A stretch of DNA of 64,000 nucleotides from Rhizobium sp. Root708. GTDB lineage: Bacteria > Pseudomonadota > Alphaproteobacteria > Rhizobiales > Rhizobiaceae. Below are positions 1-64,000 of this stretch, in pieces (positions within the stretch are counted from its first letter, which is position 1; every line of letters starts with the position of its first letter). Below the pieces are notes generated by a model that was not told the origin of the DNA, made no database searches, and worked only from the letters and a program-made list of their open reading frames with translations. Both the position numbers and the translations under genes were made by a program. The stretch is from assembly GCF_001429725.1 (NCBI RefSeq), contig NZ_LMHV01000007.1, positions 186,001 through 250,000 of the forward strand, in the 5' to 3' direction.

Positions 1-2072
1 ACGACTGCATCATCGTCGCCTCCGTTTCCTGCATCTACGGTATCGGCTCGGTCGAGACCTATACCGCCATGACCTTCCAGATGAATGTCGGCGACCGCCT
101 CGACCAGCGCCAGCTGCTCGCCGACCTCGTCGCCCAGCAATACAAGCGCCGCGACATGGATTTCCAGCGCGGCTCCTTCCGCGTCCGCGGCGACACCATC
201 GAAATCTTCCCGGCCCACTTGGAAGACGCGGCCTGGCGCATAAGCATGTTCGGCGACGAGATCGACGCCATCACCGAGTTCGACCCGCTGACCGGCGCCA
301 AGACCGGCGACCTGAAATCGGTGAAGATCTACGCCAACTCGCACTACGTCACCCCGCGCCCGACGCTGAACGCCGCCATCAAGTCGATCAAGGAGGAGCT
401 GAAGGGCCGCCTCGTCGAACTGGAAAAGGCCGGCCGCCTCTTGGAAGCCCAGCGCCTGGAACAGCGCACCCGCTACGATATCGAGATGCTCGAAGCGACC
501 GGCTCCTGCCAGGGCATCGAGAACTATTCGCGCTACCTGACCGGCCGCGACCCCGGCGACCCGCCGCCGACGCTGTTTGAATACGTCCCCGACAACGCCA
601 TCGTCTTCATCGACGAGAGCCACGTCACCATTCCGCAGATCGGCGGCATGTACCGGGGCGACTTTCGAAGAAAAGCGACGCTGGCCGAATACGGCTTCCG
701 CCTGCCGTCGTGCATGGACAACCGGCCGCTGCGCTTCGAGGAATGGGACGCCATGCGCCCCGACACCGTCGCCGTCTCGGCCACACCGGGCGGCTGGGAG
801 ATGGAACAGTCGGGCGGCGTCTTCGCCGAACAGGTGATCCGTCCGACCGGCCTGATCGATCCGCCGGTCGAGGTCCGCTCCGCCCGCAGCCAGGTCGACG
901 ACGTGCTCGGCGAGATCCGCGAGACCGCCGCGAAGGGCTACCGCACGCTGTGCACCGTGCTGACCAAGCGCATGGCCGAGGACCTGACCGAATATCTGCA
1001 CGAACAGGGCGTGCGCGTCCGCTACATGCACTCCGACATCGACACGCTCGAGCGCATCGAGATCATCCGCGATCTCCGCCTCGGCGCCTTCGACGTGCTC
1101 GTTGGCATCAACCTCCTGCGCGAAGGCCTCGACATTCCCGAATGCGGTTTCGTCGCCATCCTCGATGCCGACAAGGAAGGCTTCCTGCGCTCCGAGACCT
1201 CGCTGGTCCAGACCATCGGCCGCGCCGCGCGTAACGTCGACGGCAAGGTCATCCTCTATGCCGACAAGATCACCGGCTCGATGCAGCGGGCGATGGACGA
1301 AACCGCCCGCCGCCGCGAAAAGCAGGTCGCCTACAACGAGCAACACGGGATTACGCCGGAGAGCGTCAAGGCGAAGATTTCCGACATCCTCGATAGCGTC
1401 TACGAACGCGACCACGTCCGCGCCGACATCTCCGGCGCCTCGGGCAAGGGTTTCGCAGACGGCGGCAACCTCGTCGGCGGCAACCTGCAGACGCATCTCA
1501 ACGCGCTCGAAAAGCAGATGCGCGACGCCGCCGCCGACCTCGACTTCGAGAAGGCCGCCCGCCTCCGCGACGAGATCAAGCGCCTCAAGGCCGCCGAACT
1601 CGCCGTCATGGACGACCCGATGGCGCGCGAGGAAGCCCGCGCGCAGGAAGGCAGCGGCAGGAAGAGCGGCAAGCCGGCCGCAGGCGCCGAGCCCAAGTCC
1701 CTCTTCGCCAAGCCCGGCCTCGACAACATGGGCCCGGGCACCGACACCACGACGCCGCTCTTCCGCAAGCCCGATCTCGACGATATGGGCCGCGACGTCG
1801 CCGACCCCGCCGGCAAACCCCTCTTCCGCCGCAACACGCTCGACGAAATGACGGTCGGCCGCACTGAAAAACCGGTCGCAGGCCACCTGCCGGATAAGCC
1901 AGACGCCGCCAAGAGCACGAAGCGCTTCTCACCGCTGCTGGAAGGCCAGCCGGAGCGCGACGACGTCAGGCCGCTGGTCCGCGGCAAGACCGGCGTCGGG
2001 AGTTATGAGGATGCGGGTGACGTGAAGCGCAAGGGGCGGACCAAGGGCAAGACGGGGCGGCCAGGGCAGTAA
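1..2072 (+). CDS. uvrB: Excinuclease ABC subunit B (UvrB), 5' end outside the window
   Basis: UvrB is the DNA-damage verification helicase of nucleotide excision repair, working with UvrA and UvrC. The reading frame is open from base 3 to the TAA at 2070-2072 and begins mid-protein ([16 protein letters not shown]), so the N-terminus with Walker A lies upstream. Visible family motifs are the DESHVTIPQ block, [13 protein letters not shown] (helicase motif V), QTIGRAARN (motif VI), and a C-terminal UVR motif ([18 protein letters not shown]) for UvrC contact. After the UVR motif there is an extra tail of about 140 residues that E. coli UvrB does not have; it carries three copies of an LFxKPxLDxM-like motif. 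Identification is secure; only the true start is missing. Confidence 0.97.
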
Positions 2073-2120
2073 AGCTTCAATGGCTCGCGATAACATTAAG
2101 GCAATGCACCGCCGGAAACC

Positions 2121-2612
2121 TCAGTGTCTTGCCTTCGCCTTGAAGTTTTCCCTGTAGTAGGAAATTGCCGACGAGAGCCTAGCATAGCCATCATACCACC
2201 GAATTAGCTGCACGATCCCCAACAAGAAAGGCGAAGTGAAGATCAAGCAACTCCAAACCGACGTGGACCGAGCTATACAGATCGTTGGCACAATTGACGA
2301 AATAACCAGAAGCAAGAAAGCAACAAATCCTATTATGGCAGAGGCAAACGTCAGCCGGCCGTTCATAATCCCGATTCTATTTAGCTCGAACTGAAATTGT
2401 AGCTTCTCGTTCCCGAGATCGCTAAGGCCGGCTTTGCCATGAATTCGTTCAGTGAATTTCAGAACGCGAGCACACTCGGCTAGTATTTTTTCATTTTTTA
2501 TATCGATAATCTGAGATAGAATCGGATAAGCAAATGCAACCCCAACGCCCGTTGAGAATACGTTCTGAAGTGACGTAAGCAGTACTCCTTCGCAGGCTAC
2601 CTCTAATGACAT
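2121..2612 (-). CDS. Small multi-span membrane protein, function unknown
   Basis: I do not recognise this 163-residue protein. It has a weak hydrophobic stretch near residues 20-38 and two clear membrane segments at about 87-110 and 117-138, with a charged, helical middle region between the first and second. Base composition is much more AT-rich than the surrounding chromosome, and codon use differs from neighbours, as in the two genes next door. Its proposed start overlaps by seven bases the start of the divergent protease gene at 2606, which is unusual, so either start could be wrong. No Shine-Dalgarno sequence stands out. It is probably part of the same acquired island as the protease pair. 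Confidence 0.55.
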   Translation of the reverse strand: MSLEVACEGVLLTSLQNVFSTGVGVAFAYPILSQIIDIKNEKILAECARVLKFTERIHGKAGLSDLGNEKLQFQFELNRIGIMNGRLTFASAIIGFVAFLLLVISSIVPTICIARSTSVWSCLIFTSPFLLGIVQLIRWYDGYARLSSAISYYRENFKAKARH

Positions 2613-3775
2613 TCAATCCCTCAACGGTGAAAAACATAATTGGCGCGCGCGGCCTTACGATCGATGAGGTATCGAAGGCTGCAGGCATGTCCGTCAAAAG
2701 GGTTCATGCAACCCTCGACGGTGACAATATCCCAACAAAGAATCAGATAGTTAATTTAGCTGCCAAGATGGCAGTGCCGCCATATGCTTTCTTCGCTGAC
2801 CAATACATTGTACCGGCGTCACCCATCCTGGACTTTCGGGCTTCCAAACCGGAATCTCTCAAATACGGAAAGGATGCTAGCCGGTTCGAGTACATTTTTA
2901 CGCTTAGAGACTTTCTTGCGAGACTATATAACCGTTTAGATCTCGATGCACCCGAGATCCTTTTCTCATCTGAGCCCGAAGGAAACCCTGAACAATTTGC
3001 AAAGTCAGTGGAGAACCTGCTCGACCTTCAAGCGATAAGAGCGGAGTCGAATTCTAAATCGGACTTCTACAGACTTTTTAGAAAAGCGATAGAAACGCTT
3101 GGTGTGTTCGTCATACAAGACCACAACATTTCCACGAACGTCGATGGATTTGCTCTTTATCACGCAAACTTCACGTCCAATTTGATATTCGTGAATACGC
3201 TGAAGCGAAATCCCGGAGCGAAGAGCTTCACTCTTGCACACGAACTGTCGCATATTCTTGGAAAGCGCTCGGCTATATCAAACAATTACGAATATGATAA
3301 TGAGATTGAAGCCTACGCGAACGATTTTGCCGGGTGCCTCCTGATTCCTCGCGAGGCTTTGATCGACGAACTGAATTCAAAGAAGTATTTCTTCAACTCC
3401 TACGAAATGGCAAGGCAGTCGGCCGATAAGCTTTCTGACATTTTCAGATGCAGCGTCAGCGCGATGTTGGTTAGACTGGAGAGGCTTGGATACTCGAAGC
3501 ACGAGTATACAAAAGCCTTTCTGGCTGGCTTTGGAAAAGCCAATTTCCTCGATACTGACAAACCACCAGCATTCGGCCCGAAGGATGGTCCTAAGCCAGG
3601 CGTTATTGATCTTGCATATTTTGGCACACGAGCCACAGCGGTCTTAGTTGCAGCTTTACAGCGTGGTTTAACTACAAAATACGAAATATTCGAGAATACC
3701 GGCCTCTCCAAGAAGAGAATTGATGGGCTTCTCCAAGTTGCTTCAGAAAAAAACCTACTAGGGCAGTTCGATTAG
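2606..3775 (+). CDS. XRE-type HTH / ImmA-IrrE family zinc metallopeptidase
   Basis: This 389-residue protein has an N-terminal helix-turn-helix resembling the XRE/Cro type (about residues 10-55: TIDEVSKAAGMSVKRVHATL) and a central gluzincin-like domain with the zinc motif HELSH at residues 212-216 and a downstream EAYAN block at 235-239 supplying the likely third ligand. That combination is typical of the ImmA/IrrE family, whose members cleave repressors or regulators (ImmA of ICEBs1, IrrE/DdrO in Deinococcus). The C-terminal 70 residues may be a second winged-helix. It is followed after one base by the next gene (TAG-G-ATG), so the two are co-translated. The sequence is AT-rich and looks horizontally acquired. 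The substrate is unknown. Confidence 0.8.
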   Translation: MTFNPSTVKNIIGARGLTIDEVSKAAGMSVKRVHATLDGDNIPTKNQIVNLAAKMAVPPYAFFADQYIVPASPILDFRASKPESLKYGKDASRFEYIFTLRDFLARLYNRLDLDAPEILFSSEPEGNPEQFAKSVENLLDLQAIRAESNSKSDFYRLFRKAIETLGVFVIQDHNISTNVDGFALYHANFTSNLIFVNTLKRNPGAKSFTLAHELSHILGKRSAISNNYEYDNEIEAYANDFAGCLLIPREALIDELNSKKYFFNSYEMARQSADKLSDIFRCSVSAMLVRLERLGYSKHEYTKAFLAGFGKANFLDTDKPPAFGPKDGPKPGVIDLAYFGTRATAVLVAALQRGLTTKYEIFENTGLSKKRIDGLLQVASEKNLLGQFD

Positions 3776-3776
3776 G

Positions 3777-4172
3777 ATGGCTTCAATACTCGAATTTACA
3801 GTTGCCACGGAAGCAGCTGACGCAATGGATAATACAGGACTTTGCGCCCATGGTTGCACATCGTTCTCTCCGCTAGGGCTCGCCAGAGCAGAAGCCGACG
3901 ACATTCAACGATTTGATCCAGATGCATTTGAGAAACTGAATCATTTCGGGGTAACCATACATGAAGTTGAGATCGAAGATTTTGATTATATTGGCTCTTT
4001 GTCTCATTTAGCTGTAGTGAACCAGTTTGATAGCAAAACCACCAAGAAGCTCTACAAGCATGCTATTGCTGTTCGGCTGGGGCGAGACCTTCTGATCGCA
4101 AACGAATCGCCAGAAAAAGACACGATCGAGGCGGTCTCCTTAGCGTTCGGGAATGCCTATCATATACTCTAA
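3777..4172 (+). CDS. Unknown 131-aa protein coupled to the ImmA-type protease
   Basis: I do not recognise this protein. It is 131 residues, acidic in its first half, has no signal peptide or membrane segment, and contains only two cysteines, close together (LCAHGC). It starts one base after the stop of the HTH/metallopeptidase gene, so it is almost certainly in the same mRNA and translationally coupled. ImmA/IrrE proteases are commonly encoded next to the protein they cleave or regulate, so by position this is a candidate substrate, antitoxin-like partner or effector; that is inference only. I looked for PIN-domain acidic residues, as found in DUF4411 partners of ImmA-like proteins, and did not find a convincing set. 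Confidence 0.65.
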   Translation: MASILEFTVATEAADAMDNTGLCAHGCTSFSPLGLARAEADDIQRFDPDAFEKLNHFGVTIHEVEIEDFDYIGSLSHLAVVNQFDSKTTKKLYKHAIAVRLGRDLLIANESPEKDTIEAVSLAFGNAYHIL

Positions 4173-4840
4173 CCTGGTGGTTAACGTCTCGGACGGTGCC
4201 GCTAGCGCGTCTGAGTCTGACGTCTGACTCTTGAAGACACTATCGGCAGGGCGCGACTTAAGGGCTAGGCCCTCGCGGTAGACAACCTGTTCCGGGCGGC
4301 GCTCACGCAGCGCCCGTTGAACAGAGAAAACCGGATCCCCGTAAAAACAGAGACATACGCCTCGCTTCATCCCCACCTCTCCCAACCCATGCCATCATCC
4401 CCTCGTCCCGTCACGGATACACCGCAAGGCGTTGCGGCGAGGCGGGACCGGCGCGGGGTGGGAGGGTAGGACGCAAAACCTGACACACCGGGTCCGCAGA
4501 AAATGGTCTCCCTCCGGGGACGGCGGCGTTCGCGTGAATGCGGCGTCGAGTTGAGCCCCGGACGTGCTTGTGTGGCACACATGGCCCCCAGGGAAGCGAA
4601 CGCTTCCTCGGGCAAGGCGGCAGAGGGACCGGAGTTGCGGGCATAAACCGCCGAACGGGGCGCTCGACAGCGCCATTTTAGACTTTTCAGATGAGGCTCT
4701 TTCGAGCGCCCCGTCCGAACCCTGTCGCCCGCAAGGGCCGGCAAACCGATGCCAGGATCAAACCACGGGTGAAACCAGCCGCGTGAAGGCAAAGCCGCGC
4801 GCCGCCGGCAGCGCGGCGATGCGAAGATGGAGGAGCAGGC
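4173..4840. repeat. Non-coding GC-rich stretch resembling a dispersed repeat, with a 13-bp inverted repeat
   Basis: There is no convincing gene here, although several overlapping frames are open on the minus strand between about 4390 and 4720. From memory, the peptides that those frames would encode (for example CVRFCVLPSHPAPVPP) occur as spurious annotations in many Bradyrhizobium and Afipia genomes, which would make this a dispersed non-coding repeat; I could not verify that. A perfect 13-bp inverted repeat lies at 4655-4667 and 4702-4714 with a 34-base AT-richer loop. It sits at the right edge of the AT-rich island and may mark an insertion boundary. Confidence 0.35.
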
Positions 4841-5287
4841 ATGACCACATCCGAAGCGAAGGCGCCCAAGGCGGGCATGAGCGATTGGGAACGCCGCATC
4901 GGCGACTACGGCACGCTGAGGCTGCGCCAGCGCACCGCCGAGATGCTCGGCCTGCCGGCAAGGGTCTGCGGCGTGCGCAACTGCCGCCGCACGAGATCCT
5001 GCCTGTTCGCATTCATCGACACGAAGCTTGCGGTCTGTTCCACGATGCTGACCGAGGAGGAGCGCAAGGCGCATGACGAACTCCTCGATTTCGCCGCCCG
5101 CGTCTACGAAGCGGCCCACTCCGGCCACTTCGGCAACCTCTATCGCCTGCTTTTTCAGAACCCGCCGGAATATCACCGCTCGGTGATAGAGATCGTCCGC
5201 CATGCCCTGCCGCCCGGCCATTCCGGACATGACGGCCTCGACGCGATCCGCAGGATCGCCGCGCAACGGCTGGTTGGTACCATTTAG
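4841..5287 (+). CDS. Hypothetical protein, 148 aa, cysteine-containing
   Basis: I do not recognise a family. A strong Shine-Dalgarno sequence (ATGGAGGAGCAGGC before the ATG) and GC-rich rhizobial codon use argue that this is a real gene. The protein has no signal peptide or membrane helix. A basic, cysteine-bearing patch (VCGVRNCRRTRSC, about residues 43-55) could bind metal or nucleic acid, but the spacing does not match a known zinc ribbon. The rest looks helical. It stands alone between the repeat-like stretch and the cold-shock gene. Confidence 0.6.
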   Translation: MTTSEAKAPKAGMSDWERRIGDYGTLRLRQRTAEMLGLPARVCGVRNCRRTRSCLFAFIDTKLAVCSTMLTEEERKAHDELLDFAARVYEAAHSGHFGNLYRLLFQNPPEYHRSVIEIVRHALPPGHSGHDGLDAIRRIAAQRLVGTI

Positions 5288-5662
5288 GGACAGTTTCCGG
5301 CAATGGGACAGTAGCCGCCGTGAATGCTTACCATTCGTCAAGTATCTGAATCTTTGGGGATTCCCGTTTTGTAGAATCGCATGCCACAATATTGCCGCTT
5401 GCCTTTTGCTTCGAATGCTGTCACCAAATGCGGCTCTCGGGCATTTGCATGCCGGTGACTGGACTGATGTGGTAAAGCTTTCCGGCAGGAAGGCAGCGTG
5501 GGGGACCCCGCGTGACTGAGACGTTCTTTCCCCGTTCGTGAACTACTCGACTGAGCTTTCGCGCGCTGAATTTCGATGGAGGAGCGCGAAAGTGAAAGCC
5601 GTCCGTTTCCTCTCGAGGGGCGCGGATACCAAACAGACTACAGGGAAAAGGACCTATCCCCC
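5288..5662 (+). promoter_or_regulatory. Intergenic region with long structured leader of the cold-shock gene
   Basis: No supported gene lies here. The 3' part is probably the long 5' untranslated leader typical of csp mRNAs. It contains a perfect 9-bp stem, CTTTCGCGC at 5556-5564 pairing with GCGCGAAAG at 5584-5592, with a GGAGGA-like tract exposed in the loop. Such leaders in csp genes change fold with temperature and control translation; that role here is inference. The promoter was not identified. Confidence 0.4.
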
Positions 5663-5875
5663 ATGGCCACCAAAGGCACCGTAAAATTCTTCAACCAGGA
5701 CAAGGGTTTTGGTTTCATCACGCCAGAAGGCGGCGCGAAGGACGTTTTCGTCCACATCTCCGCGCTCCAGGCTTCCGGCATCCAGTCGCTGCGCGAAGGC
5801 CAGCAGGTTACCTTCGACACCGAGCCGGATCGCATGGGCAAGGGCCCGAAGGCCGTCAACATCTCGGCTAACTAA
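5663..5875 (+). CDS. cspA: Cold-shock protein, CspA family
   Basis: A 70-residue single cold-shock (OB-fold) domain that binds single-stranded RNA/DNA and acts as an RNA chaperone in the cytoplasm. RNP1 (KGFGFI, residues 14-19) and RNP2 (VFVHI, residues 28-32) are both intact and the length is that of the whole family. I chose the ATG at 5663 ([10 protein letters not shown]), preceded by AAGGA at a suitable distance, rather than the longer in-frame start at 5576, because family members begin exactly here. Several csp paralogues are normal in rhizobia, so the exact paralogue name is uncertain. A good intrinsic terminator follows. Confidence 0.95.
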
Positions 5876-5902
5876 TTCATTTTCTGCTTCGGCAGGAAAG
5901 AG

Positions 5903-5933
5903 AACGGCGCTCTGCAAGGGGCGCCGTTTTTCG
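5903..5933 (+). terminator. Rho-independent terminator after cspA
   Basis: The stem ACGGCGC (5904-5910) pairs with GCGCCGT (5921-5927), with a ten-base loop, and is followed directly by a T run. It lies 28 bases after the cspA stop codon. Confidence 0.85.
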
Positions 5934-6306
5934 TTTGGGGATGGTGCAATGGCCCCGCGAATTGCGAAGGCGGCGATGCGGATCGAGAGCGGATCGGCCT
6001 ATCCGAGGTTTGGCGACACGGTCGCGGCGGTCTCAGGCTTGGCTCACCCAAGATTGCCCACATAGCAACGTCCCCTCTACCGGAAACCGTGCAACACTCC
6101 TCGCAAGGTTAGGACGTCCGCTGCGTCAGCAATGCATCCGCTTTAAAGCACGATGAAGCGGGCAAGGCATGGGGAGGTTTGGAGGCTTTTCGGTAAGGAC
6201 GGGTTTCGTTGAACCGCCAAAGGCAGACGCTTCACCCGCACGCCAGCTGGAGCGCTGGACACAACGCCTTGCAGACGCCCAGCCACCTCGCTCCGTCGTG
6301 CGGCCG
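5934..6306. other. Intergenic stretch with no supported gene
   Basis: Short open frames exist on both strands, but none has a Shine-Dalgarno site, a recognisable protein or convincing codon use. I see no RNA gene or repeat. It separates the cspA terminator from the 3' end of dusA on the opposite strand. Confidence 0.5.
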
Positions 6307-7335
6307 CTATGCGCCGACCGCTTCCCTAGTGCCGTCGAAATCGACCGCGGCAAAGGCTGCGGCAATCACCTCGGGTCCGGCGCCCGCCTTGACGGCGTCG
6401 GTCGACAGGATCTGCCGATAGCGGCGCGCGCCTGGTAGCCCCGTGAACAGCCCGACCATATGCCGCGCCACCTGCTGCAGCCGCCCGCCAGCGGCGATGT
6501 GGCGCTCGGCATAGGCCATCATCCGGTCGCGGATCGCGCCCCAGTCGGCCGCCTCCGCCGCCGCGCCATAGAAGCGGCGGTCGACATCGGCGAGAACCGA
6601 GGCATTCTGATAGGCCGCGCGCCCGAGCATGATGCCGTCGATGTGGTCGAGATGCCCGGCCGCCTCGTCGAGCGTCTGGATGCCGCCATTGATGCCGATG
6701 AAGACATCCGGCCGCGCCTGCTTCGTGCGGTAGACGATCTCGTAATCGAGAGGCGGGATCTCGCGGTTCTCCTTCGGCGACAGGCCCTTCAGCCAGGCCT
6801 TGCGCGCATGGATCCAGATCGCGTCGGCACCGGCATCGAGCACCCGATCGAGAAGGCCGGGCAGCGCCGCTTCCGGATCCTGCTCGTCGACGCCGATCCG
6901 GCACTTCACCGTCACAGGCACGTCGGCCACCGCCTTCATCGCCGCCACGCAGGCCGCCACGGTCTCGGGCGTCAGCATCAGGCAGGCGCCGAAGGTGCCC
7001 GACTGTACCCGGTCCGAGGGACAGCCGACATTGAGGTTGATCTCGTCATAGCCGTAGGGCGCGGCGATCCTGACCGCCTCGGCAAGCTTTGCCGGATCCG
7101 ATCCGCCGAGCTGCAGCGCGACAGGATGCTCCGCCGCATCGAAGGACAGCAGCCGTTCGCGAGGCCCATGGATGATCGCATCGGCGACGACCATTTCCGT
7201 GTAGAGCAGCGCATTGCGGCTGATCTGCCGGTGGAAATAGCGGCAATGGCGATCGGTCCAGTCGATCATCGGCGCAACGGCGAAGATCGGCTGGCCTGAT
7301 TTCAGGGCCTCGGCGTAGAAATTGGATGTGGTCAT
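6307..7335 (-). CDS. dusA: tRNA-dihydrouridine synthase A
   Basis: A flavoenzyme that reduces uridine to dihydrouridine in the D-loop of tRNA (U20/U20a for the DusA class) using NADPH. The 342-residue protein is a TIM barrel with the Dus signature: PMIDWTDRHCRYF near the N-terminus, ALQLGGSDP, and NLNVGCPSDRVQSGTFGACL carrying the catalytic cysteine; the C-terminal helical domain (RHMVGLFTGLPGARRYRQIL) is DusA-like. I chose the ATG at 7335 (MTTSNFYAEAL) over a TTG six codons upstream. It is transcribed alone, divergent from the FAH-family gene. Confidence 0.95.
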   Translation of the reverse strand: MTTSNFYAEALKSGQPIFAVAPMIDWTDRHCRYFHRQISRNALLYTEMVVADAIIHGPRERLLSFDAAEHPVALQLGGSDPAKLAEAVRIAAPYGYDEINLNVGCPSDRVQSGTFGACLMLTPETVAACVAAMKAVADVPVTVKCRIGVDEQDPEAALPGLLDRVLDAGADAIWIHARKAWLKGLSPKENREIPPLDYEIVYRTKQARPDVFIGINGGIQTLDEAAGHLDHIDGIMLGRAAYQNASVLADVDRRFYGAAAEAADWGAIRDRMMAYAERHIAAGGRLQQVARHMVGLFTGLPGARRYRQILSTDAVKAGAGPEVIAAAFAAVDFDGTREAVGA

Positions 7336-7513
7336 GCCGCGCTCATAGCGCAAAGACGGGCGAAATGCCAGTTTGCAGGGCGCAGGGCAGCAATGCGGCG
7401 ATGCGCAGCCAAATCGCCCATGTCCAAATTACCCATGCCATGACGAACCATGCTTCCCCCCTCGCCGGGTTTGCGTCTAAGATGCCTGACGTCATGAACA
7501 GCAAGAGCCTGCA

Positions 7514-8209
7514 ATGTCCCTTTCCGCGACTGTCATCCCCCTTCCGCAACCCGTCCTGCTTCCTGTCGAAGGCACCGCCGAGACCTTTCCCGTCCGTCGC
7601 GTCTACTGCGTCGGGCGCAACTATGCCGACCACGCGATCGAGATGGGCCATGACCCGAGCCGCGAGCCGCCCTTCTTCTTCCAGAAGAACGCCGAGAACC
7701 TGCTGCCCGCAGGCAGTGATTTCCCCTACCCGCCGCTCTCGAGCGACGTGCATTTCGAGGTCGAGTGCGTTCTGGCGCTGAAGGCCGGCGGCCAGGATAT
7801 CGCCGCCGACAAGGCGCTTGATTGTATCTACGGCTATGCCGTCGGCATTGACTTCACCCGTCGCGACCTGCAGGCGGAGGCCAAGAAGCTCGGCCGTCCC
7901 TGGGAAGTCGCCAAGGCGTTCGAGTTTTCCGCACCCGTGTCGCCGATCGTCCCGGCGGCCAAGCTCGGGCATCCCTCGGCTGGTCGGATCTGGCTGGAGC
8001 TGAACGGCAAGCGCGTCCAGGATGGCGACCTCAACCAGATGATCTGGAAGGTGCCTGAAATCATCGCCGAGCTTTCGAAGCTTTTCATCCTGGCGCCGGG
8101 CGACGTCATCATGACCGGCACGCCGGCCGGTGTCGGCGCAGTGAAGAAGGGCGACCGCGTCGATTGCGGTATCGACGGTATCGCCGCGCTGTCGGTGAAG
8201 GTAGCCTGA
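7514..8209 (+). CDS. Fumarylacetoacetate hydrolase family protein
   Basis: A 231-residue FAH-fold enzyme; members hydrolyse C-C bonds of acylpyruvates (for example fumarylpyruvate) or isomerise or decarboxylate related diketo acids. The metal-binding acids E82 and E84 (HFEVECVLAL) and D113 (GIDFTRRD) are present, as are VGRNYADHAIEMG and the C-terminal PGDVIMTGTPAGVG signature. The short length matches bacterial acylpyruvase/fumarylpyruvate hydrolase-like proteins rather than mammalian FAH. It is followed ten bases later by a gamma-carbonic anhydrase gene, so the two are likely cotranscribed. The physiological substrate cannot be decided from context. Confidence 0.9.
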   Translation: MSLSATVIPLPQPVLLPVEGTAETFPVRRVYCVGRNYADHAIEMGHDPSREPPFFFQKNAENLLPAGSDFPYPPLSSDVHFEVECVLALKAGGQDIAADKALDCIYGYAVGIDFTRRDLQAEAKKLGRPWEVAKAFEFSAPVSPIVPAAKLGHPSAGRIWLELNGKRVQDGDLNQMIWKVPEIIAELSKLFILAPGDVIMTGTPAGVGAVKKGDRVDCGIDGIAALSVKVA

Positions 8210-8219
8210 GGAGACGTCC

Positions 8220-8747
8220 ATGCCTGTCTACGCGCTCGGCGGACTGACGCCGGATCTGCCGGCGCCCGGCACCTACTGGATCGCGCCGGATGCCCATGTC
8301 ATCGGCCAGGTGTCGCTCGGCGTCGATGTCGGCATCTGGTTTGGCGCGGTGCTGCGCGGCGACAACGAACCTGTCGTGGTCGGCGCGGCCACGAACATCC
8401 AGGAAGGTGCGATGCTGCACACCGATCCCGGGCATCCGGTCACGATCGGCGAAGGCTGCACCATCGGCCACCACGCCATCGTCCACGGCTGCACGATCGG
8501 CGACAATTCGTTGATCGGCATGGGCGCGACTGTGCTGAACGGCGCCAGGATCGGCAACAATTGCCTGGTGGGTGCCAATGCGCTGATCACCGAGGGCAAG
8601 GAGTTTCCCGACAATTCCCTGATCGTCGGCTCGCCCGCGCGGGTTATCCGCACGCTCGACGAGGCGGCGATCGAGGGGCTGCGCCGCTCGGCCGAGAAAT
8701 ATGTCGGCAACTGGCAGCGTTTTGCCCGCGACCTGCGTCCCCTCTGA
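8220..8747 (+). CDS. Gamma-class carbonic anhydrase-like hexapeptide protein
   Basis: A 175-residue left-handed beta-helix protein of the YrdA/PaaY/gamma-carbonic anhydrase family. Hexapeptide repeats run from about residue 25 to 140. The three histidines that bind metal in the family appear as H67 (MLHTDPGH) and the pair H84 and H89 in IGHHAIVHGC. The start at 8220 has a strong GAGGAGA site just upstream, ten bases after the FAH-family stop. Many members bind metal, but not all have measurable carbonic anhydrase activity, so the enzymatic role is less certain than the fold. Confidence 0.93.
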   Translation: MPVYALGGLTPDLPAPGTYWIAPDAHVIGQVSLGVDVGIWFGAVLRGDNEPVVVGAATNIQEGAMLHTDPGHPVTIGEGCTIGHHAIVHGCTIGDNSLIGMGATVLNGARIGNNCLVGANALITEGKEFPDNSLIVGSPARVIRTLDEAAIEGLRRSAEKYVGNWQRFARDLRPL

Positions 8748-8750
8748 CCG

Positions 8751-9104
8751 TCAGAACAACAGGCCGACGCCGGTCACGTTCTTGACCGCCGTCTTCACGA
8801 GATCGAAGACGGCATTCAGGATTTTCTGCGCGGCCGCGTAAAGGAGGAATTCGAACTCCGACAGTGCGCTGTTCAGATTGAGTTCGAGCAGATGCAGCGT
8901 CAGGTCGGCGGCCTTGACGGTGATCGTCTTCGCCGCCAGCTGCGCCATCACCTTGGCCGTCTTCTGCGCGATGAAGCCGAGCTGATAGGTCATCTCGTCA
9001 CGGATGGCGGTCCATTGTTTCCTGGCCGTGCCGGCTGCGACCGACAGTAGGCCCTGAAGCAATTCCTCGGCGGATGTGGGTGCGAAAGTCGCGTCAACAG
9101 GCAT
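8751..9104 (-). CDS. Small conserved hypothetical helical protein
   Basis: This 117-residue protein is not assigned to a family. It is almost entirely amphipathic helix, rich in alanine, leucine and lysine, without signal peptide or clear transmembrane segment; the composition recalls phasin-like granule-binding proteins, but I do not see enough to call it one. GGAAAG precedes the start. It follows the lipoprotein gene by ten bases on the same strand, so the two form a small operon, and it converges tail to tail with the carbonic anhydrase gene. Confidence 0.6.
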   Translation of the reverse strand: MPVDATFAPTSAEELLQGLLSVAAGTARKQWTAIRDEMTYQLGFIAQKTAKVMAQLAAKTITVKAADLTLHLLELNLNSALSEFEFLLYAAAQKILNAVFDLVKTAVKNVTGVGLLF

Positions 9105-9114
9105 GGATCTTTCC

Positions 9115-9555
9115 CTACTTCAATGAGCCTTCCATCGTCTTGGCAATGCCGCAGGTGTTCCGAACGATCGAAATGTTGTCTGCTTCGTTGGGCTGCTGGC
9201 CGCCCGCCTCGAAGCTCGCTCGCGACGTCTCGATCGCTTTCCGGCAGATTTCGATATTGCCGGCCAACAGCTTGGCAGCATGCGCGGAGGGCTTGCCTTT
9301 CAGGTAGACAGGACGCCGCTCAGCGATATCGCCGGCATCCTTCACCATCGCCAAAGCCTCGATGTAGTAAGGCTCGACGTCGCGGTAGCGTGCGTGCTGC
9401 GGCGCTTTCGTCTCCAGCGCGGTTTCGATCTTCGTGAGGCTGGAATGCGCGCCATCGAGCTTGGTGTAGATGGCCTCGTTGTAAGCGGGCGCAAAGATGG
9501 AACATCCACCGAGCGGAATCGTCACGATAAACGAGAGTAGATGATGTTTCGGCAT
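9115..9555 (-). CDS. Putative lipoprotein, function unknown
   Basis: A 146-residue secreted lipoprotein by sequence: a short basic N-terminus, a hydrophobic segment (LLSFIVTIPLGG) and a lipobox with the lipidated cysteine at residue 18 (LGGC). The mature part is helical and hydrophilic with two further cysteines that could form a disulfide. I chose the ATG at 9555 (MPKHHLLSF) because it has GGGGA upstream and gives a normal signal peptide; a start 17 codons earlier would bury the signal. Role unknown; it shares an operon with the helical protein downstream. Confidence 0.65.
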   Translation of the reverse strand: MPKHHLLSFIVTIPLGGCSIFAPAYNEAIYTKLDGAHSSLTKIETALETKAPQHARYRDVEPYYIEALAMVKDAGDIAERRPVYLKGKPSAHAAKLLAGNIEICRKAIETSRASFEAGGQQPNEADNISIVRNTCGIAKTMEGSLK

Positions 9556-9671
9556 ATGTGCGGTCCCCGGTCCCTGCCGCACATCATAATTCAGTCGCAT
9601 GCACAATCAATAGTTACATATAAACATAAATGCAATCATTACGATTGTTCGGTTGCAAGCCTAGTTGATGG

Positions 9672-10070
9672 TCAAGCCGCACACGCCTCACACAGGCCAC
9701 GGATCTCGATCGTCGTCTTCTCCGCCTTGAACTTCTTGCCGCGCGTCCAGTCCATGAGGCGATGATCGACCTCGTGATCGTGGAATTCCATCACGTGGCC
9801 GCAGCTCTCGCAGATAGCGAAAGCGACGATGCCGTGGCTGTGGCAGTTCTGGTCGGGATGCGCGCAAGCAACAAAGGCGTTGATGCTTTCGAGCCGGTGC
9901 ACGACGCCATATTCGAGCAGCTTCTCGAGCGCACGGTAGACCTGCAGCGGCGCGCGAAAACCGTGATCGCGCAGCCTATCGAGGATCGTATAGGCGCTGA
10001 GCGGTCCGTCGGCCTTTTCGAGAACCTCGAAAACGAGAGCCTGGTTCTTGGTCAAAGCAGGTGCATTCAT
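9672..10070 (-). CDS. zur: Zinc uptake regulator Zur (Fur family)
   Basis: A 132-residue Fur-family repressor that binds zinc and shuts off zinc uptake genes. It has the winged-helix N-terminal half (residues 1-75) and a dimerisation half with the structural zinc cysteines C87/C90 (CESC) and C127/C130 (CEAC), plus the histidine-rich regulatory site around H77, H79, H97 and H99. The gene overlaps znuB by ATGA and is the last of znuC-znuB-zur, the usual rhizobial order, which supports Zur over Fur, Mur or Irr. It probably represses its own operon through the palindromes upstream of znuC. Confidence 0.95.
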   Translation of the reverse strand: MNAPALTKNQALVFEVLEKADGPLSAYTILDRLRDHGFRAPLQVYRALEKLLEYGVVHRLESINAFVACAHPDQNCHSHGIVAFAICESCGHVMEFHDHEVDHRLMDWTRGKKFKAEKTTIEIRGLCEACAA

Positions 10071-10882
10071 GAACGTTGTCCTTCCGGGGCCTGCCCGCGC
10101 CCGCGCTTCGGCAGCAGGCTCAGAATGAAGAGGATCAGGGCCGCGACGACGATCGACGGGCCGGAGGGCGTGTCGTAGGTCAGCGAGCCGAACAACCCGC
10201 CGACCACGGCGACGGCACCGATCAGCGAGGCGAAGATGGCCATCACCTCGGGCGTCGCGGCGAAACGCCGGGCCGCCGCCGCCGGGATGATCAGCAGCGA
10301 GGTGATCAGCATGATGCCGACGATTTTCATGGCGATGGCGATGACGACGGCCATCAGCAGCATGAAGAAGAGCCGCGCCCGCTCCGGTTGCAGCCCCTCG
10401 GCCTCGGCAAGTTCGGGATTGACGGTGGAGGCGAGAAGCGGTCGCCAGAGCCAGGCGATTGCCGCCAACACCAGTATGCCGCCGCCCCAGATCATCACGA
10501 TGTCGGTCTTCGAGACCGCGAGGATATCACCGAACAGGAAGGCGATGAGATCGATGCGCACCCAGCTCATGAAGGCGACCATCACGAGGCCAATCGCCAG
10601 CGTCGCATGCGAGAGGATACCAAGCAGCGCATCCGCCGACAGCGCCTGGCGTTTCTGCAGGAACAGCAGGAGGATCGACACCGCTGCCGCCACCAGGAAC
10701 ACGGCGAGCGTCAGGTTGAACTGCAGCAGCAGCGACAGCGCGACGCCGAGCAGTGCCGAATGGGCGATCGTATCGCCGAAATAGGCCATGCGCCGCCAGA
10801 TGATGAAGCAGCCGAGCGGACCCGTTGTCAGCGCCAGGCCAACCCCTGCGAGGATCGCGCGGACGAAGAAATCGTCAAACAT
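10067..10882 (-). CDS. znuB: Zinc ABC transporter permease ZnuB
   Basis: The membrane subunit of the high-affinity zinc importer ZnuABC. About eight hydrophobic helices can be counted in 271 residues, starting MFDDFFVRAILAGVGLALTTGPLG, with the cytoplasmic coupling stretch LGILSHATLAIG typical of the ABC-3 metal permease family. I chose the ATG at 10882 because it begins the conserved protein and lies just inside the 3' end of znuC; the longer frame upstream is the shadow of the histidine-rich znuC tail. The stop overlaps the zur start (ATGA). Confidence 0.95.
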   Translation of the reverse strand: MFDDFFVRAILAGVGLALTTGPLGCFIIWRRMAYFGDTIAHSALLGVALSLLLQFNLTLAVFLVAAAVSILLLFLQKRQALSADALLGILSHATLAIGLVMVAFMSWVRIDLIAFLFGDILAVSKTDIVMIWGGGILVLAAIAWLWRPLLASTVNPELAEAEGLQPERARLFFMLLMAVVIAIAMKIVGIMLITSLLIIPAAAARRFAATPEVMAIFASLIGAVAVVGGLFGSLTYDTPSGPSIVVAALILFILSLLPKRGRGQAPEGQRS

Positions 10883-11813
10883 GGCGCTCTCCTGCCGGGT
10901 GCCTGTGATCGTGATCGCCGCCAGCATGGCTGTGATCGTGGCTATGGCCGGCGTGGTCATGCCCCGCATGGTCATGATGGGCGTGGTCGTGCCCGTCTTG
11001 GCCATGGTGGTGGCCATCGTCGGGGTGGCAGTGATCGGTGACGGAGCCGTCGGAATGCAGCACCCGGCCATCCGGCAGATGCGTATGATCGTGGTCGTGG
11101 CTGTAGACCGCAAGCGCCTGCGCCGCACGGCTGCCGAACAGGCGGACATATTCCGCGCTCTGGGTGACCGCCTGCGGGGTGCCGCGGCAGCAGACATGAC
11201 CGTTGAGGCAGATCACCGTATCCGTCGCCGCCATGACGACATGCAGGTCGTGCGAGATCAGCAGGATGCCGCAGCCCGTCGTGTTGCGGATCGACTGGAT
11301 CAAATCGTAGATCGCGATCTCGCCCGAGAAATCGACGCCCTGCACCGGCTCGTCCAGCACCAGCAGGTCAGGCTTGCGGGCGATGGCGCGCGCGATCAAG
11401 GCTCGCTGGAACTCACCACCGGACAGATGCTGCACTTCGGCGTCGAGCATGTGCGACAATCCGACGGCCTCGAGAGACGCCGCCATATCGGCGTCGGAGA
11501 GAGGTCCGGTCAGCGTCATCAGCCGGCGCACGGTGAGCGGCAGCGTCCAGTCGATCGCCAGCTTCTGCGGCACATAGCCGACCTTGAGGCCGGAGGCACG
11601 CTCCACCCTTCCTTCGTCGGGCTTCAATACGCCGATCGCTGTCTTGACGGTGGTCGATTTGCCCGAGCCGTTGGGTCCGATCAGCGTGACGATCTCGCCG
11701 CGCGAGACGGAGAAATCCACGCCGCGGACCAGCCAGCGGCCGTTTCTGCGAACGCCGACGTTGGAAAGCGAGACCAATGGCTTCGCTTCGGAATTTGCAG
11801 GAGAGGACATCAT
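10875..11813 (-). CDS. znuC: Zinc ABC transporter ATPase ZnuC with histidine-rich C-terminal tail
   Basis: The ATP-binding subunit of ZnuABC on the inner face of the membrane. Walker A is GPNGSGKST (residues 46-54), the signature is LSGGEFQRALIARA, and Walker B is LLVLDEP. The last 76 of 312 residues form a tail with 25 histidines in HDH-type repeats (HDHDHTH, HHHGQDGHDHAHHDH and more). Such a tail is not part of E. coli ZnuC and may buffer zinc as it enters the cytosol. The start is ATGATG at 11813/11810. The gene overlaps znuB and is divergent from znuA, with two palindromic Zur-box candidates between them. Confidence 0.95.
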   Translation of the reverse strand: MMSSPANSEAKPLVSLSNVGVRRNGRWLVRGVDFSVSRGEIVTLIGPNGSGKSTTVKTAIGVLKPDEGRVERASGLKVGYVPQKLAIDWTLPLTVRRLMTLTGPLSDADMAASLEAVGLSHMLDAEVQHLSGGEFQRALIARAIARKPDLLVLDEPVQGVDFSGEIAIYDLIQSIRNTTGCGILLISHDLHVVMAATDTVICLNGHVCCRGTPQAVTQSAEYVRLFGSRAAQALAVYSHDHDHTHLPDGRVLHSDGSVTDHCHPDDGHHHGQDGHDHAHHDHAGHDHAGHSHDHSHAGGDHDHRHPAGERHV

Positions 11814-11849
11814 TTTTCCGAATGTGCTGTTGCGACTTGCTATCGCACA

Positions 11850-11864
11850 CGTTATAGCATAACG
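11850..11864. promoter_or_regulatory. Candidate Zur box 1 (znuC-znuA intergenic)
   Basis: The perfect palindrome CGTTAT-AGC-ATAACG has six-base arms and a three-base centre. The layout matches alphaproteobacterial Zur operators (TGTTAT-n-ATAACA type) and it lies between the divergent znuC and znuA starts. Confidence 0.7.
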
Positions 11865-11871
11865 CAATTGA

Positions 11872-11886
11872 TGTAATAACATTACA
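11872..11886. promoter_or_regulatory. Candidate Zur box 2 (znuC-znuA intergenic)
   Basis: TGTAAT-AAC-ATTACA is a perfect 6-3-6 palindrome, 22 bases centre to centre from the first box (two helical turns), so two Zur dimers could bind side by side. It lies 26 bases before the znuA start. Confidence 0.75.
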
Positions 11887-11911
11887 ATTGCAATTCAAGC
11901 GGAGTACACCG

Positions 11912-12898
11912 ATGAAATTCGCGATGGCCCTTACTCTCGCAGTCCCCGCCATCTTCTTTGCCGAGGCGGGCAGAACGGCGGATGCGCCTGTCGTGGTGAC
12001 CTCGATCAAGCCGATTCACTCGCTCGTATCGGCGATCATGCAGGGCGTGGGCACGCCGGAACTGATCGTCGATGGCGCCGCCTCGCCCCACACCTACAAT
12101 ATGAAGCCGTCGAACGCCCGCGCGTTGCAGAACGCCAAGGTGGTATTCTGGGTCGGCCCCGGGCTCGAAGCGTTTCTGCAGAAGCCGCTGGAGGCGATCG
12201 GATCCGATGCCGTGGTCGCCGAGCTCGACAAGGCGCCCGGCCTGACCAAGCGCAAGTTCCGTGAAGGCGGCGCCTTCGAGCCGCACGATGACGGCGACCA
12301 CGACGGTGACGATCACCATGCGGGCGATGGGCACGATCATGCCCATGCCGACGCAGATCACGACCATGATCATGGGGCATTCGACACCCATCTCTGGCTC
12401 GATCCGCAAAATGCCAAGGCGATGGCCACCGAGATCACCACCACCCTCGTCGCCGCCGACCCTGCCAATGCCCTCACCTACCAGGCCAATGCCAAGACGC
12501 TGGACGACAGGCTCGACGCGCTGGACGAGGAAATCACGGGCATCGTGTCACCGGTCAAGGACAAGCCTTTCATCGTCTTCCACGATGCCTACCAGTATTT
12601 CGAGAACCGCTATCACGTGCGGGTCGCCGGTTCGATCACCGTCAGCCCGGAAACGATCCCCGGCGCGGAACGCATTGCCGAGATCCACAAGAAGGTCGGC
12701 GAACTCGGCGCCACCTGCGTCTTCGCCGAACCGCAGTTCCAGCCGCGACTGGTCGATGTCGTGATCGAGGGGACGAAAGCGAAAGCCGGCGTCCTCGATC
12801 CCGAGGCCGCCACGCTCGACGCCGGGCCGGACCTCTATTTCAACCTCATGCACGGGATAGCCAACAGCATGAAAGACTGCCTTTCGCGAGACAGCTGA
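11912..12898 (+). CDS. znuA: Zinc ABC transporter substrate-binding protein ZnuA
   Basis: The periplasmic zinc receptor of ZnuABC, 328 residues. A signal peptide covers about residues 1-22. Family ligands are H60 (SPHTYNMKPS), H160 (DTHLWLDP) and a histidine in the FHDAYQYF block. Between residues 124 and 154 is the histidine/aspartate-rich loop (HDDGDHDGDDHH and following) that is characteristic of ZnuA and helps capture zinc. I chose ATG 11912 (MKFAMALT), with GGAG upstream, over an in-frame TTG eight codons earlier. It is divergent from znuCB-zur and probably repressed by Zur. Confidence 0.96.
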   Translation: MKFAMALTLAVPAIFFAEAGRTADAPVVVTSIKPIHSLVSAIMQGVGTPELIVDGAASPHTYNMKPSNARALQNAKVVFWVGPGLEAFLQKPLEAIGSDAVVAELDKAPGLTKRKFREGGAFEPHDDGDHDGDDHHAGDGHDHAHADADHDHDHGAFDTHLWLDPQNAKAMATEITTTLVAADPANALTYQANAKTLDDRLDALDEEITGIVSPVKDKPFIVFHDAYQYFENRYHVRVAGSITVSPETIPGAERIAEIHKKVGELGATCVFAEPQFQPRLVDVVIEGTKAKAGVLDPEAATLDAGPDLYFNLMHGIANSMKDCLSRDS

Positions 12899-12906
12899 AA
12901 GACACC

Positions 12907-12935
12907 AAAGGCGGACCTCGCAGTCCGCCTTTTTC
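12907..12935 (+). terminator. Rho-independent terminator after znuA
   Basis: AGGCGGAC pairs with GTCCGCCT around the loop CTCGCA (12917-12922), followed by TTTT. It starts ten bases after the znuA stop codon. Confidence 0.9.
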
Positions 12936-12946
12936 AGCCCACTGCA

Positions 12947-12961
12947 TGTAACTATATAACA
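12947..12961. promoter_or_regulatory. Candidate Zur box upstream of the COG0523 GTPase
   Basis: TGTAAC-TAT-ATAACA keeps the 6-3-6 layout of the two znu palindromes with four of six arm positions paired. It sits 15 bases before the GTPase start codon, where binding would block transcription or initiation. Confidence 0.6.
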
Positions 12962-12975
12962 TATCGGATGGATGA

Positions 12976-14181
12976 ATGAATACGAAGCTTCCCGTAACGG
13001 TGTTGTCGGGCTTTCTGGGCGCGGGCAAGACCACGCTGCTCAACCACATCCTTGGAAACCGACAGGGTCTGCGTGTCGCCGTGATCGTCAATGACATGAG
13101 CGAGGTGAACATCGATGCCGCCCTCGTGCGCGACGGTGGCGCCAACCTGTCACGGACCGACGAAGAGCTGGTGGAGATGACGAACGGCTGCATCTGCTGC
13201 ACACTGCGGGACGACCTCTTGAAAGAAGTCCGCCACCTGGCGAAACAGGGGCGCTTCGACTATCTCCTGATCGAGTCGACAGGAATTGCCGAACCTCTGC
13301 CGGTGGCGACGACCTTCGAGTTCCGCGACGAGGATGGCGCAAGCCTCTCCGACATCGCCAGGCTCGATACCATGGTCACGGTGGTCGACGCAGCCAACCT
13401 GCTCTCCGACTACGCATCCTCGGACTTTCTGGCCGATCGCGGCGAAACAGCAGGCGACGGCGACAGCCGCACCATCATCGACCTCCTGGTCGAACAGATC
13501 GAATTCGCCGATGTGATCGTCCTCAACAAGATCGGCACAGCGACACCGGCCGAGCGCCAGGCAGCACGGCAGATCATCGTGGGGCTCAACCCGGACGCCA
13601 AGCTTGTTGAAACCGACTTCTGCCAGGTCGACCTTGGCGACGTGCTGGGAACGGGGCGCTTCGACATCGAGCGCGCCGAAACGCATCCGCTCTGGTACAA
13701 GGAACTGCACGGCTTTTCCGACCATGTGCCTGAGACCGAGGAATACGGCATCCGCTCCTTCGTCTATCGGGAAAAGCGGCCCTTCGAACCTGCCAAACTG
13801 CAACGCTTCTTCGATACCGCCTGGCCCGGGGTCGTGAGAGCGAAGGGCTTCTTCTGGCTGGCGACCCGTCCGCATCACGTCGGCGAAGTCAGCCAGGCCG
13901 GGGCTTTGCTGCGGACAAGCAAGATGGGGCTCTGGTGGTCGTCCGTGCCGCGCGAGCGATGGCCTGAGGACGAACGCTTCCTGACAGCGCTATCGCCCTA
14001 TCTCGACCCGATCTGGGGCGACCGCCGACAGGAGATCGTCTTCATTGGCAGCGATCCGATGGACGAAGGTTGGATACGCCAGCAACTCGACGCGTGCCTT
14101 GTGCCGGAGCAGACCTTTGCACCGGAGAAATGGCGCGGATTGCCGGATTCCTTCGCGAGTTGGGAAGAGCGCGTGGCGTGA
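12976..14181 (+). CDS. zigA: COG0523 zinc GTPase metallochaperone (ZigA/YciC type)
   Basis: A 401-residue G3E-family P-loop GTPase. Walker A is GFLGAGKT (residues 12-19), the metal motif is GCICC (71-75), NKIG is the base-recognition motif, and a CobW C-terminal domain occupies the last third. The Zur-regulated branch of this family delivers zinc to client enzymes during zinc starvation (shown for YciC/ZagA in Bacillus and ZigA in Acinetobacter). Its place right after znuA, behind its own Zur-box-like site, supports that branch rather than cobalt or nitrile hydratase chaperones. A 55-codon gene overlaps its stop codon (GTGA). Confidence 0.9.
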
Positions 14182-14345
14182 CAACGCAAGCTCCAAAACC
14201 CTATCGCTATCACTGCGAGGAATGTGACCCTTTGCCGCCGATCGAGGAATTGGCTGCACCGCGACAAGCGGACGTCGAAACAGGCGCCATTGCCGGGCTA
14301 GCCGCTGCCATCCGACGGCTCCTGCGCAAACAGGCGCCCGATTGA
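14178..14345 (+). CDS. Small CxxC protein coupled to the Zur-linked GTPase
   Basis: A 55-residue protein that would start at GTG 14178, overlapping the stop of the zinc GTPase gene (GTGA), the same coupling seen between other genes in this window. Near the N-terminus is YHCEECDP (H12, C13, C16), a possible single zinc site or zinc-ribbon half; the rest is an acidic stretch and a basic amphipathic helix. I know no family name for it. The longer in-frame start at 14070 would lie entirely inside the GTPase gene and is less likely. Being in the Zur-controlled transcript, it may be a metal carrier or partner of the GTPase; this is inference. Confidence 0.55.
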
Positions 14346-14350
14346 ATCAG

Positions 14351-14374
14351 AAGGGCGGCATTCAAGCCGCCCTT
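14351..14374. terminator. Hairpin between the converging zinc locus and RcnB-like gene
   Basis: A perfect 9-bp stem, AAGGGCGGC and GCCGCCCTT, with the loop ATTCAA, lies between two converging genes. There is no T run on either side, so it is a terminator candidate of weaker type. Confidence 0.5.
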
Positions 14375-14394
14375 CCAGATATCAAGCGTTGTGC

Positions 14395-14706
14395 TTAGCG
14401 AATGACGATGTTCGCGATCACGCCGTTGACCGAGCCGATGAGCAGGAAGTCGTTGTTGACCTGCACCCAACGATAGCCGCGCGGCGGAGCCGACAGGCGG
14501 TAGCGATGATAGTCGCGTACGTCGCGCATATTGCGGCGCTCGGCCTGCGACATGCGATGGCCGCGCGACCACTTGTACTTCTTGACGTGAACATCGCGCT
14601 CCACAACAACCGGCCGACGATGATCCTGGGCGCTCGCTTCGGTCGTTGCCAGCAGCGGAGCGGCGATTACGGTAGCGGCAAGAAGGAGGGTGGTGAGCTT
14701 TTTCAC
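14395..14706 (-). CDS. RcnB-like small periplasmic protein
   Basis: A 103-residue exported protein with a clear signal peptide (residues 1-26, ending ASA). The mature part has the RcnB-family pattern: a basic histidine/arginine region, then DYHRYRLSAPPRGYRWVQVNNDFLLIG and a glycine/isoleucine end. RcnB in E. coli helps nickel/cobalt homeostasis; many alphaproteobacterial homologues are known only by this domain. The location next to the zinc locus is suggestive but the gene points the other way, and no Zur box is seen before it. Confidence 0.8.
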   Translation of the reverse strand: MKKLTTLLLAATVIAAPLLATTEASAQDHRRPVVVERDVHVKKYKWSRGHRMSQAERRNMRDVRDYHRYRLSAPPRGYRWVQVNNDFLLIGSVNGVIANIVIR

Positions 14707-14825
14707 TGGGAGGTTCCTCGTGTTGAAAACGCCCCGAACCTAGGCTCAAAAAGATGAACCGAAACTGAAACTTAGATTAAACTTCTGTAATCATAACACA
14801 TACTTAAAAGCATATACTAATTTAA

Positions 14826-14860
14826 AAGATGCGATATCGCCCGGGTTTCCGGGCGATATC
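14826..14860 (-). terminator. Terminator at the end of the glycoside operon
   Basis: A perfect 12-bp stem, GATATCGCCCGG (14833-14844) with CCGGGCGATATC (14849-14860) and a four-base loop, follows the GH43 stop on the minus strand and is followed there by GCATCTTTT. Confidence 0.75.
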
Positions 14861-14871
14861 CGACCTCTCGA

Positions 14872-16485
14872 TCAGAGTTCGTCGTAATTAAACCAGTCGA
14901 AATCTGCCGTCCTTGCGCGCCCCGACGTATCGAAGGCGAAGACGCCCGCGAAGGCACCGGTAAACGAGCCGTGCTCGCCGCGCCCGCCTTCATCTGAGAC
15001 GACGCCGGCATCAAGGACCGGACCGATCGGCTGCCACGCCCCCTTGCCTTCCGTCTGCCAGAAGAACTGCAGGTCGTTGTCCCGGATCTCCATGGAAAGC
15101 TGTACGCGGCCCTCCGCTGGAAGCGCCACACCACTGCCTGCCGGGAAACTGAGGCGGCTGTTCGGGTAGTCGCCATCACAGGAGAAGATCGTGACGCAGC
15201 GTCCCAGCTTTTCGTGCAGGGTCACGCCGATCGCATGGAACTTGTGCCTGTTGTAGTAGTGGGTCAGGCCGGCGACCTGCTGGTAGGTATCGGGATCGAA
15301 TTCGACCACCGTTTCCGCCCGGAAGCTGTGGTGCTCCTGGCGACGCGCGACGAGAGACTGTTCGAACCACGAACCGATGCTTTCGCGCGCAATCAGCCTG
15401 AGATGCCCCGGCCGGTCGGTGAGGTTGAAGATGCGCTCCGGCTTCGGCGTGCGAAGCCACTGGAAGTCGGCAGGCAGACTGCCACCCTCGAAACTGTACT
15501 CGCTACGCATCGGTGTCTCGACAGGCACGGCACCATCAATTCCCGGCACGGTGACATCGGGAACGGTCGTGCCATTCTCGAGATAGAGCCAGCCGTCATC
15601 CTTCCAGACGCACTTCTGCAGGCTGGTTTCGCGGCCAAGCGTGCAGCGGCGCTTCGGCGGCATCGGTCGACCGCAGAGATGCGTGTGATAGACTTGGCCA
15701 TCCGGCGTTTCGACATACTGTCCGTGCCCTGCCCGCTGCAGGACGGCCTCAGGGTGATCCTTCGACGTGATGAGGTGCTTGTTCGGATGCATTTCATAGG
15801 GACCGTCGATGTCGCGCGACCGCGCCATCGTCACCGCATGGTCGTAACCGGTGCCGCCCTCGGCGGTCGTCAGATAGTAGTAGTCGTTGCGCTTGAAGAG
15901 ATGCGGCCCTTCAACGAGGCCAAGCGGGCTGCCGGCGAAGATGTTCTTGATCGGGCCCTTCAGCGAGCGCGTTTCCGCGTCCCACTCCTGCATGAGGATG
16001 CCGTCGAAGGCCGGTGACTTCGGCGCGCCGCCGAAGCTCTCGGTGCGGTGGTTCCACTGCATGTTGAGGAACCACTTACGGCCGTCCTCGTCATGGAACA
16101 GCGACGGGTCGAAGCCCGAAGAATTCACGTAGACGGGCTCGGACCATTCGCCCTCGATATCAGGCGAGGTCACGACGTAGTTATGCGCGTCCTTGAAGTT
16201 GCCGTCGAAGCGCTTGACGTCGGTATAGACAAGCCAGAATAGCCCGTCGGCATAGGAGAGACAGGGCGCCCAGACGCCGCAGCTATCGGGATTGCCGCGC
16301 ATGTCGAGCTGAGACTGGCGCTCCAGCGGACGCCGCACCATCGTCCAGTTCACGAGATCGCGCGAATGATGGATCTGGACGCCGGGATACCATTCGAAGG
16401 TCGAGGTGGCGATATAGTAATCGTCGCCAACTCGGCAGATGGATGGATCCGGGTTGAAGCCCGGCAGGATCGGGTTGCGGATCAT
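14872..16485 (-). CDS. Glycoside hydrolase family 43 (beta-xylosidase/arabinofuranosidase type)
   Basis: A 537-residue two-domain enzyme: an N-terminal five-bladed propeller (about 1-310) and a C-terminal beta-sandwich (about 330-535), the GH43 subfamily 11 layout of XynB-type beta-xylosidases. Catalytic candidates are D13 (NPDPSI, general base), D126 (GFDPSLF, pKa modulator) and E192 (VEGPHLF, general acid). There is no signal peptide, so it acts on imported oligosaccharides in the cytoplasm. AGGAGA precedes the start. It is the last gene of the operon that starts with the ABC importer. GH43 enzymes vary in specificity; xylosides or arabinosides are the likely substrates. Confidence 0.9.
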   Translation of the reverse strand: MIRNPILPGFNPDPSICRVGDDYYIATSTFEWYPGVQIHHSRDLVNWTMVRRPLERQSQLDMRGNPDSCGVWAPCLSYADGLFWLVYTDVKRFDGNFKDAHNYVVTSPDIEGEWSEPVYVNSSGFDPSLFHDEDGRKWFLNMQWNHRTESFGGAPKSPAFDGILMQEWDAETRSLKGPIKNIFAGSPLGLVEGPHLFKRNDYYYLTTAEGGTGYDHAVTMARSRDIDGPYEMHPNKHLITSKDHPEAVLQRAGHGQYVETPDGQVYHTHLCGRPMPPKRRCTLGRETSLQKCVWKDDGWLYLENGTTVPDVTVPGIDGAVPVETPMRSEYSFEGGSLPADFQWLRTPKPERIFNLTDRPGHLRLIARESIGSWFEQSLVARRQEHHSFRAETVVEFDPDTYQQVAGLTHYYNRHKFHAIGVTLHEKLGRCVTIFSCDGDYPNSRLSFPAGSGVALPAEGRVQLSMEIRDNDLQFFWQTEGKGAWQPIGPVLDAGVVSDEGGRGEHGSFTGAFAGVFAFDTSGRARTADFDWFNYDEL

Positions 16486-16576
16486 CGGTGAAATCTCCTC
16501 CCTGAAGTACGGCTTGCGGCACGTACATCAAAACTCAGCAAAAAAGCGCCCGGAAGATCGTTCCGGGCGCTTCGGT

Positions 16577-17608
<1,032 letters not shown>

Positions 17609-17675
17609 AATTCTGATCCTTTAAGTAAAAAGGCGCGGGCTCGTCGCCCGCGCCGGACCATAGTCGTTTAGCGGC

Positions 17676-18809
17676 TCACTTCAAGAGAGCCTGCGCCTCT
17701 TCGATGCCGAGTGCGGCCGGCTGCGTGCAGGTTGTCGTCAGCTCGATGAAGCGGCCTTCCTCGCCGGACTTCAGGATCGAGGTCATGACGTCGACGCCAT
17801 GCAGCGTGCGATCGAGCGAGCAACGCGCATCGCGCCCCTCGATGATCGCGATCGCCATGTCGGCCAGACCCGCCGTGCGGTAGTTGGCGCGCGGTCCCTG
17901 CGGGCTCTCCTGGTTGAAGATGCCGAACGGATGCTCCCAGCCGTCCAGCGGCTTGATGTCCTTGTCCTTGCCGCTTGCCTCGACGACGCCGCCGAAGAAG
18001 TTCGGATCCGGCACGTAGATGGAGCCCTCGGTGCCGTAAAGCTCCATGTTGGCATGGCGGTGAGACCAGACGTCCCAGCTCGCGGTCAGCGTCACGGTCG
18101 CGCCGCTGACGAATTCGAGGATCGCCTGGATCGTCGTGGGCGTCTTAACCGGGATCGTTTCGCCGTTGCGCGGCTCGCTCGTGATCGTGCGGGTCTCGGA
18201 CGCCATCGAGGTCATCGCGCCGACGCGCTTCACCGGTCCGATCAGGTTGATCAGGTTGGCGATGTAGTAAGGGCCGAGATCGAGGATCGGACCGCCGCCG
18301 GGCAGGAAGAAGAAATCAGGGTTCGGATGCCACATCTCCATGCCCGGGCTCATGACATAGCACGCGCCCGAGGTGACGCGGCCGATGCCGCCCTCGTCGA
18401 TATATTTGCGGGCGAGCTGATGCGCGCCGCCGAGGAAGGTGTCCGGCGCACAACCGACGGAGAGGTTCTTCTCCTTGGCGATACGGCGCAGTTCCTCACC
18501 CTGCTCGAGGGTGAGAACCAGCGGCTTTTCCGAATAGACGTGCTTGCCAGCTTCGAGGATCGACTTCGAAACCGGGAAATGCGCATCCGGGATGGTGAGG
18601 TTGACGACGACGTCGACCTCGTCATTGGCGAGAAGCTCGTCGATCGTCTGCGCCTTGACGCCATATTCCTCTGCGCGGGCCTGGGCGGCCTGCATGTTGA
18701 GGTCGGCGCAGGCCACGACGTTGAGGCCCTTGAATAGCGGGGCCAGCGAAAAGTAGGTGGTGGAGATGTTGCCGCATCCGATGATGCCGACGCCAAGTTC
18801 CTTGGTCAT
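17676..18809 (-). CDS. Gfo/Idh/MocA family NAD(P)-dependent sugar oxidoreductase
   Basis: A 377-residue oxidoreductase with an N-terminal Rossmann domain (GVGIIGCGNIS, residues 6-16; VACADLN for cofactor choice) and the family EKPLVLTLEQG motif carrying the catalytic lysine. The C-terminal alpha/beta domain follows. GAGGACC lies just upstream of the start. It is eight bases from the sugar isomerase/epimerase gene. Gfo/Idh enzymes paired with such TIM-barrel proteins can oxidise glycosides at C3 before cleavage, a route that would fit this operon, but simple sugar dehydrogenation is also possible. Confidence 0.9.
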   Translation of the reverse strand: MTKELGVGIIGCGNISTTYFSLAPLFKGLNVVACADLNMQAAQARAEEYGVKAQTIDELLANDEVDVVVNLTIPDAHFPVSKSILEAGKHVYSEKPLVLTLEQGEELRRIAKEKNLSVGCAPDTFLGGAHQLARKYIDEGGIGRVTSGACYVMSPGMEMWHPNPDFFFLPGGGPILDLGPYYIANLINLIGPVKRVGAMTSMASETRTITSEPRNGETIPVKTPTTIQAILEFVSGATVTLTASWDVWSHRHANMELYGTEGSIYVPDPNFFGGVVEASGKDKDIKPLDGWEHPFGIFNQESPQGPRANYRTAGLADMAIAIIEGRDARCSLDRTLHGVDVMTSILKSGEEGRFIELTTTCTQPAALGIEEAQALLK

Positions 18810-18817
18810 GATGGTCC

Positions 18818-19579
18818 TCAGTAGGTCTTGAAGGATGCGATCGAGCGGGTGATCAGGCGATCGACATCGGCCGGATTGTCATGCTCGACGACGTAATGCT
18901 TGGTCTTGGTGCCCTTCAGCGCCGTGACGAGCTTCGCCCAATCAAGCGTGCCGTGGCCGACATCGGCCCAGCCGTCTTCGTTCTTGTTTTCGCCAGCCGG
19001 CGCAATGTCCTTGACGTGCGCCGAGGTGATGCGCGAACCGAGCTTCTCGATCCATGCGAAGGGATCGGCGCCGCCGCGAACGACCCAGGCGATATCCGCT
19101 TCCCAGGAGATGTCAGGCGCGCCTTCAAAGATGCGCTCGATCGGCAGCGAGCCGTCGGCGAGCTTGACGAATTCGAAGTCGTGATTGTGCCAGCCGAACT
19201 CGTAACCCGCATCCTTGTAGGGCTTGCTCATTTCCTGCAGGCGCTTGCCGAAGGCCAGCCAGCCGGCACCATCGGTCGGCCGCTCATCGGCAGCCAGATG
19301 CGGCGCATAGATGGAATCCATGCCGAGGATCTTGGCGATGTTCAAAGACTTCTGCACTTCGCCATCGAGGAAGTCGGGGCTGAAGTGGCCGCTCGCCATC
19401 GTGAGACCGTTCCTGTCGAGTTCGGCGCGCAGGCTGTTCAGGCCGGCGTCGTCGAGATCGGCATAGATTCCGCCGAAGCCTTCGACTTCCTGATAGCCGG
19501 CCTTGCCGAGCTTTTCGAAGATCGCCGAATAGGGCTGGAAGTTGCGGGCGCTATAAAGCTGGAAACTCAGTTTCGTCAT
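18818..19579 (-). CDS. Sugar phosphate isomerase/epimerase family (AP endonuclease 2 fold)
   Basis: A 253-residue TIM barrel of the xylose-isomerase-like family. Metal-site residues are visible as GWHNHDFEF (H and E), E/D in WEADIAWVVRGG, SAHVKDIAP and VEHDNP. There is no signal peptide. AGGAGGAT precedes the start. It sits between the GH2 enzyme and the Gfo/Idh oxidoreductase with short spacings, so the three are made together. Members act as isomerases, epimerases, inosose dehydratases or 3-keto-glycoside lyases/hydrolases; the exact reaction here cannot be read from sequence. Confidence 0.87.
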   Translation of the reverse strand: MTKLSFQLYSARNFQPYSAIFEKLGKAGYQEVEGFGGIYADLDDAGLNSLRAELDRNGLTMASGHFSPDFLDGEVQKSLNIAKILGMDSIYAPHLAADERPTDGAGWLAFGKRLQEMSKPYKDAGYEFGWHNHDFEFVKLADGSLPIERIFEGAPDISWEADIAWVVRGGADPFAWIEKLGSRITSAHVKDIAPAGENKNEDGWADVGHGTLDWAKLVTALKGTKTKHYVVEHDNPADVDRLITRSIASFKTY

Positions 19580-19621
19580 AATATCCTCCTCGGGCCTCGT
19601 GCCCGTTCATTTCAATCAGGA

Positions 19622-22087
19622 TCAATCCACGGACTGACAGGATTGCAGGTCGTAGAAACGGAAGTCCGGCAGGGCGCCATCAGCAAGCGGCGTGGCCGGG
19701 GTGAAGGTGATGCGGCGCGTCTCGCCCGCCGCCAGATCGAAGGCATTGTCGGAATATTTGCCGTCGGTCTCGGTTTCGATCATCACAAAGAGCGCAAGTC
19801 CCTTCGCGGTGACGTTGAGGCAGACGGAGCCGTCCTCCTCGACATATTCGTGCGTGACCATCAGGCCCGCCGGCTCTAGCTCCAGTGCCTTGTAGGTGCC
19901 ATGAACATAATGCCCCTCGCCGCCCATGCCGTTCGACGCCGTGAAGCGCCAGGCAAGCAGCGTGCCCGAGGGGATCTCGGAGACGTCGATGCTGGTCGCG
20001 GTCACGGCCGCGTCAGGTGAGCAGACCGCCTGCACATCCTTCAGGTGCTTGCGCTCGCCCTTCATGTCGATCAGCGAGACCGACAGGTCGACGCTGACGT
20101 CAGCAAGCGTGTCGTTGACCAGCGAGAAGCGGATCTGCTTCCCATCATCGGATGGGATCGCCGCAACCGCGACGGGCTGGAAGAAGCGTTTGACGAGATA
20201 ATGCATCGCCTTCCAGCGGCCGCCGTAATCGAGGCTCGACCACGAGGCCACAGGCCAGGTGTCGTTGAGCTGCCAGTAGATCGTGCCCATGCAATGCGGC
20301 TTCAGCGACCGCCAGTATTCCACCGCCGTCTTGATCGCCAGCCCCTGCTGGATCTGGGAGAGATAGACGAAATTCGGGAAATCCTTGGGGAAGCGGAAAT
20401 AGCGGAACATCGTCCCGGCGATGCGCTCGTTGCCGCCGGCATTCTTCTGGTGCAGTTCCATGACCGGCGACGCCACGTTCATGTCCTTGGCATCGGCATA
20501 GGTCTTGATGACAGGTAGCGAGGTGTAGGACTGGAAGCCGAACTCCGAGCAGAAGCGCGGGCGCACCGAACGGTAATTGTCGAACGATTTGTTCTCGTGC
20601 CAGACTGACCAGTAGTGCATATCGCCGGAACCGTCGGCATGCCAGGCATCGCCGAAGTCGAGATAGCCCGACGCCGGGCTCGACGGCCACCAGATCGCAT
20701 CGGGTGCGGCCTTCTTCATCGCCTGCTCGATCACGCGGTTGAGGCGGTCGTAGGAGACGAGATAGCGGTCGCGGTCCTTGCGCGATTCCTCGAACCAGGT
20801 CAGCGCCCCGACAAGCTCGTTGTCGCCGCACCAGAGCGCGATCGACGGATGCGAGTTCAGGCGGCGCACCTGGTAATCGACTTCGAGCGCCACGTTGTCG
20901 AGGAAGTCCTCGGTCGAGGGATAGAGGTTGCAGGCGAACATGAAGTCCTGCCAGACCATCAGGCCGAGCCGGTCGCAGAGATCGTAGAAATGCTCGTGCT
21001 CGTAGAACCCGCCGCCCCAGACGCGGATCATGTTCATGTTGGCGGACTTGGCCGATTGCAGCAGGTCCTCGGTCTTCTCCGGCGACGACAGCGAAAATAG
21101 CGCGTCGGCCGGAATCCAGTTGGCGCCACGGCAGAAGATCTCGCGGCCATTGACCTTCAGTGCGAAGCGGGCACCAGCGGCGTCAGGCGTGGTGATGAGC
21201 TCGACGGCGCGAAGACCGATCTGCTTGGTGACAGCATCTGCAGGCAGATCGACGGTGAGCGCATAGAGCGGCTGCTCGCCGCTACCCGCCGGCCACCAGA
21301 GGCGCGGCTTGTCGATCTCGAAGACGTGATTGACGACAGTCTCGCCAGCGCTGACGCCGACATCGAGGCGCACCCGCTCGCCGTCGAGCGAGAAATGCAC
21401 GGGAACGATGCCTGGGTTCTTAGAGAACAGCGTCGTTGAGACCTTGAGATCGACGGAACCGTCGAGATTGTGCACTTGCTGCGTCGTCACATGCTCGATG
21501 CGGGCGGTGTCGAGACGGCGCAACGCGATCGTGCCGTATAGCCCGAGCGGCGCGATTGCGATGTTCCAGTCCCAGCCGAAATGGCATTGCGGCTTGCGCA
21601 GCATGTTGCCGTTGGGGATCGGCGAATTGCCGGTCGAATAGGGAATGTAGAAGGGCTGCTTGCCCTGCCGGTCCGCACCCGCCGCAATGCTCGAATGCAG
21701 CACGATGCGGATGACGTTCTCGCCGGATTTCAGATGGCTGCTGACATCCGGCCGATAGCGGCGGAAGCTGTTGTCGGCAAGCAGCGCCGGCGAGCCATTG
21801 ATGAAGACGGCGGCCACCGTGTCGAGATAATCGATATCGAGATACCAGTCGCCATCGGGCTCCGACACCGTGAAGCTGCGCTCGATCGACCAGTCGCGAT
21901 GCGCCACCCACTGCACGACCTCTTCGTTGCGGCCGAAATAGGGATCGGGGATAAGCTTGGCGGCATGGAGCGCCGAGTGCACGTCGCCGGGTAGCGTGAT
22001 CGGCGCGGTGATTTCACCATCCGTGGAGGTGAGCTTCCACGAGCCTGAGAGGTCGAGGTTGAACCCGTTGGTGGGCAAGGATGTCAT
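19622..22087 (-). CDS. Glycoside hydrolase family 2, beta-mannosidase
   Basis: An 821-residue cytoplasmic enzyme with the GH2 order: N-terminal jelly-roll (SGSWKLTSTDG, LPGDVHSALHAAKLIPDPYFGRNE), immunoglobulin-like domain, TIM barrel and C-terminal sandwiches. The barrel has WGGGFYEHEHFYDLCDRLGLMVWQDFMFAC, the acid/base glutamate in LWCGDNE, and the nucleophile glutamate in FCSEFGFQS, all typical of beta-mannosidases. The N-terminal PGDVHSAL and PYFGRNE blocks separate it from beta-galactosidases. There is no signal peptide, so it should hydrolyse imported beta-mannosides. It follows the importer ATPase gene in the same operon. Confidence 0.92.
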   Translation of the reverse strand: MTSLPTNGFNLDLSGSWKLTSTDGEITAPITLPGDVHSALHAAKLIPDPYFGRNEEVVQWVAHRDWSIERSFTVSEPDGDWYLDIDYLDTVAAVFINGSPALLADNSFRRYRPDVSSHLKSGENVIRIVLHSSIAAGADRQGKQPFYIPYSTGNSPIPNGNMLRKPQCHFGWDWNIAIAPLGLYGTIALRRLDTARIEHVTTQQVHNLDGSVDLKVSTTLFSKNPGIVPVHFSLDGERVRLDVGVSAGETVVNHVFEIDKPRLWWPAGSGEQPLYALTVDLPADAVTKQIGLRAVELITTPDAAGARFALKVNGREIFCRGANWIPADALFSLSSPEKTEDLLQSAKSANMNMIRVWGGGFYEHEHFYDLCDRLGLMVWQDFMFACNLYPSTEDFLDNVALEVDYQVRRLNSHPSIALWCGDNELVGALTWFEESRKDRDRYLVSYDRLNRVIEQAMKKAAPDAIWWPSSPASGYLDFGDAWHADGSGDMHYWSVWHENKSFDNYRSVRPRFCSEFGFQSYTSLPVIKTYADAKDMNVASPVMELHQKNAGGNERIAGTMFRYFRFPKDFPNFVYLSQIQQGLAIKTAVEYWRSLKPHCMGTIYWQLNDTWPVASWSSLDYGGRWKAMHYLVKRFFQPVAVAAIPSDDGKQIRFSLVNDTLADVSVDLSVSLIDMKGERKHLKDVQAVCSPDAAVTATSIDVSEIPSGTLLAWRFTASNGMGGEGHYVHGTYKALELEPAGLMVTHEYVEEDGSVCLNVTAKGLALFVMIETETDGKYSDNAFDLAAGETRRITFTPATPLADGALPDFRFYDLQSCQSVD

Positions 22088-22211
22088 AGCACTGTCCGAT
22101 CAGGCCGCTCTTGGGAGAACCCGTCACCGGGCTGCGACCGAATGTGGTTGGCCGATAAGGCCGATTGGAAGAACGGGCGGAGCTTTTGCGGCCCCGCCCG
22201 CAACGCGATGT

Positions 22212-23297
22212 TTAAAGGCGCAGTTCCGTCTCCGCGTCGAAGATCGACGCCAGTGACATGTCGAAGCCGAGCTTCACCTGTGAGCCCGGGTTGAAGCGGC
22301 GTGAACCGTTGATGCGCACCGACATTGTGTGGCCGGCATGCTTCAGCCACAGCAAGTTGTCGGCGCCCATCGGCTCCTCGATGTCGACGGTCGCGTCGTG
22401 GGTCTCGGCGCCGAGGCCCTCGTTGACCTTGATATGCTCCGGCCGCACGCCGAGCGTCACCTTGCGGCCAGCCTGCAGCGGCGCGCTTGCCTCATAGGCA
22501 TCGACGTTGAAATCGACACCGTTGGCGGTGAACACGGTGGCGTCGCCCCGCTTGGCGATCTCGCCGCGCAGGAAGTTCATCGACGGAGAGCCGATGAAGC
22601 CGGCGACGAACAGGCTGCGCGGCTTGTTGTAGATCGTCGTCGGATCGGCGAGCTGCTGGATGACGCCGTTCTTCATGATCGCGATGCGGTCGGCAAGCGT
22701 CAGCGCCTCGATCTGGTCGTGCGTGACGTAGATCATCGTGTTCTTCAGCGACTGGTGCAGGCGCTTGATCTCGACGCGCAGTTCCGAACGCAGCTTGGCG
22801 TCGAGGTTGGAGAGCGGCTCGTCGAACAGGAACACGTCGACATCGCGCACCAGCGCACGGCCGATTGCCACGCGCTGCCGCTGACCGCCCGAAAGCTCGG
22901 CCGGCTTGCGCTTCAAAAGCGGTTGGATCTGCAGGATCTCGGAGGCACGGGCCACGCGCTTGTCGATCTCCTGTTGCGATACCTTGGCGACCTGCAGGCC
23001 GAAGGACAGGTTCTTCTCGACCGTCATCTGCGGGTAGAGCGCGTATGACTGGAACACCATGCCGATGCCGCGATCCTTGGGCTCTTCCCAGGTGACGTTC
23101 TTGCCCTTGATGTGAATCTGACCTTCGCTGATATCGAGCAGGCCGGCGATGCAGTTGAGCAGGGTCGACTTGCCGCAGCCGGACGAACCGAGCAGCACGA
23201 GGAATTCCCCGTCATTGATCTCGAGATTGAGATCCTTGAGGACGCTGACGGCACCGAAGTTCAGCGAAAGGTCTTTGATTGATACGCTCGAATTCAT
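22212..23297 (-). CDS. Carbohydrate ABC transporter ATPase (UgpC/MsmK type)
   Basis: A 361-residue ATPase of the MalK-like CUT1 class. Walker A is GSSGCGKST, the signature is LSGGQRQRVAIGRALVRD, Walker B is VFLFDEPLSNLD, followed by the H-loop VTHDQIEA. The C-terminal regulatory OB domain (from about residue 240) ends FDAETELRL. AAAGG precedes the start, three bases after the permease stop. It energises the neighbouring permeases. MalK-type ATPases are often shared between importers, so it may serve other sugars too. Confidence 0.95.
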   Translation of the reverse strand: MNSSVSIKDLSLNFGAVSVLKDLNLEINDGEFLVLLGSSGCGKSTLLNCIAGLLDISEGQIHIKGKNVTWEEPKDRGIGMVFQSYALYPQMTVEKNLSFGLQVAKVSQQEIDKRVARASEILQIQPLLKRKPAELSGGQRQRVAIGRALVRDVDVFLFDEPLSNLDAKLRSELRVEIKRLHQSLKNTMIYVTHDQIEALTLADRIAIMKNGVIQQLADPTTIYNKPRSLFVAGFIGSPSMNFLRGEIAKRGDATVFTANGVDFNVDAYEASAPLQAGRKVTLGVRPEHIKVNEGLGAETHDATVDIEEPMGADNLLWLKHAGHTMSVRINGSRRFNPGSQVKLGFDMSLASIFDAETELRL

Positions 23298-23300
23298 GGA

Positions 23301-24230
23301 TCAGCCTTTCACTGCGCCGGCGGCGATGCCACGGACGAACAGACGCCCCGACACGAAGTAGACAACGAGCGGCACCAGACCCGTGAGGATGGTTGCGGCC
23401 ATGTTGACGTTGTATTCCTTCACGCCCTGGACGGAATTGACGATGTTGTTGAGCTGCACGGTCATCGGATAGTATTCCGGTCGGGTGAAGACGACGCCGA
23501 ACAGGAAGTCGTTCCAGATGCCGGTGACCTGCAGGATCATGGCGACGACGAAGATCGGCAGCGACATCGGCACCATGATCTTCAGGAAGATCTGCCAGAA
23601 CCCTGCCCCGTCGATACGCGCGGCCTTGAACAGCTCCTGCGGCAGCGATGCGAAGTAGTTGCGGAAGAGCAGCGTCAGGATCGGCATGCCGAAGATCGAG
23701 TGCACGATGATCAGCCCGGTCAGCGTCCCGTAGATGCCGAGTTCGCGCAGCACGATGACAATCGGATAGATCATCACCTGGTAGGGAATGAACGCCCCGA
23801 CGACCAGGATCGAGAAGAACAGTTCCGAGCCCTTGAAGCGCCAGTTGGCCAGCGCATAGCCGTTGACCGAGGCAATGGCGATCGAGACGATCACCGACGG
23901 CACGGTGATGCGCACCGAATTCCAGAAGCCGCGCGAAAGACCGTCGCAATTCAATCCGGTGCAGGCCGTGGCCCAGGCCTTGACCCAAGGTTCGAAGGTG
24001 ATTTCCATCGGCGGCGAGAAGATGTTGCCCATGCGGATCTCGGGCATCCCCTTCAGCGACGTGACGATCATCACGTAAAGCGGCAGCAGGTAGTAGGCGG
24101 CGGCGACGAACAGCGTGCCGTAGAGCATGATGTTGCGCGGTGAAAGCACCCGCTTCGGCTTGGCGCCGTTCGGTCCGTCGAAGGACTTCGCGGTAGCGGT
24201 GGTGGTGTTGAGAGCGATGGTATCAGGCAC
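23301..24230 (-). CDS. Carbohydrate ABC transporter permease (MalG type)
   Basis: A 309-residue inner-membrane permease with a long basic N-terminal tail and six membrane helices. The EAA-type coupling loop (ELFKAARIDGAGFWQIFLKIMVPMSLP) binds the ATPase. It ends in the usual short GIAAGAVKG. The start is GTG at 24230, inside the end of the other permease gene; the eight-base overlap indicates translational coupling. Confidence 0.95.
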   Translation of the reverse strand: MPDTIALNTTTATAKSFDGPNGAKPKRVLSPRNIMLYGTLFVAAAYYLLPLYVMIVTSLKGMPEIRMGNIFSPPMEITFEPWVKAWATACTGLNCDGLSRGFWNSVRITVPSVIVSIAIASVNGYALANWRFKGSELFFSILVVGAFIPYQVMIYPIVIVLRELGIYGTLTGLIIVHSIFGMPILTLLFRNYFASLPQELFKAARIDGAGFWQIFLKIMVPMSLPIFVVAMILQVTGIWNDFLFGVVFTRPEYYPMTVQLNNIVNSVQGVKEYNVNMAATILTGLVPLVVYFVSGRLFVRGIAAGAVKG

Positions 24231-25125
24231 GCTTACGCCCTCCGAATTCCAGATAAGCCCACGGAATGATGATGATCGCGACCGTGATCAGCATCATGGT
24301 CGAGGCGGCGAAGCCCTGCCCCAGGTTCTGCGCCTGGAACATGTAGTCGTAGACATACTTGGCGGGGACTTCCGACGAGATGCCGGGGCCGCCCGACGTC
24401 TGCGCCACGACCAGGTCGTAGACCTTGACGATGCCGGAGGCGATGATGACGAGCGTGGTGATGAAGACGGGACGCATCATCGGAATGACGATGAACAGAT
24501 AGGTCTTCCACATCGGGATGCCGTCGACGCGCGAGGCCTTCCAGATGTCCTCGTCGATCCCGCGCAGGCCGGCGAGCATCAGGCACATGACGAGGCCCGT
24601 TCCCTGCCAGAGTGCTGCGATCAGGACGCCGTAGATGACGATGCTCGGCGTATAGAGTGGATCGAAGGTGAAGCTCGTCCAGCCGAGCGAACGTACCACC
24701 GACTGCACGCCGAACTCCGGATTGAGCACCCACTGCCAGACAAGCCCGGTAACGATGAAGGACAGCGCGAAGGGATAGAGGAAGATCGTCCGGAACGCGT
24801 TCTCGAACCGGATCTTCTGATCCATCAGGGCCGCCAGCGTGAAGCCGATGACGAGGCTGAAGATCAGCGAGAGAACGCCGTAGACGGCAAGATTCTCGAT
24901 GGAGACGATCCAGCGCGGTGCAGCCCAGAGGCGCTTGTACTGGTCGAAACCGACGAAGCTCAACCGTGGAAGGAGCTTCGAGTTGGTGAATGAGTAGAAT
25001 ACTGTCCAGACCGTGCCGCCGAGAAAGATGACCACGGCGGTCAGGATCATCGGGATGGACGCAATCTTCGAGTTCAGATTGCGCAGTAACTGGTTTGGCC
25101 GGCCTGCTTTCGCTTGACCCGTCAT
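24223..25125 (-). CDS. Carbohydrate ABC transporter permease (MalF type)
   Basis: A 300-residue permease with six predicted helices and the EAA loop GIDEDIWKASRVDGIPMWKTYLFIVIPMMRP. It pairs with the MalG-type permease whose gene overlaps its 3' end. A very strong AGGAGGAG site precedes the ATG at 25125. The gene is separated from the binding-protein gene upstream by a 211-base gap that holds a stable hairpin. Confidence 0.95.
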   Translation of the reverse strand: MTGQAKAGRPNQLLRNLNSKIASIPMILTAVVIFLGGTVWTVFYSFTNSKLLPRLSFVGFDQYKRLWAAPRWIVSIENLAVYGVLSLIFSLVIGFTLAALMDQKIRFENAFRTIFLYPFALSFIVTGLVWQWVLNPEFGVQSVVRSLGWTSFTFDPLYTPSIVIYGVLIAALWQGTGLVMCLMLAGLRGIDEDIWKASRVDGIPMWKTYLFIVIPMMRPVFITTLVIIASGIVKVYDLVVAQTSGGPGISSEVPAKYVYDYMFQAQNLGQGFAASTMMLITVAIIIIPWAYLEFGGRKRA

Positions 25126-25284
25126 TGTGACTCCTCCTGAATCGCAAGTCCTATGTGATCCAGAGCGCGGACCGTCGCCGGTCAGCTCCTCTTTTCACTT
25201 CCGTCTGGAGACTGAATGTCCTTCATCGGCACGTTTCAGCCTCGATCACTGCCGCAGCCGGATCACACTGGGAGTTCCGGGCAA

Positions 25285-25312
25285 ATCCGGCTCCGTCGAA
25301 ACGGAGCCGGAT
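25285..25312 (-). promoter_or_regulatory. Intercistronic hairpin between binding-protein and permease genes
   Basis: ATCCGGCTCCGT (25285-25296) pairs perfectly with ACGGAGCCGGAT (25301-25312) around CGAA. On the transcribed minus strand the loop reads TTCG, a very stable tetraloop. It begins 24 bases after the binding-protein stop and has no T run, so it more likely protects the upstream message from 3' decay or partly attenuates than fully terminates. Confidence 0.65.
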
Positions 25313-25336
25313 CGCAACAGCATCGGAATGCGACGA

Positions 25337-26572
25337 TCAGTCGGCAGAGCCGATGATTTCAGCGAAGCGCTTCTGGGCGGCTTCCGGCGTCATCGACGGA
25401 TTGGCGAAGAACTCCGAGAAGAGATCTTCCTTCTGCTTCTGGCTGTCGGCCGAAAGCAGCTGGTCGGTGCCTTCGATCACGTTGCCCTTCTTCAGGATCT
25501 CGAGGCCCTTCTTCATGCAGTCGTTGGCGGCTGCTAGGTCAACGTCACCGCGAACCGGCAGCGAGCCCTTCTTCAGGTTGAAGGCAACCTGGGTCTTGGG
25601 GTCGAGCAGCGTCTTGGCAAGAACGTCCTGAGCCTTCGACTTCGCTTCATCCTTCAGCTTCGGGAAATAGAACGCATCACCACCGGTGGAGATGATTTCG
25701 TTCACCCCGAGGCCCGGAAGGCAGGTGTAGTCGGTGCCAGCCTTCTGGCCAGCCAGCGCGAATTCGCCCTGTGCCCAGTCACCCATGATCTGGCCGCCGG
25801 CCTTGCCGGTGATGACCAGATTGGTTGCCTGGTTCCAATCCTGCACATTGCTGCCCTTCGACATCTTGCGGGCGTCGTCCGCAGCCTTGAAGACCTTGGC
25901 GATCTCAGGACCAGCAGCGACATCAGCGTCCTTGTCCTTGAACACCTTGTAGAAAGTATCCTTGCCGGCGATTGCGACCAACAGCACGTCGAACGCGCCT
26001 GTTGCCTGCCATGGCTGGCCACCGACGGCGAGCGGCACGATGCCGGCCTTTTCGAGCGCCGGCGCGGCAGCAACGAACTCATCCCAGTTCTTCGGCACTT
26101 CGACGCCAGCCTTCTTGAAGGCCGCATTCGAAAGCCACAGCCACTGCCAGGAGTGGATGTTGACCGGAGCGCAATAGATCTTGCCGTCGATCGTGCAGCT
26201 GTCGAGCAGGCTCGCCGGACGAATGATGTCCTTCCAGTGCTCGGCGGTCGCGACATCAGTAAGATCGCGCATCAGGCCGGACTGAACCAGTTCCTCGGCC
26301 TGACGGCCGTGGTTGAACTGGGTGGCGCCCATCGGATCGCCCCCGGTGATGCGGCTGACCATGATCGGACGCGCGGTGCCGCCGGAACCGGCGATAGCGC
26401 CGTCGACCCACTTATTGCCGGTCGCATCGAATGCCTTGGCGAGTTCAGCCACGGCAGCAGCTTCGCCGCCAGACGTCCACCAATGCGTGACTTCAAGATC
26501 GGTCGCGTTCGCCGCACCGAGCGGCAGCACGACGGAAGCGGCGAGCGCAGCCGCAATCAAACGAAAATTCAT
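25337..26572 (-). CDS. Carbohydrate ABC transporter substrate-binding protein
   Basis: A 411-residue periplasmic binding protein of the CUT1 class with a signal peptide (residues 1-23, ending GAANA) and then TDLEVTHWWTSGGEAAAVAELAKAF, a motif shared by glucose/mannose and oligosaccharide receptors such as GtsA-like proteins. Two cysteines (CTIDGKIYC) and the C-terminal cysteine near KKGLE may form disulfides. GAGGAG lies before the ATG. It is the first gene of the glycoside operon and divergent from the LacI regulator. Ligand: probably a beta-linked manno- or xylo-oligosaccharide, judged only from the enzymes downstream. Confidence 0.93.
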   Translation of the reverse strand: MNFRLIAAALAASVVLPLGAANATDLEVTHWWTSGGEAAAVAELAKAFDATGNKWVDGAIAGSGGTARPIMVSRITGGDPMGATQFNHGRQAEELVQSGLMRDLTDVATAEHWKDIIRPASLLDSCTIDGKIYCAPVNIHSWQWLWLSNAAFKKAGVEVPKNWDEFVAAAPALEKAGIVPLAVGGQPWQATGAFDVLLVAIAGKDTFYKVFKDKDADVAAGPEIAKVFKAADDARKMSKGSNVQDWNQATNLVITGKAGGQIMGDWAQGEFALAGQKAGTDYTCLPGLGVNEIISTGGDAFYFPKLKDEAKSKAQDVLAKTLLDPKTQVAFNLKKGSLPVRGDVDLAAANDCMKKGLEILKKGNVIEGTDQLLSADSQKQKEDLFSEFFANPSMTPEAAQKRFAEIIGSAD

Positions 26573-27025
26573 GAGTTCTCCTCCCTCACTGAAACGTTGC
26601 CGGAAAAACTTAGTTCAATCGATATTTGGGCGCAACAGCCCCTCTCGAAAATTTTCTCAATGACCGTGATTTGCTACCAATGCCTGTCGAAAAGCCGTCA
26701 TTTTAGACAAGTGGCCTCAAGTGTGACCAGTGGACAGAGCAAACGCACAAGCGATATAATATCATGATTTTGCATACTATTTTTCGCCTCTCCTCGGGAC
26801 CTCTCGGGAAATCCCGTTCGCAAGCGCAAAAAATCCGCGCAAAAACGACGATTTCAACCATTGAGAGCATTCATTTCGGCAGCGATAAAAAAGCGCTCGA
26901 CATTTCTACTGTATCGTTACAGATTTTGCATCCTGAGGGAGGAGCCGCTTTTGCGTTCTTTGGGCTTACAGCGCTTCCAAAAGACACTATAAGCGGGACC
27001 TAATCGCGCAGGACGGCCTAGAGGC
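26573..27025. promoter_or_regulatory. Divergent control region between glycoside operon and LacI regulator
   Basis: This 453-base AT-rich gap should hold both promoters and the LacI operators. The palindromic core AGCGCT occurs at 26892-26897 and 26970-26975, 78 bases apart; CG-centred cores are usual for LacI-family sites, but the flanks are not symmetric, so the assignment is weak. No small gene was found; the 26764 open frame has no ribosome site or homology that I recognise. Confidence 0.4.
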
Positions 27026-28066
27026 ATGGAAAACAAAGCAAATTTTGGAGGAACGGCCTCCGAGGTAACTCGTGAACGGCCGACACTGAAAACGATTGCC
27101 TTCATGACCGGGCTCGGTGTGACGACGGTTTCCCGCGCCTTGAAGGATGCCCCCGATATCGGTGCGGAAACCAAAGAGCGCGTACGGATGGTCGCCCGCC
27201 AGCTCGGCTACCAGCCGAACCGTGCCGGCGTGCGCCTGCGCACCGGCAAGACGAATGTCATCGCCCTCGTCCTCAGCATCGACGAAGAAATCATGGGCTT
27301 CAGCAGCCAGATGGTGTTCGGCATCTCGGAAGTGCTGACCGGCACGCCTTATCATATCGTCGTGACACCGCATTCCCACAGCAAGGATCCGATGCTGCCG
27401 GTCCGCTACATCCTGGAAACGGGATCGGCCGACGGGGTCATCATCTCGCGCATCGAGCCGGACGACCCGCGTGTCCGCCTGCTGAGTGAACACAACATGC
27501 CCTTTGCCACGCACGGGCGCACCGATGCCGGCCTCACCCACCCCTTCCACGACTTCGACAACGAGGCTTTTGCCCATCAGGCCGTCGAGAAGCTGGTCGG
27601 GCGCGGGCGCAAGCGCATCGCCCTCCTCCAGCCTCCAAGCAAGCTGACCTATTACACGCATATGCGCATCGGCTTTCAGACGGGACTGCATGACCACGGC
27701 GCCGAGGAGGTTCCGCTGCGTGTCACGATCGACAATACGCTCGAAGAGATCCGCAACGCCGTCGAGGCGATGATGCGCGCACCGAATGCACCTGACGGCA
27801 TCGTCTGTTCCGCCGGCAGCGCCGCCATCGCCGTGAATGCCGGCATCGAGGCAGCCGGCAAGGAACTGGGGCGCGATGTCGACATGGTCTCCAAGGAATC
27901 GGCGCCGATTCTGAACTGGATCCGTCCCGAAATCATCACGGCCTATGAGGATGTCCGGCACGCCGGTCGCGAAATGGCAAAGGCCGTCATCGCCCGCATC
28001 GACGGGATCGAGCCGGAGCTGCTGCAGAGCGTCAGCCAGCCCGTCTGGTCGCGGAAAGGCAAATAG
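27026..28066 (+). CDS. LacI family transcriptional regulator of the glycoside operon
   Basis: A 346-residue regulator with a LacI helix-turn-helix ([24 protein letters not shown], about residues 18-41), the hinge ([17 protein letters not shown]) and a periplasmic-binding-protein-like effector domain. The start at 27026 gives a somewhat longer N-terminal tail than usual, and no good Shine-Dalgarno site is visible, so the true start could be slightly downstream. By position it controls the importer and enzymes transcribed away from it, with a breakdown sugar as likely inducer. Confidence 0.9.
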
Positions 28067-28118
28067 CCCAACCACGCTCACCAGTCGGCGATTTTGAATG
28101 AAGGCGGAGACGCAGAGC

Positions 28119-28676
28119 ATGACAAAGGCCTTGCTGATTATCGACGTTCAGAATGCCATTCTCGCCGGGAAGGGCACGCCGGAGCGCCAGCCCATTCTCG
28201 ATGCCGCGCTGGATGAAACCGTGTCGCGGCTGCAATCGCTTCGCGCCGAGGCACACCGCGCCGGAGCCCCTGTGGTGCTTGTTCAGCATGACGGCGCACC
28301 CGGTCATCGGCTGGCTGTTGGCACTGATGGTTGGGCTATCCGGCCCGAACTATCGCCTGCCGAGGATGATACCACCGTGCATAAGAAGAGCTCGGATTCG
28401 TTTTTCGAGACCGACCTTGCCGAGAAGTTGGCGGAGCGGAACGTGACGCATCTGATCGTCGGCGGCTGTATGACGCAGTTTTGCGTCGACACGACCGTCA
28501 GGCGTGCAGTGTCGCTGGGATATGATGTGACCTTGGTTGCTGACGGCCATACGACGGCCGATTCAGGAACGCTTCATTTCGCCGACATCATCGCGCATCA
28601 CAATGAAACGCTTGACGATTTCGATGCCGGCAGCGCCCGCATCCTGGTCCGGCCGATGGCGGATATTCAGTTCTGA
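28119..28676 (+). CDS. Isochorismatase-family cysteine hydrolase
   Basis: A 185-residue cysteine hydrolase with the family triad: D in LLIIDVQNAIL, K in TVHKKSSDSFF, and C in VGGCMTQFCVDTTVRRA. Members include nicotinamidases, N-carbamoylsarcosine amidases and hydrolases of small amides; the substrate here is not clear. I chose ATG 28119 (MTKALLIIDVQ) with GGAG 12 bases upstream; a second ATG seven codons earlier is possible. It follows the LacI gene by 52 bases and may be cotranscribed with it, and it ends at a strong terminator. Confidence 0.9.
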   Translation: MTKALLIIDVQNAILAGKGTPERQPILDAALDETVSRLQSLRAEAHRAGAPVVLVQHDGAPGHRLAVGTDGWAIRPELSPAEDDTTVHKKSSDSFFETDLAEKLAERNVTHLIVGGCMTQFCVDTTVRRAVSLGYDVTLVADGHTTADSGTLHFADIIAHHNETLDDFDAGSARILVRPMADIQF

Positions 28677-28697
28677 CGCGACTGTCGCGAGCAGGAG

Positions 28698-28727
28698 GCC
28701 AGCCGGGCGGACCCGGCTGGCTTATTT
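28698..28727 (+). terminator. Terminator after the cysteine hydrolase gene
   Basis: A perfect 10-bp stem, GCCAGCCGGG and CCCGGCTGGC with a four-base loop, is followed by TTATTT. It lies between two converging genes and could also slow transcripts from gnd. Confidence 0.8.
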
Positions 28728-28735
28728 CAGGAGAT

Positions 28736-30166
28736 TTAGAACGTCGCCGCGCCGCTGCCCCATGGGCCGTGGTGGAAGTCCTTGCCGTCGAGGCGGTCGA
28801 AGCCATGCGCGCCGAAGAAGTCGCGCTGCGCCTGGATCAGGTTGGCAGTGCCGCGACCCTGGCGATAGGCGTCGAAATAGGTCAGCGCCGACGTCAGCGC
28901 CGGAACCGGCAGACCTGCCTGCAGCGCGGCCGCAACGACACGACGCAGTGCCGGCAGCGATTCCTTTACCATGTCGGAGAAGGCAGGCGTCACGATCAGG
29001 TTGGCAGCATCCGGAGCCTTGGTGAAGGCCGAGGTGATCTCGTCCAGGAACTGCGAACGGATGATGCAGCCGTCGCGCCAGATCTTGGCGATGACAGGCA
29101 TCGGCAGCGACCAGTTGAACTCACGCGAGGCTTCCGCCATCACCGCAAAACCCTGCGCGTAAGCGCCGATCTTCGCCGCGAACAGCGCCAGTTCCAGGTC
29201 CTTGTTCAGATCAGGTCCGTAGGCGATCGGGAACTTGTACTCCGGCTTGCCGAAGATCTTTTCGGCAGCTTCGCGCTCGGTCTTCATCGACGACAGGCTG
29301 CGGGCGGCAACAGCCGCCTCGATCGCCGTTGCCGGAATGCCCATGTTCTGTGCTTCGATAGCCGACCACTTGCCGGTGCCCTTCTGGCCGGCCTTGTCGA
29401 GGATCATGTCGACCATCGGACCGCCGGAAACCGGATCGCTGGCCGCCAGAACCTTCTCGGAGATCTCGATCAGGTACGAGTTCAGGCGGCCCTTGTTCCA
29501 TTCGCCGAAGATGCCGGAGATGTCCTTGGCGCTCTTACCGAGACCGTCACGCAGGATGCCGTAGATTTCGGCGATCATCTGCATGTCGGCATATTCGATG
29601 CCATTGTGGATCGTCTTGACGAAGTGACCGGCGCCGTCGTTACCGAGCCAGGCCACACAAGGGTCGCCCTTGTACTTGGCGGCAATCGAGGTCAGCACCT
29701 TTTCGACGCGCTTGTAGCTGTCTTCGGTGCCGCCGACCATGATCGAAGGGCCATGACGCGCACCTTCTTCACCACCGGACACACCCATGCCGATGAAGGT
29801 CAGGTCGGTGTTCTTCAGGCGGTCGAAGCGGGCGATCGTGTCGCGGAAATTGGCGTTGCCGGCGTCGATCATGATGTCGCCCTTGGTCAGGTGCGGGCGA
29901 AGCGCTTCCATCTGCTGATCGACGGCTTCACCGGCCTTGATCATGATGATGATCGGGCGCGGCGGGCGGATTGCCTCGACGAACTCCTCGATCGTCTTGC
30001 AGGGAATGATCTGCTTCTTCAGATCACCGGCGCTTTCGTAGAACTCATCCGTCTTTTCGGGAGTACGGTTGAAGACCGCAATCTTGTTGCCTTTTTCCGC
30101 GATGTTGAGCGCCAGGTTGGAACCCATGACGGCAAGGCCGATCAGCCCGATTTCTGCCTTTTCCAC
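28736..30166 (-). CDS. gnd: 6-phosphogluconate dehydrogenase (decarboxylating, NADP-type)
   Basis: A 476-residue enzyme that oxidatively decarboxylates 6-phosphogluconate to ribulose 5-phosphate in the pentose phosphate pathway. It has the Rossmann motif GLIGLAVMGSNLALN, the substrate block GMGVSGGEEGARHGPS, catalytic GHFVKTIHNGIEY and the C-terminal YFDAYRQGRGTANLIQAQRDFFGAHGFDR tail. I chose the GTG at 30166 because an ideal GGAGG site lies eight bases upstream and the length then matches the family; the longer open frame upstream is not supported. It is divergent from an AraC regulator. Confidence 0.96.
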   Translation of the reverse strand: MEKAEIGLIGLAVMGSNLALNIAEKGNKIAVFNRTPEKTDEFYESAGDLKKQIIPCKTIEEFVEAIRPPRPIIIMIKAGEAVDQQMEALRPHLTKGDIMIDAGNANFRDTIARFDRLKNTDLTFIGMGVSGGEEGARHGPSIMVGGTEDSYKRVEKVLTSIAAKYKGDPCVAWLGNDGAGHFVKTIHNGIEYADMQMIAEIYGILRDGLGKSAKDISGIFGEWNKGRLNSYLIEISEKVLAASDPVSGGPMVDMILDKAGQKGTGKWSAIEAQNMGIPATAIEAAVAARSLSSMKTEREAAEKIFGKPEYKFPIAYGPDLNKDLELALFAAKIGAYAQGFAVMAEASREFNWSLPMPVIAKIWRDGCIIRSQFLDEITSAFTKAPDAANLIVTPAFSDMVKESLPALRRVVAAALQAGLPVPALTSALTYFDAYRQGRGTANLIQAQRDFFGAHGFDRLDGKDFHHGPWGSGAATF

Positions 30167-30310
30167 GATACACCTCCGATGAGTCATTTTGGACCGGTGT
30201 TGTGGCACTGTCTGGCTCAAACGGCAAGTTCGATTCGGCTTCGAATTGGCGTCGTATTGCGAGCAATGCAAACTGACCCATATCCTGCAAAAGCCCAATG
30301 GGAGTGTGTG

Positions 30311-31108
30311 ATGGCAAGCCAGAAACAACAGGCGCCGGCAACGCTTGCAATGCGCGCCGGCAGCTACCGCGAGCAGCGCCCGAAGCATGGGCTAGCCGGC
30401 CATTTCCATTGCCTCTGGACGCATAGCATTACCTCGAGCGCCAGGATTGCGATCGTGCCAGACGGCTATTGCGACCTTGTCTGGATCGGCGGTCGCGTCG
30501 TCATCGCCGGCCCCGACCGAACAAGCGCGTTCCCTTATATGGCGATCGGTGCTGATGTCGTTGGGGCGCGCTTTTCGCCAGGCTCTGCCGCCGAATGGTT
30601 GGGATTGCCGATGTCCGAGATCGTCGGGCAATCCGTTCCGCTCGAGGATTTCTGGGGAACGAAGGCGCATACACTCGGTCAGCAGCTCTCGGATTGTGCT
30701 GATAATCACGAGCGGCTCCGACTGCTGCCGGCGGTGCTGGAGAAGGAGACCGAGAGACATACTCCGCCGCCGGATGACATCCGCCATGCCTTCGATATCG
30801 CGACCGTCCATTCCACAGCCGATCTGACGGATCGGCTCCTGGCGGATATCAGTATTGGAGAAAGGCAGCTCCGGCGTCGCTGCCATCACTATTTCGGATA
30901 CGGCGCGAAGACCCTGTCACGCATCAGGCGGTTCCAGCGGCTGCTCAAGCTGTTGCGGTCGTCACCATCGGCATCCCTCGCCGAGATTGCCGTTGCCGTC
31001 GGCTACAGCGACCAGGCGCACATGAACCGCGACGCCTTGGAATTATCCAGCCTGACGCCGCTAGAGCTGCAACGCCAGGCGGCACTTTCGAGCGCGCAGG
31101 TGCCGTGA
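30311..31108 (+). CDS. AraC family transcriptional regulator with DUF6597-like N-domain
   Basis: A 265-residue regulator. The N-terminal half has the HCLWTHSI and VPDGYCDLVWIGG pattern common to AraC proteins with a DUF6597-type sensing domain; the C-terminal hundred residues hold two helix-turn-helices (LLADISIGERQLRRRC and LAEIAVAVGYSDQAHMNRD). GGGAG precedes ATG 30311; the much longer open frame upstream is antisense to gnd. It is followed by an SRPBCC gene and a VOC gene, a set often seen together, and may regulate them. Confidence 0.85.
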   Translation: MASQKQQAPATLAMRAGSYREQRPKHGLAGHFHCLWTHSITSSARIAIVPDGYCDLVWIGGRVVIAGPDRTSAFPYMAIGADVVGARFSPGSAAEWLGLPMSEIVGQSVPLEDFWGTKAHTLGQQLSDCADNHERLRLLPAVLEKETERHTPPPDDIRHAFDIATVHSTADLTDRLLADISIGERQLRRRCHHYFGYGAKTLSRIRRFQRLLKLLRSSPSASLAEIAVAVGYSDQAHMNRDALELSSLTPLELQRQAALSSAQVP

Positions 31109-31173
31109 CCGTTTTCTTCAATACGGGGACCAGCAAGCAGCGTTACGATCCGTCAATCCATGAGAGAGCGACT

Positions 31174-31581
31174 ATGACCACGATGCCCGTCAGAATTATC
31201 CACCAATCCATCGACCGCAACTGGCAGGACGTTTACGCCTACGCAATCGAGCCCGTGAACATGCCGCTTTGGGCGTCGGGCCTCGCATCCGGCCTGAAAC
31301 CCGATGGCGACGACTGGATCGCTGAAGGCGTTCTCGGCACGGCGCGGGTCAGCTTCGTACCGAAGAATGCCTTCGGCGTGATCGACCACACTGTCATCAT
31401 CGAAAGCGGGCTGCGGGTCTACAACGCGCTCCGCGTTGTCCCGAACGGCGATGGTTGTGTCGTCATGTTCACGCTGCTACGCCTTCCTGAAATGACCGAC
31501 GAGTAGTTCGAAGCGGATGCGGCGCATATCGCACGGGACCTTGAGAGCCTGAGGGCGCTGACGGAAAACGGAGACACATGA
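31174..31581 (+). pseudogene. SRPBCC (START-like) family protein interrupted by an in-frame TAG
   Basis: The frame encodes a polyketide-cyclase/START-like SRPBCC protein (MTTMPVRIIHQSIDRNWQDVY; ending LLRLPEMTDE). An in-frame TAG at 31504-31506 cuts it at 110 residues, yet the same frame continues for 24 codons (FEADAAHIARDLESLRAL) to TGA 31579-31581, and that TGA overlaps the next start as ATGA. The continuation is the usual C-terminal helix of this family, so the TAG looks like a recent CAG-to-TAG nonsense change, a sequencing error or readthrough. The truncated protein lacks the long helix that closes the fold. GAGAG lies before ATG 31174. Confidence 0.75.
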
Positions 31582-31934
31582 TGGACACCACCAGCGACAT
31601 CAAACGCATCGACTACGTCGAATTCAACGTGACCGACATCGAAGCGACCAAGGCTTTTTACGGCCGTGCCTTTGGTTGGCAATTCAAGGACTACGGCCCG
31701 AACTATTGCGAGTTCAGCGACGGCCGGCTGACAGGCGGATTCACGAATCTGGAGAAGCCGCGCCCAGGCGGACCGCTGGTGATCCTCTATGCCGATGACC
31801 TTGAGGCAACGCTTGCCAGCGTCGAAAGCGCCGGCGGCAAGATCATCCGACCGATTACCGACTTTCCCGGCGGCCGCCGCTTTCACTTCGGCGATCCCGA
31901 TGGCTATGAGCTCGCGGTGTGGACACGCGCCTGA
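31578..31934 (+). CDS. VOC (glyoxalase/bleomycin resistance) family protein
   Basis: A 118-residue single VOC domain: IDYVEFNVTDIEATKAFYGRAFGWQFKDYG, with FSDGRLTGGF and the closing FGDPDGYELAVWTR. Two-module beta-alpha-beta-beta-beta layout; such proteins bind small molecules or catalyse glyoxalase-like reactions as dimers. The start ATG overlaps the last codon of the original SRPBCC frame (ATGA), so its translation may be reduced by the upstream nonsense codon. A second ATG follows immediately. Confidence 0.88.
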   Translation: MMDTTSDIKRIDYVEFNVTDIEATKAFYGRAFGWQFKDYGPNYCEFSDGRLTGGFTNLEKPRPGGPLVILYADDLEATLASVESAGGKIIRPITDFPGGRRFHFGDPDGYELAVWTRA

Positions 31935-32654
31935 TCAGGCGGCCAGCGTGACCGCCTTCGCGCCGCGCTTTTCGAGAATGATCAGCGCGCCGATAACGCT
32001 GCTGGACGCGTCCCTTAGCGGCGACATGCGGCAGCGCATATCCTCGACAAGCCCGCTGCTTTTGCGCTCGTAGGAATGTTCCGAGCCCTCGCCGGCAAAG
32101 CAGGCGTCGAGCTTGGCCTTCACGCACTCGTTGAAGCGCTTCTCGCCGATGAACTCCATGATGTGGCGCCCGATCATCTCTATCGGCTTCTTGCCGAGAT
32201 AGTCGGAATTGGCGGAGTTCGAATAGAGATAGCGGTAGTCTCGGGTCAGAACCGCCACGCGATCAGGCAATGTCTCGAGGATGGCCGCGTTGAGGAAATT
32301 TCCGTTGTCGGTGTTCGGAACATAGGCGCCGGGAACAGAAATCGGCTCCGGCACCGGCGCGGTCATCCGCCAGCCCGGCAAAGGCGTACCGAAATACTGC
32401 TCCATCAGGTGCGAAAGCAGCTTCACATGCTCGCGCACATACTCGCTGTCGTCGGCATACTGATCGATCAGGCAACCGACGAACTGCAGTTGCATGTGGA
32501 TGTAGAGGAGATTTTCGGCACGGTAGCCGATGATCGCCTCGACGAGTCCGTCGACATGGCGATCCAGACTACTCACCCGCGCGTCATCGCCGAGCCGTAT
32601 CGCCTCGTTGATCTGCGCGCAGCGCAGCGAAAACGCTTGAAAAAGCCCCAGCAA
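31935..32654 (-). CDS. PAS-domain protein
   Basis: About 239 residues. The N-terminal half is helical without a known domain; from about residue 125 there is a PAS fold (ILETLPDRVAVLTRDYRYLYSNSANSDYLGKKPIEMIGRHIMEFIGE through VIGALIILEK). No kinase, GGDEF or HTH output domain follows, so it would act as a stand-alone sensor or adaptor. The most upstream start in frame is a TTG at 32654 and has only a weak ribosome site, so the real start is uncertain. It lies downstream of lpxXL on the same strand after 171 bases. Confidence 0.7.
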   Translation of the reverse strand: MLGLFQAFSLRCAQINEAIRLGDDARVSSLDRHVDGLVEAIIGYRAENLLYIHMQLQFVGCLIDQYADDSEYVREHVKLLSHLMEQYFGTPLPGWRMTAPVPEPISVPGAYVPNTDNGNFLNAAILETLPDRVAVLTRDYRYLYSNSANSDYLGKKPIEMIGRHIMEFIGEKRFNECVKAKLDACFAGEGSEHSYERKSSGLVEDMRCRMSPLRDASSSVIGALIILEKRGAKAVTLAA

Positions 32655-32825
32655 AACGCCCCCGATGCAGACCGTGTGACGAACATTCAGAGATCAGCTG
32701 AACCTCGGATTGCGACAAATCAAAGCCGAAACCACAAAGCGCTCGCCTTAGTAGAGGCGGTAACATGACACCTGTTCATATTCAATGAAGAACAGCAGGT
32801 ATTTTTCAATGACAAGATGTAGGAT

Positions 32826-33761
32826 TTACTTGAATACGCTGTGCTTGATCTGCCAGCGATCATGATACCAAAGCCATTGCTCGGGATATTCGCGTACCCA
32901 GCTTTCAACTTTATCGTTCAAAAGCTGTGCGGTTGCCGTGAGATCGAGATTGCCATTGGCATCGCGCGGCATTTCCATGCGCGGTTCGATCTCGAGACGA
33001 TAGCGGTTTCCCGGCAGCCGAATGCATCGCGCCGGATAGACCTCGCAACCGAATTGCCGAACCAGCTTTCCAAGCAGCGGGTTGGTCTGCACGGGCAGCC
33101 CGAAGAACTCGGTCTTTAGCCCCTTCTGGAACTTCTGGTCGACGAGCACGCCGACGCCCTGCCCCGCCTCGAGCTGTCGGGCAAGCGCAAACGACGAGCC
33201 GGCATGCGACGGAACCAGCTTGCCCATGCGGGCACTCCGGAAGTCGAAGACCTTCTTTGCCACGTAAGGGTTGTTTGGAGGACGGAAGAGAACCGTCACG
33301 TAGAGACCGAATGCCGCGCCGGCCACCGGCAGCAGCTCGAAATTGCCCGTGTGCCCCGTAAACACAATGAAGGGCCGCGGATTTTCCAGGAGGTCGATGA
33401 AGATCGGTACCCCCGACACTTCCACCCTGCCCGGCTCCGACTGCTCCGGATCGAAATCGAACAGCCGGTCGAGGAATACATACTCGGCAGCCAGGCGCCC
33501 CATGTTGGCCCAGCTTCCGAGCGCGATCTCGTTGATTTCAGCCTCGCTCTTCTCCGGAAAGGCATTGCGGAGGTTCGCCAGCATCAGCTTGTGCCGTTTA
33601 AGCTTCGGTCCGATCCTGCGCATGAGCCAATCGATGAAGTTGATTGCCCCGTCCGCCGGAAAGATCTTCAGGAAATTCAGGAATCCGAACATCACCTGCG
33701 CAATCAGCCACTGGCGGAAATGCAGCAGTTTGAGCACGATGCGGGTGATGAAGAGCTTCAA
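32826..33761 (-). CDS. lpxXL: Lipid A very-long-chain acyltransferase LpxXL
   Basis: A 311-residue member of the LpxL/HtrB acyltransferase family. The catalytic HX4E motif is H137-E142 (GHTGNFE). An N-terminal membrane-anchoring helix and amphipathic region precede it. In rhizobia LpxXL moves 27-hydroxyoctacosanoate from AcpXL to the lipid A backbone at the inner membrane. It is the last gene of the acpXL-fabZ-fabF2-fabF1-adh-lpxXL cluster. The start is TTG at 33761, four bases from the end of the dehydrogenase gene; family members begin with the same MKL-ITRIVLKLL sequence, which supports it. Confidence 0.93.
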   Translation of the reverse strand: MKLFITRIVLKLLHFRQWLIAQVMFGFLNFLKIFPADGAINFIDWLMRRIGPKLKRHKLMLANLRNAFPEKSEAEINEIALGSWANMGRLAAEYVFLDRLFDFDPEQSEPGRVEVSGVPIFIDLLENPRPFIVFTGHTGNFELLPVAGAAFGLYVTVLFRPPNNPYVAKKVFDFRSARMGKLVPSHAGSSFALARQLEAGQGVGVLVDQKFQKGLKTEFFGLPVQTNPLLGKLVRQFGCEVYPARCIRLPGNRYRLEIEPRMEMPRDANGNLDLTATAQLLNDKVESWVREYPEQWLWYHDRWQIKHSVFK

Positions 33762-33765
33762 GGGC

Positions 33766-34794
33766 TCAGTCCATCTTCAGGATGATCTTGCCGAAGATCT
33801 GGCGCGTTTCCATGCGCTCGAGCGCGCGATCGATGTCGTCGAAGCTGACCTCTGTATCGATAACAGGATGCACCAGGCCGCGCCCCATCTTCTGCATGGC
33901 GTCCGCCATGTTCTCCATGCGGCAACCGAACGAACCGAAGAGCTTCAGCTGCTGCTGGAACAGCATCATCAGGTTCATCTCGGTCGAGACACCCGACGTC
34001 GAACCACAGGTAACCAGGCGGCCACCACGCTTCATGCACAGCATCGAGCCGGCCCAGGTGTCCTTGCCGACGTGTTCGAAAACAACATCGACGCCCTTCT
34101 TCTTGGTGAGCTTGCGGACAACGCCCTCGAAACGGTCTGTGCGGTAGTTGATGACGTGATCGGCGCCGAGTGCCTTCGCCTTCTCGATCTTGTCGTCGGA
34201 GCCGACCGTCGTGATGACGGTGCAGCCGATCTTCTTGGCAAGCTGGATGGCAGCCGTGCCGATACCGGAACCGCCGGCATGCACGAGGATGGTTTCGCCG
34301 GGCTCGAGCTTGGCGTTATCGAACAGCATGTGCTCGACAGTTCCGAAGGTCACGGGAGCCAGCGCGGCCCCGATCGCATCGACACCGGGAGGAGCCGGCA
34401 CGAGAAGACGCGCGGGTAGATTGACCTTTTCCTGCGCGAAGCCATCGAGATGGAAGCCATGAACGCCGGAGACATGTTCGCAAAGATTGTCGCGGCCTTC
34501 GCGGCACGGACGGCAGAGGCCGCAGGTGCGCGCGCCGTAGATCGACACCAGCTGTCCCGGCAGGACGTTCGCGACGCCCGGGCCGATCGCTTCGACCACG
34601 CCGGACGCTTCGGCACCGATCACCAGCGGCATCTTGCGCTTGGCGAAGGCCATGCCGCGCCAGCCCCAGACGTCGATGTGGTTCAGGGCGACGGCCTTGA
34701 CGCGCAGCGTCACCTCACCGGCAGCCGGAGCATCGGGCTCGGGCAGATCGGTGATCTCAAGTTTGCGGTCGTCGATCAGTTGCAAAGCGCGCAT
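33766..34794 (-). CDS. Zinc-binding/medium-chain dehydrogenase of the acpXL cluster
   Basis: A 342-residue medium-chain (alcohol dehydrogenase-like) NADPH oxidoreductase with a GroES-like N-domain, a structural-zinc cysteine set (CGLCRPCREGRDNLC) and a Rossmann domain (HAGGSGIGTAAIQLAKKIG). In the acpXL cluster this protein is proposed to act in synthesis of the very-long-chain fatty acid, possibly as an enoyl reductase for the FAS-like cycle. I chose ATG 34794 (MRALQLIDD) with AAGGA eight bases upstream over the start eight codons earlier. It lies between fabF1 and lpxXL. Confidence 0.9.
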   Translation of the reverse strand: MRALQLIDDRKLEITDLPEPDAPAAGEVTLRVKAVALNHIDVWGWRGMAFAKRKMPLVIGAEASGVVEAIGPGVANVLPGQLVSIYGARTCGLCRPCREGRDNLCEHVSGVHGFHLDGFAQEKVNLPARLLVPAPPGVDAIGAALAPVTFGTVEHMLFDNAKLEPGETILVHAGGSGIGTAAIQLAKKIGCTVITTVGSDDKIEKAKALGADHVINYRTDRFEGVVRKLTKKKGVDVVFEHVGKDTWAGSMLCMKRGGRLVTCGSTSGVSTEMNLMMLFQQQLKLFGSFGCRMENMADAMQKMGRGLVHPVIDTEVSFDDIDRALERMETRQIFGKIILKMD

Positions 34795-34925
34795 GGCGAA
34801 GTCCTTGGGCAAGCGCATCGGCCGACGCCGACGCGCAGTTTATGAATGGGCGCTGCACCCGCGTCGCAACCGCGAGGGCGGCGGACACAGCACCAGTTGT
34901 TTCTCAAGCTACGATCGAAAACCGA

Positions 34926-36212
34926 TTAAGCCGGTTCCAGCGCCATGACAAGGCTGGCGTTCTGTCCGCCGAATCCGAAGGAATTCGACAGCACCGCGTT
35001 CGCCTGTCCGTCACGCTTCTTGTTCGGTACGACGTCGAGCACGATCGTCGGGTCAGGCGTGTTGTAGTTGATCGTCGGCGGCAGCGTGCCGGTCAGCATC
35101 GTCTGCAGCGAGAAGACTGCCTCCACGGCGCCTGCGGCGGTCAACGTATGGCCGATCATCGACTTGTTCGACGACAGCGGGATCGAGGCAAGACGCTCGC
35201 CGAAAACCGCCAGCATGGAAGCATATTCCATCTTGTCGTTCTCCGGTGTCGAGGTGCCGTGAGCGTTGATGTAGCCAATGCTGTCTTCGTTCATGCCGGC
35301 ATCCGCGAGGGCTGCGCGGATCGTTGCGATCGCCGGGCCGCCATCTGGCGAGGAACGCGTGCGGTGGAACGAATCCGCCTTTTCACCGGCGCCCTTCATG
35401 ATACCCAGGATCTTGGCCCCACGTGCGATGGCCGATTCCAGCGATTCCAGAACCAGTGTTGCAGCACCTTCGGCGATGACAAAGCCGTCGCGATCCTTGC
35501 TGAACGGCTTCGAGGCCTTGGTCGGCGGATCGTTCTGCGTCGACAGGGCCGAAAGCAGCGAAAAGCGGATCAACGCCTCCGCGCTGACCGATCCGTCGGT
35601 GGCGACGGCCAGAGCACGGTTAGTGCGGCCCTGACGGATCGCCTCGATGCCGAGCTGGATCGCCGTTGCACCCGAAGCGCACGCCGTCGACAGCGTCACC
35701 GGCAGACCGCGTGTACCGAACCTGTCCGCAAGCCGCTCCGAGATGGCGCCGAACAGGGCCGCCTCATGGAAGGCCGGATCAGTGCGCTGGCGCATGGCCG
35801 CCAGGAAACGCTCATAGGCATCGCCCGGATGAGCGGCCGGCGGCGAGCGGTCCGCAAGTTCGAAACGCGCGTTCCATTCGGGCTCGATCGGCGGCGCGGC
35901 AAGAAACAGCGGACCGTTGAAATCGCCGGAGATATCGGCGTCGGCAAGCGCCTCGATCGTCGTTTCCCGCGCGAACGCATAGGAGCGCTCGACAGCATTG
36001 TCGGCCGGAACGTCGATGAAATCCACGGTGCCGGCAATACGCGTCGAAAGTCCGTCGGTCGGGAACCGGTTGATGTCGTGGATCCCGGACTTGCCCGACG
36101 TCAACGACGCCCAGTTGTCCTTCAATCCCTGGCCGAGCGAGGTGATGATGCCAACGCCTGTAACGGCGACGATCGGGCGCCCGAGATGATCCTTGTAAGC
36201 AGAATCTTTCAT
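34926..36212 (-). CDS. fabF1XL: Beta-ketoacyl-ACP synthase FabF1XL (active ketosynthase)
   Basis: A 428-residue condensing enzyme of the very-long-chain fatty acid system. The catalytic cysteine C178 is in TLSTACASGATAI, and both histidines are present, in NAHGTSTPENDKMEY and NKSMIGHTLTAAGA, together with the C-terminal NSFGFGGQNASLV. GAGGAGAG precedes the start. It follows the fabF2XL gene by ten bases. The pair resembles the ketosynthase/chain-length-factor pairs of type II polyketide systems, with this one as the active partner. It should elongate acyl-AcpXL toward C28. Confidence 0.94.
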   Translation of the reverse strand: MKDSAYKDHLGRPIVAVTGVGIITSLGQGLKDNWASLTSGKSGIHDINRFPTDGLSTRIAGTVDFIDVPADNAVERSYAFARETTIEALADADISGDFNGPLFLAAPPIEPEWNARFELADRSPPAAHPGDAYERFLAAMRQRTDPAFHEAALFGAISERLADRFGTRGLPVTLSTACASGATAIQLGIEAIRQGRTNRALAVATDGSVSAEALIRFSLLSALSTQNDPPTKASKPFSKDRDGFVIAEGAATLVLESLESAIARGAKILGIMKGAGEKADSFHRTRSSPDGGPAIATIRAALADAGMNEDSIGYINAHGTSTPENDKMEYASMLAVFGERLASIPLSSNKSMIGHTLTAAGAVEAVFSLQTMLTGTLPPTINYNTPDPTIVLDVVPNKKRDGQANAVLSNSFGFGGQNASLVMALEPA

Positions 36213-36222
36213 TGCTCTCTCC

Positions 36223-37419
36223 TCACGCTTCCGCGGACAGAACCGCGACGCCTTCGCCGCGCTGGTGACCGACCGTAGTGACGATCGCAGCCTTTGTAGG
36301 CGCGGTCATCGGTTTCTCATGGGCCGGGTCGAACTGGGGGATGACGGCCTTGCTGTCGACAGCGAGCGCCGCGAGAGCGAGCCCGAGCGTGAAGTGCGCC
36401 TCCATGCCGTGCCCGGTCACCCCGCCGAAGCCGCGGATCGCGGCACCCGGCAATTGGCGCTCGAGAACGGCCTTCTCGCGCTGCGCGAGTTCCGGCATGC
36501 CAGTGGAGCCGGAAAAGATTGCCGTGCTTTCGGCTGCCAACCCATCCGTCGGCTCAAGCAGGCGCTCAAGGCGGTGCTCGAAATTGCCGGCATTGCGATT
36601 GCCGCGATCGCCTTCGATGGACGAGATCGTCCCATAGATATGCGCGCCCCGCTCTTCAGCATGGGCGCGGGATTCAAGCACCAGAAACGCACCAACCGAT
36701 CCAGAAATGATCCCGCCGTCTTCACGCGACCAGAGCGGCTTCCATTCGTCGCGCGAATGCGAGCCGATCGCTTCGAAGAGAAGCACCATATCGAGCCGCT
36801 CGGCCGAAAACGCACCGCCGACAAGCGCATGCGACGACTCTCCGGACTTGATCCGGTAGAACGCGGTTTCAACGGCTGAAATACCGGCGGCTTCCTCTCC
36901 CATGAAGGTTCGCGAGGATCCGGTCACCTTGTGCACGATCGAGATATTGCCGGCTAGCAGGTTCGAGAGCTGCGCGAGGAAAAGCGTCGGACGCAGTTCG
37001 GTCGTCAGCTTCTCGTTCAGCAGCACTTCGCGATCGTTGCGCTTCAGGCCTTCGTCGACGATGATCGTATCGACGTTGATGTCACGCTCGCCGCCGCCGG
37101 CAGCAACGATCATGTCCATGCTGCCGCAGGCTTCGGCATTATCCTTGAAACCCGCATCGTCGAGCGCGAGGCCGGCGGCGAACACGCCGATGCGCTGCCA
37201 GTTTTCCATCTGTCGCTGGTCGCCGCGCTTGGCGATCTGCTGCGACCAATCGACTTCCGGCAACGGATGGATCGGGTAGGGCTTAAACTTTTCGGTCTCG
37301 ACGACAGGCTTCGGCGCCTCGCCGGCCGTCAGCAACGCGACATGCGCATCCTTGCCGACGCCCTGGCATGTGACAATGCCGACGCCCGTGATAACGACAT
37401 CATTATGAGCCTTGCTCAT
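36223..37419 (-). CDS. fabF2XL: Beta-ketoacyl-ACP synthase homologue FabF2XL lacking catalytic residues
   Basis: A 398-residue thiolase-fold protein from the acpXL cluster. The expected cysteine block is replaced by KVTGSSRTFMGEEAAGI (residues 164-180) with no cysteine, and the first histidine motif (NAHGT in FabF1XL) reads IFSGSTGMPE; only the GVTGHGMEAHF histidine remains. So it is unlikely to condense by itself and may serve as a chain-length factor or scaffold for FabF1XL. ATG 37419 has AAGGAG upstream and overlaps the fabZXL stop (ATGA); longer frames upstream were rejected. Cluster position makes the naming secure. Confidence 0.9.
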   Translation of the reverse strand: MSKAHNDVVITGVGIVTCQGVGKDAHVALLTAGEAPKPVVETEKFKPYPIHPLPEVDWSQQIAKRGDQRQMENWQRIGVFAAGLALDDAGFKDNAEACGSMDMIVAAGGGERDINVDTIIVDEGLKRNDREVLLNEKLTTELRPTLFLAQLSNLLAGNISIVHKVTGSSRTFMGEEAAGISAVETAFYRIKSGESSHALVGGAFSAERLDMVLLFEAIGSHSRDEWKPLWSREDGGIISGSVGAFLVLESRAHAEERGAHIYGTISSIEGDRGNRNAGNFEHRLERLLEPTDGLAAESTAIFSGSTGMPELAQREKAVLERQLPGAAIRGFGGVTGHGMEAHFTLGLALAALAVDSKAVIPQFDPAHEKPMTAPTKAAIVTTVGHQRGEGVAVLSAEA

Positions 37420-37898
37420 CCGTTCACTCCTTGCGCAGCGATCGCATCCAAAAGCCCGACCTCGCCGGCTCGTTTCTTGACGATATCTCCGAGCGGCACT
37501 TCGCTGAAGGGCATGGTGCGAAGCTTGAGCTGCGCATCGCAAACCTTCTTGCCGGCGCTCGTGATCTTCGCCTTGGTAACGGCGAATCCGGATCCGTCGT
37601 GCTCCAGCACGGCCTCGATATCCAGCACCGCTTCGGGCTCGACAAACGTGCGCATCTTGGCGCCGTCGACCGTCATCAGAAACGGCATCGCGGCAAAATT
37701 GGTCACGGCAAGCACAAGCATGCCGGACGCCTGCGCCATGGTCTCGATAAGAAGCACGCCTGGTACAAGCGGCATGCCGGGAAAATGACCTTCGAACACA
37801 GGGCTCTTCGCGGGCACGACGGAACGCGCCCTGAGCGTTGCTTTCTGAAGGTCGACCGCCTCGATACGGTCAATCATCTGGAAGTATTCCAGCAGCAT
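37416..37898 (-). CDS. fabZXL: 3-hydroxyacyl-ACP dehydratase FabZXL
   Basis: A 160-residue hot-dog-fold dehydratase. Catalytic H38 and E52 are in FEGHFPGMPLVPGVLLIETMAQ, the FabZ signature. It should dehydrate 3-hydroxyacyl-AcpXL during elongation of the C28 chain. I chose ATG 37898 (MLLEYFQMID), preceded by GGAGGATCC, over an in-frame start nine codons upstream. Its stop overlaps the start of fabF2XL. A 115-base gap separates it from acpXL. Confidence 0.92.
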   Translation of the reverse strand: MLLEYFQMIDRIEAVDLQKATLRARSVVPAKSPVFEGHFPGMPLVPGVLLIETMAQASGMLVLAVTNFAAMPFLMTVDGAKMRTFVEPEAVLDIEAVLEHDGSGFAVTKAKITSAGKKVCDAQLKLRTMPFSEVPLGDIVKKRAGEVGLLDAIAAQGVNG

Positions 37899-38013
37899 CG
37901 GATCCTCCGGCCACACGAGCACCAAACCCGGCGGCTAGGCCTACTTAATAACAAAACCGCCCGGCCGCCATGATGAAGGGCGGCAGGGCGGATAAAAAAG
38001 TTGGTTGTGCCGA

Positions 38014-38292
38014 TCAGGCCTTGGCGGAGCGCAGCTCGTCGATCTTGGCACAGAGGTTCTTCAGCACGAAGTATTCTTCCGTGGAAACCTTGCCTTCGTT
38101 GACTTCCTGCGTCCACTTTTCGAGCGGGATCTTGATGCCGAATTCCTTGTCGATCGCAAAAACGATATCGAGGAAGTCGAGGCTGTCGATACCGAGGTCG
38201 TCGATCGTATGGCTTTCCGGCGTGATCGTGTCGCGATCGATCTCGCTCGTCTCTGCAATGATGTCGGCAACTTTATCGAATGTAGCGGTCAC
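38014..38292 (-). CDS. acpXL: Acyl carrier protein AcpXL
   Basis: A 92-residue specialised acyl carrier protein. The 4'-phosphopantetheine site is S37 in [10 protein letters not shown]. It is longer than housekeeping AcpP and has the lysine-containing [11 protein letters not shown] segment seen in rhizobial AcpXL, which carries the 27-hydroxyoctacosanoyl chain for lipid A. The start is GTG 38292 with AAGAGG upstream. It is the first gene of the six-gene cluster. Confidence 0.96.
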
Positions 38293-38452
38293 GCCTGTAC
38301 CTCTTGAGATGAGAATTTACCCCCTCATAGGCAAATCCATTTCAAAAGCCAATGCCTTCGCTTGTTGCAAGGCGCAATTTGCAACTCCACTGTTGCTCAA
38401 ACAGCATGGAGGCCCGCTGTGCGCGAGCGAGTGCCATTAGCTGGGTCACCAA

Positions 38453-38881
38453 TCAGTTGGTGATGACGACGCGGGTATTCGCAAGCCCCGCCTGGCGGGT
38501 CATGGTGAAAAATTGCGCGGCATTCTCGGGATGAAGGCGAACACAGCCATGCGACGCCGGCCGGCCGAGCCGCTTCAGATCGAATGTGGCATGCACGGCG
38601 TATCCGCCGTTGAAAAACACCGCGTAGGGCATCGGTGCATCGTCGTACTTCTTGGAACGGTGATCGCGGGAAAGCCACTTGGCGCTCCAGGAACCGACCG
38701 GGGTGACGTAACCGCGACGAGCCGTCGAGACCTTCCAGCGGTATTTCACGAAGCCGTTCTCGCTGACGGTCATCGTCTGGTCCCCGATGCTGATCTGGGC
38801 GACCAGCGTCGAAGCGCTTGCATCGGCGGCAGACAGCTGCAGCAGAAGAATTGCCGCCGCTCCCACAAGTATAGTCTTCAT
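38453..38881 (-). CDS. L,D-transpeptidase (YkuD domain), periplasmic
   Basis: A 142-residue exported protein: signal peptide residues 1-24, then a YkuD catalytic domain with H97 (VHATFD) and SHGCVRLHPENA giving H111 and C113. Such enzymes form 3-3 cross-links in peptidoglycan or attach outer-membrane proteins to it. I chose ATG 38881 with GAGGGA upstream; a start ten codons earlier is possible. It stands alone between acpXL and cobD. Confidence 0.93.
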   Translation of the reverse strand: MKTILVGAAAILLLQLSAADASASTLVAQISIGDQTMTVSENGFVKYRWKVSTARRGYVTPVGSWSAKWLSRDHRSKKYDDAPMPYAVFFNGGYAVHATFDLKRLGRPASHGCVRLHPENAAQFFTMTRQAGLANTRVVITN

Positions 38882-38981
38882 TGTCCCTCTCCGTCTCATT
38901 CGACGACCCAACAGAAAGGAACGTATTTCCTGAAAAATTACAGGAGCTTAAAGATCATGGTAAGCAAGAGAATAACATCAA

Positions 38982-39962
38982 TTACAGAAGAAAGACGAAG
39001 AGAGCCAGGATGATGAAGGCGAGCACCGAGCAACTGGCGTAGAAGACCGACAGGCCATCCTCGATATCACCGACCGTTGCCGTATCCCGTCCTGCCCCAT
39101 TGATCATCGGCTCCATCACCACAACTCCGGAATAGACCCTTGGGCCGGCAAGCTGGACGTTCAGCGCCCCGGCCATCGCCGCTTCCGGGCGACCGGAGTT
39201 CGGCGACCGGTGTAGGCCGCCGTCGCGCATGGCGATACGGAACGCCTCCCGGCAGGCATCGCTGCCACGCCGCAACCAGGCACCTGCGGCAATCAAGGCG
39301 ATGGACAGGCGCGCGGCCGGCCAATTGGCCAGATCATCGAGCCGGGCCGAAGCCCAGCCGAAATCGATGTAGCGCTCGGTCTTGTGACCGATCATCGAGT
39401 CCGCCGTATTCAGCATCTTGTAGGCGAAAAGCCCCGGCAGGCCGAGAACCGCATACCAGAACGCCGGCGCGACGACGCCATCCGAGAAATTCTCCGCCAG
39501 GCTTTCGATCGCTGCGCGACAAACGGCAGGCTCGTCCAACGTTTCGGGGTCGCGTCCGACGATCATCGATACGGCATGCCGCCCGCCTTGCAATCCGTCC
39601 TCCTTCAGCCCCGCCGCCACGGCATCGACATGGTCGCCGAGGCTCTTCTGCGCGAAAAACACGGTTGCACATACCACCTCGAGCAATATTCCAGCGAGCC
39701 CGAACAGCGCGAAGAACCAATGGAGGGCGAGACCGACAAGCGCGCTCGCCAGAAGCAGCAGGACAATGCACAGGATACCGTTGCGCCGCTTCTGCCTCTT
39801 GGTCAGGGTGCTCCGGTTCAACCATCCCTCGAACCACCCGATGACACGGCCGAACAACACGATCGGATGCGGCACCTGAGCCCATAGGGCGGGCGGATCG
39901 CCGACGATCCGGTCGAGGAGCAGTGCGAGGACCAGGACGAGAAGATTCAGTTCAAACGTCAT
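38982..39962 (-). CDS. cobD: Adenosylcobinamide-phosphate synthase CobD
   Basis: A 326-residue inner-membrane protein (CobD in Pseudomonas/rhizobial naming, CbiB in Salmonella) that attaches the aminopropanol phosphate arm to adenosylcobyric acid. Several hydrophobic helices are visible, with the family motifs DRIVGDPPALWAQVPHPIVLFG, VGRDPETLDEPAVCRAAIESLAENFSDGVVAP and NSGRPEAAMAGAL. The start overlaps the stop of cobC (ATGA). It is the last gene of the cobA-cobB-cobC-cobD operon. Confidence 0.95.
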   Translation of the reverse strand: MTFELNLLVLVLALLLDRIVGDPPALWAQVPHPIVLFGRVIGWFEGWLNRSTLTKRQKRRNGILCIVLLLLASALVGLALHWFFALFGLAGILLEVVCATVFFAQKSLGDHVDAVAAGLKEDGLQGGRHAVSMIVGRDPETLDEPAVCRAAIESLAENFSDGVVAPAFWYAVLGLPGLFAYKMLNTADSMIGHKTERYIDFGWASARLDDLANWPAARLSIALIAAGAWLRRGSDACREAFRIAMRDGGLHRSPNSGRPEAAMAGALNVQLAGPRVYSGVVVMEPMINGAGRDTATVGDIEDGLSVFYASCSVLAFIILALFVFLL

Positions 39963-40960
39963 GCGTTGTAACTCTGAAGAGCCTCCAGAAGCCTCGCATC
40001 GCCCGCAGCATCCGCTGCAAGCCCGAAGCGAAGCCAGTTGGGTGCATAGTCGAACTTCCGGACAAGGATCCGGGATCGGCAAAGATGTGCGTGCAAACGG
40101 TCGGCAGCATTGTGCTCGACAAGCGCAAACAGGCTCGTTCCGCCGACGATCCGGAGACCGCTCGCCTGCAGCGTCCCGTGCAAAGCCAGGCTGCGCTCCG
40201 CGATCGCCTGCCTGATGGCAGTCGTATCAGAACGCAGAAGCGACGCGGCGACGGAAAGAGCCGGGCCGGACACCGCCCAGGGCCCGAGCCAGCCCTCGAA
40301 CCTGTCGAGAACCTCTGGTGACGCAACGACGAAGCCCAGCCTCAGACCGGCAAGGCCGAAGAATTTGCCGAAAGAGCGAAACACCACGACGTTTGCGGAT
40401 CCGGCGAGCTCTGGAACAATGCTGCCGTGAGGCTCAGCATCCCCGAACGCTTCATCGACGACAAGAACGCCACTCCATCTGGCCAAGCGCTGAGCGAGAG
40501 CGGCAAGCCGAGCTACCTCGAACGTTCTGCCATCAGGATTGTTGGGATTGACGACAACGGCCAGCGCGTGCCGCTGGTCAATCTCTTCGAGGTTGGCGAC
40601 CATATCGATCGCGTGGCCCGAGGATGCGAATGCACGTTGATATTCGCCGTAGGTCGGCCCGAGGATGGCGACGCGTTCGCCCGCCTGGACAAGGCGCGGC
40701 AGCAACTGGATCACCGACTGCGTCCCGGGTACCGGCAGCGGCAGGATCGGGCCGCTGCCGTAGTAATCCCGGGCTGCCTCGCGGGCGGCGGCGGCGAGAT
40801 GTGCATCCGGAAGGCGATGCCACGCCCTGACCGAGATGTCAGGCACCGCAACCGGGTGCGGGTTGATGCCGGTCGACAGGTCCAGCCAGTCTTCCGGCTG
40901 CCCTCCATAGAGCAGTGCGGCGGCCGTGATCCCGCCGCCATGGACGATCGGCGCATTCAT
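39959..40960 (-). CDS. cobC: Threonine-phosphate decarboxylase CobC
   Basis: A 333-residue PLP enzyme of fold type I, related to histidinol-phosphate aminotransferase. It makes aminopropanol phosphate for the corrin nucleotide arm. The PLP lysine is in FRSFGKFFGLAGLRLG, with VVNPNNPDGR and the N-terminal HGGGITAAALLYGG. Both ends overlap neighbours by ATGA (cobB upstream, cobD downstream), so the four proteins are made in fixed order. Confidence 0.94.
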   Translation of the reverse strand: MNAPIVHGGGITAAALLYGGQPEDWLDLSTGINPHPVAVPDISVRAWHRLPDAHLAAAAREAARDYYGSGPILPLPVPGTQSVIQLLPRLVQAGERVAILGPTYGEYQRAFASSGHAIDMVANLEEIDQRHALAVVVNPNNPDGRTFEVARLAALAQRLARWSGVLVVDEAFGDAEPHGSIVPELAGSANVVVFRSFGKFFGLAGLRLGFVVASPEVLDRFEGWLGPWAVSGPALSVAASLLRSDTTAIRQAIAERSLALHGTLQASGLRIVGGTSLFALVEHNAADRLHAHLCRSRILVRKFDYAPNWLRFGLAADAAGDARLLEALQSYNA

Positions 40961-42264
40961 GCCGCTTCGCCCGCAAGATCGATCAGGTGCATGTAGGAAC
41001 CGGCCACCTGCCCGCGCTGAAGCCCGGCGCTGCCGAGGTCATTGTCGAGGGCGTCCCGCACCTGGAAAAGTCGATCGGCCTCGCCCTCAGCCGCCACGGC
41101 GGAATAGTGGAACTCGTGCGCGGTCATCGGCTGCTCGAAGAATGAGCCGTTCAGCGGCGAAACCCGGCGGTAGCCGAGGTGACGCTTGCGATCCTGGTAG
41201 GTGGTGACCAAGGGCAGAAGACCGAGCATCTCGTGCCGTTCACCGCCGGCATCGATCAGCCCGTCGCCGAGCACCATATACCCGCCGCACTCGCCGTATA
41301 TCCGCACGCCGCTTTCGGCTGCCCGCAACACCCCGGCTCGAAACGTCGACGCAGCGGCAATGCGACCGGCATGCAGCTCGGGATAGCCGCCCGGCAGGTA
41401 GATGGCGTCTGCGGTCCGTTCCGGCGCTTCGTCGGCCAGCGGCGAAAAGAACGTGATCTCAGCTCCTCTACGGCGCCAGCCGAGAAGCATATGCTCGTAA
41501 GAGAATGCAAATGCGATGTCGCGCGCAACCGCGATCCTGCTGCCGAGCGGCGGCAGGCGCGCGATATTGGCGGTCGAGGGCTTGTTGAGCCCCTGTCGCG
41601 CCACGCGAAGCAGAAACTCGAAATTGCAGGCCTCCGATACGGCTTCGGCGGCATGTTCGATGAAGTTTTCGAGCGCCTGGTGCTCGCCCGCCTGGACGAG
41701 ACCAAGGTGGCGTTCCGGCAGGGCAACCGCGTTGTCGCGACGAACCACTGCGATGATCGGCATGCGAATGGCTTCGAGCGCGCGGCGGAGCATCATTTCG
41801 TGCCGCTCGCCGCCGACCTTGTTGAGAATGACGCCCGCCACCCTGACATCCGCCCGGAATCCGGCAAACCCCGCGACCAGCGCCGCAACGGATTGCGACA
41901 TATGCGATGCGTCCACCACGAGAACCACGGAAAGCCCGAGCATCGCAGCAAGATCAGCGGCGGTGCCCCGGCCGTCGGCCGCGCCGTCGAACAGTCCCAT
42001 CATTGCCTCGATGACCAGCAGCCGGTCGCCCGAACGATGCAGCGTCGCATTCGCCGCGATAAGCTCCGGTCTCATTGCCCATGGATCGAAGTTCAGACAG
42101 GCGACGCCACTGGCAGCCGCGTGAAAAGCCGGATCGATATAGTCAGGACCCGCCTTCCCCGGTGCGATCGCCACCCCGCGCTTCCGCAAGGCGCGCAACA
42201 GCCCGAGCGTGACAGTCGTCTTTCCCGACCCGGAGGACGGGGCCGCAATCAATAGACCACTCAT
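40957..42264 (-). CDS. cobB: Hydrogenobyrinic/cobyrinic acid a,c-diamide synthase CobB
   Basis: A 435-residue glutamine amidotransferase that amidates the a and c side chains of hydrogenobyrinic acid before cobalt insertion by CobNST. The N-terminal ATP domain has SSGSGKTTVTLG; the C-terminal class I glutaminase has GECGGYMVLGDG with the catalytic cysteine. It overlaps cobC and cobA by ATGA. Confidence 0.96.
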   Translation of the reverse strand: MSGLLIAAPSSGSGKTTVTLGLLRALRKRGVAIAPGKAGPDYIDPAFHAAASGVACLNFDPWAMRPELIAANATLHRSGDRLLVIEAMMGLFDGAADGRGTAADLAAMLGLSVVLVVDASHMSQSVAALVAGFAGFRADVRVAGVILNKVGGERHEMMLRRALEAIRMPIIAVVRRDNAVALPERHLGLVQAGEHQALENFIEHAAEAVSEACNFEFLLRVARQGLNKPSTANIARLPPLGSRIAVARDIAFAFSYEHMLLGWRRRGAEITFFSPLADEAPERTADAIYLPGGYPELHAGRIAAASTFRAGVLRAAESGVRIYGECGGYMVLGDGLIDAGGERHEMLGLLPLVTTYQDRKRHLGYRRVSPLNGSFFEQPMTAHEFHYSAVAAEGEADRLFQVRDALDNDLGSAGLQRGQVAGSYMHLIDLAGEAA

Positions 42265-43103
42265 GCCGTCTCCTTGCTGTCCGATTGCCGAAACGGATCA
42301 GGTTGCAGCTTACGTCCCGCCATTGCACCAAGCCAATCGAGCGATCCCCTGAGGCGAACGACCTCGCCGACGACCACGATGGCGGGCGGCTCAAGGCCGG
42401 ATGCCTTTACGGCAGCGGGAGCCTCGCCAAGCGTCGTCTCCAACACCCGCTGGTTTTCGGTCGCCGCGCTGCAAACGAAAGCCACCGGCTCCAACGGGGA
42501 ACGTCCGGCAGTGATCAGGTTCGCACTGATTTCCGCGATATGCTTCATGGCCATGTACATGACGATAACCGGCGATCCTTTGCCGATTGCGTTCCAGTTT
42601 ATGGCATCCGGGACCAGACCGGAAGAATTATGTCCGGTCAGGAACGTCACCGCATGATTGATGTCGCGATGTGTGACGGGAATGCCCGCATAGGCCAACC
42701 CACCAATGCCGGCGCTGATGCCGGGGACGATGCGGAACGGCACATTATGCTCGACCAGCGTCAGCGCTTCTTCCCCGCCTCTTCCGAAGACGAACGGATC
42801 GCCGCCTTTCAGACGCAGCACACGTTTTCCCATCCGCGCCAGTTCGACGAGGCGAAGAGAAATATCGCGCTGTTTGGCGGAGGGCTTGCCGCCTCGTTTT
42901 CCGGCGTATTCGAGCAGCACGTCCGGACGTGCCAGCTTCAGGCAGTTTTCGTCCACCAGCGCATCATGAACCACGACATCGGCATCGCGGAGCGCCTTCA
43001 CCGCCAGCAGCGTCAACAAACCGGGATCGCCCGGGCCGGCACCGACCAGCCAGACGCTGCCGGGTTCGATTGCGGGAAGGTTGGAAAGCGCAGCTTCGAT
43101 CAT
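42261..43103 (-). CDS. cobA: Uroporphyrinogen-III C-methyltransferase CobA
   Basis: A 280-residue SAM-dependent enzyme that methylates uroporphyrinogen III at C2 and C7 to give precorrin-2, the branch point to cobalamin. Motifs: LVGAGPGDPGLLTLLAVKAL, RLKGGDPFVFGRGGEE and GIPVTHRD. The length fits a stand-alone CobA rather than the CysG fusion. It is the first gene of the cobABCD operon; no cobalamin riboswitch was recognised in the 171 bases before it. Confidence 0.95.
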   Translation of the reverse strand: MIEAALSNLPAIEPGSVWLVGAGPGDPGLLTLLAVKALRDADVVVHDALVDENCLKLARPDVLLEYAGKRGGKPSAKQRDISLRLVELARMGKRVLRLKGGDPFVFGRGGEEALTLVEHNVPFRIVPGISAGIGGLAYAGIPVTHRDINHAVTFLTGHNSSGLVPDAINWNAIGKGSPVIVMYMAMKHIAEISANLITAGRSPLEPVAFVCSAATENQRVLETTLGEAPAAVKASGLEPPAIVVVGEVVRLRGSLDWLGAMAGRKLQPDPFRQSDSKETA

Positions 43104-43222
43104 TTCGATGATCTATGCCCACCTCGTCCCGAGGTCAACGCCAACGGACTTCACGAAATCAGCCTCTTCGGCAAAACGATATCCAGGCGTGAAGGACCGG
43201 ATTCAGAACATGAGGATCGGCG

Positions 43223-43258
43223 GACAAGGCATTGGCCTGACTCGGTCAATGCCTTGTC
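43223..43258. repeat. 12-bp perfect inverted repeat between nucleoside hydrolase and cobA
   Basis: GACAAGGCATTG (43223-43234) and CAATGCCTTGTC (43247-43258) pair perfectly around a 12-base loop. It lies 16 bases after the nucleoside hydrolase stop. There is no T run, so it may be a non-canonical terminator or mRNA-end hairpin. Confidence 0.5.
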
Positions 43259-43274
43259 GCGAAGAGTATCCTGC

Positions 43275-44225
43275 TCAGGCGTTCAGCAGCGTCGTGCGGA
43301 TGAGATCGAGCACCTTGTCGGACTGGATTCCCGTGCAGACGATCTGGCTCGGCAAGCCATCCCAGTCGCCCGGCGGGAACCGCCGTGCGTCGGGCTTCAC
43401 GATCGTCTGCCCATCGGCAATGCCGCCGCAAACGACACGAACCGCACCGGTGACGGACGTGAAGAGTTCCGGTGCCACGACGTAAACGCAGGCGCAGCTG
43501 TCATGCACCATCATGCCATCCTCGACGGCATGCTTGTAGAAATCGATATAGAACTGCGAGAGGTCGTTGAGCAGCTTCACCGCATCGTCGCCGTTCTTGG
43601 CGATGTCACCGAGGAAGCCACGGCTCATGGTGGTGATCGCGGTCACGTCGAGACCGATGACGACGACCTTCCACGGGGCGGTCATGACGATGTCGGCAGC
43701 CTCGGGGTCGCCGTGAATGTTGGCTTCCGCCACGGGCGTGACGTTGCCCGGCACATAGAAGTTTCCACCCATGATGACGACCTGCTTGACGAGGCCGGCA
43801 ATCTCAGGGTCTTCCTTCAGCGCAAGCGCGAGATTGGTCATTCGACCGACCGCGACAAGGGTCACCTCGCCCGGATTGGCGCGGACGGTTTCGATGATGA
43901 AGCGGTAGGCAGGACGCGGATCGAGCGGCAGATCGATCGTCGCCGGCACGTCGATATTGCCGAGGCCGTTATCGCCATGCACGAAGGTCGGCCACATGCC
44001 TTCCTTGCGGGAAGGATCGATGGTGACGCTTGCACCCTTCGCAACGGGCGCCGCAATATTCCATTCACGCTTGAGGAACAGCGCATTGCGCGTGGTCGTC
44101 TCGATCGATGCATTGCCGAAAACCGTCGTGATTCCGATCAAGTCGATGTCGGGATGACGATGCAGAAACAGCAGCGCCATCGCATCGTCGACGCCCGGAT
44201 CCGTATCATAGATGACCTTTTGCAT
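43275..44225 (-). CDS. Inosine/uridine-preferring nucleoside hydrolase
   Basis: A 316-residue ribonucleoside N-glycosidase. The calcium-binding signature DTDPGVDDAMALL is at residues 7-19, with MGGNFYVPGNVTPVAEANIHGDPEAADIV and the C-terminal aspartate block (MMVHDSCA). No signal peptide, so it works in nucleoside salvage in the cytoplasm. It lies between cobE and cobA without any obvious role in cobalamin synthesis; it could act on nucleoside side products, but that is speculation. Confidence 0.93.
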   Translation of the reverse strand: MQKVIYDTDPGVDDAMALLFLHRHPDIDLIGITTVFGNASIETTTRNALFLKREWNIAAPVAKGASVTIDPSRKEGMWPTFVHGDNGLGNIDVPATIDLPLDPRPAYRFIIETVRANPGEVTLVAVGRMTNLALALKEDPEIAGLVKQVVIMGGNFYVPGNVTPVAEANIHGDPEAADIVMTAPWKVVVIGLDVTAITTMSRGFLGDIAKNGDDAVKLLNDLSQFYIDFYKHAVEDGMMVHDSCACVYVVAPELFTSVTGAVRVVCGGIADGQTIVKPDARRFPPGDWDGLPSQIVCTGIQSDKVLDLIRTTLLNA

Positions 44226-44296
44226 GGATGTTCCTTATCGCTTTCATTGTTGCGGACCGCGTTGCAGTGCCACAAGGCCGGCCAACATAACGCCGG

Positions 44297-44716
44297 TTAC
44301 TCTTTCTGCAACACCGTCTTTGCAATGGCAGCCGTAGCGTGCGACGATTTGATTTTCGGCAGGACGAGGCCCCCCGCAACGCCTGCTGCAGCAAGCGCCG
44401 CGGACTCGGCAACACCGTGGCAGCCGACGAGTTTGAAGACGACCTCGGAGGGGTTGGCAAGGCGCGGCGTTTCACGCTCCAGCACATCAGCTTCGAAGAA
44501 GAATGCCGATACCGCAAGGCTCCGCGCCAAGTTCAGAATTGCCGGTTCCTCGGCGCGCGCCGCTATCGAAGCCACAGCGGCGACCTCGTCAGCCGCGATT
44601 CCGGCCTTCTCCAGGGCAGATCTGGCGAGCGCCAGCACCTCCTCCGGCGAAGCCCCCCGTTCGCAACCGAGGCCCAGCACGAACCTGCGCCTATCGTCGA
44701 ATTCTACCTTGTTCAT
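44297..44716 (-). CDS. cobE: Cobalamin biosynthesis protein CobE (CbiG C-terminal type)
   Basis: A 139-residue protein matching CobE/CbiG-C: FVLGLGCERGASPEEVLALARSALEKAG, then IAARAEEPAILNLARSLAVSAFFF and VAESAALAAAG. In the aerobic pathway CobE is thought to assist around precorrin-5 ring handling; its exact role is not settled. I chose ATG 44716 (MNKVEFDD); a longer start at 44782 is in frame but has no support. It is divergent from the TauE/SafE gene. Confidence 0.9.
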   Translation of the reverse strand: MNKVEFDDRRRFVLGLGCERGASPEEVLALARSALEKAGIAADEVAAVASIAARAEEPAILNLARSLAVSAFFFEADVLERETPRLANPSEVVFKLVGCHGVAESAALAAAGVAGGLVLPKIKSSHATAAIAKTVLQKE

Positions 44717-44773
44717 GTGGATACGAATGATGACTTCCTGTGACCCGCAAGCCATTGCAGCCCGGAAAGGGAA

Positions 44774-45601
44774 ATGCAACATGCACCGTCCATTCGCCTT
44801 CCAGAGTCATTCGTCTTGTCCGATATTGCCCCCCATCTTCTGGTCCTGCTGGCAGCAGCGGGATTTTTTGCCGGTTTTGTCGATGCCATCGCCGGCGGCG
44901 GCGGTCTGATTACTGTTCCCGCCATGCTGATCGCAGGTATTCCACCTCTTCAGACGCTCGGCACCAACAAGGTTCAGTCGGTATTCGGCGCCGCCTCGGC
45001 GACTATCGCCTACGCCAGAAAGGGCCATGTCAATCTTCAGCAACAGCTGCCGATGGCGCTGATGGCCGTAGTGGGCGGCGCGCTGGGTGCGGCCCTGGCA
45101 ACGATCGTACCCGGCAGCGTGCTCCGAGGCATCATGCCGGTCCTGCTGATCGCGATTGCGCTCTATTTCGCCTTCAAGCCGAACCTGGATGACGTCGACA
45201 AGCACCGGCGCATGACGCCCTTCGTCTTCGGCCTCACCCTCGTTCCGGCCATCGGCTTTTACGACGGCGTCTTCGGGCCGGGCACCGGCTCGTTCCTGAT
45301 GCTTGCCTTCGTCTCGCTTGCCGGCTTCGGCATGCTGAAGGCGACCGCTCACACCAAGATGCTGAATCTCGGCTCGAACATCGGAGCGCTCGTCGTCTTC
45401 ATTTCCTTTGGAGCGACGCTGTGGAAGATCGGCCTGATGATGGGCGTCTGCCAGTTCCTGGGCGCGCAACTCGGCTCGCGCCTCGCCATGCGCACCGGCG
45501 CGCGCCTGATCAAGCCGCTGCTCGTGATCGTGTGCATCGCCTTCACCATCAAGCTACTGGCCGACCCCACCAATCCGATCCGCGTTTGGCTGGGGATCTG
45601 A
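44774..45601 (+). CDS. TSUP (TauE/SafE) family membrane transporter
   Basis: A 275-residue membrane protein with about eight helices and the family repeats GFVDAIAGGGGLITVPAMLIAGIPPLQTLGTNKVQSVFG and FDGVFGPGTGSF-type (here YDGVFGPGTGSFLML). TSUP proteins move organosulfur compounds, sulfite or other small anions across the inner membrane. AAAGGG precedes the start. In cob clusters, related carriers have been suspected in cobalt movement, but nothing in this sequence shows that. Confidence 0.92.
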   Translation: MQHAPSIRLPESFVLSDIAPHLLVLLAAAGFFAGFVDAIAGGGGLITVPAMLIAGIPPLQTLGTNKVQSVFGAASATIAYARKGHVNLQQQLPMALMAVVGGALGAALATIVPGSVLRGIMPVLLIAIALYFAFKPNLDDVDKHRRMTPFVFGLTLVPAIGFYDGVFGPGTGSFLMLAFVSLAGFGMLKATAHTKMLNLGSNIGALVVFISFGATLWKIGLMMGVCQFLGAQLGSRLAMRTGARLIKPLLVIVCIAFTIKLLADPTNPIRVWLGI

Positions 45602-45624
45602 GCAGCGCCTGGCGGTAGTATTGC

Positions 45625-46050
45625 CTAGAACAGAGCGATCAATAGCGCCCCGCTGGCGATCAGGCCCACGCCGAGCCAGTTCAAAAGATTGAGTTTCTCA
45701 CCCAGGAAAACGACGCCGAAAACCGCGACAAGAACGATCGAAAGCTTGTCGATCGGCGCGACGCGGGCGGCATCGCCGATCTTGAGCGCGCGGAAATAGG
45801 CAAGCCAGGAAGCGCCGGTCGCGGCTCCCGAAAGGCAGAGAAACAGCCACGTCTTGCCTGAAATGCTGGCGAACGGCTGCCATTGCCCGGTTGCCGCGAC
45901 AATGGCGCTGATGATGACGACGATAACGACGGTGCGGATCAGGGTGGCGAGATCGGAATTGATGCCGGCAACGCCGATCTTCGCAAAGATCGCCGTCAAC
46001 GCGGCGAAAGCCGCCGAGAGCACCGCCCAGAAAATCCAGCTCTGTGTCAT
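45625..46050 (-). CDS. EamA-family small membrane transporter, single-domain
   Basis: A 141-residue protein with five predicted helices, i.e. one EamA repeat rather than the usual two (ten helices). It begins MTQSWIFWAVLSAAFAALTAIFAKIGV and ends FGVVFLGEKLNLLNWLGVGLIASGALLIAL. It would have to work as a dimer, like small multidrug carriers. Its start shares a base with the cobO stop (TGATG), so it is translated from the cobalamin mRNA. Substrate unknown; a corrinoid-pathway intermediate or a metal are possibilities from context only. Confidence 0.88.
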   Translation of the reverse strand: MTQSWIFWAVLSAAFAALTAIFAKIGVAGINSDLATLIRTVVIVVIISAIVAATGQWQPFASISGKTWLFLCLSGAATGASWLAYFRALKIGDAARVAPIDKLSIVLVAVFGVVFLGEKLNLLNWLGVGLIASGALLIALF

Positions 46051-46682
46051 CAGAACTCCACGCCCGGCTGCCCCTTGATGCCCGAGCGGAACGGATGCTT
46101 GATCAGCTCCATCTCGGTGACGAGATCGGCGATCTCGATCAGTTCGTCCTTGGCGTTGCGCCCGGTGAGGACGACATGAGTCATATACGGCTTCTCGTTC
46201 TTCAGGAACTCCACCACCTCGTTGATATCGAGGTAATCATATCGAAGCGCGATGTTGATCTCGTCGAGCAGCACCATGGAGTTGCGCTCGTCACGGATCA
46301 ACTCTTTCGCCTTCTCCCAGGCAGCACCGGCGGCGGCCACATCGCGAGCGCGATCCTGCGTCTCCCAGGTGAAGCCCTCGCCCATGGTGTGGAACTGGCA
46401 GATGTCGGAGAAGTGCTTTTCGATCAGGTCGCGCTCGCCGGTCCACATCGCGCCCTTGATGAACTGCACGACTGCCGAAGGCTTGCCGTGCGCGATATGC
46501 CGGAAGATCATTCCGAAAGCGGACGACGACTTACCCTTGCCCTTGCCGGTATGGACGATGACAAGGCCCTTCTCATCGGTCTTTGACGCCATGATCTTGT
46601 CGCGGGCAGCCTTCTTCTTCGCCATCTTCTCGGCGTGGCGGGCGTCGTCGTGGCCAGCGGCTTCGGTGGTTTCGTCGGTCAT
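46050..46682 (-). CDS. cobO: Cob(I)yrinic acid a,c-diamide adenosyltransferase CobO
   Basis: A 210-residue BtuR/CobO-type ATP:corrinoid adenosyltransferase. The P-loop is HTGKGKGKSSSA (about residues 44-55) with FIKGAMWTGERDL and the C-terminal RSGIKGQPGVEF end typical of this family. It attaches the adenosyl ligand after cobalt insertion. I chose ATG 46682 (MTDETTEAAG); a start seven codons earlier overlaps cobN. It follows cobN by one base. Confidence 0.95.
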   Translation of the reverse strand: MTDETTEAAGHDDARHAEKMAKKKAARDKIMASKTDEKGLVIVHTGKGKGKSSSAFGMIFRHIAHGKPSAVVQFIKGAMWTGERDLIEKHFSDICQFHTMGEGFTWETQDRARDVAAAGAAWEKAKELIRDERNSMVLLDEINIALRYDYLDINEVVEFLKNEKPYMTHVVLTGRNAKDELIEIADLVTEMELIKHPFRSGIKGQPGVEF

Positions 46683-46683
46683 C

Positions 46684-49600
46684 TCAATATTCCCCGGATG
46701 CAAGCTTGCCTTGATGCAAGCCGAATGTGTCTGAAAGATCGAACCGCGCCGAATTGCTGCGCGGCGTCCAGAGTTGGCGATCGATCGCCTCCAGCAACCG
46801 CTCCTTCATGTCGGCGAAGGCGGCCGGATTTTTTTCGATCATGAAATCGCGGACCTCGGGATCCACCACGAAAGCCTGATAGACGGCTTCGAAATGATGG
46901 TTGCCAACGGCGCCCGTGGTCGCCGCAAAGGCAAAGAGATAATCGACGGTCGCGGCGATCTCGAAGGCGCCCTTGTAGCCATGGCGCATGACGCCATCGA
47001 TCCACTTCGGATTGACGACGCGGCCACGCACGACGCGGCCAATCTCTTCCTCCAGCGACCGAATCACAGGCTTTTCGGGCCTCGAATGGTCGTTGTGATA
47101 GATCGATGGCCGATCGCCCGCCAGCATCTCGGCCGCCGCCGCCATCCCGCCTTCGAACTGGTAGTAATCGTCGCTGTCGAGAAGATCGTGTTCGCGATTG
47201 TCCTGGTTCTGCACGACCGCCTGGATCGAACGCAGACGCTCCTCGAAGACGCCACGCTCGGCCCGGCCCTCTTCGCCGGCGCCGTAGGCATAGCTTCCCC
47301 AGATAAGATAGGCCTCGGCTAGATCGGCGCGACGCTCCCACCCCTTCTCGTCGATCAGCGCCTGCAGACCGGCACCGTAAGCCCCGGGCTTCGAGCCGAA
47401 AATGCGATAGCCGGCGCGGCGGCCAGCCTGCGCTGCATCCAGTCCAGCCGCTTCAAGGCGGGCAGCCTCCCCGCGCATGCGCTCGGCAATCGGATTGTCC
47501 GCGGCATCTTCTTCCAGCGCCCCGACAGCGCGGATCGCCTTGTCGAACAGTGCGATCTGTTCAGGAAAAGCGTCGCGGAAGAAACCGGATATACGCAGCG
47601 TCACATCCACACGCGGACGACGCAGCAGCGCCGGCGGAATGATTTCATAGCCGGTGACGCGCCGCGAGGTCATGTCCCACACCGGCTTCACGCCGATCAG
47701 GGCAAGCGCCTGGGCGATATCGTCACCGCCGGTGCGCATGTTCGAGGTGCCCCAGGCGGTCAGGCCGAAGGAGACCGGCCAATCGCCGTGATCCTGCACA
47801 TAACGGCGGATCAAAAGCTCCGCGGACTTCTTCCCAAGCTCGTAGGCCGCAGGCGTCGGCACGGCCCGGCTGTCGACCGAGTAGAAGTTTCGCCCGGTCG
47901 GCAGCACGTCCGGTCGGCCGCGCGTCGGAGCACCAGATGGTCCCGGCGCCACGAAACGACCGTCGAGCCCTCGGAGCAGTCCTTCAATTTCAGCCGTCCC
48001 GCAGGCGAGAATGGCAGGCCTGAGCCGCGTTTCGATCTCCGCGAGAACAGCGCGGGTGGCCTCCCAACCGTCCGGACAACCAAGCTCGTCGGCAACCAGC
48101 CGTGCCGCAAGCAGTTCGATCCGCTCGACGGTATCGCCGTTCGTGCGCCATATGGCGTCGGTGACGCCTGCAAGAATATCAGGAAGCGGCCCGGTCCAAA
48201 CTTCGCCCATGTTGCAATCGAGCGGGTCGAACCCCAATCCGAGATCCGCTGAAATCGCGCGCTGAAGGCTGCGGTCACCGCCCTGGCCGAGCCCGCGCGG
48301 AACCCGCGCCAGCGCCACCGTCAGATCCGTCAGCAGCCGGCCCTGCGGCGAGACGCCGAAAACATGCAGGCCATCGCGGATCTGCATCTCCTTGAGATCG
48401 CAGAGATAGGCATCGAGCTTCTTCAAAGCCTCCGTCTCGGTCTCGCCCTTGTCGATGCCGGCATCGCGATCGAGACCGATGTCAGCGACGAGATCAAGGA
48501 TCTGCTTGCTGAGAAGCCGGATGCGGCGCGGATCGCCGCCCGATGCCTCGTAGTATTCGTCGACCAGCGCCTCCAGATCCTTCAGCGGCCCGTAGCTCTC
48601 GGCACGCGTCAGCGGCGGCGTCAGGTGATCGATGATGACTGCGGCTGTACGGCGTTTTGCCTGCGTTCCCTCGCCGGGATCGTTGACGATGAAGGGATAG
48701 AGATGCGGCATGGGACCGAGGATGGCTTCCGGATAGCACTCCTCCGACAGCGCCAGCGCCTTGCCGGGCAGCCATTCAAGATTGCCATGCTTGCCCATGT
48801 GAATGACGGCGTGAGCGCCGAACTCATGGCGAAGGAAGGCATAGAAGGCGAGATAGCCATGCGGCGGCACGAGGTCCGGCGAATGGTAGCTTTCCTTCGG
48901 ATCGATACTGTATCCGCGCGCCGGCTGGATGCCGACCAGCACCTCGCCAAGCCGCATGAAAGGCAGCGCAAAGGCGCCCTCCACGACATAGGGATCGGCT
49001 TCCGGCGCACCCCAGCGCGCGCCGATTTCATCCTGAATCTTTTTCGGAAGTTTCTCGAAGAAGGCTTTGTAACGACTCAAGGAAAGCGATTCACGGACAA
49101 GCTTGCCGTCACTGCCGGAGTTTGTCGGCCCCTCCATCAGACGCCGGATCAGCTGATCGCCATCGTCAGGCACGTCCGCAACCGCATAGCCGGCGGCACG
49201 CATGGCTTTGAGCACCTCGACAGTGCCTGCGGGCGTATCCAGCCCGACGCCGTTCCCCAGTCTGCCATCGCGGTTCGGATAGTTCGCCAGCACAAGCGCA
49301 ACGCGTCTCTCATTGGCGCCCGTTATGCGCAGCTTCGCCCAATTGGCCGCGAGCCTCGCAGTATAACGCATCCGTTCGATGTCGGGTTCGCTGCCGACGA
49401 TGTTGGCCTCAACCCTAGCATCGTAGCGGGCCGCCGATTTGAAGGAGACCGCACGCGACAGCACCCGACCATCCACTTCGGGCAGTGCGACGTTCATGCC
49501 GAGATCGCGCGCCGAGAGCCCCTGCGAGGACGAGGCCCACGCCTGACGCGACGATGCCGAAAAGATCGCCTGCAGCACGACGGCATCATTGGCCTCAAGC

Positions 49601-50466
49601 ACGGTCGGCTCGCGGTCCGCGCCCGGCGCCGATACGGCGAAGCCTGTCGTGTTGATCACCACCTCGGGCTTGATGACATTAAAAACGCTTTCCAGAATGC
49701 CCTTCGACACCGAATCCTTGAGACTGTAGGCGAATACCGGCAGCGGCCGGATGCCTTCCGACAGCAGCGTGTCGACGAGGGCCTCGACCGGCTTTGCCTC
49801 ACCGCTCTGCACGAGCGCACGATAGAAACTGATAGCGACCGTCGGGGCACGCGTGTTTTCGCAAGGAGCGCCAAGCCGCTCGTCGCAAGCCGCCTTCCAC
49901 TCGTCGACGCCGAGAACGCCCTTGCCCGGCCACCATATGCCGGCCTTCATCAGCGGCGATGCCGTTTCAGGTTTTTCCGAGCCTGAGAGCATGGCACCGA
50001 CATAGGCGAGAAACGCCCGCGAATTGCCGTCGCCACCCTCGATGAGATACGCCCAAAGCGCGTTCAGATCCTCAAGCGGAACATTCGAAAACGGCGTCAA
50101 ACCCGCATCCGGCTTCGAATCTCCCGGCAACACAACGATCAACGCGCCCGATCGCGCCGCAGCAGCGTGTAGCGCCTCCAGCGCATAGTGGAAGTAGCTG
50201 GCGCCACCCAGCGCCCTGACAACGATCAGCTTCGCATGCCGTGCCGTCCGCTCGATATAGGCATCGACCGACATCGGATGCTTGAGGCTCATGAGGCTTG
50301 CGAGCCGGAGCGAGAATCCGCACGCCGCTTCATCATAAGCGGCGGCTATCGCTGCGAGTTCGGTATCGGCAGCCGACAGGAACAGGACGTCGCCGCGAGA
50401 CTGACCGAGATCGATCGCCTCCTCGCCGTCGCTGATCGTTCCCTGCTGTGCCAGAAGCAGATGCAT
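46684..50466 (-). CDS. cobN: Cobaltochelatase subunit CobN
   Basis: A 1260-residue protein, the large corrin-binding subunit of the ATP-dependent aerobic cobaltochelatase CobNST, homologous to ChlH/BchH. Length is as expected and the CobN/magnesium-chelatase family blocks run through it (HMGKHGNLEWLPGKALALS, RVALVLANYPNRDGRLGNGVGLDTP, WGTSNMRTGGDDIAQALALIG). CobS and CobT are not in this window, as in other rhizobia where they lie elsewhere. AAGGTAG precedes the start. It lies between cobW and cobO. Confidence 0.97.
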   Translation of the reverse strand: MHLLLAQQGTISDGEEAIDLGQSRGDVLFLSAADTELAAIAAAYDEAACGFSLRLASLMSLKHPMSVDAYIERTARHAKLIVVRALGGASYFHYALEALHAAAARSGALIVVLPGDSKPDAGLTPFSNVPLEDLNALWAYLIEGGDGNSRAFLAYVGAMLSGSEKPETASPLMKAGIWWPGKGVLGVDEWKAACDERLGAPCENTRAPTVAISFYRALVQSGEAKPVEALVDTLLSEGIRPLPVFAYSLKDSVSKGILESVFNVIKPEVVINTTGFAVSAPGADREPTVLEANDAVVLQAIFSASSRQAWASSSQGLSARDLGMNVALPEVDGRVLSRAVSFKSAARYDARVEANIVGSEPDIERMRYTARLAANWAKLRITGANERRVALVLANYPNRDGRLGNGVGLDTPAGTVEVLKAMRAAGYAVADVPDDGDQLIRRLMEGPTNSGSDGKLVRESLSLSRYKAFFEKLPKKIQDEIGARWGAPEADPYVVEGAFALPFMRLGEVLVGIQPARGYSIDPKESYHSPDLVPPHGYLAFYAFLRHEFGAHAVIHMGKHGNLEWLPGKALALSEECYPEAILGPMPHLYPFIVNDPGEGTQAKRRTAAVIIDHLTPPLTRAESYGPLKDLEALVDEYYEASGGDPRRIRLLSKQILDLVADIGLDRDAGIDKGETETEALKKLDAYLCDLKEMQIRDGLHVFGVSPQGRLLTDLTVALARVPRGLGQGGDRSLQRAISADLGLGFDPLDCNMGEVWTGPLPDILAGVTDAIWRTNGDTVERIELLAARLVADELGCPDGWEATRAVLAEIETRLRPAILACGTAEIEGLLRGLDGRFVAPGPSGAPTRGRPDVLPTGRNFYSVDSRAVPTPAAYELGKKSAELLIRRYVQDHGDWPVSFGLTAWGTSNMRTGGDDIAQALALIGVKPVWDMTSRRVTGYEIIPPALLRRPRVDVTLRISGFFRDAFPEQIALFDKAIRAVGALEEDAADNPIAERMRGEAARLEAAGLDAAQAGRRAGYRIFGSKPGAYGAGLQALIDEKGWERRADLAEAYLIWGSYAYGAGEEGRAERGVFEERLRSIQAVVQNQDNREHDLLDSDDYYQFEGGMAAAAEMLAGDRPSIYHNDHSRPEKPVIRSLEEEIGRVVRGRVVNPKWIDGVMRHGYKGAFEIAATVDYLFAFAATTGAVGNHHFEAVYQAFVVDPEVRDFMIEKNPAAFADMKERLLEAIDRQLWTPRSNSARFDLSDTFGLHQGKLASGEY

Positions 50467-50475
50467 GGGGCTACC

Positions 50476-51525
50476 TTATGCCAGCGCTTCGATCGCCTTG
50501 CGCACCGCCGCTTCGTCCATCTCGTGCAGGCCGATGACGACAAGGCGGGTGCCGCGCGCTTCTCCAGGCGCCCAGGCGCGATCGAAATAGTGGTCGATGC
50601 GGCTTCCGACCGCCTGCAGCTGCAGACGCATCGGCTTGCCGGGAACTTCGACGAAGCCCTTGAGCCGTAGCACATCATGCTCGCCGATGATGCCCTTCAG
50701 CGCATCCACGAAGGCCGAGGGATCGGCAACCTGGCCGAGTTCGACCACGAAGCTGTCGAACTCGTCATGATCGTGCGGAACGCCGTCCTCGTGCTCGAGC
50801 TCGTGGTGGGACTTGCGGTTGACCACGTCGTCTTCAGTACCGACACCGAGCCCGAGCAGCACGCTCGCCGGAACCTCGCCGTTGCGCGCCTCGATCATCA
50901 CGGGCTTGCGGGCAATGCGGGAAGCCACCTCGTCGCGCACGCGGCCAAGGCCGGCGGCGTCGAGCAGGTCGGTCTTGTTGAGCACAATCAGGTCGGCGCA
51001 GGTCAGCTGGTCCTCGAAAAGCTCCTCGATCGGGCTCTCGTGGTCGAGCGACTCGTCTTCGACGCGGCGAGCCTCGACGGCATCGTGATCGTCGGCAAAG
51101 CGACCGGCGGCGACGGCGGCGCTGTCGACGACCGTAATCACGCCATCGACGGTGACCTGCGTGCGGATATCAGGCCAGTTGAAGGCAGCGACCAGCGGCT
51201 GCGGCAGCGCAAGGCCGGAGGTTTCGATGACGATATGGTCTGGGCGCTGTTCGCGCTCCAGAAGCTTCGTCATTGTCGGAATGAAGTCGTCGGCGACCGT
51301 GCAGCAGATGCAGCCGTTGGTAAGCTCGATGATATCGTCCTCGGTGCAATTCTCCGCGCCGCAGCCCTTCAGCACCTCGCCGTCGACACCGAGATCGCCA
51401 AACTCGTTGATGATGAGCGCGATCTTCTTGCCGTTGGTGTTGGAAAGCAGGTTGCGGATCATCGTTGTCTTGCCGGCGCCGAGGAAGCCGGTGATCACGG
51501 TCGCCGGGATTTTCTGCTGGTTCAT
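50476..51525 (-). CDS. cobW: CobW, G3E-family GTPase of cobalamin synthesis
   Basis: A 349-residue P-loop GTPase: Walker A GFLGAGKT (residues 13-20), metal motif GCICC (71-75), NKTD base-recognition motif, and a histidine/acid stretch (HHELEHEDGVPHDHDEFD) before the CobW C-domain. CobW is thought to deliver cobalt to the CobNST chelatase. I chose ATG 51525 with AAGGG ten bases upstream; the TTG three codons earlier overlaps the cobP stop. It lies between cobP and cobN. It is the second COG0523 GTPase in this window, next to the zinc-locus one. Confidence 0.95.
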   Translation of the reverse strand: MNQQKIPATVITGFLGAGKTTMIRNLLSNTNGKKIALIINEFGDLGVDGEVLKGCGAENCTEDDIIELTNGCICCTVADDFIPTMTKLLEREQRPDHIVIETSGLALPQPLVAAFNWPDIRTQVTVDGVITVVDSAAVAAGRFADDHDAVEARRVEDESLDHESPIEELFEDQLTCADLIVLNKTDLLDAAGLGRVRDEVASRIARKPVMIEARNGEVPASVLLGLGVGTEDDVVNRKSHHELEHEDGVPHDHDEFDSFVVELGQVADPSAFVDALKGIIGEHDVLRLKGFVEVPGKPMRLQLQAVGSRIDHYFDRAWAPGEARGTRLVVIGLHEMDEAAVRKAIEALA

Positions 51526-51530
51526 GAACT

Positions 51531-52055
51531 TCAACCCTTCATCTTCAGCGGCAGACCTGCCGCGATAAAATACACTTCCGCGGCCTCTGCCGCGATCATT
51601 TGATGCAAGCGACCGGCATGATCCCGGAACTCCCGCGCCATGCGGTTCTCGGGAACGATGCCAAGGCCAACTTCATTGGAAACGATGACAAGGCGCGCAC
51701 GCGCCATCGGCAGATACGCGGCAAGTGAGCCGAACTCGGCCTCCATGTCGCGCTCCTCCATCATCAGGTTGGTAACCCAAAGCGTCAGGCAATCGACAAG
51801 GATCGCCCGCCCCTCGCCGTCAACAGCCCGCAGGCAGCCGACCAGATCGAGAGGCTCTTCGTGGGTATGCCAGAGATCGCCGCGGTCAGCCTTGTGCTTG
51901 TCGATCCGGGCACGCATCTCGTCGTCCCAGGCGCGACCCGTCGCCACGTAATGGCGCTCCAGACCGCTCAAGACGACCAGTTGCTCGGCGAAACGTGATT
52001 TTCCTGAGCGCACACCGCCCAACACGAAAGTCGCGCCAGATGATATCGGGCTCAT
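51531..52055 (-). CDS. cobP: Adenosylcobinamide kinase / adenosylcobinamide-phosphate guanylyltransferase
   Basis: A 174-residue bifunctional enzyme (CobP, CobU in Salmonella) that phosphorylates adenosylcobinamide and adds GMP during nucleotide loop assembly. Walker A is GGVRSGKS (residues 13-20); [24 protein letters not shown] holds the guanylylation histidine region; [24 protein letters not shown] is the conserved C-terminal block. The start ATG overlaps the stop of the 29-codon leader ORF (ATGA), so its translation probably depends on that ORF and on the riboswitch upstream. Confidence 0.95.
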
Positions 52056-52141
52056 GGAAAATGCTGTCCGATCTGCAGGACGCTGCCGCTAGGAACCGGA
52101 ATGGCTGCTGCAGGCAGCCGAAAACTCTTCTGTTCAGCCAT
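52052..52141 (-). CDS. 29-codon leader ORF between the B12 riboswitch and cobP
   Basis: The ORF starts ATG 52141 with an ideal GGAGG eight bases upstream and encodes 29 residues ([19 protein letters not shown] and ten more). Its stop overlaps the cobP start as ATGA, while cobP itself has no ribosome site as strong. The GGAGG can pair with a segment right after the riboswitch: GCAC and GGTTG flanking GGA (52144-52155) against CAACC-GTGC (52194-52202). The simplest reading is that the riboswitch hides this site and cobP is translated by coupling. Whether the peptide itself has a role is unknown. Confidence 0.55.
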
Positions 52142-52199
52142 GACAACCTCCGTGCTGGCAGCGGGCATAGCCCAGGGATGGGCTTTTCGCCCGGCACGG

Positions 52200-52350
52200 T
52201 TGGCAGGTCTCCTGGCTCGCGGGTGTTGGCCGCGATCGGGGCAGACCGAAAACCGGTCACCCCAGATCGTGCCAGCGGATCTTCCTCGCCTTCCCGGCTG
52301 CATTTCATGAAAAGGCGGACGATTCGTAGACGTAAGAGGCGTCCTGCCCT
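52200..52350 (-). ncRNA. Cobalamin (B12) riboswitch upstream of cobP
   Basis: On the minus strand the 3' end has the conserved B12-box sequence GAGCCAGGAGACCTGCC (52202-52218) and, upstream of it, GCCGGGAAGGCG and CTGCCCCGATCGCGG segments typical of the adenosylcobalamin element. The closing stem P1 forms between CCTGCC at the 3' end and GGGCAGG (52343-52349). It should lower expression of cobP-cobW-cobN-cobO when adenosylcobalamin is plentiful. Ends are approximate. Confidence 0.9.
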
Positions 52351-52813
52351 GGTTGATCATGATGCACTGCCAGTGACTTTTCCGTCGCCACTTTCGCGCC
52401 GCCCGCCTGCACCATTGCAGGCTGTCAGCCACTCGAAAACAACGCCGGACGGAAAACCCTGACCGCTCTACAGTCGCGGGGTCGGCTATGATGACGGTGC
52501 CCGAATTGGGTCCACCGCTTCACATTCCCTTTTCATCCGCACCGATTCAACCGGTCCGGAACCATCCGTTTATGAATTCATCGTTAGGCAAGGCCCTTGG
52601 TGAAGTCAATCGCAAGCGGGGCTACACGCCGCCGGATCGGCTCTCAACACGACCTTGTCTACCAAATTTATCGTCTTTTATCAGCCACTTACGTCATAAA
52701 TTATTGTTGCAAATGCCGGTCTTTTGCCGCAATTGCGTTGCAAGCGGATCGCGCCGTTGACTTCCCCCTCCCATCGCTCTTGATCGGCTCCACGTCCGCC
52801 TAGTTCTTCTGAT
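52351..52813. other. Intergenic region with divergent promoters for cob operon and ClC gene
   Basis: No gene is supported here. The part next to 52814 is AT-rich (ACCAAATTTATCGTCTTTTATC) and probably carries the promoter of the ClC gene. The promoter of the cobP transcript should lie just right of the riboswitch. I see no repeat or further RNA element. Confidence 0.4.
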
Positions 52814-54604
52814 ATGCTTCTGAAAATCAATTTCCGCCGTTTCGGCCTGCTTCACACCCTTTTCGATATCGGGCGAATGCGCGCTCTTTTGCGCCGCAGC
52901 GAGATGGGAATGGTCATTGCCGGCGCCATCGTCGGCGTCATTTCCGGCCTCGCGGTAACAGGCATGAGCCTCATCTCGCGGGAGATGCACAGCCTGATTT
53001 TCGGCATCAGCGACGTGGACAGACTGAGTTCGTCGCAAATCGATAACAAGCTTTTGCTGCTGACCGCGCCCGTCTGCGGCGGTGCGATTCTGGGCCTGCT
53101 GCTCTTTATCCTCGCGAAGACGCGCAAGAAGCCGATGGTCGACCCGATCGAGGCGAACGCGCTGCACGGCGGGCGGCTGTCACTGACCGACAGTATCCTC
53201 GTTGCCGTCCAGAACCTCATTTCCAACGGCTTCGGCGCATCGGTAGGACTGGAGGCCGGCTACACCCAGCTCGCGGCCGGACTGGCGTCGAAGCTCGGGT
53301 TCAAGCTGCAACTTCGCCGTTCGGACCTTCGCGTGCTTGTCGGATGTGGCGCCGCGGGCGCGATCGCCGCCGCGTTCAACGCTCCGTTGACGGGAGCCTT
53401 CTATGCGTTCGAGCTCATCATCGGCTCCTACACGATCATTTCTCTGACACCGGTCGTCGTCTCCGCGCTCGTCTCGACCCTTGTCGCGAGGTTTCTCGCC
53501 GGCAGCGATTTCGTTATCGACGTCGGTGACTTCGGAACCGTCATGCCCGCCGATTACGTCCCCGCCGTCCTCCTCGGCGCCTGCTGCGCCGGTATCGGCA
53601 TCCTGATCATGCAGGGCGTCGCCTTCGTCGAGGAACTGGCGCGCAGAAGCTCGATCGCGCCGCCGCTCCGGCCGGCACTGGGCGGTATCGTCGTCGGCAT
53701 TTTCGCGCTGATTACACCGCAGGTCCTGTCGGCGGGTCACGGCGCGCTGCATCTCAATCTCGGCCGCGACGTCGCCATTCCCATTCTGGTCGGCCTGTTC
53801 ATTCTGAAGGCCGTCGCCTCGGCAATCTCGATCGGCTCCGGCTTCAGAGGCGGCCTGTTCTTCGCATCGTTGTTCATGGGCGCGTTGCTCGGCAAACTGT
53901 TTGCCTATTCCGCACCTTACTTCGCCCATGCGACGCTGACACCGGTTATCTATGCTGTCGTCGGCATGAGTTCGCTTGCCGTCGCCGTCATCGGCGGCCC
54001 GCTGACCATGACGTTTCTCGCGCTTGAAATCACTGGCGACTTCCCGATCACAGCCCTGGTTCTGGCAGCCGTGATCACCTCGTCGCTGGTCGTTCGCAGC
54101 ACCTTCGGCTACTCCTTCGCCACATGGCGCTTCCATCTGCGCGGCGAGAGCATCCGCAGCGCCCATGATGTCGGGTGGATCCGCAATCTGACGGTGGACA
54201 AGCTCATGCGTGCCGACGTCAAGACGGCGAAATCCGGAACCACCCTGGAGGCATTCAAGGAGAAGTTTCCGATCGGTTCCGCCCAGCGTGTCATTCTTGT
54301 CGACGACAACGGCAAGTATATCGGCCTCGTCCTCGTCCCCGATATCTACGCAAGCCTTACCGACACGGATGACGCCAGCAAGTCGCTCGACGACTTCCTG
54401 CGCTACCGGAATGACTTCCTGCAGCCACAGATGAACGCGAAGCAGGCGGCCTCGATTTTCGACAAGACGGAAAGCGAAGCGCTCGCCGTCGTCAACAACC
54501 TGGTGGAGCGTAAGGTCGTCGGGCAGCTGAGCGAAGCCCACACGTTGCGCCGCTACAGCGAAGAGCTGGACCGCCGGCGGCGCGAAATCTCCGGCGAGAT
54601 TTAG
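52814..54604 (+). CDS. ClC-family chloride channel/antiporter with CBS domains
   Basis: A 596-residue membrane protein with the ClC fold (about residues 30-440) and a C-terminal CBS pair (about 460-590: VDKLMRADVKTAKSGTTLEAF and following). The gating/proton glutamate is E147, but in GLEAGY rather than the usual GREGP; the later motif reads GSGFRGGLFFASLF rather than GSGxPGGxFxPxL, and the first GSGIP motif is not visible. These changes are seen in a bacterial ClC subgroup, so ion choice (chloride, nitrate or fluoride) is open. It lies between two cob transcription units without a clear tie to cobalamin. Confidence 0.9.
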   Translation: MLLKINFRRFGLLHTLFDIGRMRALLRRSEMGMVIAGAIVGVISGLAVTGMSLISREMHSLIFGISDVDRLSSSQIDNKLLLLTAPVCGGAILGLLLFILAKTRKKPMVDPIEANALHGGRLSLTDSILVAVQNLISNGFGASVGLEAGYTQLAAGLASKLGFKLQLRRSDLRVLVGCGAAGAIAAAFNAPLTGAFYAFELIIGSYTIISLTPVVVSALVSTLVARFLAGSDFVIDVGDFGTVMPADYVPAVLLGACCAGIGILIMQGVAFVEELARRSSIAPPLRPALGGIVVGIFALITPQVLSAGHGALHLNLGRDVAIPILVGLFILKAVASAISIGSGFRGGLFFASLFMGALLGKLFAYSAPYFAHATLTPVIYAVVGMSSLAVAVIGGPLTMTFLALEITGDFPITALVLAAVITSSLVVRSTFGYSFATWRFHLRGESIRSAHDVGWIRNLTVDKLMRADVKTAKSGTTLEAFKEKFPIGSAQRVILVDDNGKYIGLVLVPDIYASLTDTDDASKSLDDFLRYRNDFLQPQMNAKQAASIFDKTESEALAVVNNLVERKVVGQLSEAHTLRRYSEELDRRRREISGEI

Positions 54605-54608
54605 GGCC

Positions 54609-56063
54609 TCAGCCTAGCAGCCTTGAAAGCCACTCCTTGTCGAGGCGGGATTCGAGTTCGCCCGCGACGTCGTCGAGCGCTTGCTCCACGCCTGCGCGAT
54701 AGTTGCGCCGCTCCCCGGAAAGGCCGAAGCTCGAAAGCAGGCGCGCTCTGAACGCGTCGCTGCCAAAGGCGCCGTGCAGATAGGTGCCGGTCACGCGACC
54801 GTCGGCCGAGGTGGCACCATCCGGGCTGCCATCCACGATGGCGAAGGGCCGGCTGCAATCCCTGCCCTGTGTCGTGCCGAGATGGATCTGATAGCCGGAA
54901 AGGCTTTCGCCATATTCGACCGACATGGCGGAACTGTTGCGAACGGTCTTTTCCGCCTGCATGACTGTCTCGACATCGAGCAGCCCCAGTCCCGGCGTCT
55001 CCGAGGCACTTCCTTCGATCCCATGCGGGTCTTGGACAGTCCGCCCCAGCATCTGGTAGCCGCCACAGATCCCGATGACGCGTCCACCGCGACGCACATG
55101 TGCAGCAATATCGTCATCCCAACCTTCGGCGCGCAGATCGGCAAGGTCCGCGATCGTCGACTTCGATCCCGGCAGCACGATCAGCTGCGCGTCGGCAGGC
55201 AACCGCTCCCCGGCACGCACGAACTGCAATTCCACGTCGGGCTCTGCCTTCAGGGGGTCAAGATCGTCGAAATTGGCAATCCGCGACAGGACGGGCACGG
55301 CGATCTTCAGCGCCTTGGCTTCACCGCGAACGAGCCGTTCCAGGGCAACGGAATCTTCCGCCGGTAGCCGCGATGCCGCCTTGAGCCAGGGCACGACGCC
55401 GAAGCACGGCCACCCGGTGAACCGCCCGACGGCGTCGATGCCATCGTCGAAAAGCGAAATGTCGCCGCGGAATTTATTAATGATGTAGCCAGTGATCATG
55501 GCACGGTCGTCGGGAGGCAGGATCGCATGCGTCCCCACCAAAGACGCAATGACGCCACCCCGATCTATATCACCCACGAGAACGACAGGCACGCCAGCTC
55601 GCGTGGCGAAGCCCATGTTCGCGATGTCCCCGGCACGCAGGTTGATCTCCGAGGGCGAACCTGCGCCTTCGACGATAACCAGGTCGGCGCCTTCGGACAC
55701 GGTCGCGAAGCTCTCCAGAACATGGCCCAGCAGCTGCGGCTTGAGCCTCTGATAATCCCGGCCCTTGGCCTGCCCCCAGACCTTGCCCTGGACGACAATC
55801 TGGCTGCCGTTTTCCGACTGTGGCTTCAGCAGGACGGGGTTCATGTGAACCGATGACGGGATGCGCGCTGCCATCGCCTGCAGCCATTGAGCCCGGCCGA
55901 TTTCGCCGCCATCATCCGAGACGGCTGCGTTGTTCGACATGTTCTGCGGCTTGAACGGGCGAACGGCAAGCCCGCGGTTGGCGGCAAGACGGCAAAGGCC
56001 AGCAACAAGCATGGTCTTGCCGACGTCCGAGCCGGTCCCCTGCAGCATGATGGCCTTGGTCAT
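54609..56063 (-). CDS. cobQ: Cobyric acid synthase CobQ
   Basis: A 484-residue glutamine amidotransferase that amidates side chains b, d, e and g of adenosylcobyrinic acid a,c-diamide. The N-terminal ATP domain has GTGSDVGKTMLVAG and FKPQNMSNNA; the C-terminal glutaminase has GICGGYQMLGR with the catalytic cysteine and a histidine in GTYLHGAF. I chose ATG 56063 (MTKAIMLQGTG); a longer frame upstream runs through a predicted terminator hairpin and has no homology. It converges with the ClC gene. Confidence 0.96.
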   Translation of the reverse strand: MTKAIMLQGTGSDVGKTMLVAGLCRLAANRGLAVRPFKPQNMSNNAAVSDDGGEIGRAQWLQAMAARIPSSVHMNPVLLKPQSENGSQIVVQGKVWGQAKGRDYQRLKPQLLGHVLESFATVSEGADLVIVEGAGSPSEINLRAGDIANMGFATRAGVPVVLVGDIDRGGVIASLVGTHAILPPDDRAMITGYIINKFRGDISLFDDGIDAVGRFTGWPCFGVVPWLKAASRLPAEDSVALERLVRGEAKALKIAVPVLSRIANFDDLDPLKAEPDVELQFVRAGERLPADAQLIVLPGSKSTIADLADLRAEGWDDDIAAHVRRGGRVIGICGGYQMLGRTVQDPHGIEGSASETPGLGLLDVETVMQAEKTVRNSSAMSVEYGESLSGYQIHLGTTQGRDCSRPFAIVDGSPDGATSADGRVTGTYLHGAFGSDAFRARLLSSFGLSGERRNYRAGVEQALDDVAGELESRLDKEWLSRLLG

Positions 56064-56126
56064 GGTCAATCTCCGGATTGACTCCGGGCCTACACCGCGG
56101 ATCGGACAATGGTCAACGGATTGCCG

Positions 56127-56169
56127 TAAAAATGCGAAAGCCGCGCCGATCAAACAGATCGCGCGGCTT
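56127..56169 (-). terminator. Intrinsic terminator in the cobQ upstream region
   Basis: On the minus strand AAGCCGCGCGATC and GATCGGCGCGGCTT pair (one bulged base, five-base loop) and are followed by TCGCATTTTTA. It lies 64 bases upstream of the cobQ start and would end a transcript coming from the right, where no protein gene is annotated. Confidence 0.75.
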
Positions 56170-56275
56170 GCCGAATACGCTGGCGCATCACCCAAACACG
56201 GCGATACTCACGTTCTCCGGGACGCAATACCTGATCCGGAGAAGCAGCGGATGTCCCCCGCCACGCCGCGATTTA
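56170..56275 (-). ncRNA. Candidate structured RNA or attenuator leader upstream of cobQ
   Basis: The 3' boundary is the strong terminator at 56127-56169. Within this stretch TTCTCCGG (56213-56220) pairs with CCGGAGAA (56236-56243), enclosed by CGGCG (56199-56203) and CGCCG (56264-56268). A CTATAA -10-like hexamer lies on the minus strand near 56272-56277. Either a small RNA of 110-145 bases ends here or the element is an attenuated leader of cobQ. It does not have the B12 box. The remainder to 56583 is AT-rich with the betaine gene promoter. Confidence 0.35.
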
Positions 56276-56583
56276 TAGCGCCACATTCTTACCGGAGAGT
56301 TAGTGCGGCATGCCACCGCAACGAAATTCCGTATTTTCTGAATTTTTTCCGCATGCGGCCGAAGCGACCGGCATAGCACCCAAAATGGCGCAAGGGCCGT
56401 GTCATTAACTATTTTAAATCAGTCGCTTAGTATTTCCGCACGGATAGCGAGAAAGCGATTGATTTCCGTTCGTCAGCGCGTAGGCTCGATATCAAGGCGT
56501 CAGTATAGCCGCCATTTTCAAGCACCAGAGAAAAAGCGCCGACAGCCCTTAGCGGAGCAATCGCGCAGGAACGGGAACGAGCG

Positions 56584-57576
56584 ATGAGAATTCTTGGCGC
56601 GTCCATCGCGCTTGCTGTCGGATTGTTTGCTGCAGCAACCGCGTTCGCCGAAGATTGCGGCAATGTTTCCATAGCGGAAATGAAGTGGGGATCCGCCGGG
56701 ATCGCGGCAAATATCGACAAGATCATCCTGGAAGCCGGCTACGGCTGCAAGGTCGAGATCGTTCCGGGCGACACCATGCCCACCTTTACCGCGATGAACG
56801 AGACGGGTCAGCCGGACGTGGCTTCCGAACTGTGGATCAACGCAGTTCGCATCGAGTTCGATGACGCGGTGAAGCAAGGTCGCCTTCTTCAGGGAGCGGA
56901 AATCCTCTCCGAGGGCGCGGTCGAAGGCTGGTGGATCCCGAAGTTCATTGCCGACGCCAATCCCGACATTCGAAGCGTCGAGGATGCATTGAAACGTCCG
57001 GATCTCTTTCCGGGACCGGACGGCGCGCCGGGCACAGTCTACAACTGCCCGCCGGGCTGGAATTGCCAGATATCGACGGCCAATCTTTTCCGCGCTCTGA
57101 ACGCCGACAAGAACGGCTTCCATCTCGTCGACGCGAGTTCGCCGCAGGGGCTGGACGACTCGATCGCAGCCGCGTTCGAGAAGAAAGTCGGCTGGCTCGG
57201 ATATTACTGGGCGCCGACGGCGATCCTTGGCAAATACGACATGACGCGGCTGAGTTTCGGCGTCAAACACGACAAGGCGGCGTGGGACAGTTGCACCTCG
57301 GTCCCCGGCTGCCACCGACCGGAGCCGAATTCCTATCCGGTTTCCCGCGCCTTCACGGTTGTCTCGAAGTCCTTTGCGGGCCGGGCAGGACCTGCCTGGG
57401 ACTATCTGAAGAAACGCGCCTGGGACAACAGCACCATCAACGACGTGCTTGCCTGGCAGGACGACCATCACGAAAAAAATCGAGCCGCAGCGGTCTACTT
57501 CCTGCACAATTATGCGGACCTCTGGACGACCTGGGTGCCTGCTGACGTCGCTGACAAGGTAAAGTCGTCGCTTTGA
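56584..57576 (+). CDS. Glycine betaine/choline-type ABC substrate-binding protein (OpuAC)
   Basis: A 330-residue periplasmic receptor with a signal peptide (residues 1-22, ending AFA) and an OpuAC domain: VSIAEMKWGSAGIAANIDKIILEAGYGCKVEIV, then SELWINA and VGWLGYYWAPTAILGKYDM with aromatic residues for quaternary ammonium binding. Five to six cysteines may form disulfides. It should bind glycine betaine, proline betaine or choline. No permease or ATPase gene is next to it, so it must use a transporter encoded elsewhere. GGGAACGAG lies before the start. Confidence 0.9.
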   Translation: MRILGASIALAVGLFAAATAFAEDCGNVSIAEMKWGSAGIAANIDKIILEAGYGCKVEIVPGDTMPTFTAMNETGQPDVASELWINAVRIEFDDAVKQGRLLQGAEILSEGAVEGWWIPKFIADANPDIRSVEDALKRPDLFPGPDGAPGTVYNCPPGWNCQISTANLFRALNADKNGFHLVDASSPQGLDDSIAAAFEKKVGWLGYYWAPTAILGKYDMTRLSFGVKHDKAAWDSCTSVPGCHRPEPNSYPVSRAFTVVSKSFAGRAGPAWDYLKKRAWDNSTINDVLAWQDDHHEKNRAAAVYFLHNYADLWTTWVPADVADKVKSSL

Positions 57577-57600
57577 ACCAAAGCTGGCGGATGGTGCCGC

Positions 57601-58854
57601 CTAGCCGCGACCGTGCACCACGAATTCACCGTCGGAGGCTTCGCGTTCGTCCACCAGTTGATCGATGAACTCAAGGATTTGGTTGCTGGCCTGGGTTGGA
57701 TCGGTCTCGAAGATCGTGGACGCCATGATCGCTCTCTCGGACCGAAGTTCGTCCCGGTATAGCGCCTTCCCAAGCTGCTCGATGAAGGTATCCGGCGTAA
57801 ACACGTGGCGGTACGGCAGGTCGGGCACCAGGGAGAAGTCGGGCTCGAAATTCTGATGCGGCTTGTCTGAAAAATCGAGCGTCAGCACCGGCTTCCCGGT
57901 CAGGAGGAAGTCGAACATGATCGAGGAATAGTCGGTGACGAGGGCATCGAACCGCTGCAGCAGCGGATAGACGTCGACGCCGGCATCGATGAAGGTGAAG
58001 CCTTCGCCCTCCCGTATCGTATCGGCGCCCACAAGCTTGTACATCGGGTGCATCTTGAGAACGAAATTGATGTTCTCGCGCTGCGCGATCGCAGTGAGCG
58101 TCTGCAGGAAGCGCGGCGTCATCAGGTAGGTTTCCTGTCCGCGCTGCCAAGTTGGCAGGACCAGGACATTCTTGCGGCGCGCGCTGAGCGACATGTCGAG
58201 GTCCATGTCGTATTCGCAGCCGATCGTGTCGAACGGCTTGATCGGGCGCAGCAGCACTTCGTTGCGCGGGAAGCCCGCTCGCAGGATATTCCGGCAGCCG
58301 AAGACACCGCTCCAGTAGCGATCGAAGAACGACGAGGTGCTGAGCACATAGTCGGTCTGCGACGCCATGTAGAATGGCCGGCGTATCTCGCTGTTTCGCA
58401 GCGTCAGATGCGGGATGAGTTCGAGCACCAGATGCTTGACCGAAATACCGTGCCAGAGCTGGATCTTCTTCGCCCCCGCCAGGCAGGCATTCAATGCATA
58501 GGCGCCGCGCAGGCTCTCGTTAGGATTGACCGAGAAGACGGCAACGGCGGCATGCAGGAGCAGATCGATCGACCTGTCGACATTCTGCGACAGATCAATG
58601 CACGGCAGCCCGCGGGCAGTGAGAGAACTGACGAGCTGCGAAGAGAAGCTGCACCACATCACCTCGTAATTGCGCTTGCGCGCAATGTCGCTGAGATAGA
58701 GGTACTTGGTGTTGTCGGAAAAGGTCTCCCGGCCGAAATAGAGCACCAGCCGGCGCTTCCGCACACGCTGGGATATCGACGCAAATTCGATCGCCATCGT
58801 CTGGTCGTTCAGCGCCGCCAGATTTGCCTGCGCGGAAGATGGGTCGAAGCTCAT
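57601..58854 (-). CDS. CDP-glycerol glycerophosphotransferase-family protein (TagB/TagF-like)
   Basis: A 417-residue cytoplasmic GT-B transferase. TagF-like motifs are WHGIS (residues 134-138), GFPRNE (194-199), LPTWQRG, KMHP (267-270) and LVTDYSSIMFDF (305-316), the hallmark of enzymes that move glycerol phosphate from CDP-glycerol onto lipid-linked chains. No membrane segment is seen. AAGGAT precedes the start. It lies downstream of a TagD-like cytidylyltransferase and a second transferase, suggesting a glycerol-phosphate polymer or decoration on a surface polysaccharide. Confidence 0.85.
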   Translation of the reverse strand: MSFDPSSAQANLAALNDQTMAIEFASISQRVRKRRLVLYFGRETFSDNTKYLYLSDIARKRNYEVMWCSFSSQLVSSLTARGLPCIDLSQNVDRSIDLLLHAAVAVFSVNPNESLRGAYALNACLAGAKKIQLWHGISVKHLVLELIPHLTLRNSEIRRPFYMASQTDYVLSTSSFFDRYWSGVFGCRNILRAGFPRNEVLLRPIKPFDTIGCEYDMDLDMSLSARRKNVLVLPTWQRGQETYLMTPRFLQTLTAIAQRENINFVLKMHPMYKLVGADTIREGEGFTFIDAGVDVYPLLQRFDALVTDYSSIMFDFLLTGKPVLTLDFSDKPHQNFEPDFSLVPDLPYRHVFTPDTFIEQLGKALYRDELRSERAIMASTIFETDPTQASNQILEFIDQLVDEREASDGEFVVHGRG

Positions 58855-58949
58855 AATTCAATCCTTGGTGTGCACCCGCGCGCTGCGGACGCGATAGTTG
58901 TTGCGGGCCGGCTGAACCGACCTGCGGGGGCAATCGATATCGAGGCGGC

Positions 58950-59345
58950 TCAGGCCGACTGACGAATCTCTTCGAGCGTCATCGTCGTCGAGATGCCTTC
59001 GGTGCGCGGCAGGTAGACGACGTCGCACAGCGTCTTGAACTCGTCGAACCGACCGACCCAGTCGTCGCCCATGACGAGGACATCCGCATCGAACTGCTTG
59101 ATGTATTCGCCCTTCAAGTCGAGCGAGTGTTCGAGGAACACATCGTCCACCCAGCAGATGCTCCGGATGATCTCGAGACGCTGGTCTTCCGGGTAGACCG
59201 TCATCTTGCTTTTCTTGGAGAAGTTCAGCGCGTCGGTCGAGACACCGACCGTCAGGTGATCCCCAAGCGCCTTGGCACGCTGCAGGATACGGATGTGCCC
59301 CACATGCAGAACGTCGAACGTACCAAAGGTTATAATTCGTTTCAT
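58950..59345 (-). CDS. Glycerol-3-phosphate cytidylyltransferase-like protein (TagD type)
   Basis: A 131-residue nucleotidyltransferase with GTFDVLHVGH (HxGH at residues 14-17) and the C-terminal RTEGISTTM block, both typical of glycerol-3-phosphate cytidylyltransferases, which make CDP-glycerol. The length equals TagD. I chose ATG 59345 with GAGGGG upstream over a start twelve codons earlier. It sits between two CDP-glycerol transferase-like genes, supplying their donor. Ribitol- or ethanolamine-phosphate specificity cannot be fully excluded. Confidence 0.9.
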   Translation of the reverse strand: MKRIITFGTFDVLHVGHIRILQRAKALGDHLTVGVSTDALNFSKKSKMTVYPEDQRLEIIRSICWVDDVFLEHSLDLKGEYIKQFDADVLVMGDDWVGRFDEFKTLCDVVYLPRTEGISTTMTLEEIRQSA

Positions 59346-59408
59346 AAGTTGCCCCTCAGAATGAAAGTCGCAGCTGACCAAAGGACAGCAGTTCGCAGCA
59401 CCGCTTCC

Positions 59409-60992
59409 TCAACCCGCCGAACGAATGGCCTGTCGCTCGCTGTGGATGCCTTCGGCAATATTTTCGATGATAACGTCCACGGAAGAACGACCGCCCGGCA
59501 ACAAGGCTTCCTTGAGGGCCGCGCGTTCCGTCTCGAACTTCCATGGAGCCCCGCCCTTGTAGGAAAGAACGGCAGACTTCAGCGAAGCAAAATCGCGCAC
59601 GACATGCGATGCGGCATTTGCCTTGTGACCAAGCGCGTTGAACGGGACGTGGCATCCGGACTCGAAGTAGACCAGCGGCTTGTCGAACAGTGGATATTCC
59701 GTGAGGAAGGAGATGCCGTCGGTGATCATCAGATCCGAGGCATCGAACAATTCGCCATATAGACCGTCGCAGATCGTGCAGTTCGGCAGCGCCGACCAGG
59801 CCTTGAAATAGTCGCGCGCCTGTTCCTCGGTCATCACCTTCGCCCGCACCAGCCCTTCGGTCAGCGCCGGGTGCGGCTTCAATACGAATTCGATATCCGG
59901 CTGGGAACGAGCCCAGGCAAGCATGTCCATCGCCATCCGGTCGAACACACCGAAGCCAAGGCCGCCGCGCACCGAATGATGCGGCGCCCAGACGACGCGA
60001 TAAGCCCGCTCGCCGCGCTCTGGAATAGGCCACTGGCCCTGCCCCTTCGCCTTCAGCAACCGCTCGAATTTCGGGTATCCCGATACGACGATCTTGCTGG
60101 CGTCGTGGCGACGCGGCTTCAGGAATGTCTCGCGCATTTCGGTATTCTCGCAGAATATGCGCCACGTCATACGGTGGAAAAACTGATCGTACCAGGCCGG
60201 CGAATAGAGGTCCGAGCCCTGCGGTCCGTCGTCATGTGTCTGGATGATCAACGCTGCGTAGGGAATAAGGCAGAGGCGTGCGAAAGTGATCTCGCCGGTC
60301 TGGAAGCCCGGCTGAACGCCACCCTCCCAGAACTGCTGGCGGAAGATGACATCGGGCTGAAGGCTCTTCATGATGTCGAGCGCCTCGAAGGAATCGTCCA
60401 TGCCGAACCGCAGATGCGGGATTCCCTGTGATTTCAGGAATTCGCTGACATCCGCCTCACCGGTAAAATTGGCCGAGCCCAGCTGGCTGACATTGAGCGA
60501 GCAGACGATCGGATCGAAGAGAGGCTCCTCGACCATCCGCGCATAAACGTCGGCGAAGGCATCCCACATGGTGACCGACTGCACCAGGAACAGGCAGCGG
60601 ATGCGCTCCTGCCGCGAGGGAATGTTCCTGAGAACCAGATTGGCCGTCTGCTTCACGTGATGGATCTGCGAATGAAGGCCGTTGCCGGTACGGGCAAGCA
60701 GGGTGCCGAAGTCGCGAAGAACGGTCTGCAGCGACTGGTTGAGCTCGGTCATCGTGTTGACCGTCACCTCGCCGAACTGATCGGCGGTGGCGCGCACCTG
60801 TTCCTGCAGACTCGCAAAGCCCTGTCGCTGCTCCTGGTGCAGATTGACGAAGAACTGCACGGTCTCGACCTGGATTTCCTCGGAAATCTGCAGCTTCTGT
60901 GTAATCGCGGAGAGTTGCTCCTCCATCGTCTGGAGCCGGGCGGAAAGGTCCGTCAGCGTTCCTGCAACGTTCGGGACAATCTGCTCGTTCAT
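59409..60992 (-). CDS. Coiled-coil plus CDP-glycerol glycerophosphotransferase-like protein
   Basis: A 527-residue protein. Residues 1 to about 120 are a long amphipathic coiled coil (many Q/E/L heptads such as LQTMEEQLSAITQKLQ). The rest has the same transferase pattern as the neighbouring TagF-like gene: GYPKFERLL, VVWAPHHSVRGG, FVLKPHPAL, and LFDASDLMITDGISFLTEYPLF where LxTDxSS is replaced by MITDGIS. The coiled coil may set oligomer state or chain length. It is the first of the three genes in this unit. AGGGTGAAG precedes the start. Confidence 0.82.
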   Translation of the reverse strand: MNEQIVPNVAGTLTDLSARLQTMEEQLSAITQKLQISEEIQVETVQFFVNLHQEQRQGFASLQEQVRATADQFGEVTVNTMTELNQSLQTVLRDFGTLLARTGNGLHSQIHHVKQTANLVLRNIPSRQERIRCLFLVQSVTMWDAFADVYARMVEEPLFDPIVCSLNVSQLGSANFTGEADVSEFLKSQGIPHLRFGMDDSFEALDIMKSLQPDVIFRQQFWEGGVQPGFQTGEITFARLCLIPYAALIIQTHDDGPQGSDLYSPAWYDQFFHRMTWRIFCENTEMRETFLKPRRHDASKIVVSGYPKFERLLKAKGQGQWPIPERGERAYRVVWAPHHSVRGGLGFGVFDRMAMDMLAWARSQPDIEFVLKPHPALTEGLVRAKVMTEEQARDYFKAWSALPNCTICDGLYGELFDASDLMITDGISFLTEYPLFDKPLVYFESGCHVPFNALGHKANAASHVVRDFASLKSAVLSYKGGAPWKFETERAALKEALLPGGRSSVDVIIENIAEGIHSERQAIRSAG

Positions 60993-61210
60993 GGCTTCAC
61001 CCTGGAAGAATAGCGATACGAAAGCTTCGCCCTGCGACCCGATACGCCTGTCAGGCGCTCAGAGTCCCCGTCCGAAGTATGATCGGAGTATCAGCAGTAG
61101 CTTTCGTGAAACTGATCAGGCTCGCCGCGACGACGGCTTGGAGGTTTTCGGAACGGGCCGCCTTCGCTTATAAGCTGGCCCGAAACGAGTCGAATACATG
61201 GAGAAGCGTC

Positions 61211-61558
61211 ATGACCTCCGCACCCTTTCCCGATCGCGAAACGATCGCCAGCCGCTTTGCGGCGCTTGCCGAACAGGACAGGGCCTATATTGCGCTGCTG
61301 CTGGAAAACCAGGCACAGGACGACAGCCTGATCGAAGGGCTGGAGCAGTATTTGAACGACGCGTCTCGCGCTTCGTTCCTGAACTCGCTCAAACTCGACA
61401 ACCTCGGAAAATGGATCGGCGAGGCTGCCCCGGCGCGTCTCCAGATCCGTCTCATGGAACTGGCGAAGTCGAGCCAGCACCCGGCCTACGCCGCATTCCG
61501 CAACGGCCTGACCTCGTCCGGCGGACTAAGCAGAGCCTATCCGCCGGCAAAGGTCTGA
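61211..61558 (+). CDS. Hypothetical protein, 115 aa
   Basis: I do not recognise a family. The 115-residue protein is soluble and mostly helical, without cysteine; it begins MTSAPFPDRETIASRFAALAEQDRAYIALLLE. A GGAGAAG site lies just before ATG 61211, and codon use is normal for the chromosome, so it is probably real. A longer in-frame start at 61079 has no ribosome site. It converges with the entericidin-like gene. Confidence 0.6.
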   Translation: MTSAPFPDRETIASRFAALAEQDRAYIALLLENQAQDDSLIEGLEQYLNDASRASFLNSLKLDNLGKWIGEAAPARLQIRLMELAKSSQHPAYAAFRNGLTSSGGLSRAYPPAKV

Positions 61559-61564
61559 CAGACG

Positions 61565-61720
61565 TTACCTCTTGGCGGCACGATCCACGGACTTGCCGGC
61601 GTCCTGCGTCGCATTGACGGCATTGGCGGTGTCTCTGCCGACACCGCGGATCGTGTTGGCGCAGGAGGACAGGGCAAGTAGAACCATGCAGGCAGCAGCG
61701 ATTTTGGCCGTGGTCGTCAT
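61565..61720 (-). CDS. Entericidin A/B family small lipoprotein
   Basis: A 51-residue lipoprotein: basic-hydrophobic signal (MTTTAKIAAACMVLLALSS) with the lipidated cysteine at residue 20 (LSSC), then ANTIRGVGRDTANAVNATQDAGKSVDRAAKR, the entericidin pattern of a short amphipathic helix. In E. coli the EcnA/EcnB pair acts as antidote and toxin; in alphaproteobacteria single copies are common with unclear function. AAGGA lies ten bases upstream of the start. Confidence 0.85.
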   Translation of the reverse strand: MTTTAKIAAACMVLLALSSCANTIRGVGRDTANAVNATQDAGKSVDRAAKR

Positions 61721-61824
61721 TCTGGCAATCCTTTTTTGATGAAATCGATCCCTCGAGGCAACAGCGACGCCGCTGCCGCACCCTTAACGCGCTGATCGAA
61801 AAAAGGTTTCATCGCCACCTACGG

Positions 61825-62724
61825 TCAGGCGGCCAGCACCTTGGCCTTCTCGGAGAAGGAAAAGCGAATGCTGTCGGCAACGGCCTGCATCGGCGCCGTC
61901 AACTGGGACGCTGTCAACAGGCGGATGTCGAACGATGCGAGTTCCGGCAGGCCCTCCTGCGCTCCGAGGATCGCCATGTCGTCGCTGATATAAGACCGCG
62001 GCAACGGCGCGATCGCCAGATCGGAAATGACGGCCGCGCGCTGCGCCATCGTATGGCCGCTCAGAAACGCGACACGATAGCTGCGCTTCATTCTTTCAAG
62101 CTGCGAAATCGCTTCGGATCGCCAGATGCAGCCTTCCTCCCAAATGGAGATCGGCAATGGATCGCGCCGGTGCGCGGTTCCGCATTTCGCGCCGGCCCAG
62201 ACAAGACGCTCCCGGAAAACGATTTCGCCGTCCGTTGGCAGCGGTCGCGTTGCGCAGTTGATAAGCGCGAGGTCCAGCCTCTGCTCTTCCAGGCGCTTTC
62301 GCAAACCCAGGCTCATATCGATCGTGACATCGACCATGATGCCCGGAAAAGTCTCGGCAAAGCTTCGAAGGATGCTCGGCAGCAGCCGCTCGCCAATATC
62401 TTCCGGTGCACCGAGACGAACGACACCGCTGAGCTCCGGCATCACAAAGCGCGATACCGCCTCGTTCGAGAGCGCCAGAATGTTGCGGGCATAAGAGAGA
62501 AGCAGTTCGCCGTGCTGCGTCAGCGAAACCGACCGGGCATCGCGCAGGAAAAGCGTGGCGCCAAGCTGCTCCTCGAGCTTTTTGATCTGCATGGATACAG
62601 CGGACGGCGTGCGGAACACGGCCTCCGCAGCGGTCGAAAAATTGCCCGTTTCAGCGATGGCCACAAACGTTCGCAGCACATCGTTATCAAGCAAGGGAAT
62701 GGGACGGCGAATGGGGAACGTCAT
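61825..62724 (-). CDS. LysR family transcriptional regulator
   Basis: A 299-residue LysR-type regulator with an N-terminal winged helix (LLDNDVLRTFVAIAETGNFSTAAEAVFRTPSAVSMQIKKLEEQLG) and an effector-binding domain. I chose ATG 62724 (MTFPIRRPIPLLDND), with GAG upstream, over an in-frame start 14 codons earlier. It is divergent from a DUF1127 small-protein gene at 118 bases. In Brucella the LysR regulator VtlR activates DUF1127 small-protein genes, so the same arrangement here is plausible, but I did not establish orthology. Confidence 0.92.
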   Translation of the reverse strand: MTFPIRRPIPLLDNDVLRTFVAIAETGNFSTAAEAVFRTPSAVSMQIKKLEEQLGATLFLRDARSVSLTQHGELLLSYARNILALSNEAVSRFVMPELSGVVRLGAPEDIGERLLPSILRSFAETFPGIMVDVTIDMSLGLRKRLEEQRLDLALINCATRPLPTDGEIVFRERLVWAGAKCGTAHRRDPLPISIWEEGCIWRSEAISQLERMKRSYRVAFLSGHTMAQRAAVISDLAIAPLPRSYISDDMAILGAQEGLPELASFDIRLLTASQLTAPMQAVADSIRFSFSEKAKVLAA

Positions 62725-62842
62725 CGTCTCATCTTTCAATTTTTTTGATCTGAAGCACCATATCATTTTGTTTGTCTGAAAGTCAACCGAGGCCTACCGT
62801 CAGACGTGTAGAGCAAAACGTCCACTATCAGGAGGTAGGACA

Positions 62843-62989
62843 ATGACGTTGAACACGCTTTGGGACAGCCTCTTCGACCTGCTGGCGCGCCAGCGCGTTC
62901 GCCTTGCCCGCAAGCGCGCGATGAAACAGGTGGCACGCCTCCCCGGCCACATTCCCGATGATCTCGACCTTCGTGCGGTCGCTCAGTGA
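62843..62989 (+). CDS. DUF1127 (YjiS-like) small protein
   Basis: A 48-residue basic protein: MTLNTLWDSLFDLLARQ, then the arginine-rich core RVRLARKRAMKQVARLP and GHIPDDLDLR. The DUF1127 domain is common in rhizobia and Brucella; some members affect RNA turnover, phosphate or fucose metabolism. The ATG at 62843 has an ideal AGGAGG site. It is divergent from the LysR gene. A 12-bp perfect hairpin follows its stop. Confidence 0.88.
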   Translation: MTLNTLWDSLFDLLARQRVRLARKRAMKQVARLPGHIPDDLDLRAVAQ

Positions 62990-63001
62990 AGGCGGCTTGA
63001 T

Positions 63002-63042
63002 TGCGGACGAGTTTGAAGATGGGTAGTGACAACTCGTCCGCA
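63002..63042 (+). terminator. Hairpin after the DUF1127 gene
   Basis: TGCGGACGAGTT (63002-63013) pairs perfectly with AACTCGTCCGCA (63031-63042). It starts 13 bases after the DUF1127 stop. No T run follows, so it may be a processing or stability hairpin rather than an intrinsic terminator. Confidence 0.55.
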
Positions 63043-63060
63043 TTCCTGTAGCAAGCGGTC

Positions 63061-63135
63061 ATGTCGATCGCTTGCGCATATGTTTCCCGATTTTATTATT
63101 TCCGTGCCTCGGTGCGGAAGCGGGAAAGTGCGTAA
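63061..63135 (+). CDS. Candidate aroG leader peptide with Phe-Tyr-Tyr-Phe run
   Basis: A 24-codon ORF 89 bases upstream of aroG, ATG 63061 to TAA 63135. The peptide has five aromatic residues, four of them in a row (SRFYYFR; TTT TAT TAT TTC at 63091-63102) plus a tyrosine at 63079. Its codons overlap a strong hairpin (63083-63127), and a terminator follows. That is the layout of an amino-acid attenuator leader such as pheL in E. coli. The ribosome site is weak (AGCGGTC). Coding is inferred from this arrangement, not from homology. Confidence 0.6.
   Translation: MSIACAYVSRFYYFRASVRKRESA
63083..63127 (+). promoter_or_regulatory. Leader hairpin (pause/protector stem) of the aroG attenuator
   Basis: Two stacked stems form one arm: TTTCCCG (63083-63089) with CGGGAAA (63121-63127), and TTCCG (63100-63104) with CGGAA (63115-63119). 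The aromatic codons lie in the left bulge, so a ribosome waiting there would open the stem and free AGCGG (63119-63123), which can pair with CCGCT (63165-63169) in the terminator. Confidence 0.6.
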
Positions 63136-63162
63136 CTAAGAAAGACGCAATTTCATCCGACC

Positions 63163-63190
63163 AACCGCTAGTCTACCTGGCGGTTTTTTT
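63163..63190 (+). terminator. Intrinsic terminator in the aroG leader
   Basis: AACCGCTAG (63163-63171) pairs with CTGGCGGTT (63177-63185) around TCTAC, with one T-G pair, and a run of seven Ts (63184-63190) follows. It lies 34 bases before the aroG GTG start and inside its leader. Confidence 0.85.
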
Positions 63191-63224
63191 ATGCGCCCGG
63201 TATGACCTCCTGGAGACCAATACC

Positions 63225-64000
63225 GTGACGAACCCGACTGACGATCTGCGCATAACCAATATCGTCGAACTCTCCTCGCCTGCACGCATCATCGATGAGT
63301 TGCCGCGTGACGAGACTGTCAGCAAGACGGTGCTCGGCGCTCGCAGCGCCATCCACGATATCCTGACCAAAAAGGACGACAGGCTTCTCGTCGTTGTCGG
63401 CCCGTGCTCCATCCATGATCCGGTTGCTGCGATCGACTACGCCAAGCGACTCAAGGAACAGCGCGATCGGCTGCAGGGCGACCTCGAGATCGTCATGCGC
63501 GTCTACTTCGAAAAGCCGCGCACGACCGTCGGTTGGAAGGGCCTGATCAACGATCCCGGCCTCGACGGCAGCTTCCGGATCGAGGATGGCCTGCGCATCG
63601 CCCGCAAGCTTTTGCTCGATGTGAACGAACTCGAGCTGCCGGCAGGCTGCGAATTCCTCGACACGATCACGCCGCAATACATCGCTGACCTCGTCAGCTG
63701 GGGTGCCATCGGTGCCCGCACGACCGAAAGCCAGGTTCATAGGGAACTCGCCTCCGGCCTCTCCTCGGCGATCGGCTTCAAGAACGGCACCACCGGCGAT
63801 GTGCGTATCGCCCTCGATGCCATCATGGCCGCCTCGCAGCCGCATCATTTTCCGGCTGTCACGAAGGACGGGCGCGCAGCGATCGCATCGACGAGCGGCA
63901 ACGAGGATGGCCACATCATCCTGCGCGGCGGCAGAGAGCCGAACTATGATCGCGAAAGCGTCGCGGCAGCAATGGCGGCCTCCCGCGAAGCAAAGCTCGA
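63225..64000 (+). CDS. aroG: 3-deoxy-7-phosphoheptulonate (DAHP) synthase, class I, 3' end outside the window
   Basis: The first enzyme of the shikimate pathway, condensing phosphoenolpyruvate and erythrose 4-phosphate. 258 codons are present; the frame is still open at base 64000. Motifs: VVVGPCSIHDPVAAIDYA with the metal cysteine, MRVYFEKPRTTVGWKGLINDP, WGAIGARTTESQVHRELASGLS and IILRGG, the E. coli AroG/F/H class. The start is GTG 63225 (GGAG nine bases upstream); earlier in-frame starts run into stops. This class is feedback-inhibited by Phe, Tyr or Trp; the leader peptide rich in Phe and Tyr suggests transcription also responds to those. Confidence 0.96.
   Translation, partial: MTNPTDDLRITNIVELSSPARIIDELPRDETVSKTVLGARSAIHDILTKKDDRLLVVVGPCSIHDPVAAIDYAKRLKEQRDRLQGDLEIVMRVYFEKPRTTVGWKGLINDPGLDGSFRIEDGLRIARKLLLDVNELELPAGCEFLDTITPQYIADLVSWGAIGARTTESQVHRELASGLSSAIGFKNGTTGDVRIALDAIMAASQPHHFPAVTKDGRAAIASTSGNEDGHIILRGGREPNYDRESVAAAMAASREAKL

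Follow-up and report, generated by a model that had tools for sequence, protein, structure and literature searches.

The class I 3-deoxy-7-phosphoheptulonate (DAHP) synthase gene aroG begins close to the end of a 64,000-nucleotide stretch of DNA from Rhizobium sp. Root708 (hereafter, the window), preceded by a short ORF with a run of aromatic codons and by a terminator-like hairpin. This arrangement raises the questions (i) whether ORF and hairpin together form a ribosome-mediated attenuator; (ii) how widely they are conserved ahead of aroG; (iii) which aromatic amino acids the leader reads; and (iv) where transcription and translation of the leader begin.

An aromatic leader ORF and a predicted terminator precede aroG

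As a preliminary description of this DNA had claimed, an aromatic leader ORF and a predicted terminator lie ahead of aroG (Table 1). The 24-codon ORF with four consecutive aromatic codons and the terminator with its seven Ts were found in the sequence where they had been placed, and so was a two-part hairpin (63083-63127), which consists of the 7-bp helix TTTCCCG/CGGGAAA and a predicted 9-bp inner helix; a third predicted helix lengthens this protector hairpin to the leader stop codon. Between the last T of the terminator and the aroG start codon, GTG, there are 34 bases, as described. The two strands of the window together contain 732 ATG-initiated ORFs with lengths of 10-45 codons, and just one of these has at least four consecutive aromatic codons: the aroG leader ORF, which also has a terminator-like hairpin downstream of it.

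Table 1. Features of the aroG upstream region (window coordinates).
Feature	Position	Strand	Basis and remarks
Predicted promoter	63026..63054	+	-35 GTGACA 63026-63031, 17-bp spacer, -10-like TAGCAA 63049-63054, 6 bases to leader ATG
Leader peptide ORF	63061..63135	+	24 codons and stop, encodes MSIACAYVSRFYYFRASVRKRESA (direct reading of the sequence); no Shine-Dalgarno sequence seen
Control codons 11-14	63091..63102	+	TTT TAT TAT TTC (Phe Tyr Tyr Phe); sequence
Predicted protector hairpin (1:2)	63072..63135	+	RNA folding; helices 63099-63107/63112-63120, 63083-63089/63121-63127, 63072-63079/63128-63135
Predicted antiterminator (2:3), first helix	63114..63168	+	RNA folding; GCGG 63114-63117/CCGC 63165-63168
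Predicted antiterminator (2:3), second helix		+	CGG 63121-63123/CCG 63157-63159 and GAAA 63124-63127/TTTC 63151-63154
Predicted antiterminator (2:3), third helix		+	TGCGT 63129-63133/ACGCA 63145-63149
Predicted intrinsic terminator (3:4)	63163..63190	+	Sequence and folding; stem 63163-63171/63177-63185, seven Ts 63184-63190
Shine-Dalgarno-like CTGGAGAC of aroG	63210..63217	+	Sequence
aroG, class I DAHP synthase, 356 aa	63225..64000	+	Extends beyond the window end

The earlier assignment of the downstream gene to class I DAHP synthases holds, as its product matches Pfam PF00793 and scores 508 bits against the NCBIfam model TIGR00034, aroFGH (cut-off 173). The isozyme name aroG, however, is loose, because the product, at 527 bits, stays below the cut-off of the narrower NCBIfam AroG model (568) and, at 477 bits, exceeds that of the AroH model (463); the nearest solved structures include the Phe-regulated DAHP synthase of Escherichia coli. 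The nearest named relative is Rhizobium tibeticum, with 98% identity over residues 1-244 and an identical leader peptide. A second DAHP synthase encoded in the same genome belongs to class II, and no aromatic-rich leader ORF was found within 500 bases upstream of its gene.

Upstream of aroG, on the opposite strand, the window encodes a LysR-type regulator (61828-62766). Between this gene and aroG lies a 48-codon Arg-rich ORF (62843-62989), which has no Pfam match and which we take to resemble DUF1127 proteins. Further upstream, the minus strand (57604-60992) carries a cytidylyltransferase-like gene between two genes whose products have CDP-glycerol glycerophosphotransferase domains; these are perhaps a surface-polymer cluster.

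The predicted RNA pairings would require a kinetic switch

From the sequence and RNA folding, we consider it very probable that the leader run and the predicted terminator, situated between a predicted promoter and aroG, constitute a ribosome-mediated transcription attenuator that would turn aroG on during a shortage of charged tRNA-Phe or tRNA-Tyr. On this model, transcription would begin at, or adjoining, the leader AUG, and a ribosome would initiate on this 5' AUG without a Shine-Dalgarno sequence. With Phe and Tyr plentiful, the ribosome would travel as far as the stop codon and mask region 2 (63114-63127), whereupon regions 3 and 4 would pair with each other and transcription would end at the T-run. 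When either amino acid is short, a ribosome stalled at codons 11-14 would cover region 1 and leave region 2 free to pair with region 3 ahead of the synthesis of region 4, and RNA polymerase would continue into aroG. If no ribosome were present, the 1:2 hairpin would form and, along with it, the terminator.

To model the stalls, we assumed a ribosome footprint that extends 10 bases downstream of the A-site codon and folded the RNA to the end of region 3. For stalls at each of codons 11, 12, 13 and 14, before region 4 is made, the best fold was the antiterminator that starts with the GCGG/CCGC helix. The preliminary description had proposed a different alternative pairing, AGCGG (63119-63123) with CCGCT (63165-63169); these bases are present, but predicted folding does not favour their pairing in any of the codon 11-14 stalls. 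We rejected it as the main antiterminator: with the ribosome at codon 14 its pairing probability was approximately zero, and the fold in which it was forced was 3.7 kcal/mol worse than the GCGG fold (-13.1 versus -16.8 kcal/mol). Among the modelled stalls (codons 7, 11-14, 24 and 25), it was the best fold only at Tyr codon 7.

The protector, antiterminator and terminator pairings are mutually exclusive and are placed so that a stall would free region 2 (predicted by folding, the assumed footprint excluded). With region 4 present, the terminator had the lowest energy for 48 of 48 Rhizobium leaders, whichever of the four ribosome states was modelled, while the antiterminator won, for a ribosome halted at the last or the first of the aromatic codons, in 20 or 29, respectively, of 83 leaders from other alphaproteobacteria, and in 7 or 5 of 38 beta- and gammaproteobacterial leaders. 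Since the terminator wins at equilibrium in every state modelled for Rhizobium, the switch would have to be kinetic, with the 2:3 pairing forming first; classical attenuators commonly rely in this way on 2:3 pairing in advance of region 4.

Taken alone, the 2:3 pairing of the window's leader is not beyond chance (z -1.5; 38 of 60 shuffled sequences reach its four pairs), and folding z-scores for Rhizobium are modest (mean -1.2, 27 of 46 below -1), those of several other families being stronger. When the 44 same-genus copies were compared by alignment column, the first antiterminator helix was predicted in all 44, the second in 41-42 and the third in 34; the terminator pairs were predicted in 43-44 and the central pairs of the protector inner helix in 43, while the outer protector helices vary. 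An automatic count found at least four 2:3 pairs in 165 of 169 leaders drawn from several families; L016, L028, L029 and L047, all Rhizobium copies, did not reach this mark. Across families, regions 2, 3 and 4 stay complementary, region 2 being, for example, TGGCGG, CTGGCGG, AGGCGG, CCGGCGG or AGCGG.

Covariation was assessed with 136 aligned sequences, each distinct leader peptide among the 169 being represented once (132 distinct rows). In the antiterminator 89.0% of cells could pair, and in the terminator 96.5%; with the partner slid by 1-3 columns, at most 66.3% and 61.4% of cells, respectively, could do so. Double changes occurred in 35 antiterminator and 50 terminator cells, and both counts exceed every shuffle, with 29 of the 35 falling at one pair, largely in the Rhizobium clade, and 40 of the 50 likewise at one pair; at these two pairs G-C changes in step to A-U in 29 and 40 cells, respectively. 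The number of antiterminator pairs that show double changes (two of six) was not above that in shuffles, 496 of 500 of which were as high, and the terminator covariation score of 0.190 is not far above that of one slid version (0.153).

These pairings also bear on a different reading, that the ORF encodes a small protein in a transcription unit closed by the terminator and that aroG is transcribed from a separate promoter after it. The 34 bases after the T-run would have to accommodate that promoter, for which they offer little room. Moreover, the 5' arm of the terminator doubles as the predicted antiterminator partner in all 44 same-genus copies, and in the 165 leaders counted above an aromatic run lies upstream of a region 2 that is able to pair with region 3, so that we regard a separate promoter as scarcely credible.

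The element is conserved ahead of aroG in Rhizobium

The preliminary description had held that a lack of conserved aromatic codons among relatives would speak against attenuation. The nearest search, covering 100 genomes (here and below the window's own is counted), gave 50 strong aroG matches and one weak one; having read all 50 upstream regions, we found leader and terminator ahead of 47 of these loci, and the element thus withstood this test. In three same-genus loci, L022 (G057), L023 (G030) and L025 (G037), neither a leader nor an attenuator was found before aroG. The ORFs adjoining aroG in L022 and L023 are unlike those in the window.

Within the pooled set, the leader is 24 codons long in 46 of 46 same-genus copies, and the Arg-Phe-Tyr codons CGA TTT TAT are identical in all 46 (own genome counted), whereas in 36 long ORFs of the window the shares of TTT among Phe codons and of CGA among Arg codons are 15% and 9%, respectively. 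Likewise, TTT accounts for 48 of 54 Phe codons in the aromatic runs of 48 Rhizobium leaders, and for 144 of 181 in those of 83 leaders from other alphaproteobacteria, as against 101 of 652 in the same long ORFs.

Residues flanking the run are conserved within Rhizobium as well (RFYx[YF]R), as would be expected if the nascent peptide itself sensed a free aromatic amino acid and arrested the ribosome, without any tRNA shortage, a mechanism for which TnaC is the precedent. Within the run, nevertheless, a given position may hold F, Y, W or S, and the run differs from lineage to lineage as well; at the C-terminus, the conserved residues overlap region 2 at its GGCGG bases, so that RNA pairing can account for their conservation. 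We therefore consider peptide arrest very unlikely, and retain stalling for want of charged tRNA as the probable signal.

A covariance model, R1, was built from the 44 same-genus copies and run on 61 genomes. Of the 37 same-genus genomes among these, 28 have aroG, and 27 of the 28 show one strong match, directly before aroG; as these 27 sequences sit in the alignment from which R1 was built, only the absence of further copies is informative. The remaining genome, G030, has aroG and no strong match, and the nine same-genus genomes without aroG gave no match above 26 bits. A second strong match was found in none of the 61 genomes; each strong match lies just before aroG, and the rest score 24-26 bits. 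R1 missed the divergent elements of G064 and G074. A weak match in the window itself (28618-28726; 17.8 bits, E 0.0047) is perhaps merely a terminator-like hairpin.

The distribution of R1 matches is relevant to possible action in trans, besides or instead of in cis, by the terminated RNA of approximately 130 nt, the peptide, or both. The leaderless trp attenuator of Sinorhizobium meliloti offers a precedent in rnTrpL and peTrpL, as far as the accessible text of the reports goes (PMC7298713, PMC10117765), and the leader RNA and the peptide are both conserved within Rhizobium. However, the confinement of strong R1 matches in the 61 genomes searched to sites before aroG, with none in same-genus genomes that lack the gene, fits control in cis, and we regard a role in trans as rather unlikely.

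The element extends to Beta- and Gammaproteobacteria

To follow the element beyond the genus, we read the regions upstream of 59 strong aroG matches from 397 genomes of the same order, of 14 from 385 genomes of the class, and of the best 80 of 592 named loci. After removal of repeats, one automatic filter detected leader and terminator in 169 of 195 pooled loci: 100 of 103 from the same order or closer, 10 of 12 from further within the class and 59 of 80 named ones (the best 80 of 592). These figures count loci rather than independent events, as unnamed and named sets may share species. L195 was left out of the pooled set (spurious ORF), while two loci were counted as misses: L119, which is cut by a contig end, and L114, which has a terminator and a leader, with RFY only, that was seen by eye and missed by the filter. 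Applied to controls, the same filter was positive in none of 195 opposite-strand and none of 195 shuffled sequences.

The 169 positive loci comprise 131 from Alphaproteobacteria and 38 that are beta- or gammaproteobacterial or unclassified; the element is thus present in Rhizobium, as first described, but is not specific to rhizobia. Among the best 80 of 592 named loci, all 21 alphaproteobacterial ones were positive (Rhizobium, Devosia, Bradyrhizobium, Mesorhizobium, Methylosinus, Caulobacter, Phenylobacterium, Leisingera and two further MAGs), as were 38 of the other 59, including Xanthomonas and relatives, Dyella, Rhodanobacter, Burkholderia and relatives, Oxalobacteraceae and one unclassified MAG. 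The element is carried by R. tropici as well. By the automatic filter, the element was not found at loci within the same 80 from, for example, Enterovibrio, Photobacterium, Shewanella, Thauera, Azoarcus and Undibacterium.

Most alphaproteobacterial leaders carry Phe, Tyr and Trp codons

The designation as a Phe/Tyr leader is apt for the window, whose run reads Phe-Tyr-Tyr-Phe and whose leader lacks a Trp codon, but not for most other alphaproteobacterial copies: in 77 of 83 leaders from outside Rhizobium, codons for Phe, Tyr and Trp all occur in the densest 8-codon stretch. A clear example of this tri-aromatic pattern is the Bradyrhizobium leader MITVATSYFWYFSYDSSLAAGGSRSI; in Mesorhizobium, too, the run contains TGG. 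By the same measure, 18 of 48 Rhizobium leaders contain all three, the other 30 being without Trp, and 21 of 38 leaders do so in the beta- and gammaproteobacterial set. As DAHP synthase makes the precursor of Phe, Tyr and Trp, a leader that reads all three fits the gene. From this distribution of codons across the leaders, we infer that the Trp codon is ancestral and has been lost in the lineage of the window.

Promoter spacing suggests a leaderless start

For each of the 47 loci of the nearest search that have a leader, the two boxes of the top-scoring -35/-10 pair are 17 bp apart, and the gap from the -10 to the leader ATG is 6 bases in 43 copies and 7 bases in 4, with the -10 of the window itself being weak (three of six consensus bases). 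The combination of a 17-bp spacer with a gap of 6-7 bases was found for 120 of 131 alphaproteobacterial leaders, as compared to 44 of 732 arbitrary short ORFs of the window; outside Rhizobium this comparison is mildly circular, as the ATG with the best promoter score was chosen where several were candidates. The spacers themselves vary greatly in sequence from group to group, so a block of DNA that merely stayed the same does not explain the constant distance. A Shine-Dalgarno-like 4-mer is absent from 122 of the 131 leaders. Together, fixed spacing and lack of this 4-mer predict that the transcript starts at the leader AUG, and thus upstream of the terminator.

The aroG leader mRNA is probably leaderless, as has been published for S. 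meliloti trpL, a translated attenuator leader whose RNA starts at its AUG (PMC7298713, PMC10117765, in the text accessible for each). Leaderless mRNAs are reported to be frequent in Caulobacter (PMC4117421) and Bradyrhizobium (PMC4842269), again going by the accessible portions of these papers. The scorer is not validated on the genome's own trpL (MNMSLNIAIWWWAR), a trp attenuator-type leader before trpE(G) (L210 near 1148, contig C42), because it placed no promoter close to it. In the beta- and gammaproteobacterial copies promoter placement scatters, and a conserved leaderless promoter was not demonstrable.

Implications and comparison with known attenuators

Taking these results together, we lean towards the view that the element belongs to an undescribed, ancient attenuator family in which one run reads Phe, Tyr and Trp and which governs class I DAHP synthase in Alpha-, Beta- and some Gammaproteobacteria; it would be leaderless in Alphaproteobacteria, its terminated RNA and peptide may act in trans, and the lineage of the window would be a branch that dropped the Trp codon. 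The element likely represents the control logic for the entry step of aromatic biosynthesis: with one codon run reading all three end products, a single cheap element could set the flux through the shared pathway. It would furthermore be a compact system in which to test attenuation that does without a Shine-Dalgarno sequence, and those Rhizobium leaders that lack the Trp codon would amount to a natural experiment in attenuator retuning.

The pheA, pheST and trp leaders of enterobacteria follow the same four-region logic that we propose for aroG; they are Shine-Dalgarno-led, and each mainly reads one amino acid. In E. coli, a single leader, that of ilvGMEDA, reads three amino acids from the branched-chain pathway family and sets branched-chain flux comparably. 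E. coli aroG itself is under TyrR.

A search of Rfam 15 with window positions 60000-64000 (E up to 5) gave nothing at the gathering score, the best match being sroD (23.2 bits versus 50), nor did any of eight relatives match at that score; the element would thus add a conserved RNA without a match in Rfam 15. In the literature searched, we found no account of the aroG leader element, copies of which Merino's attenuator predictions or Vitreschak et al. 2004 could list, and none of aroG control in the bacteria that carry it. The term aroG is absent from PMC2965389, PMC5082802 and PMC1262725, and a 2005 paper, in its accessible text, concerns predicted attenuators at tyrA-linked genes and not this element (PMC1173090).

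The nearest published uORF of a DAHP synthase gene that we found is the uORFC-13-1 motif upstream of aroF in Acholeplasma, which similarly combines Phe codons with a terminator (PMC8632094). In the part of that description accessible to us, it is confined to Acholeplasma and environmental sequences (24 unique sequences), and has a ribosome-binding site and at least one Phe codon, with no run of Tyr or Trp described; the published taxon range does not fit the aroG element (PMC8632094).

Comparable in design is trpL-trpE(G) of S. meliloti, in which, according to the accessible text, a leader ORF with consecutive aromatic codons and a terminator operate through ribosome stalling, as is predicted here for aroG; unlike the aroG leader, this trpL reads only Trp, is 14 aa long and precedes a different gene (PMC7298713, PMC10117765). 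The mechanism is of a known kind; the gene, the breadth of distribution, the triple reading and the predicted leaderless start appear to be new.
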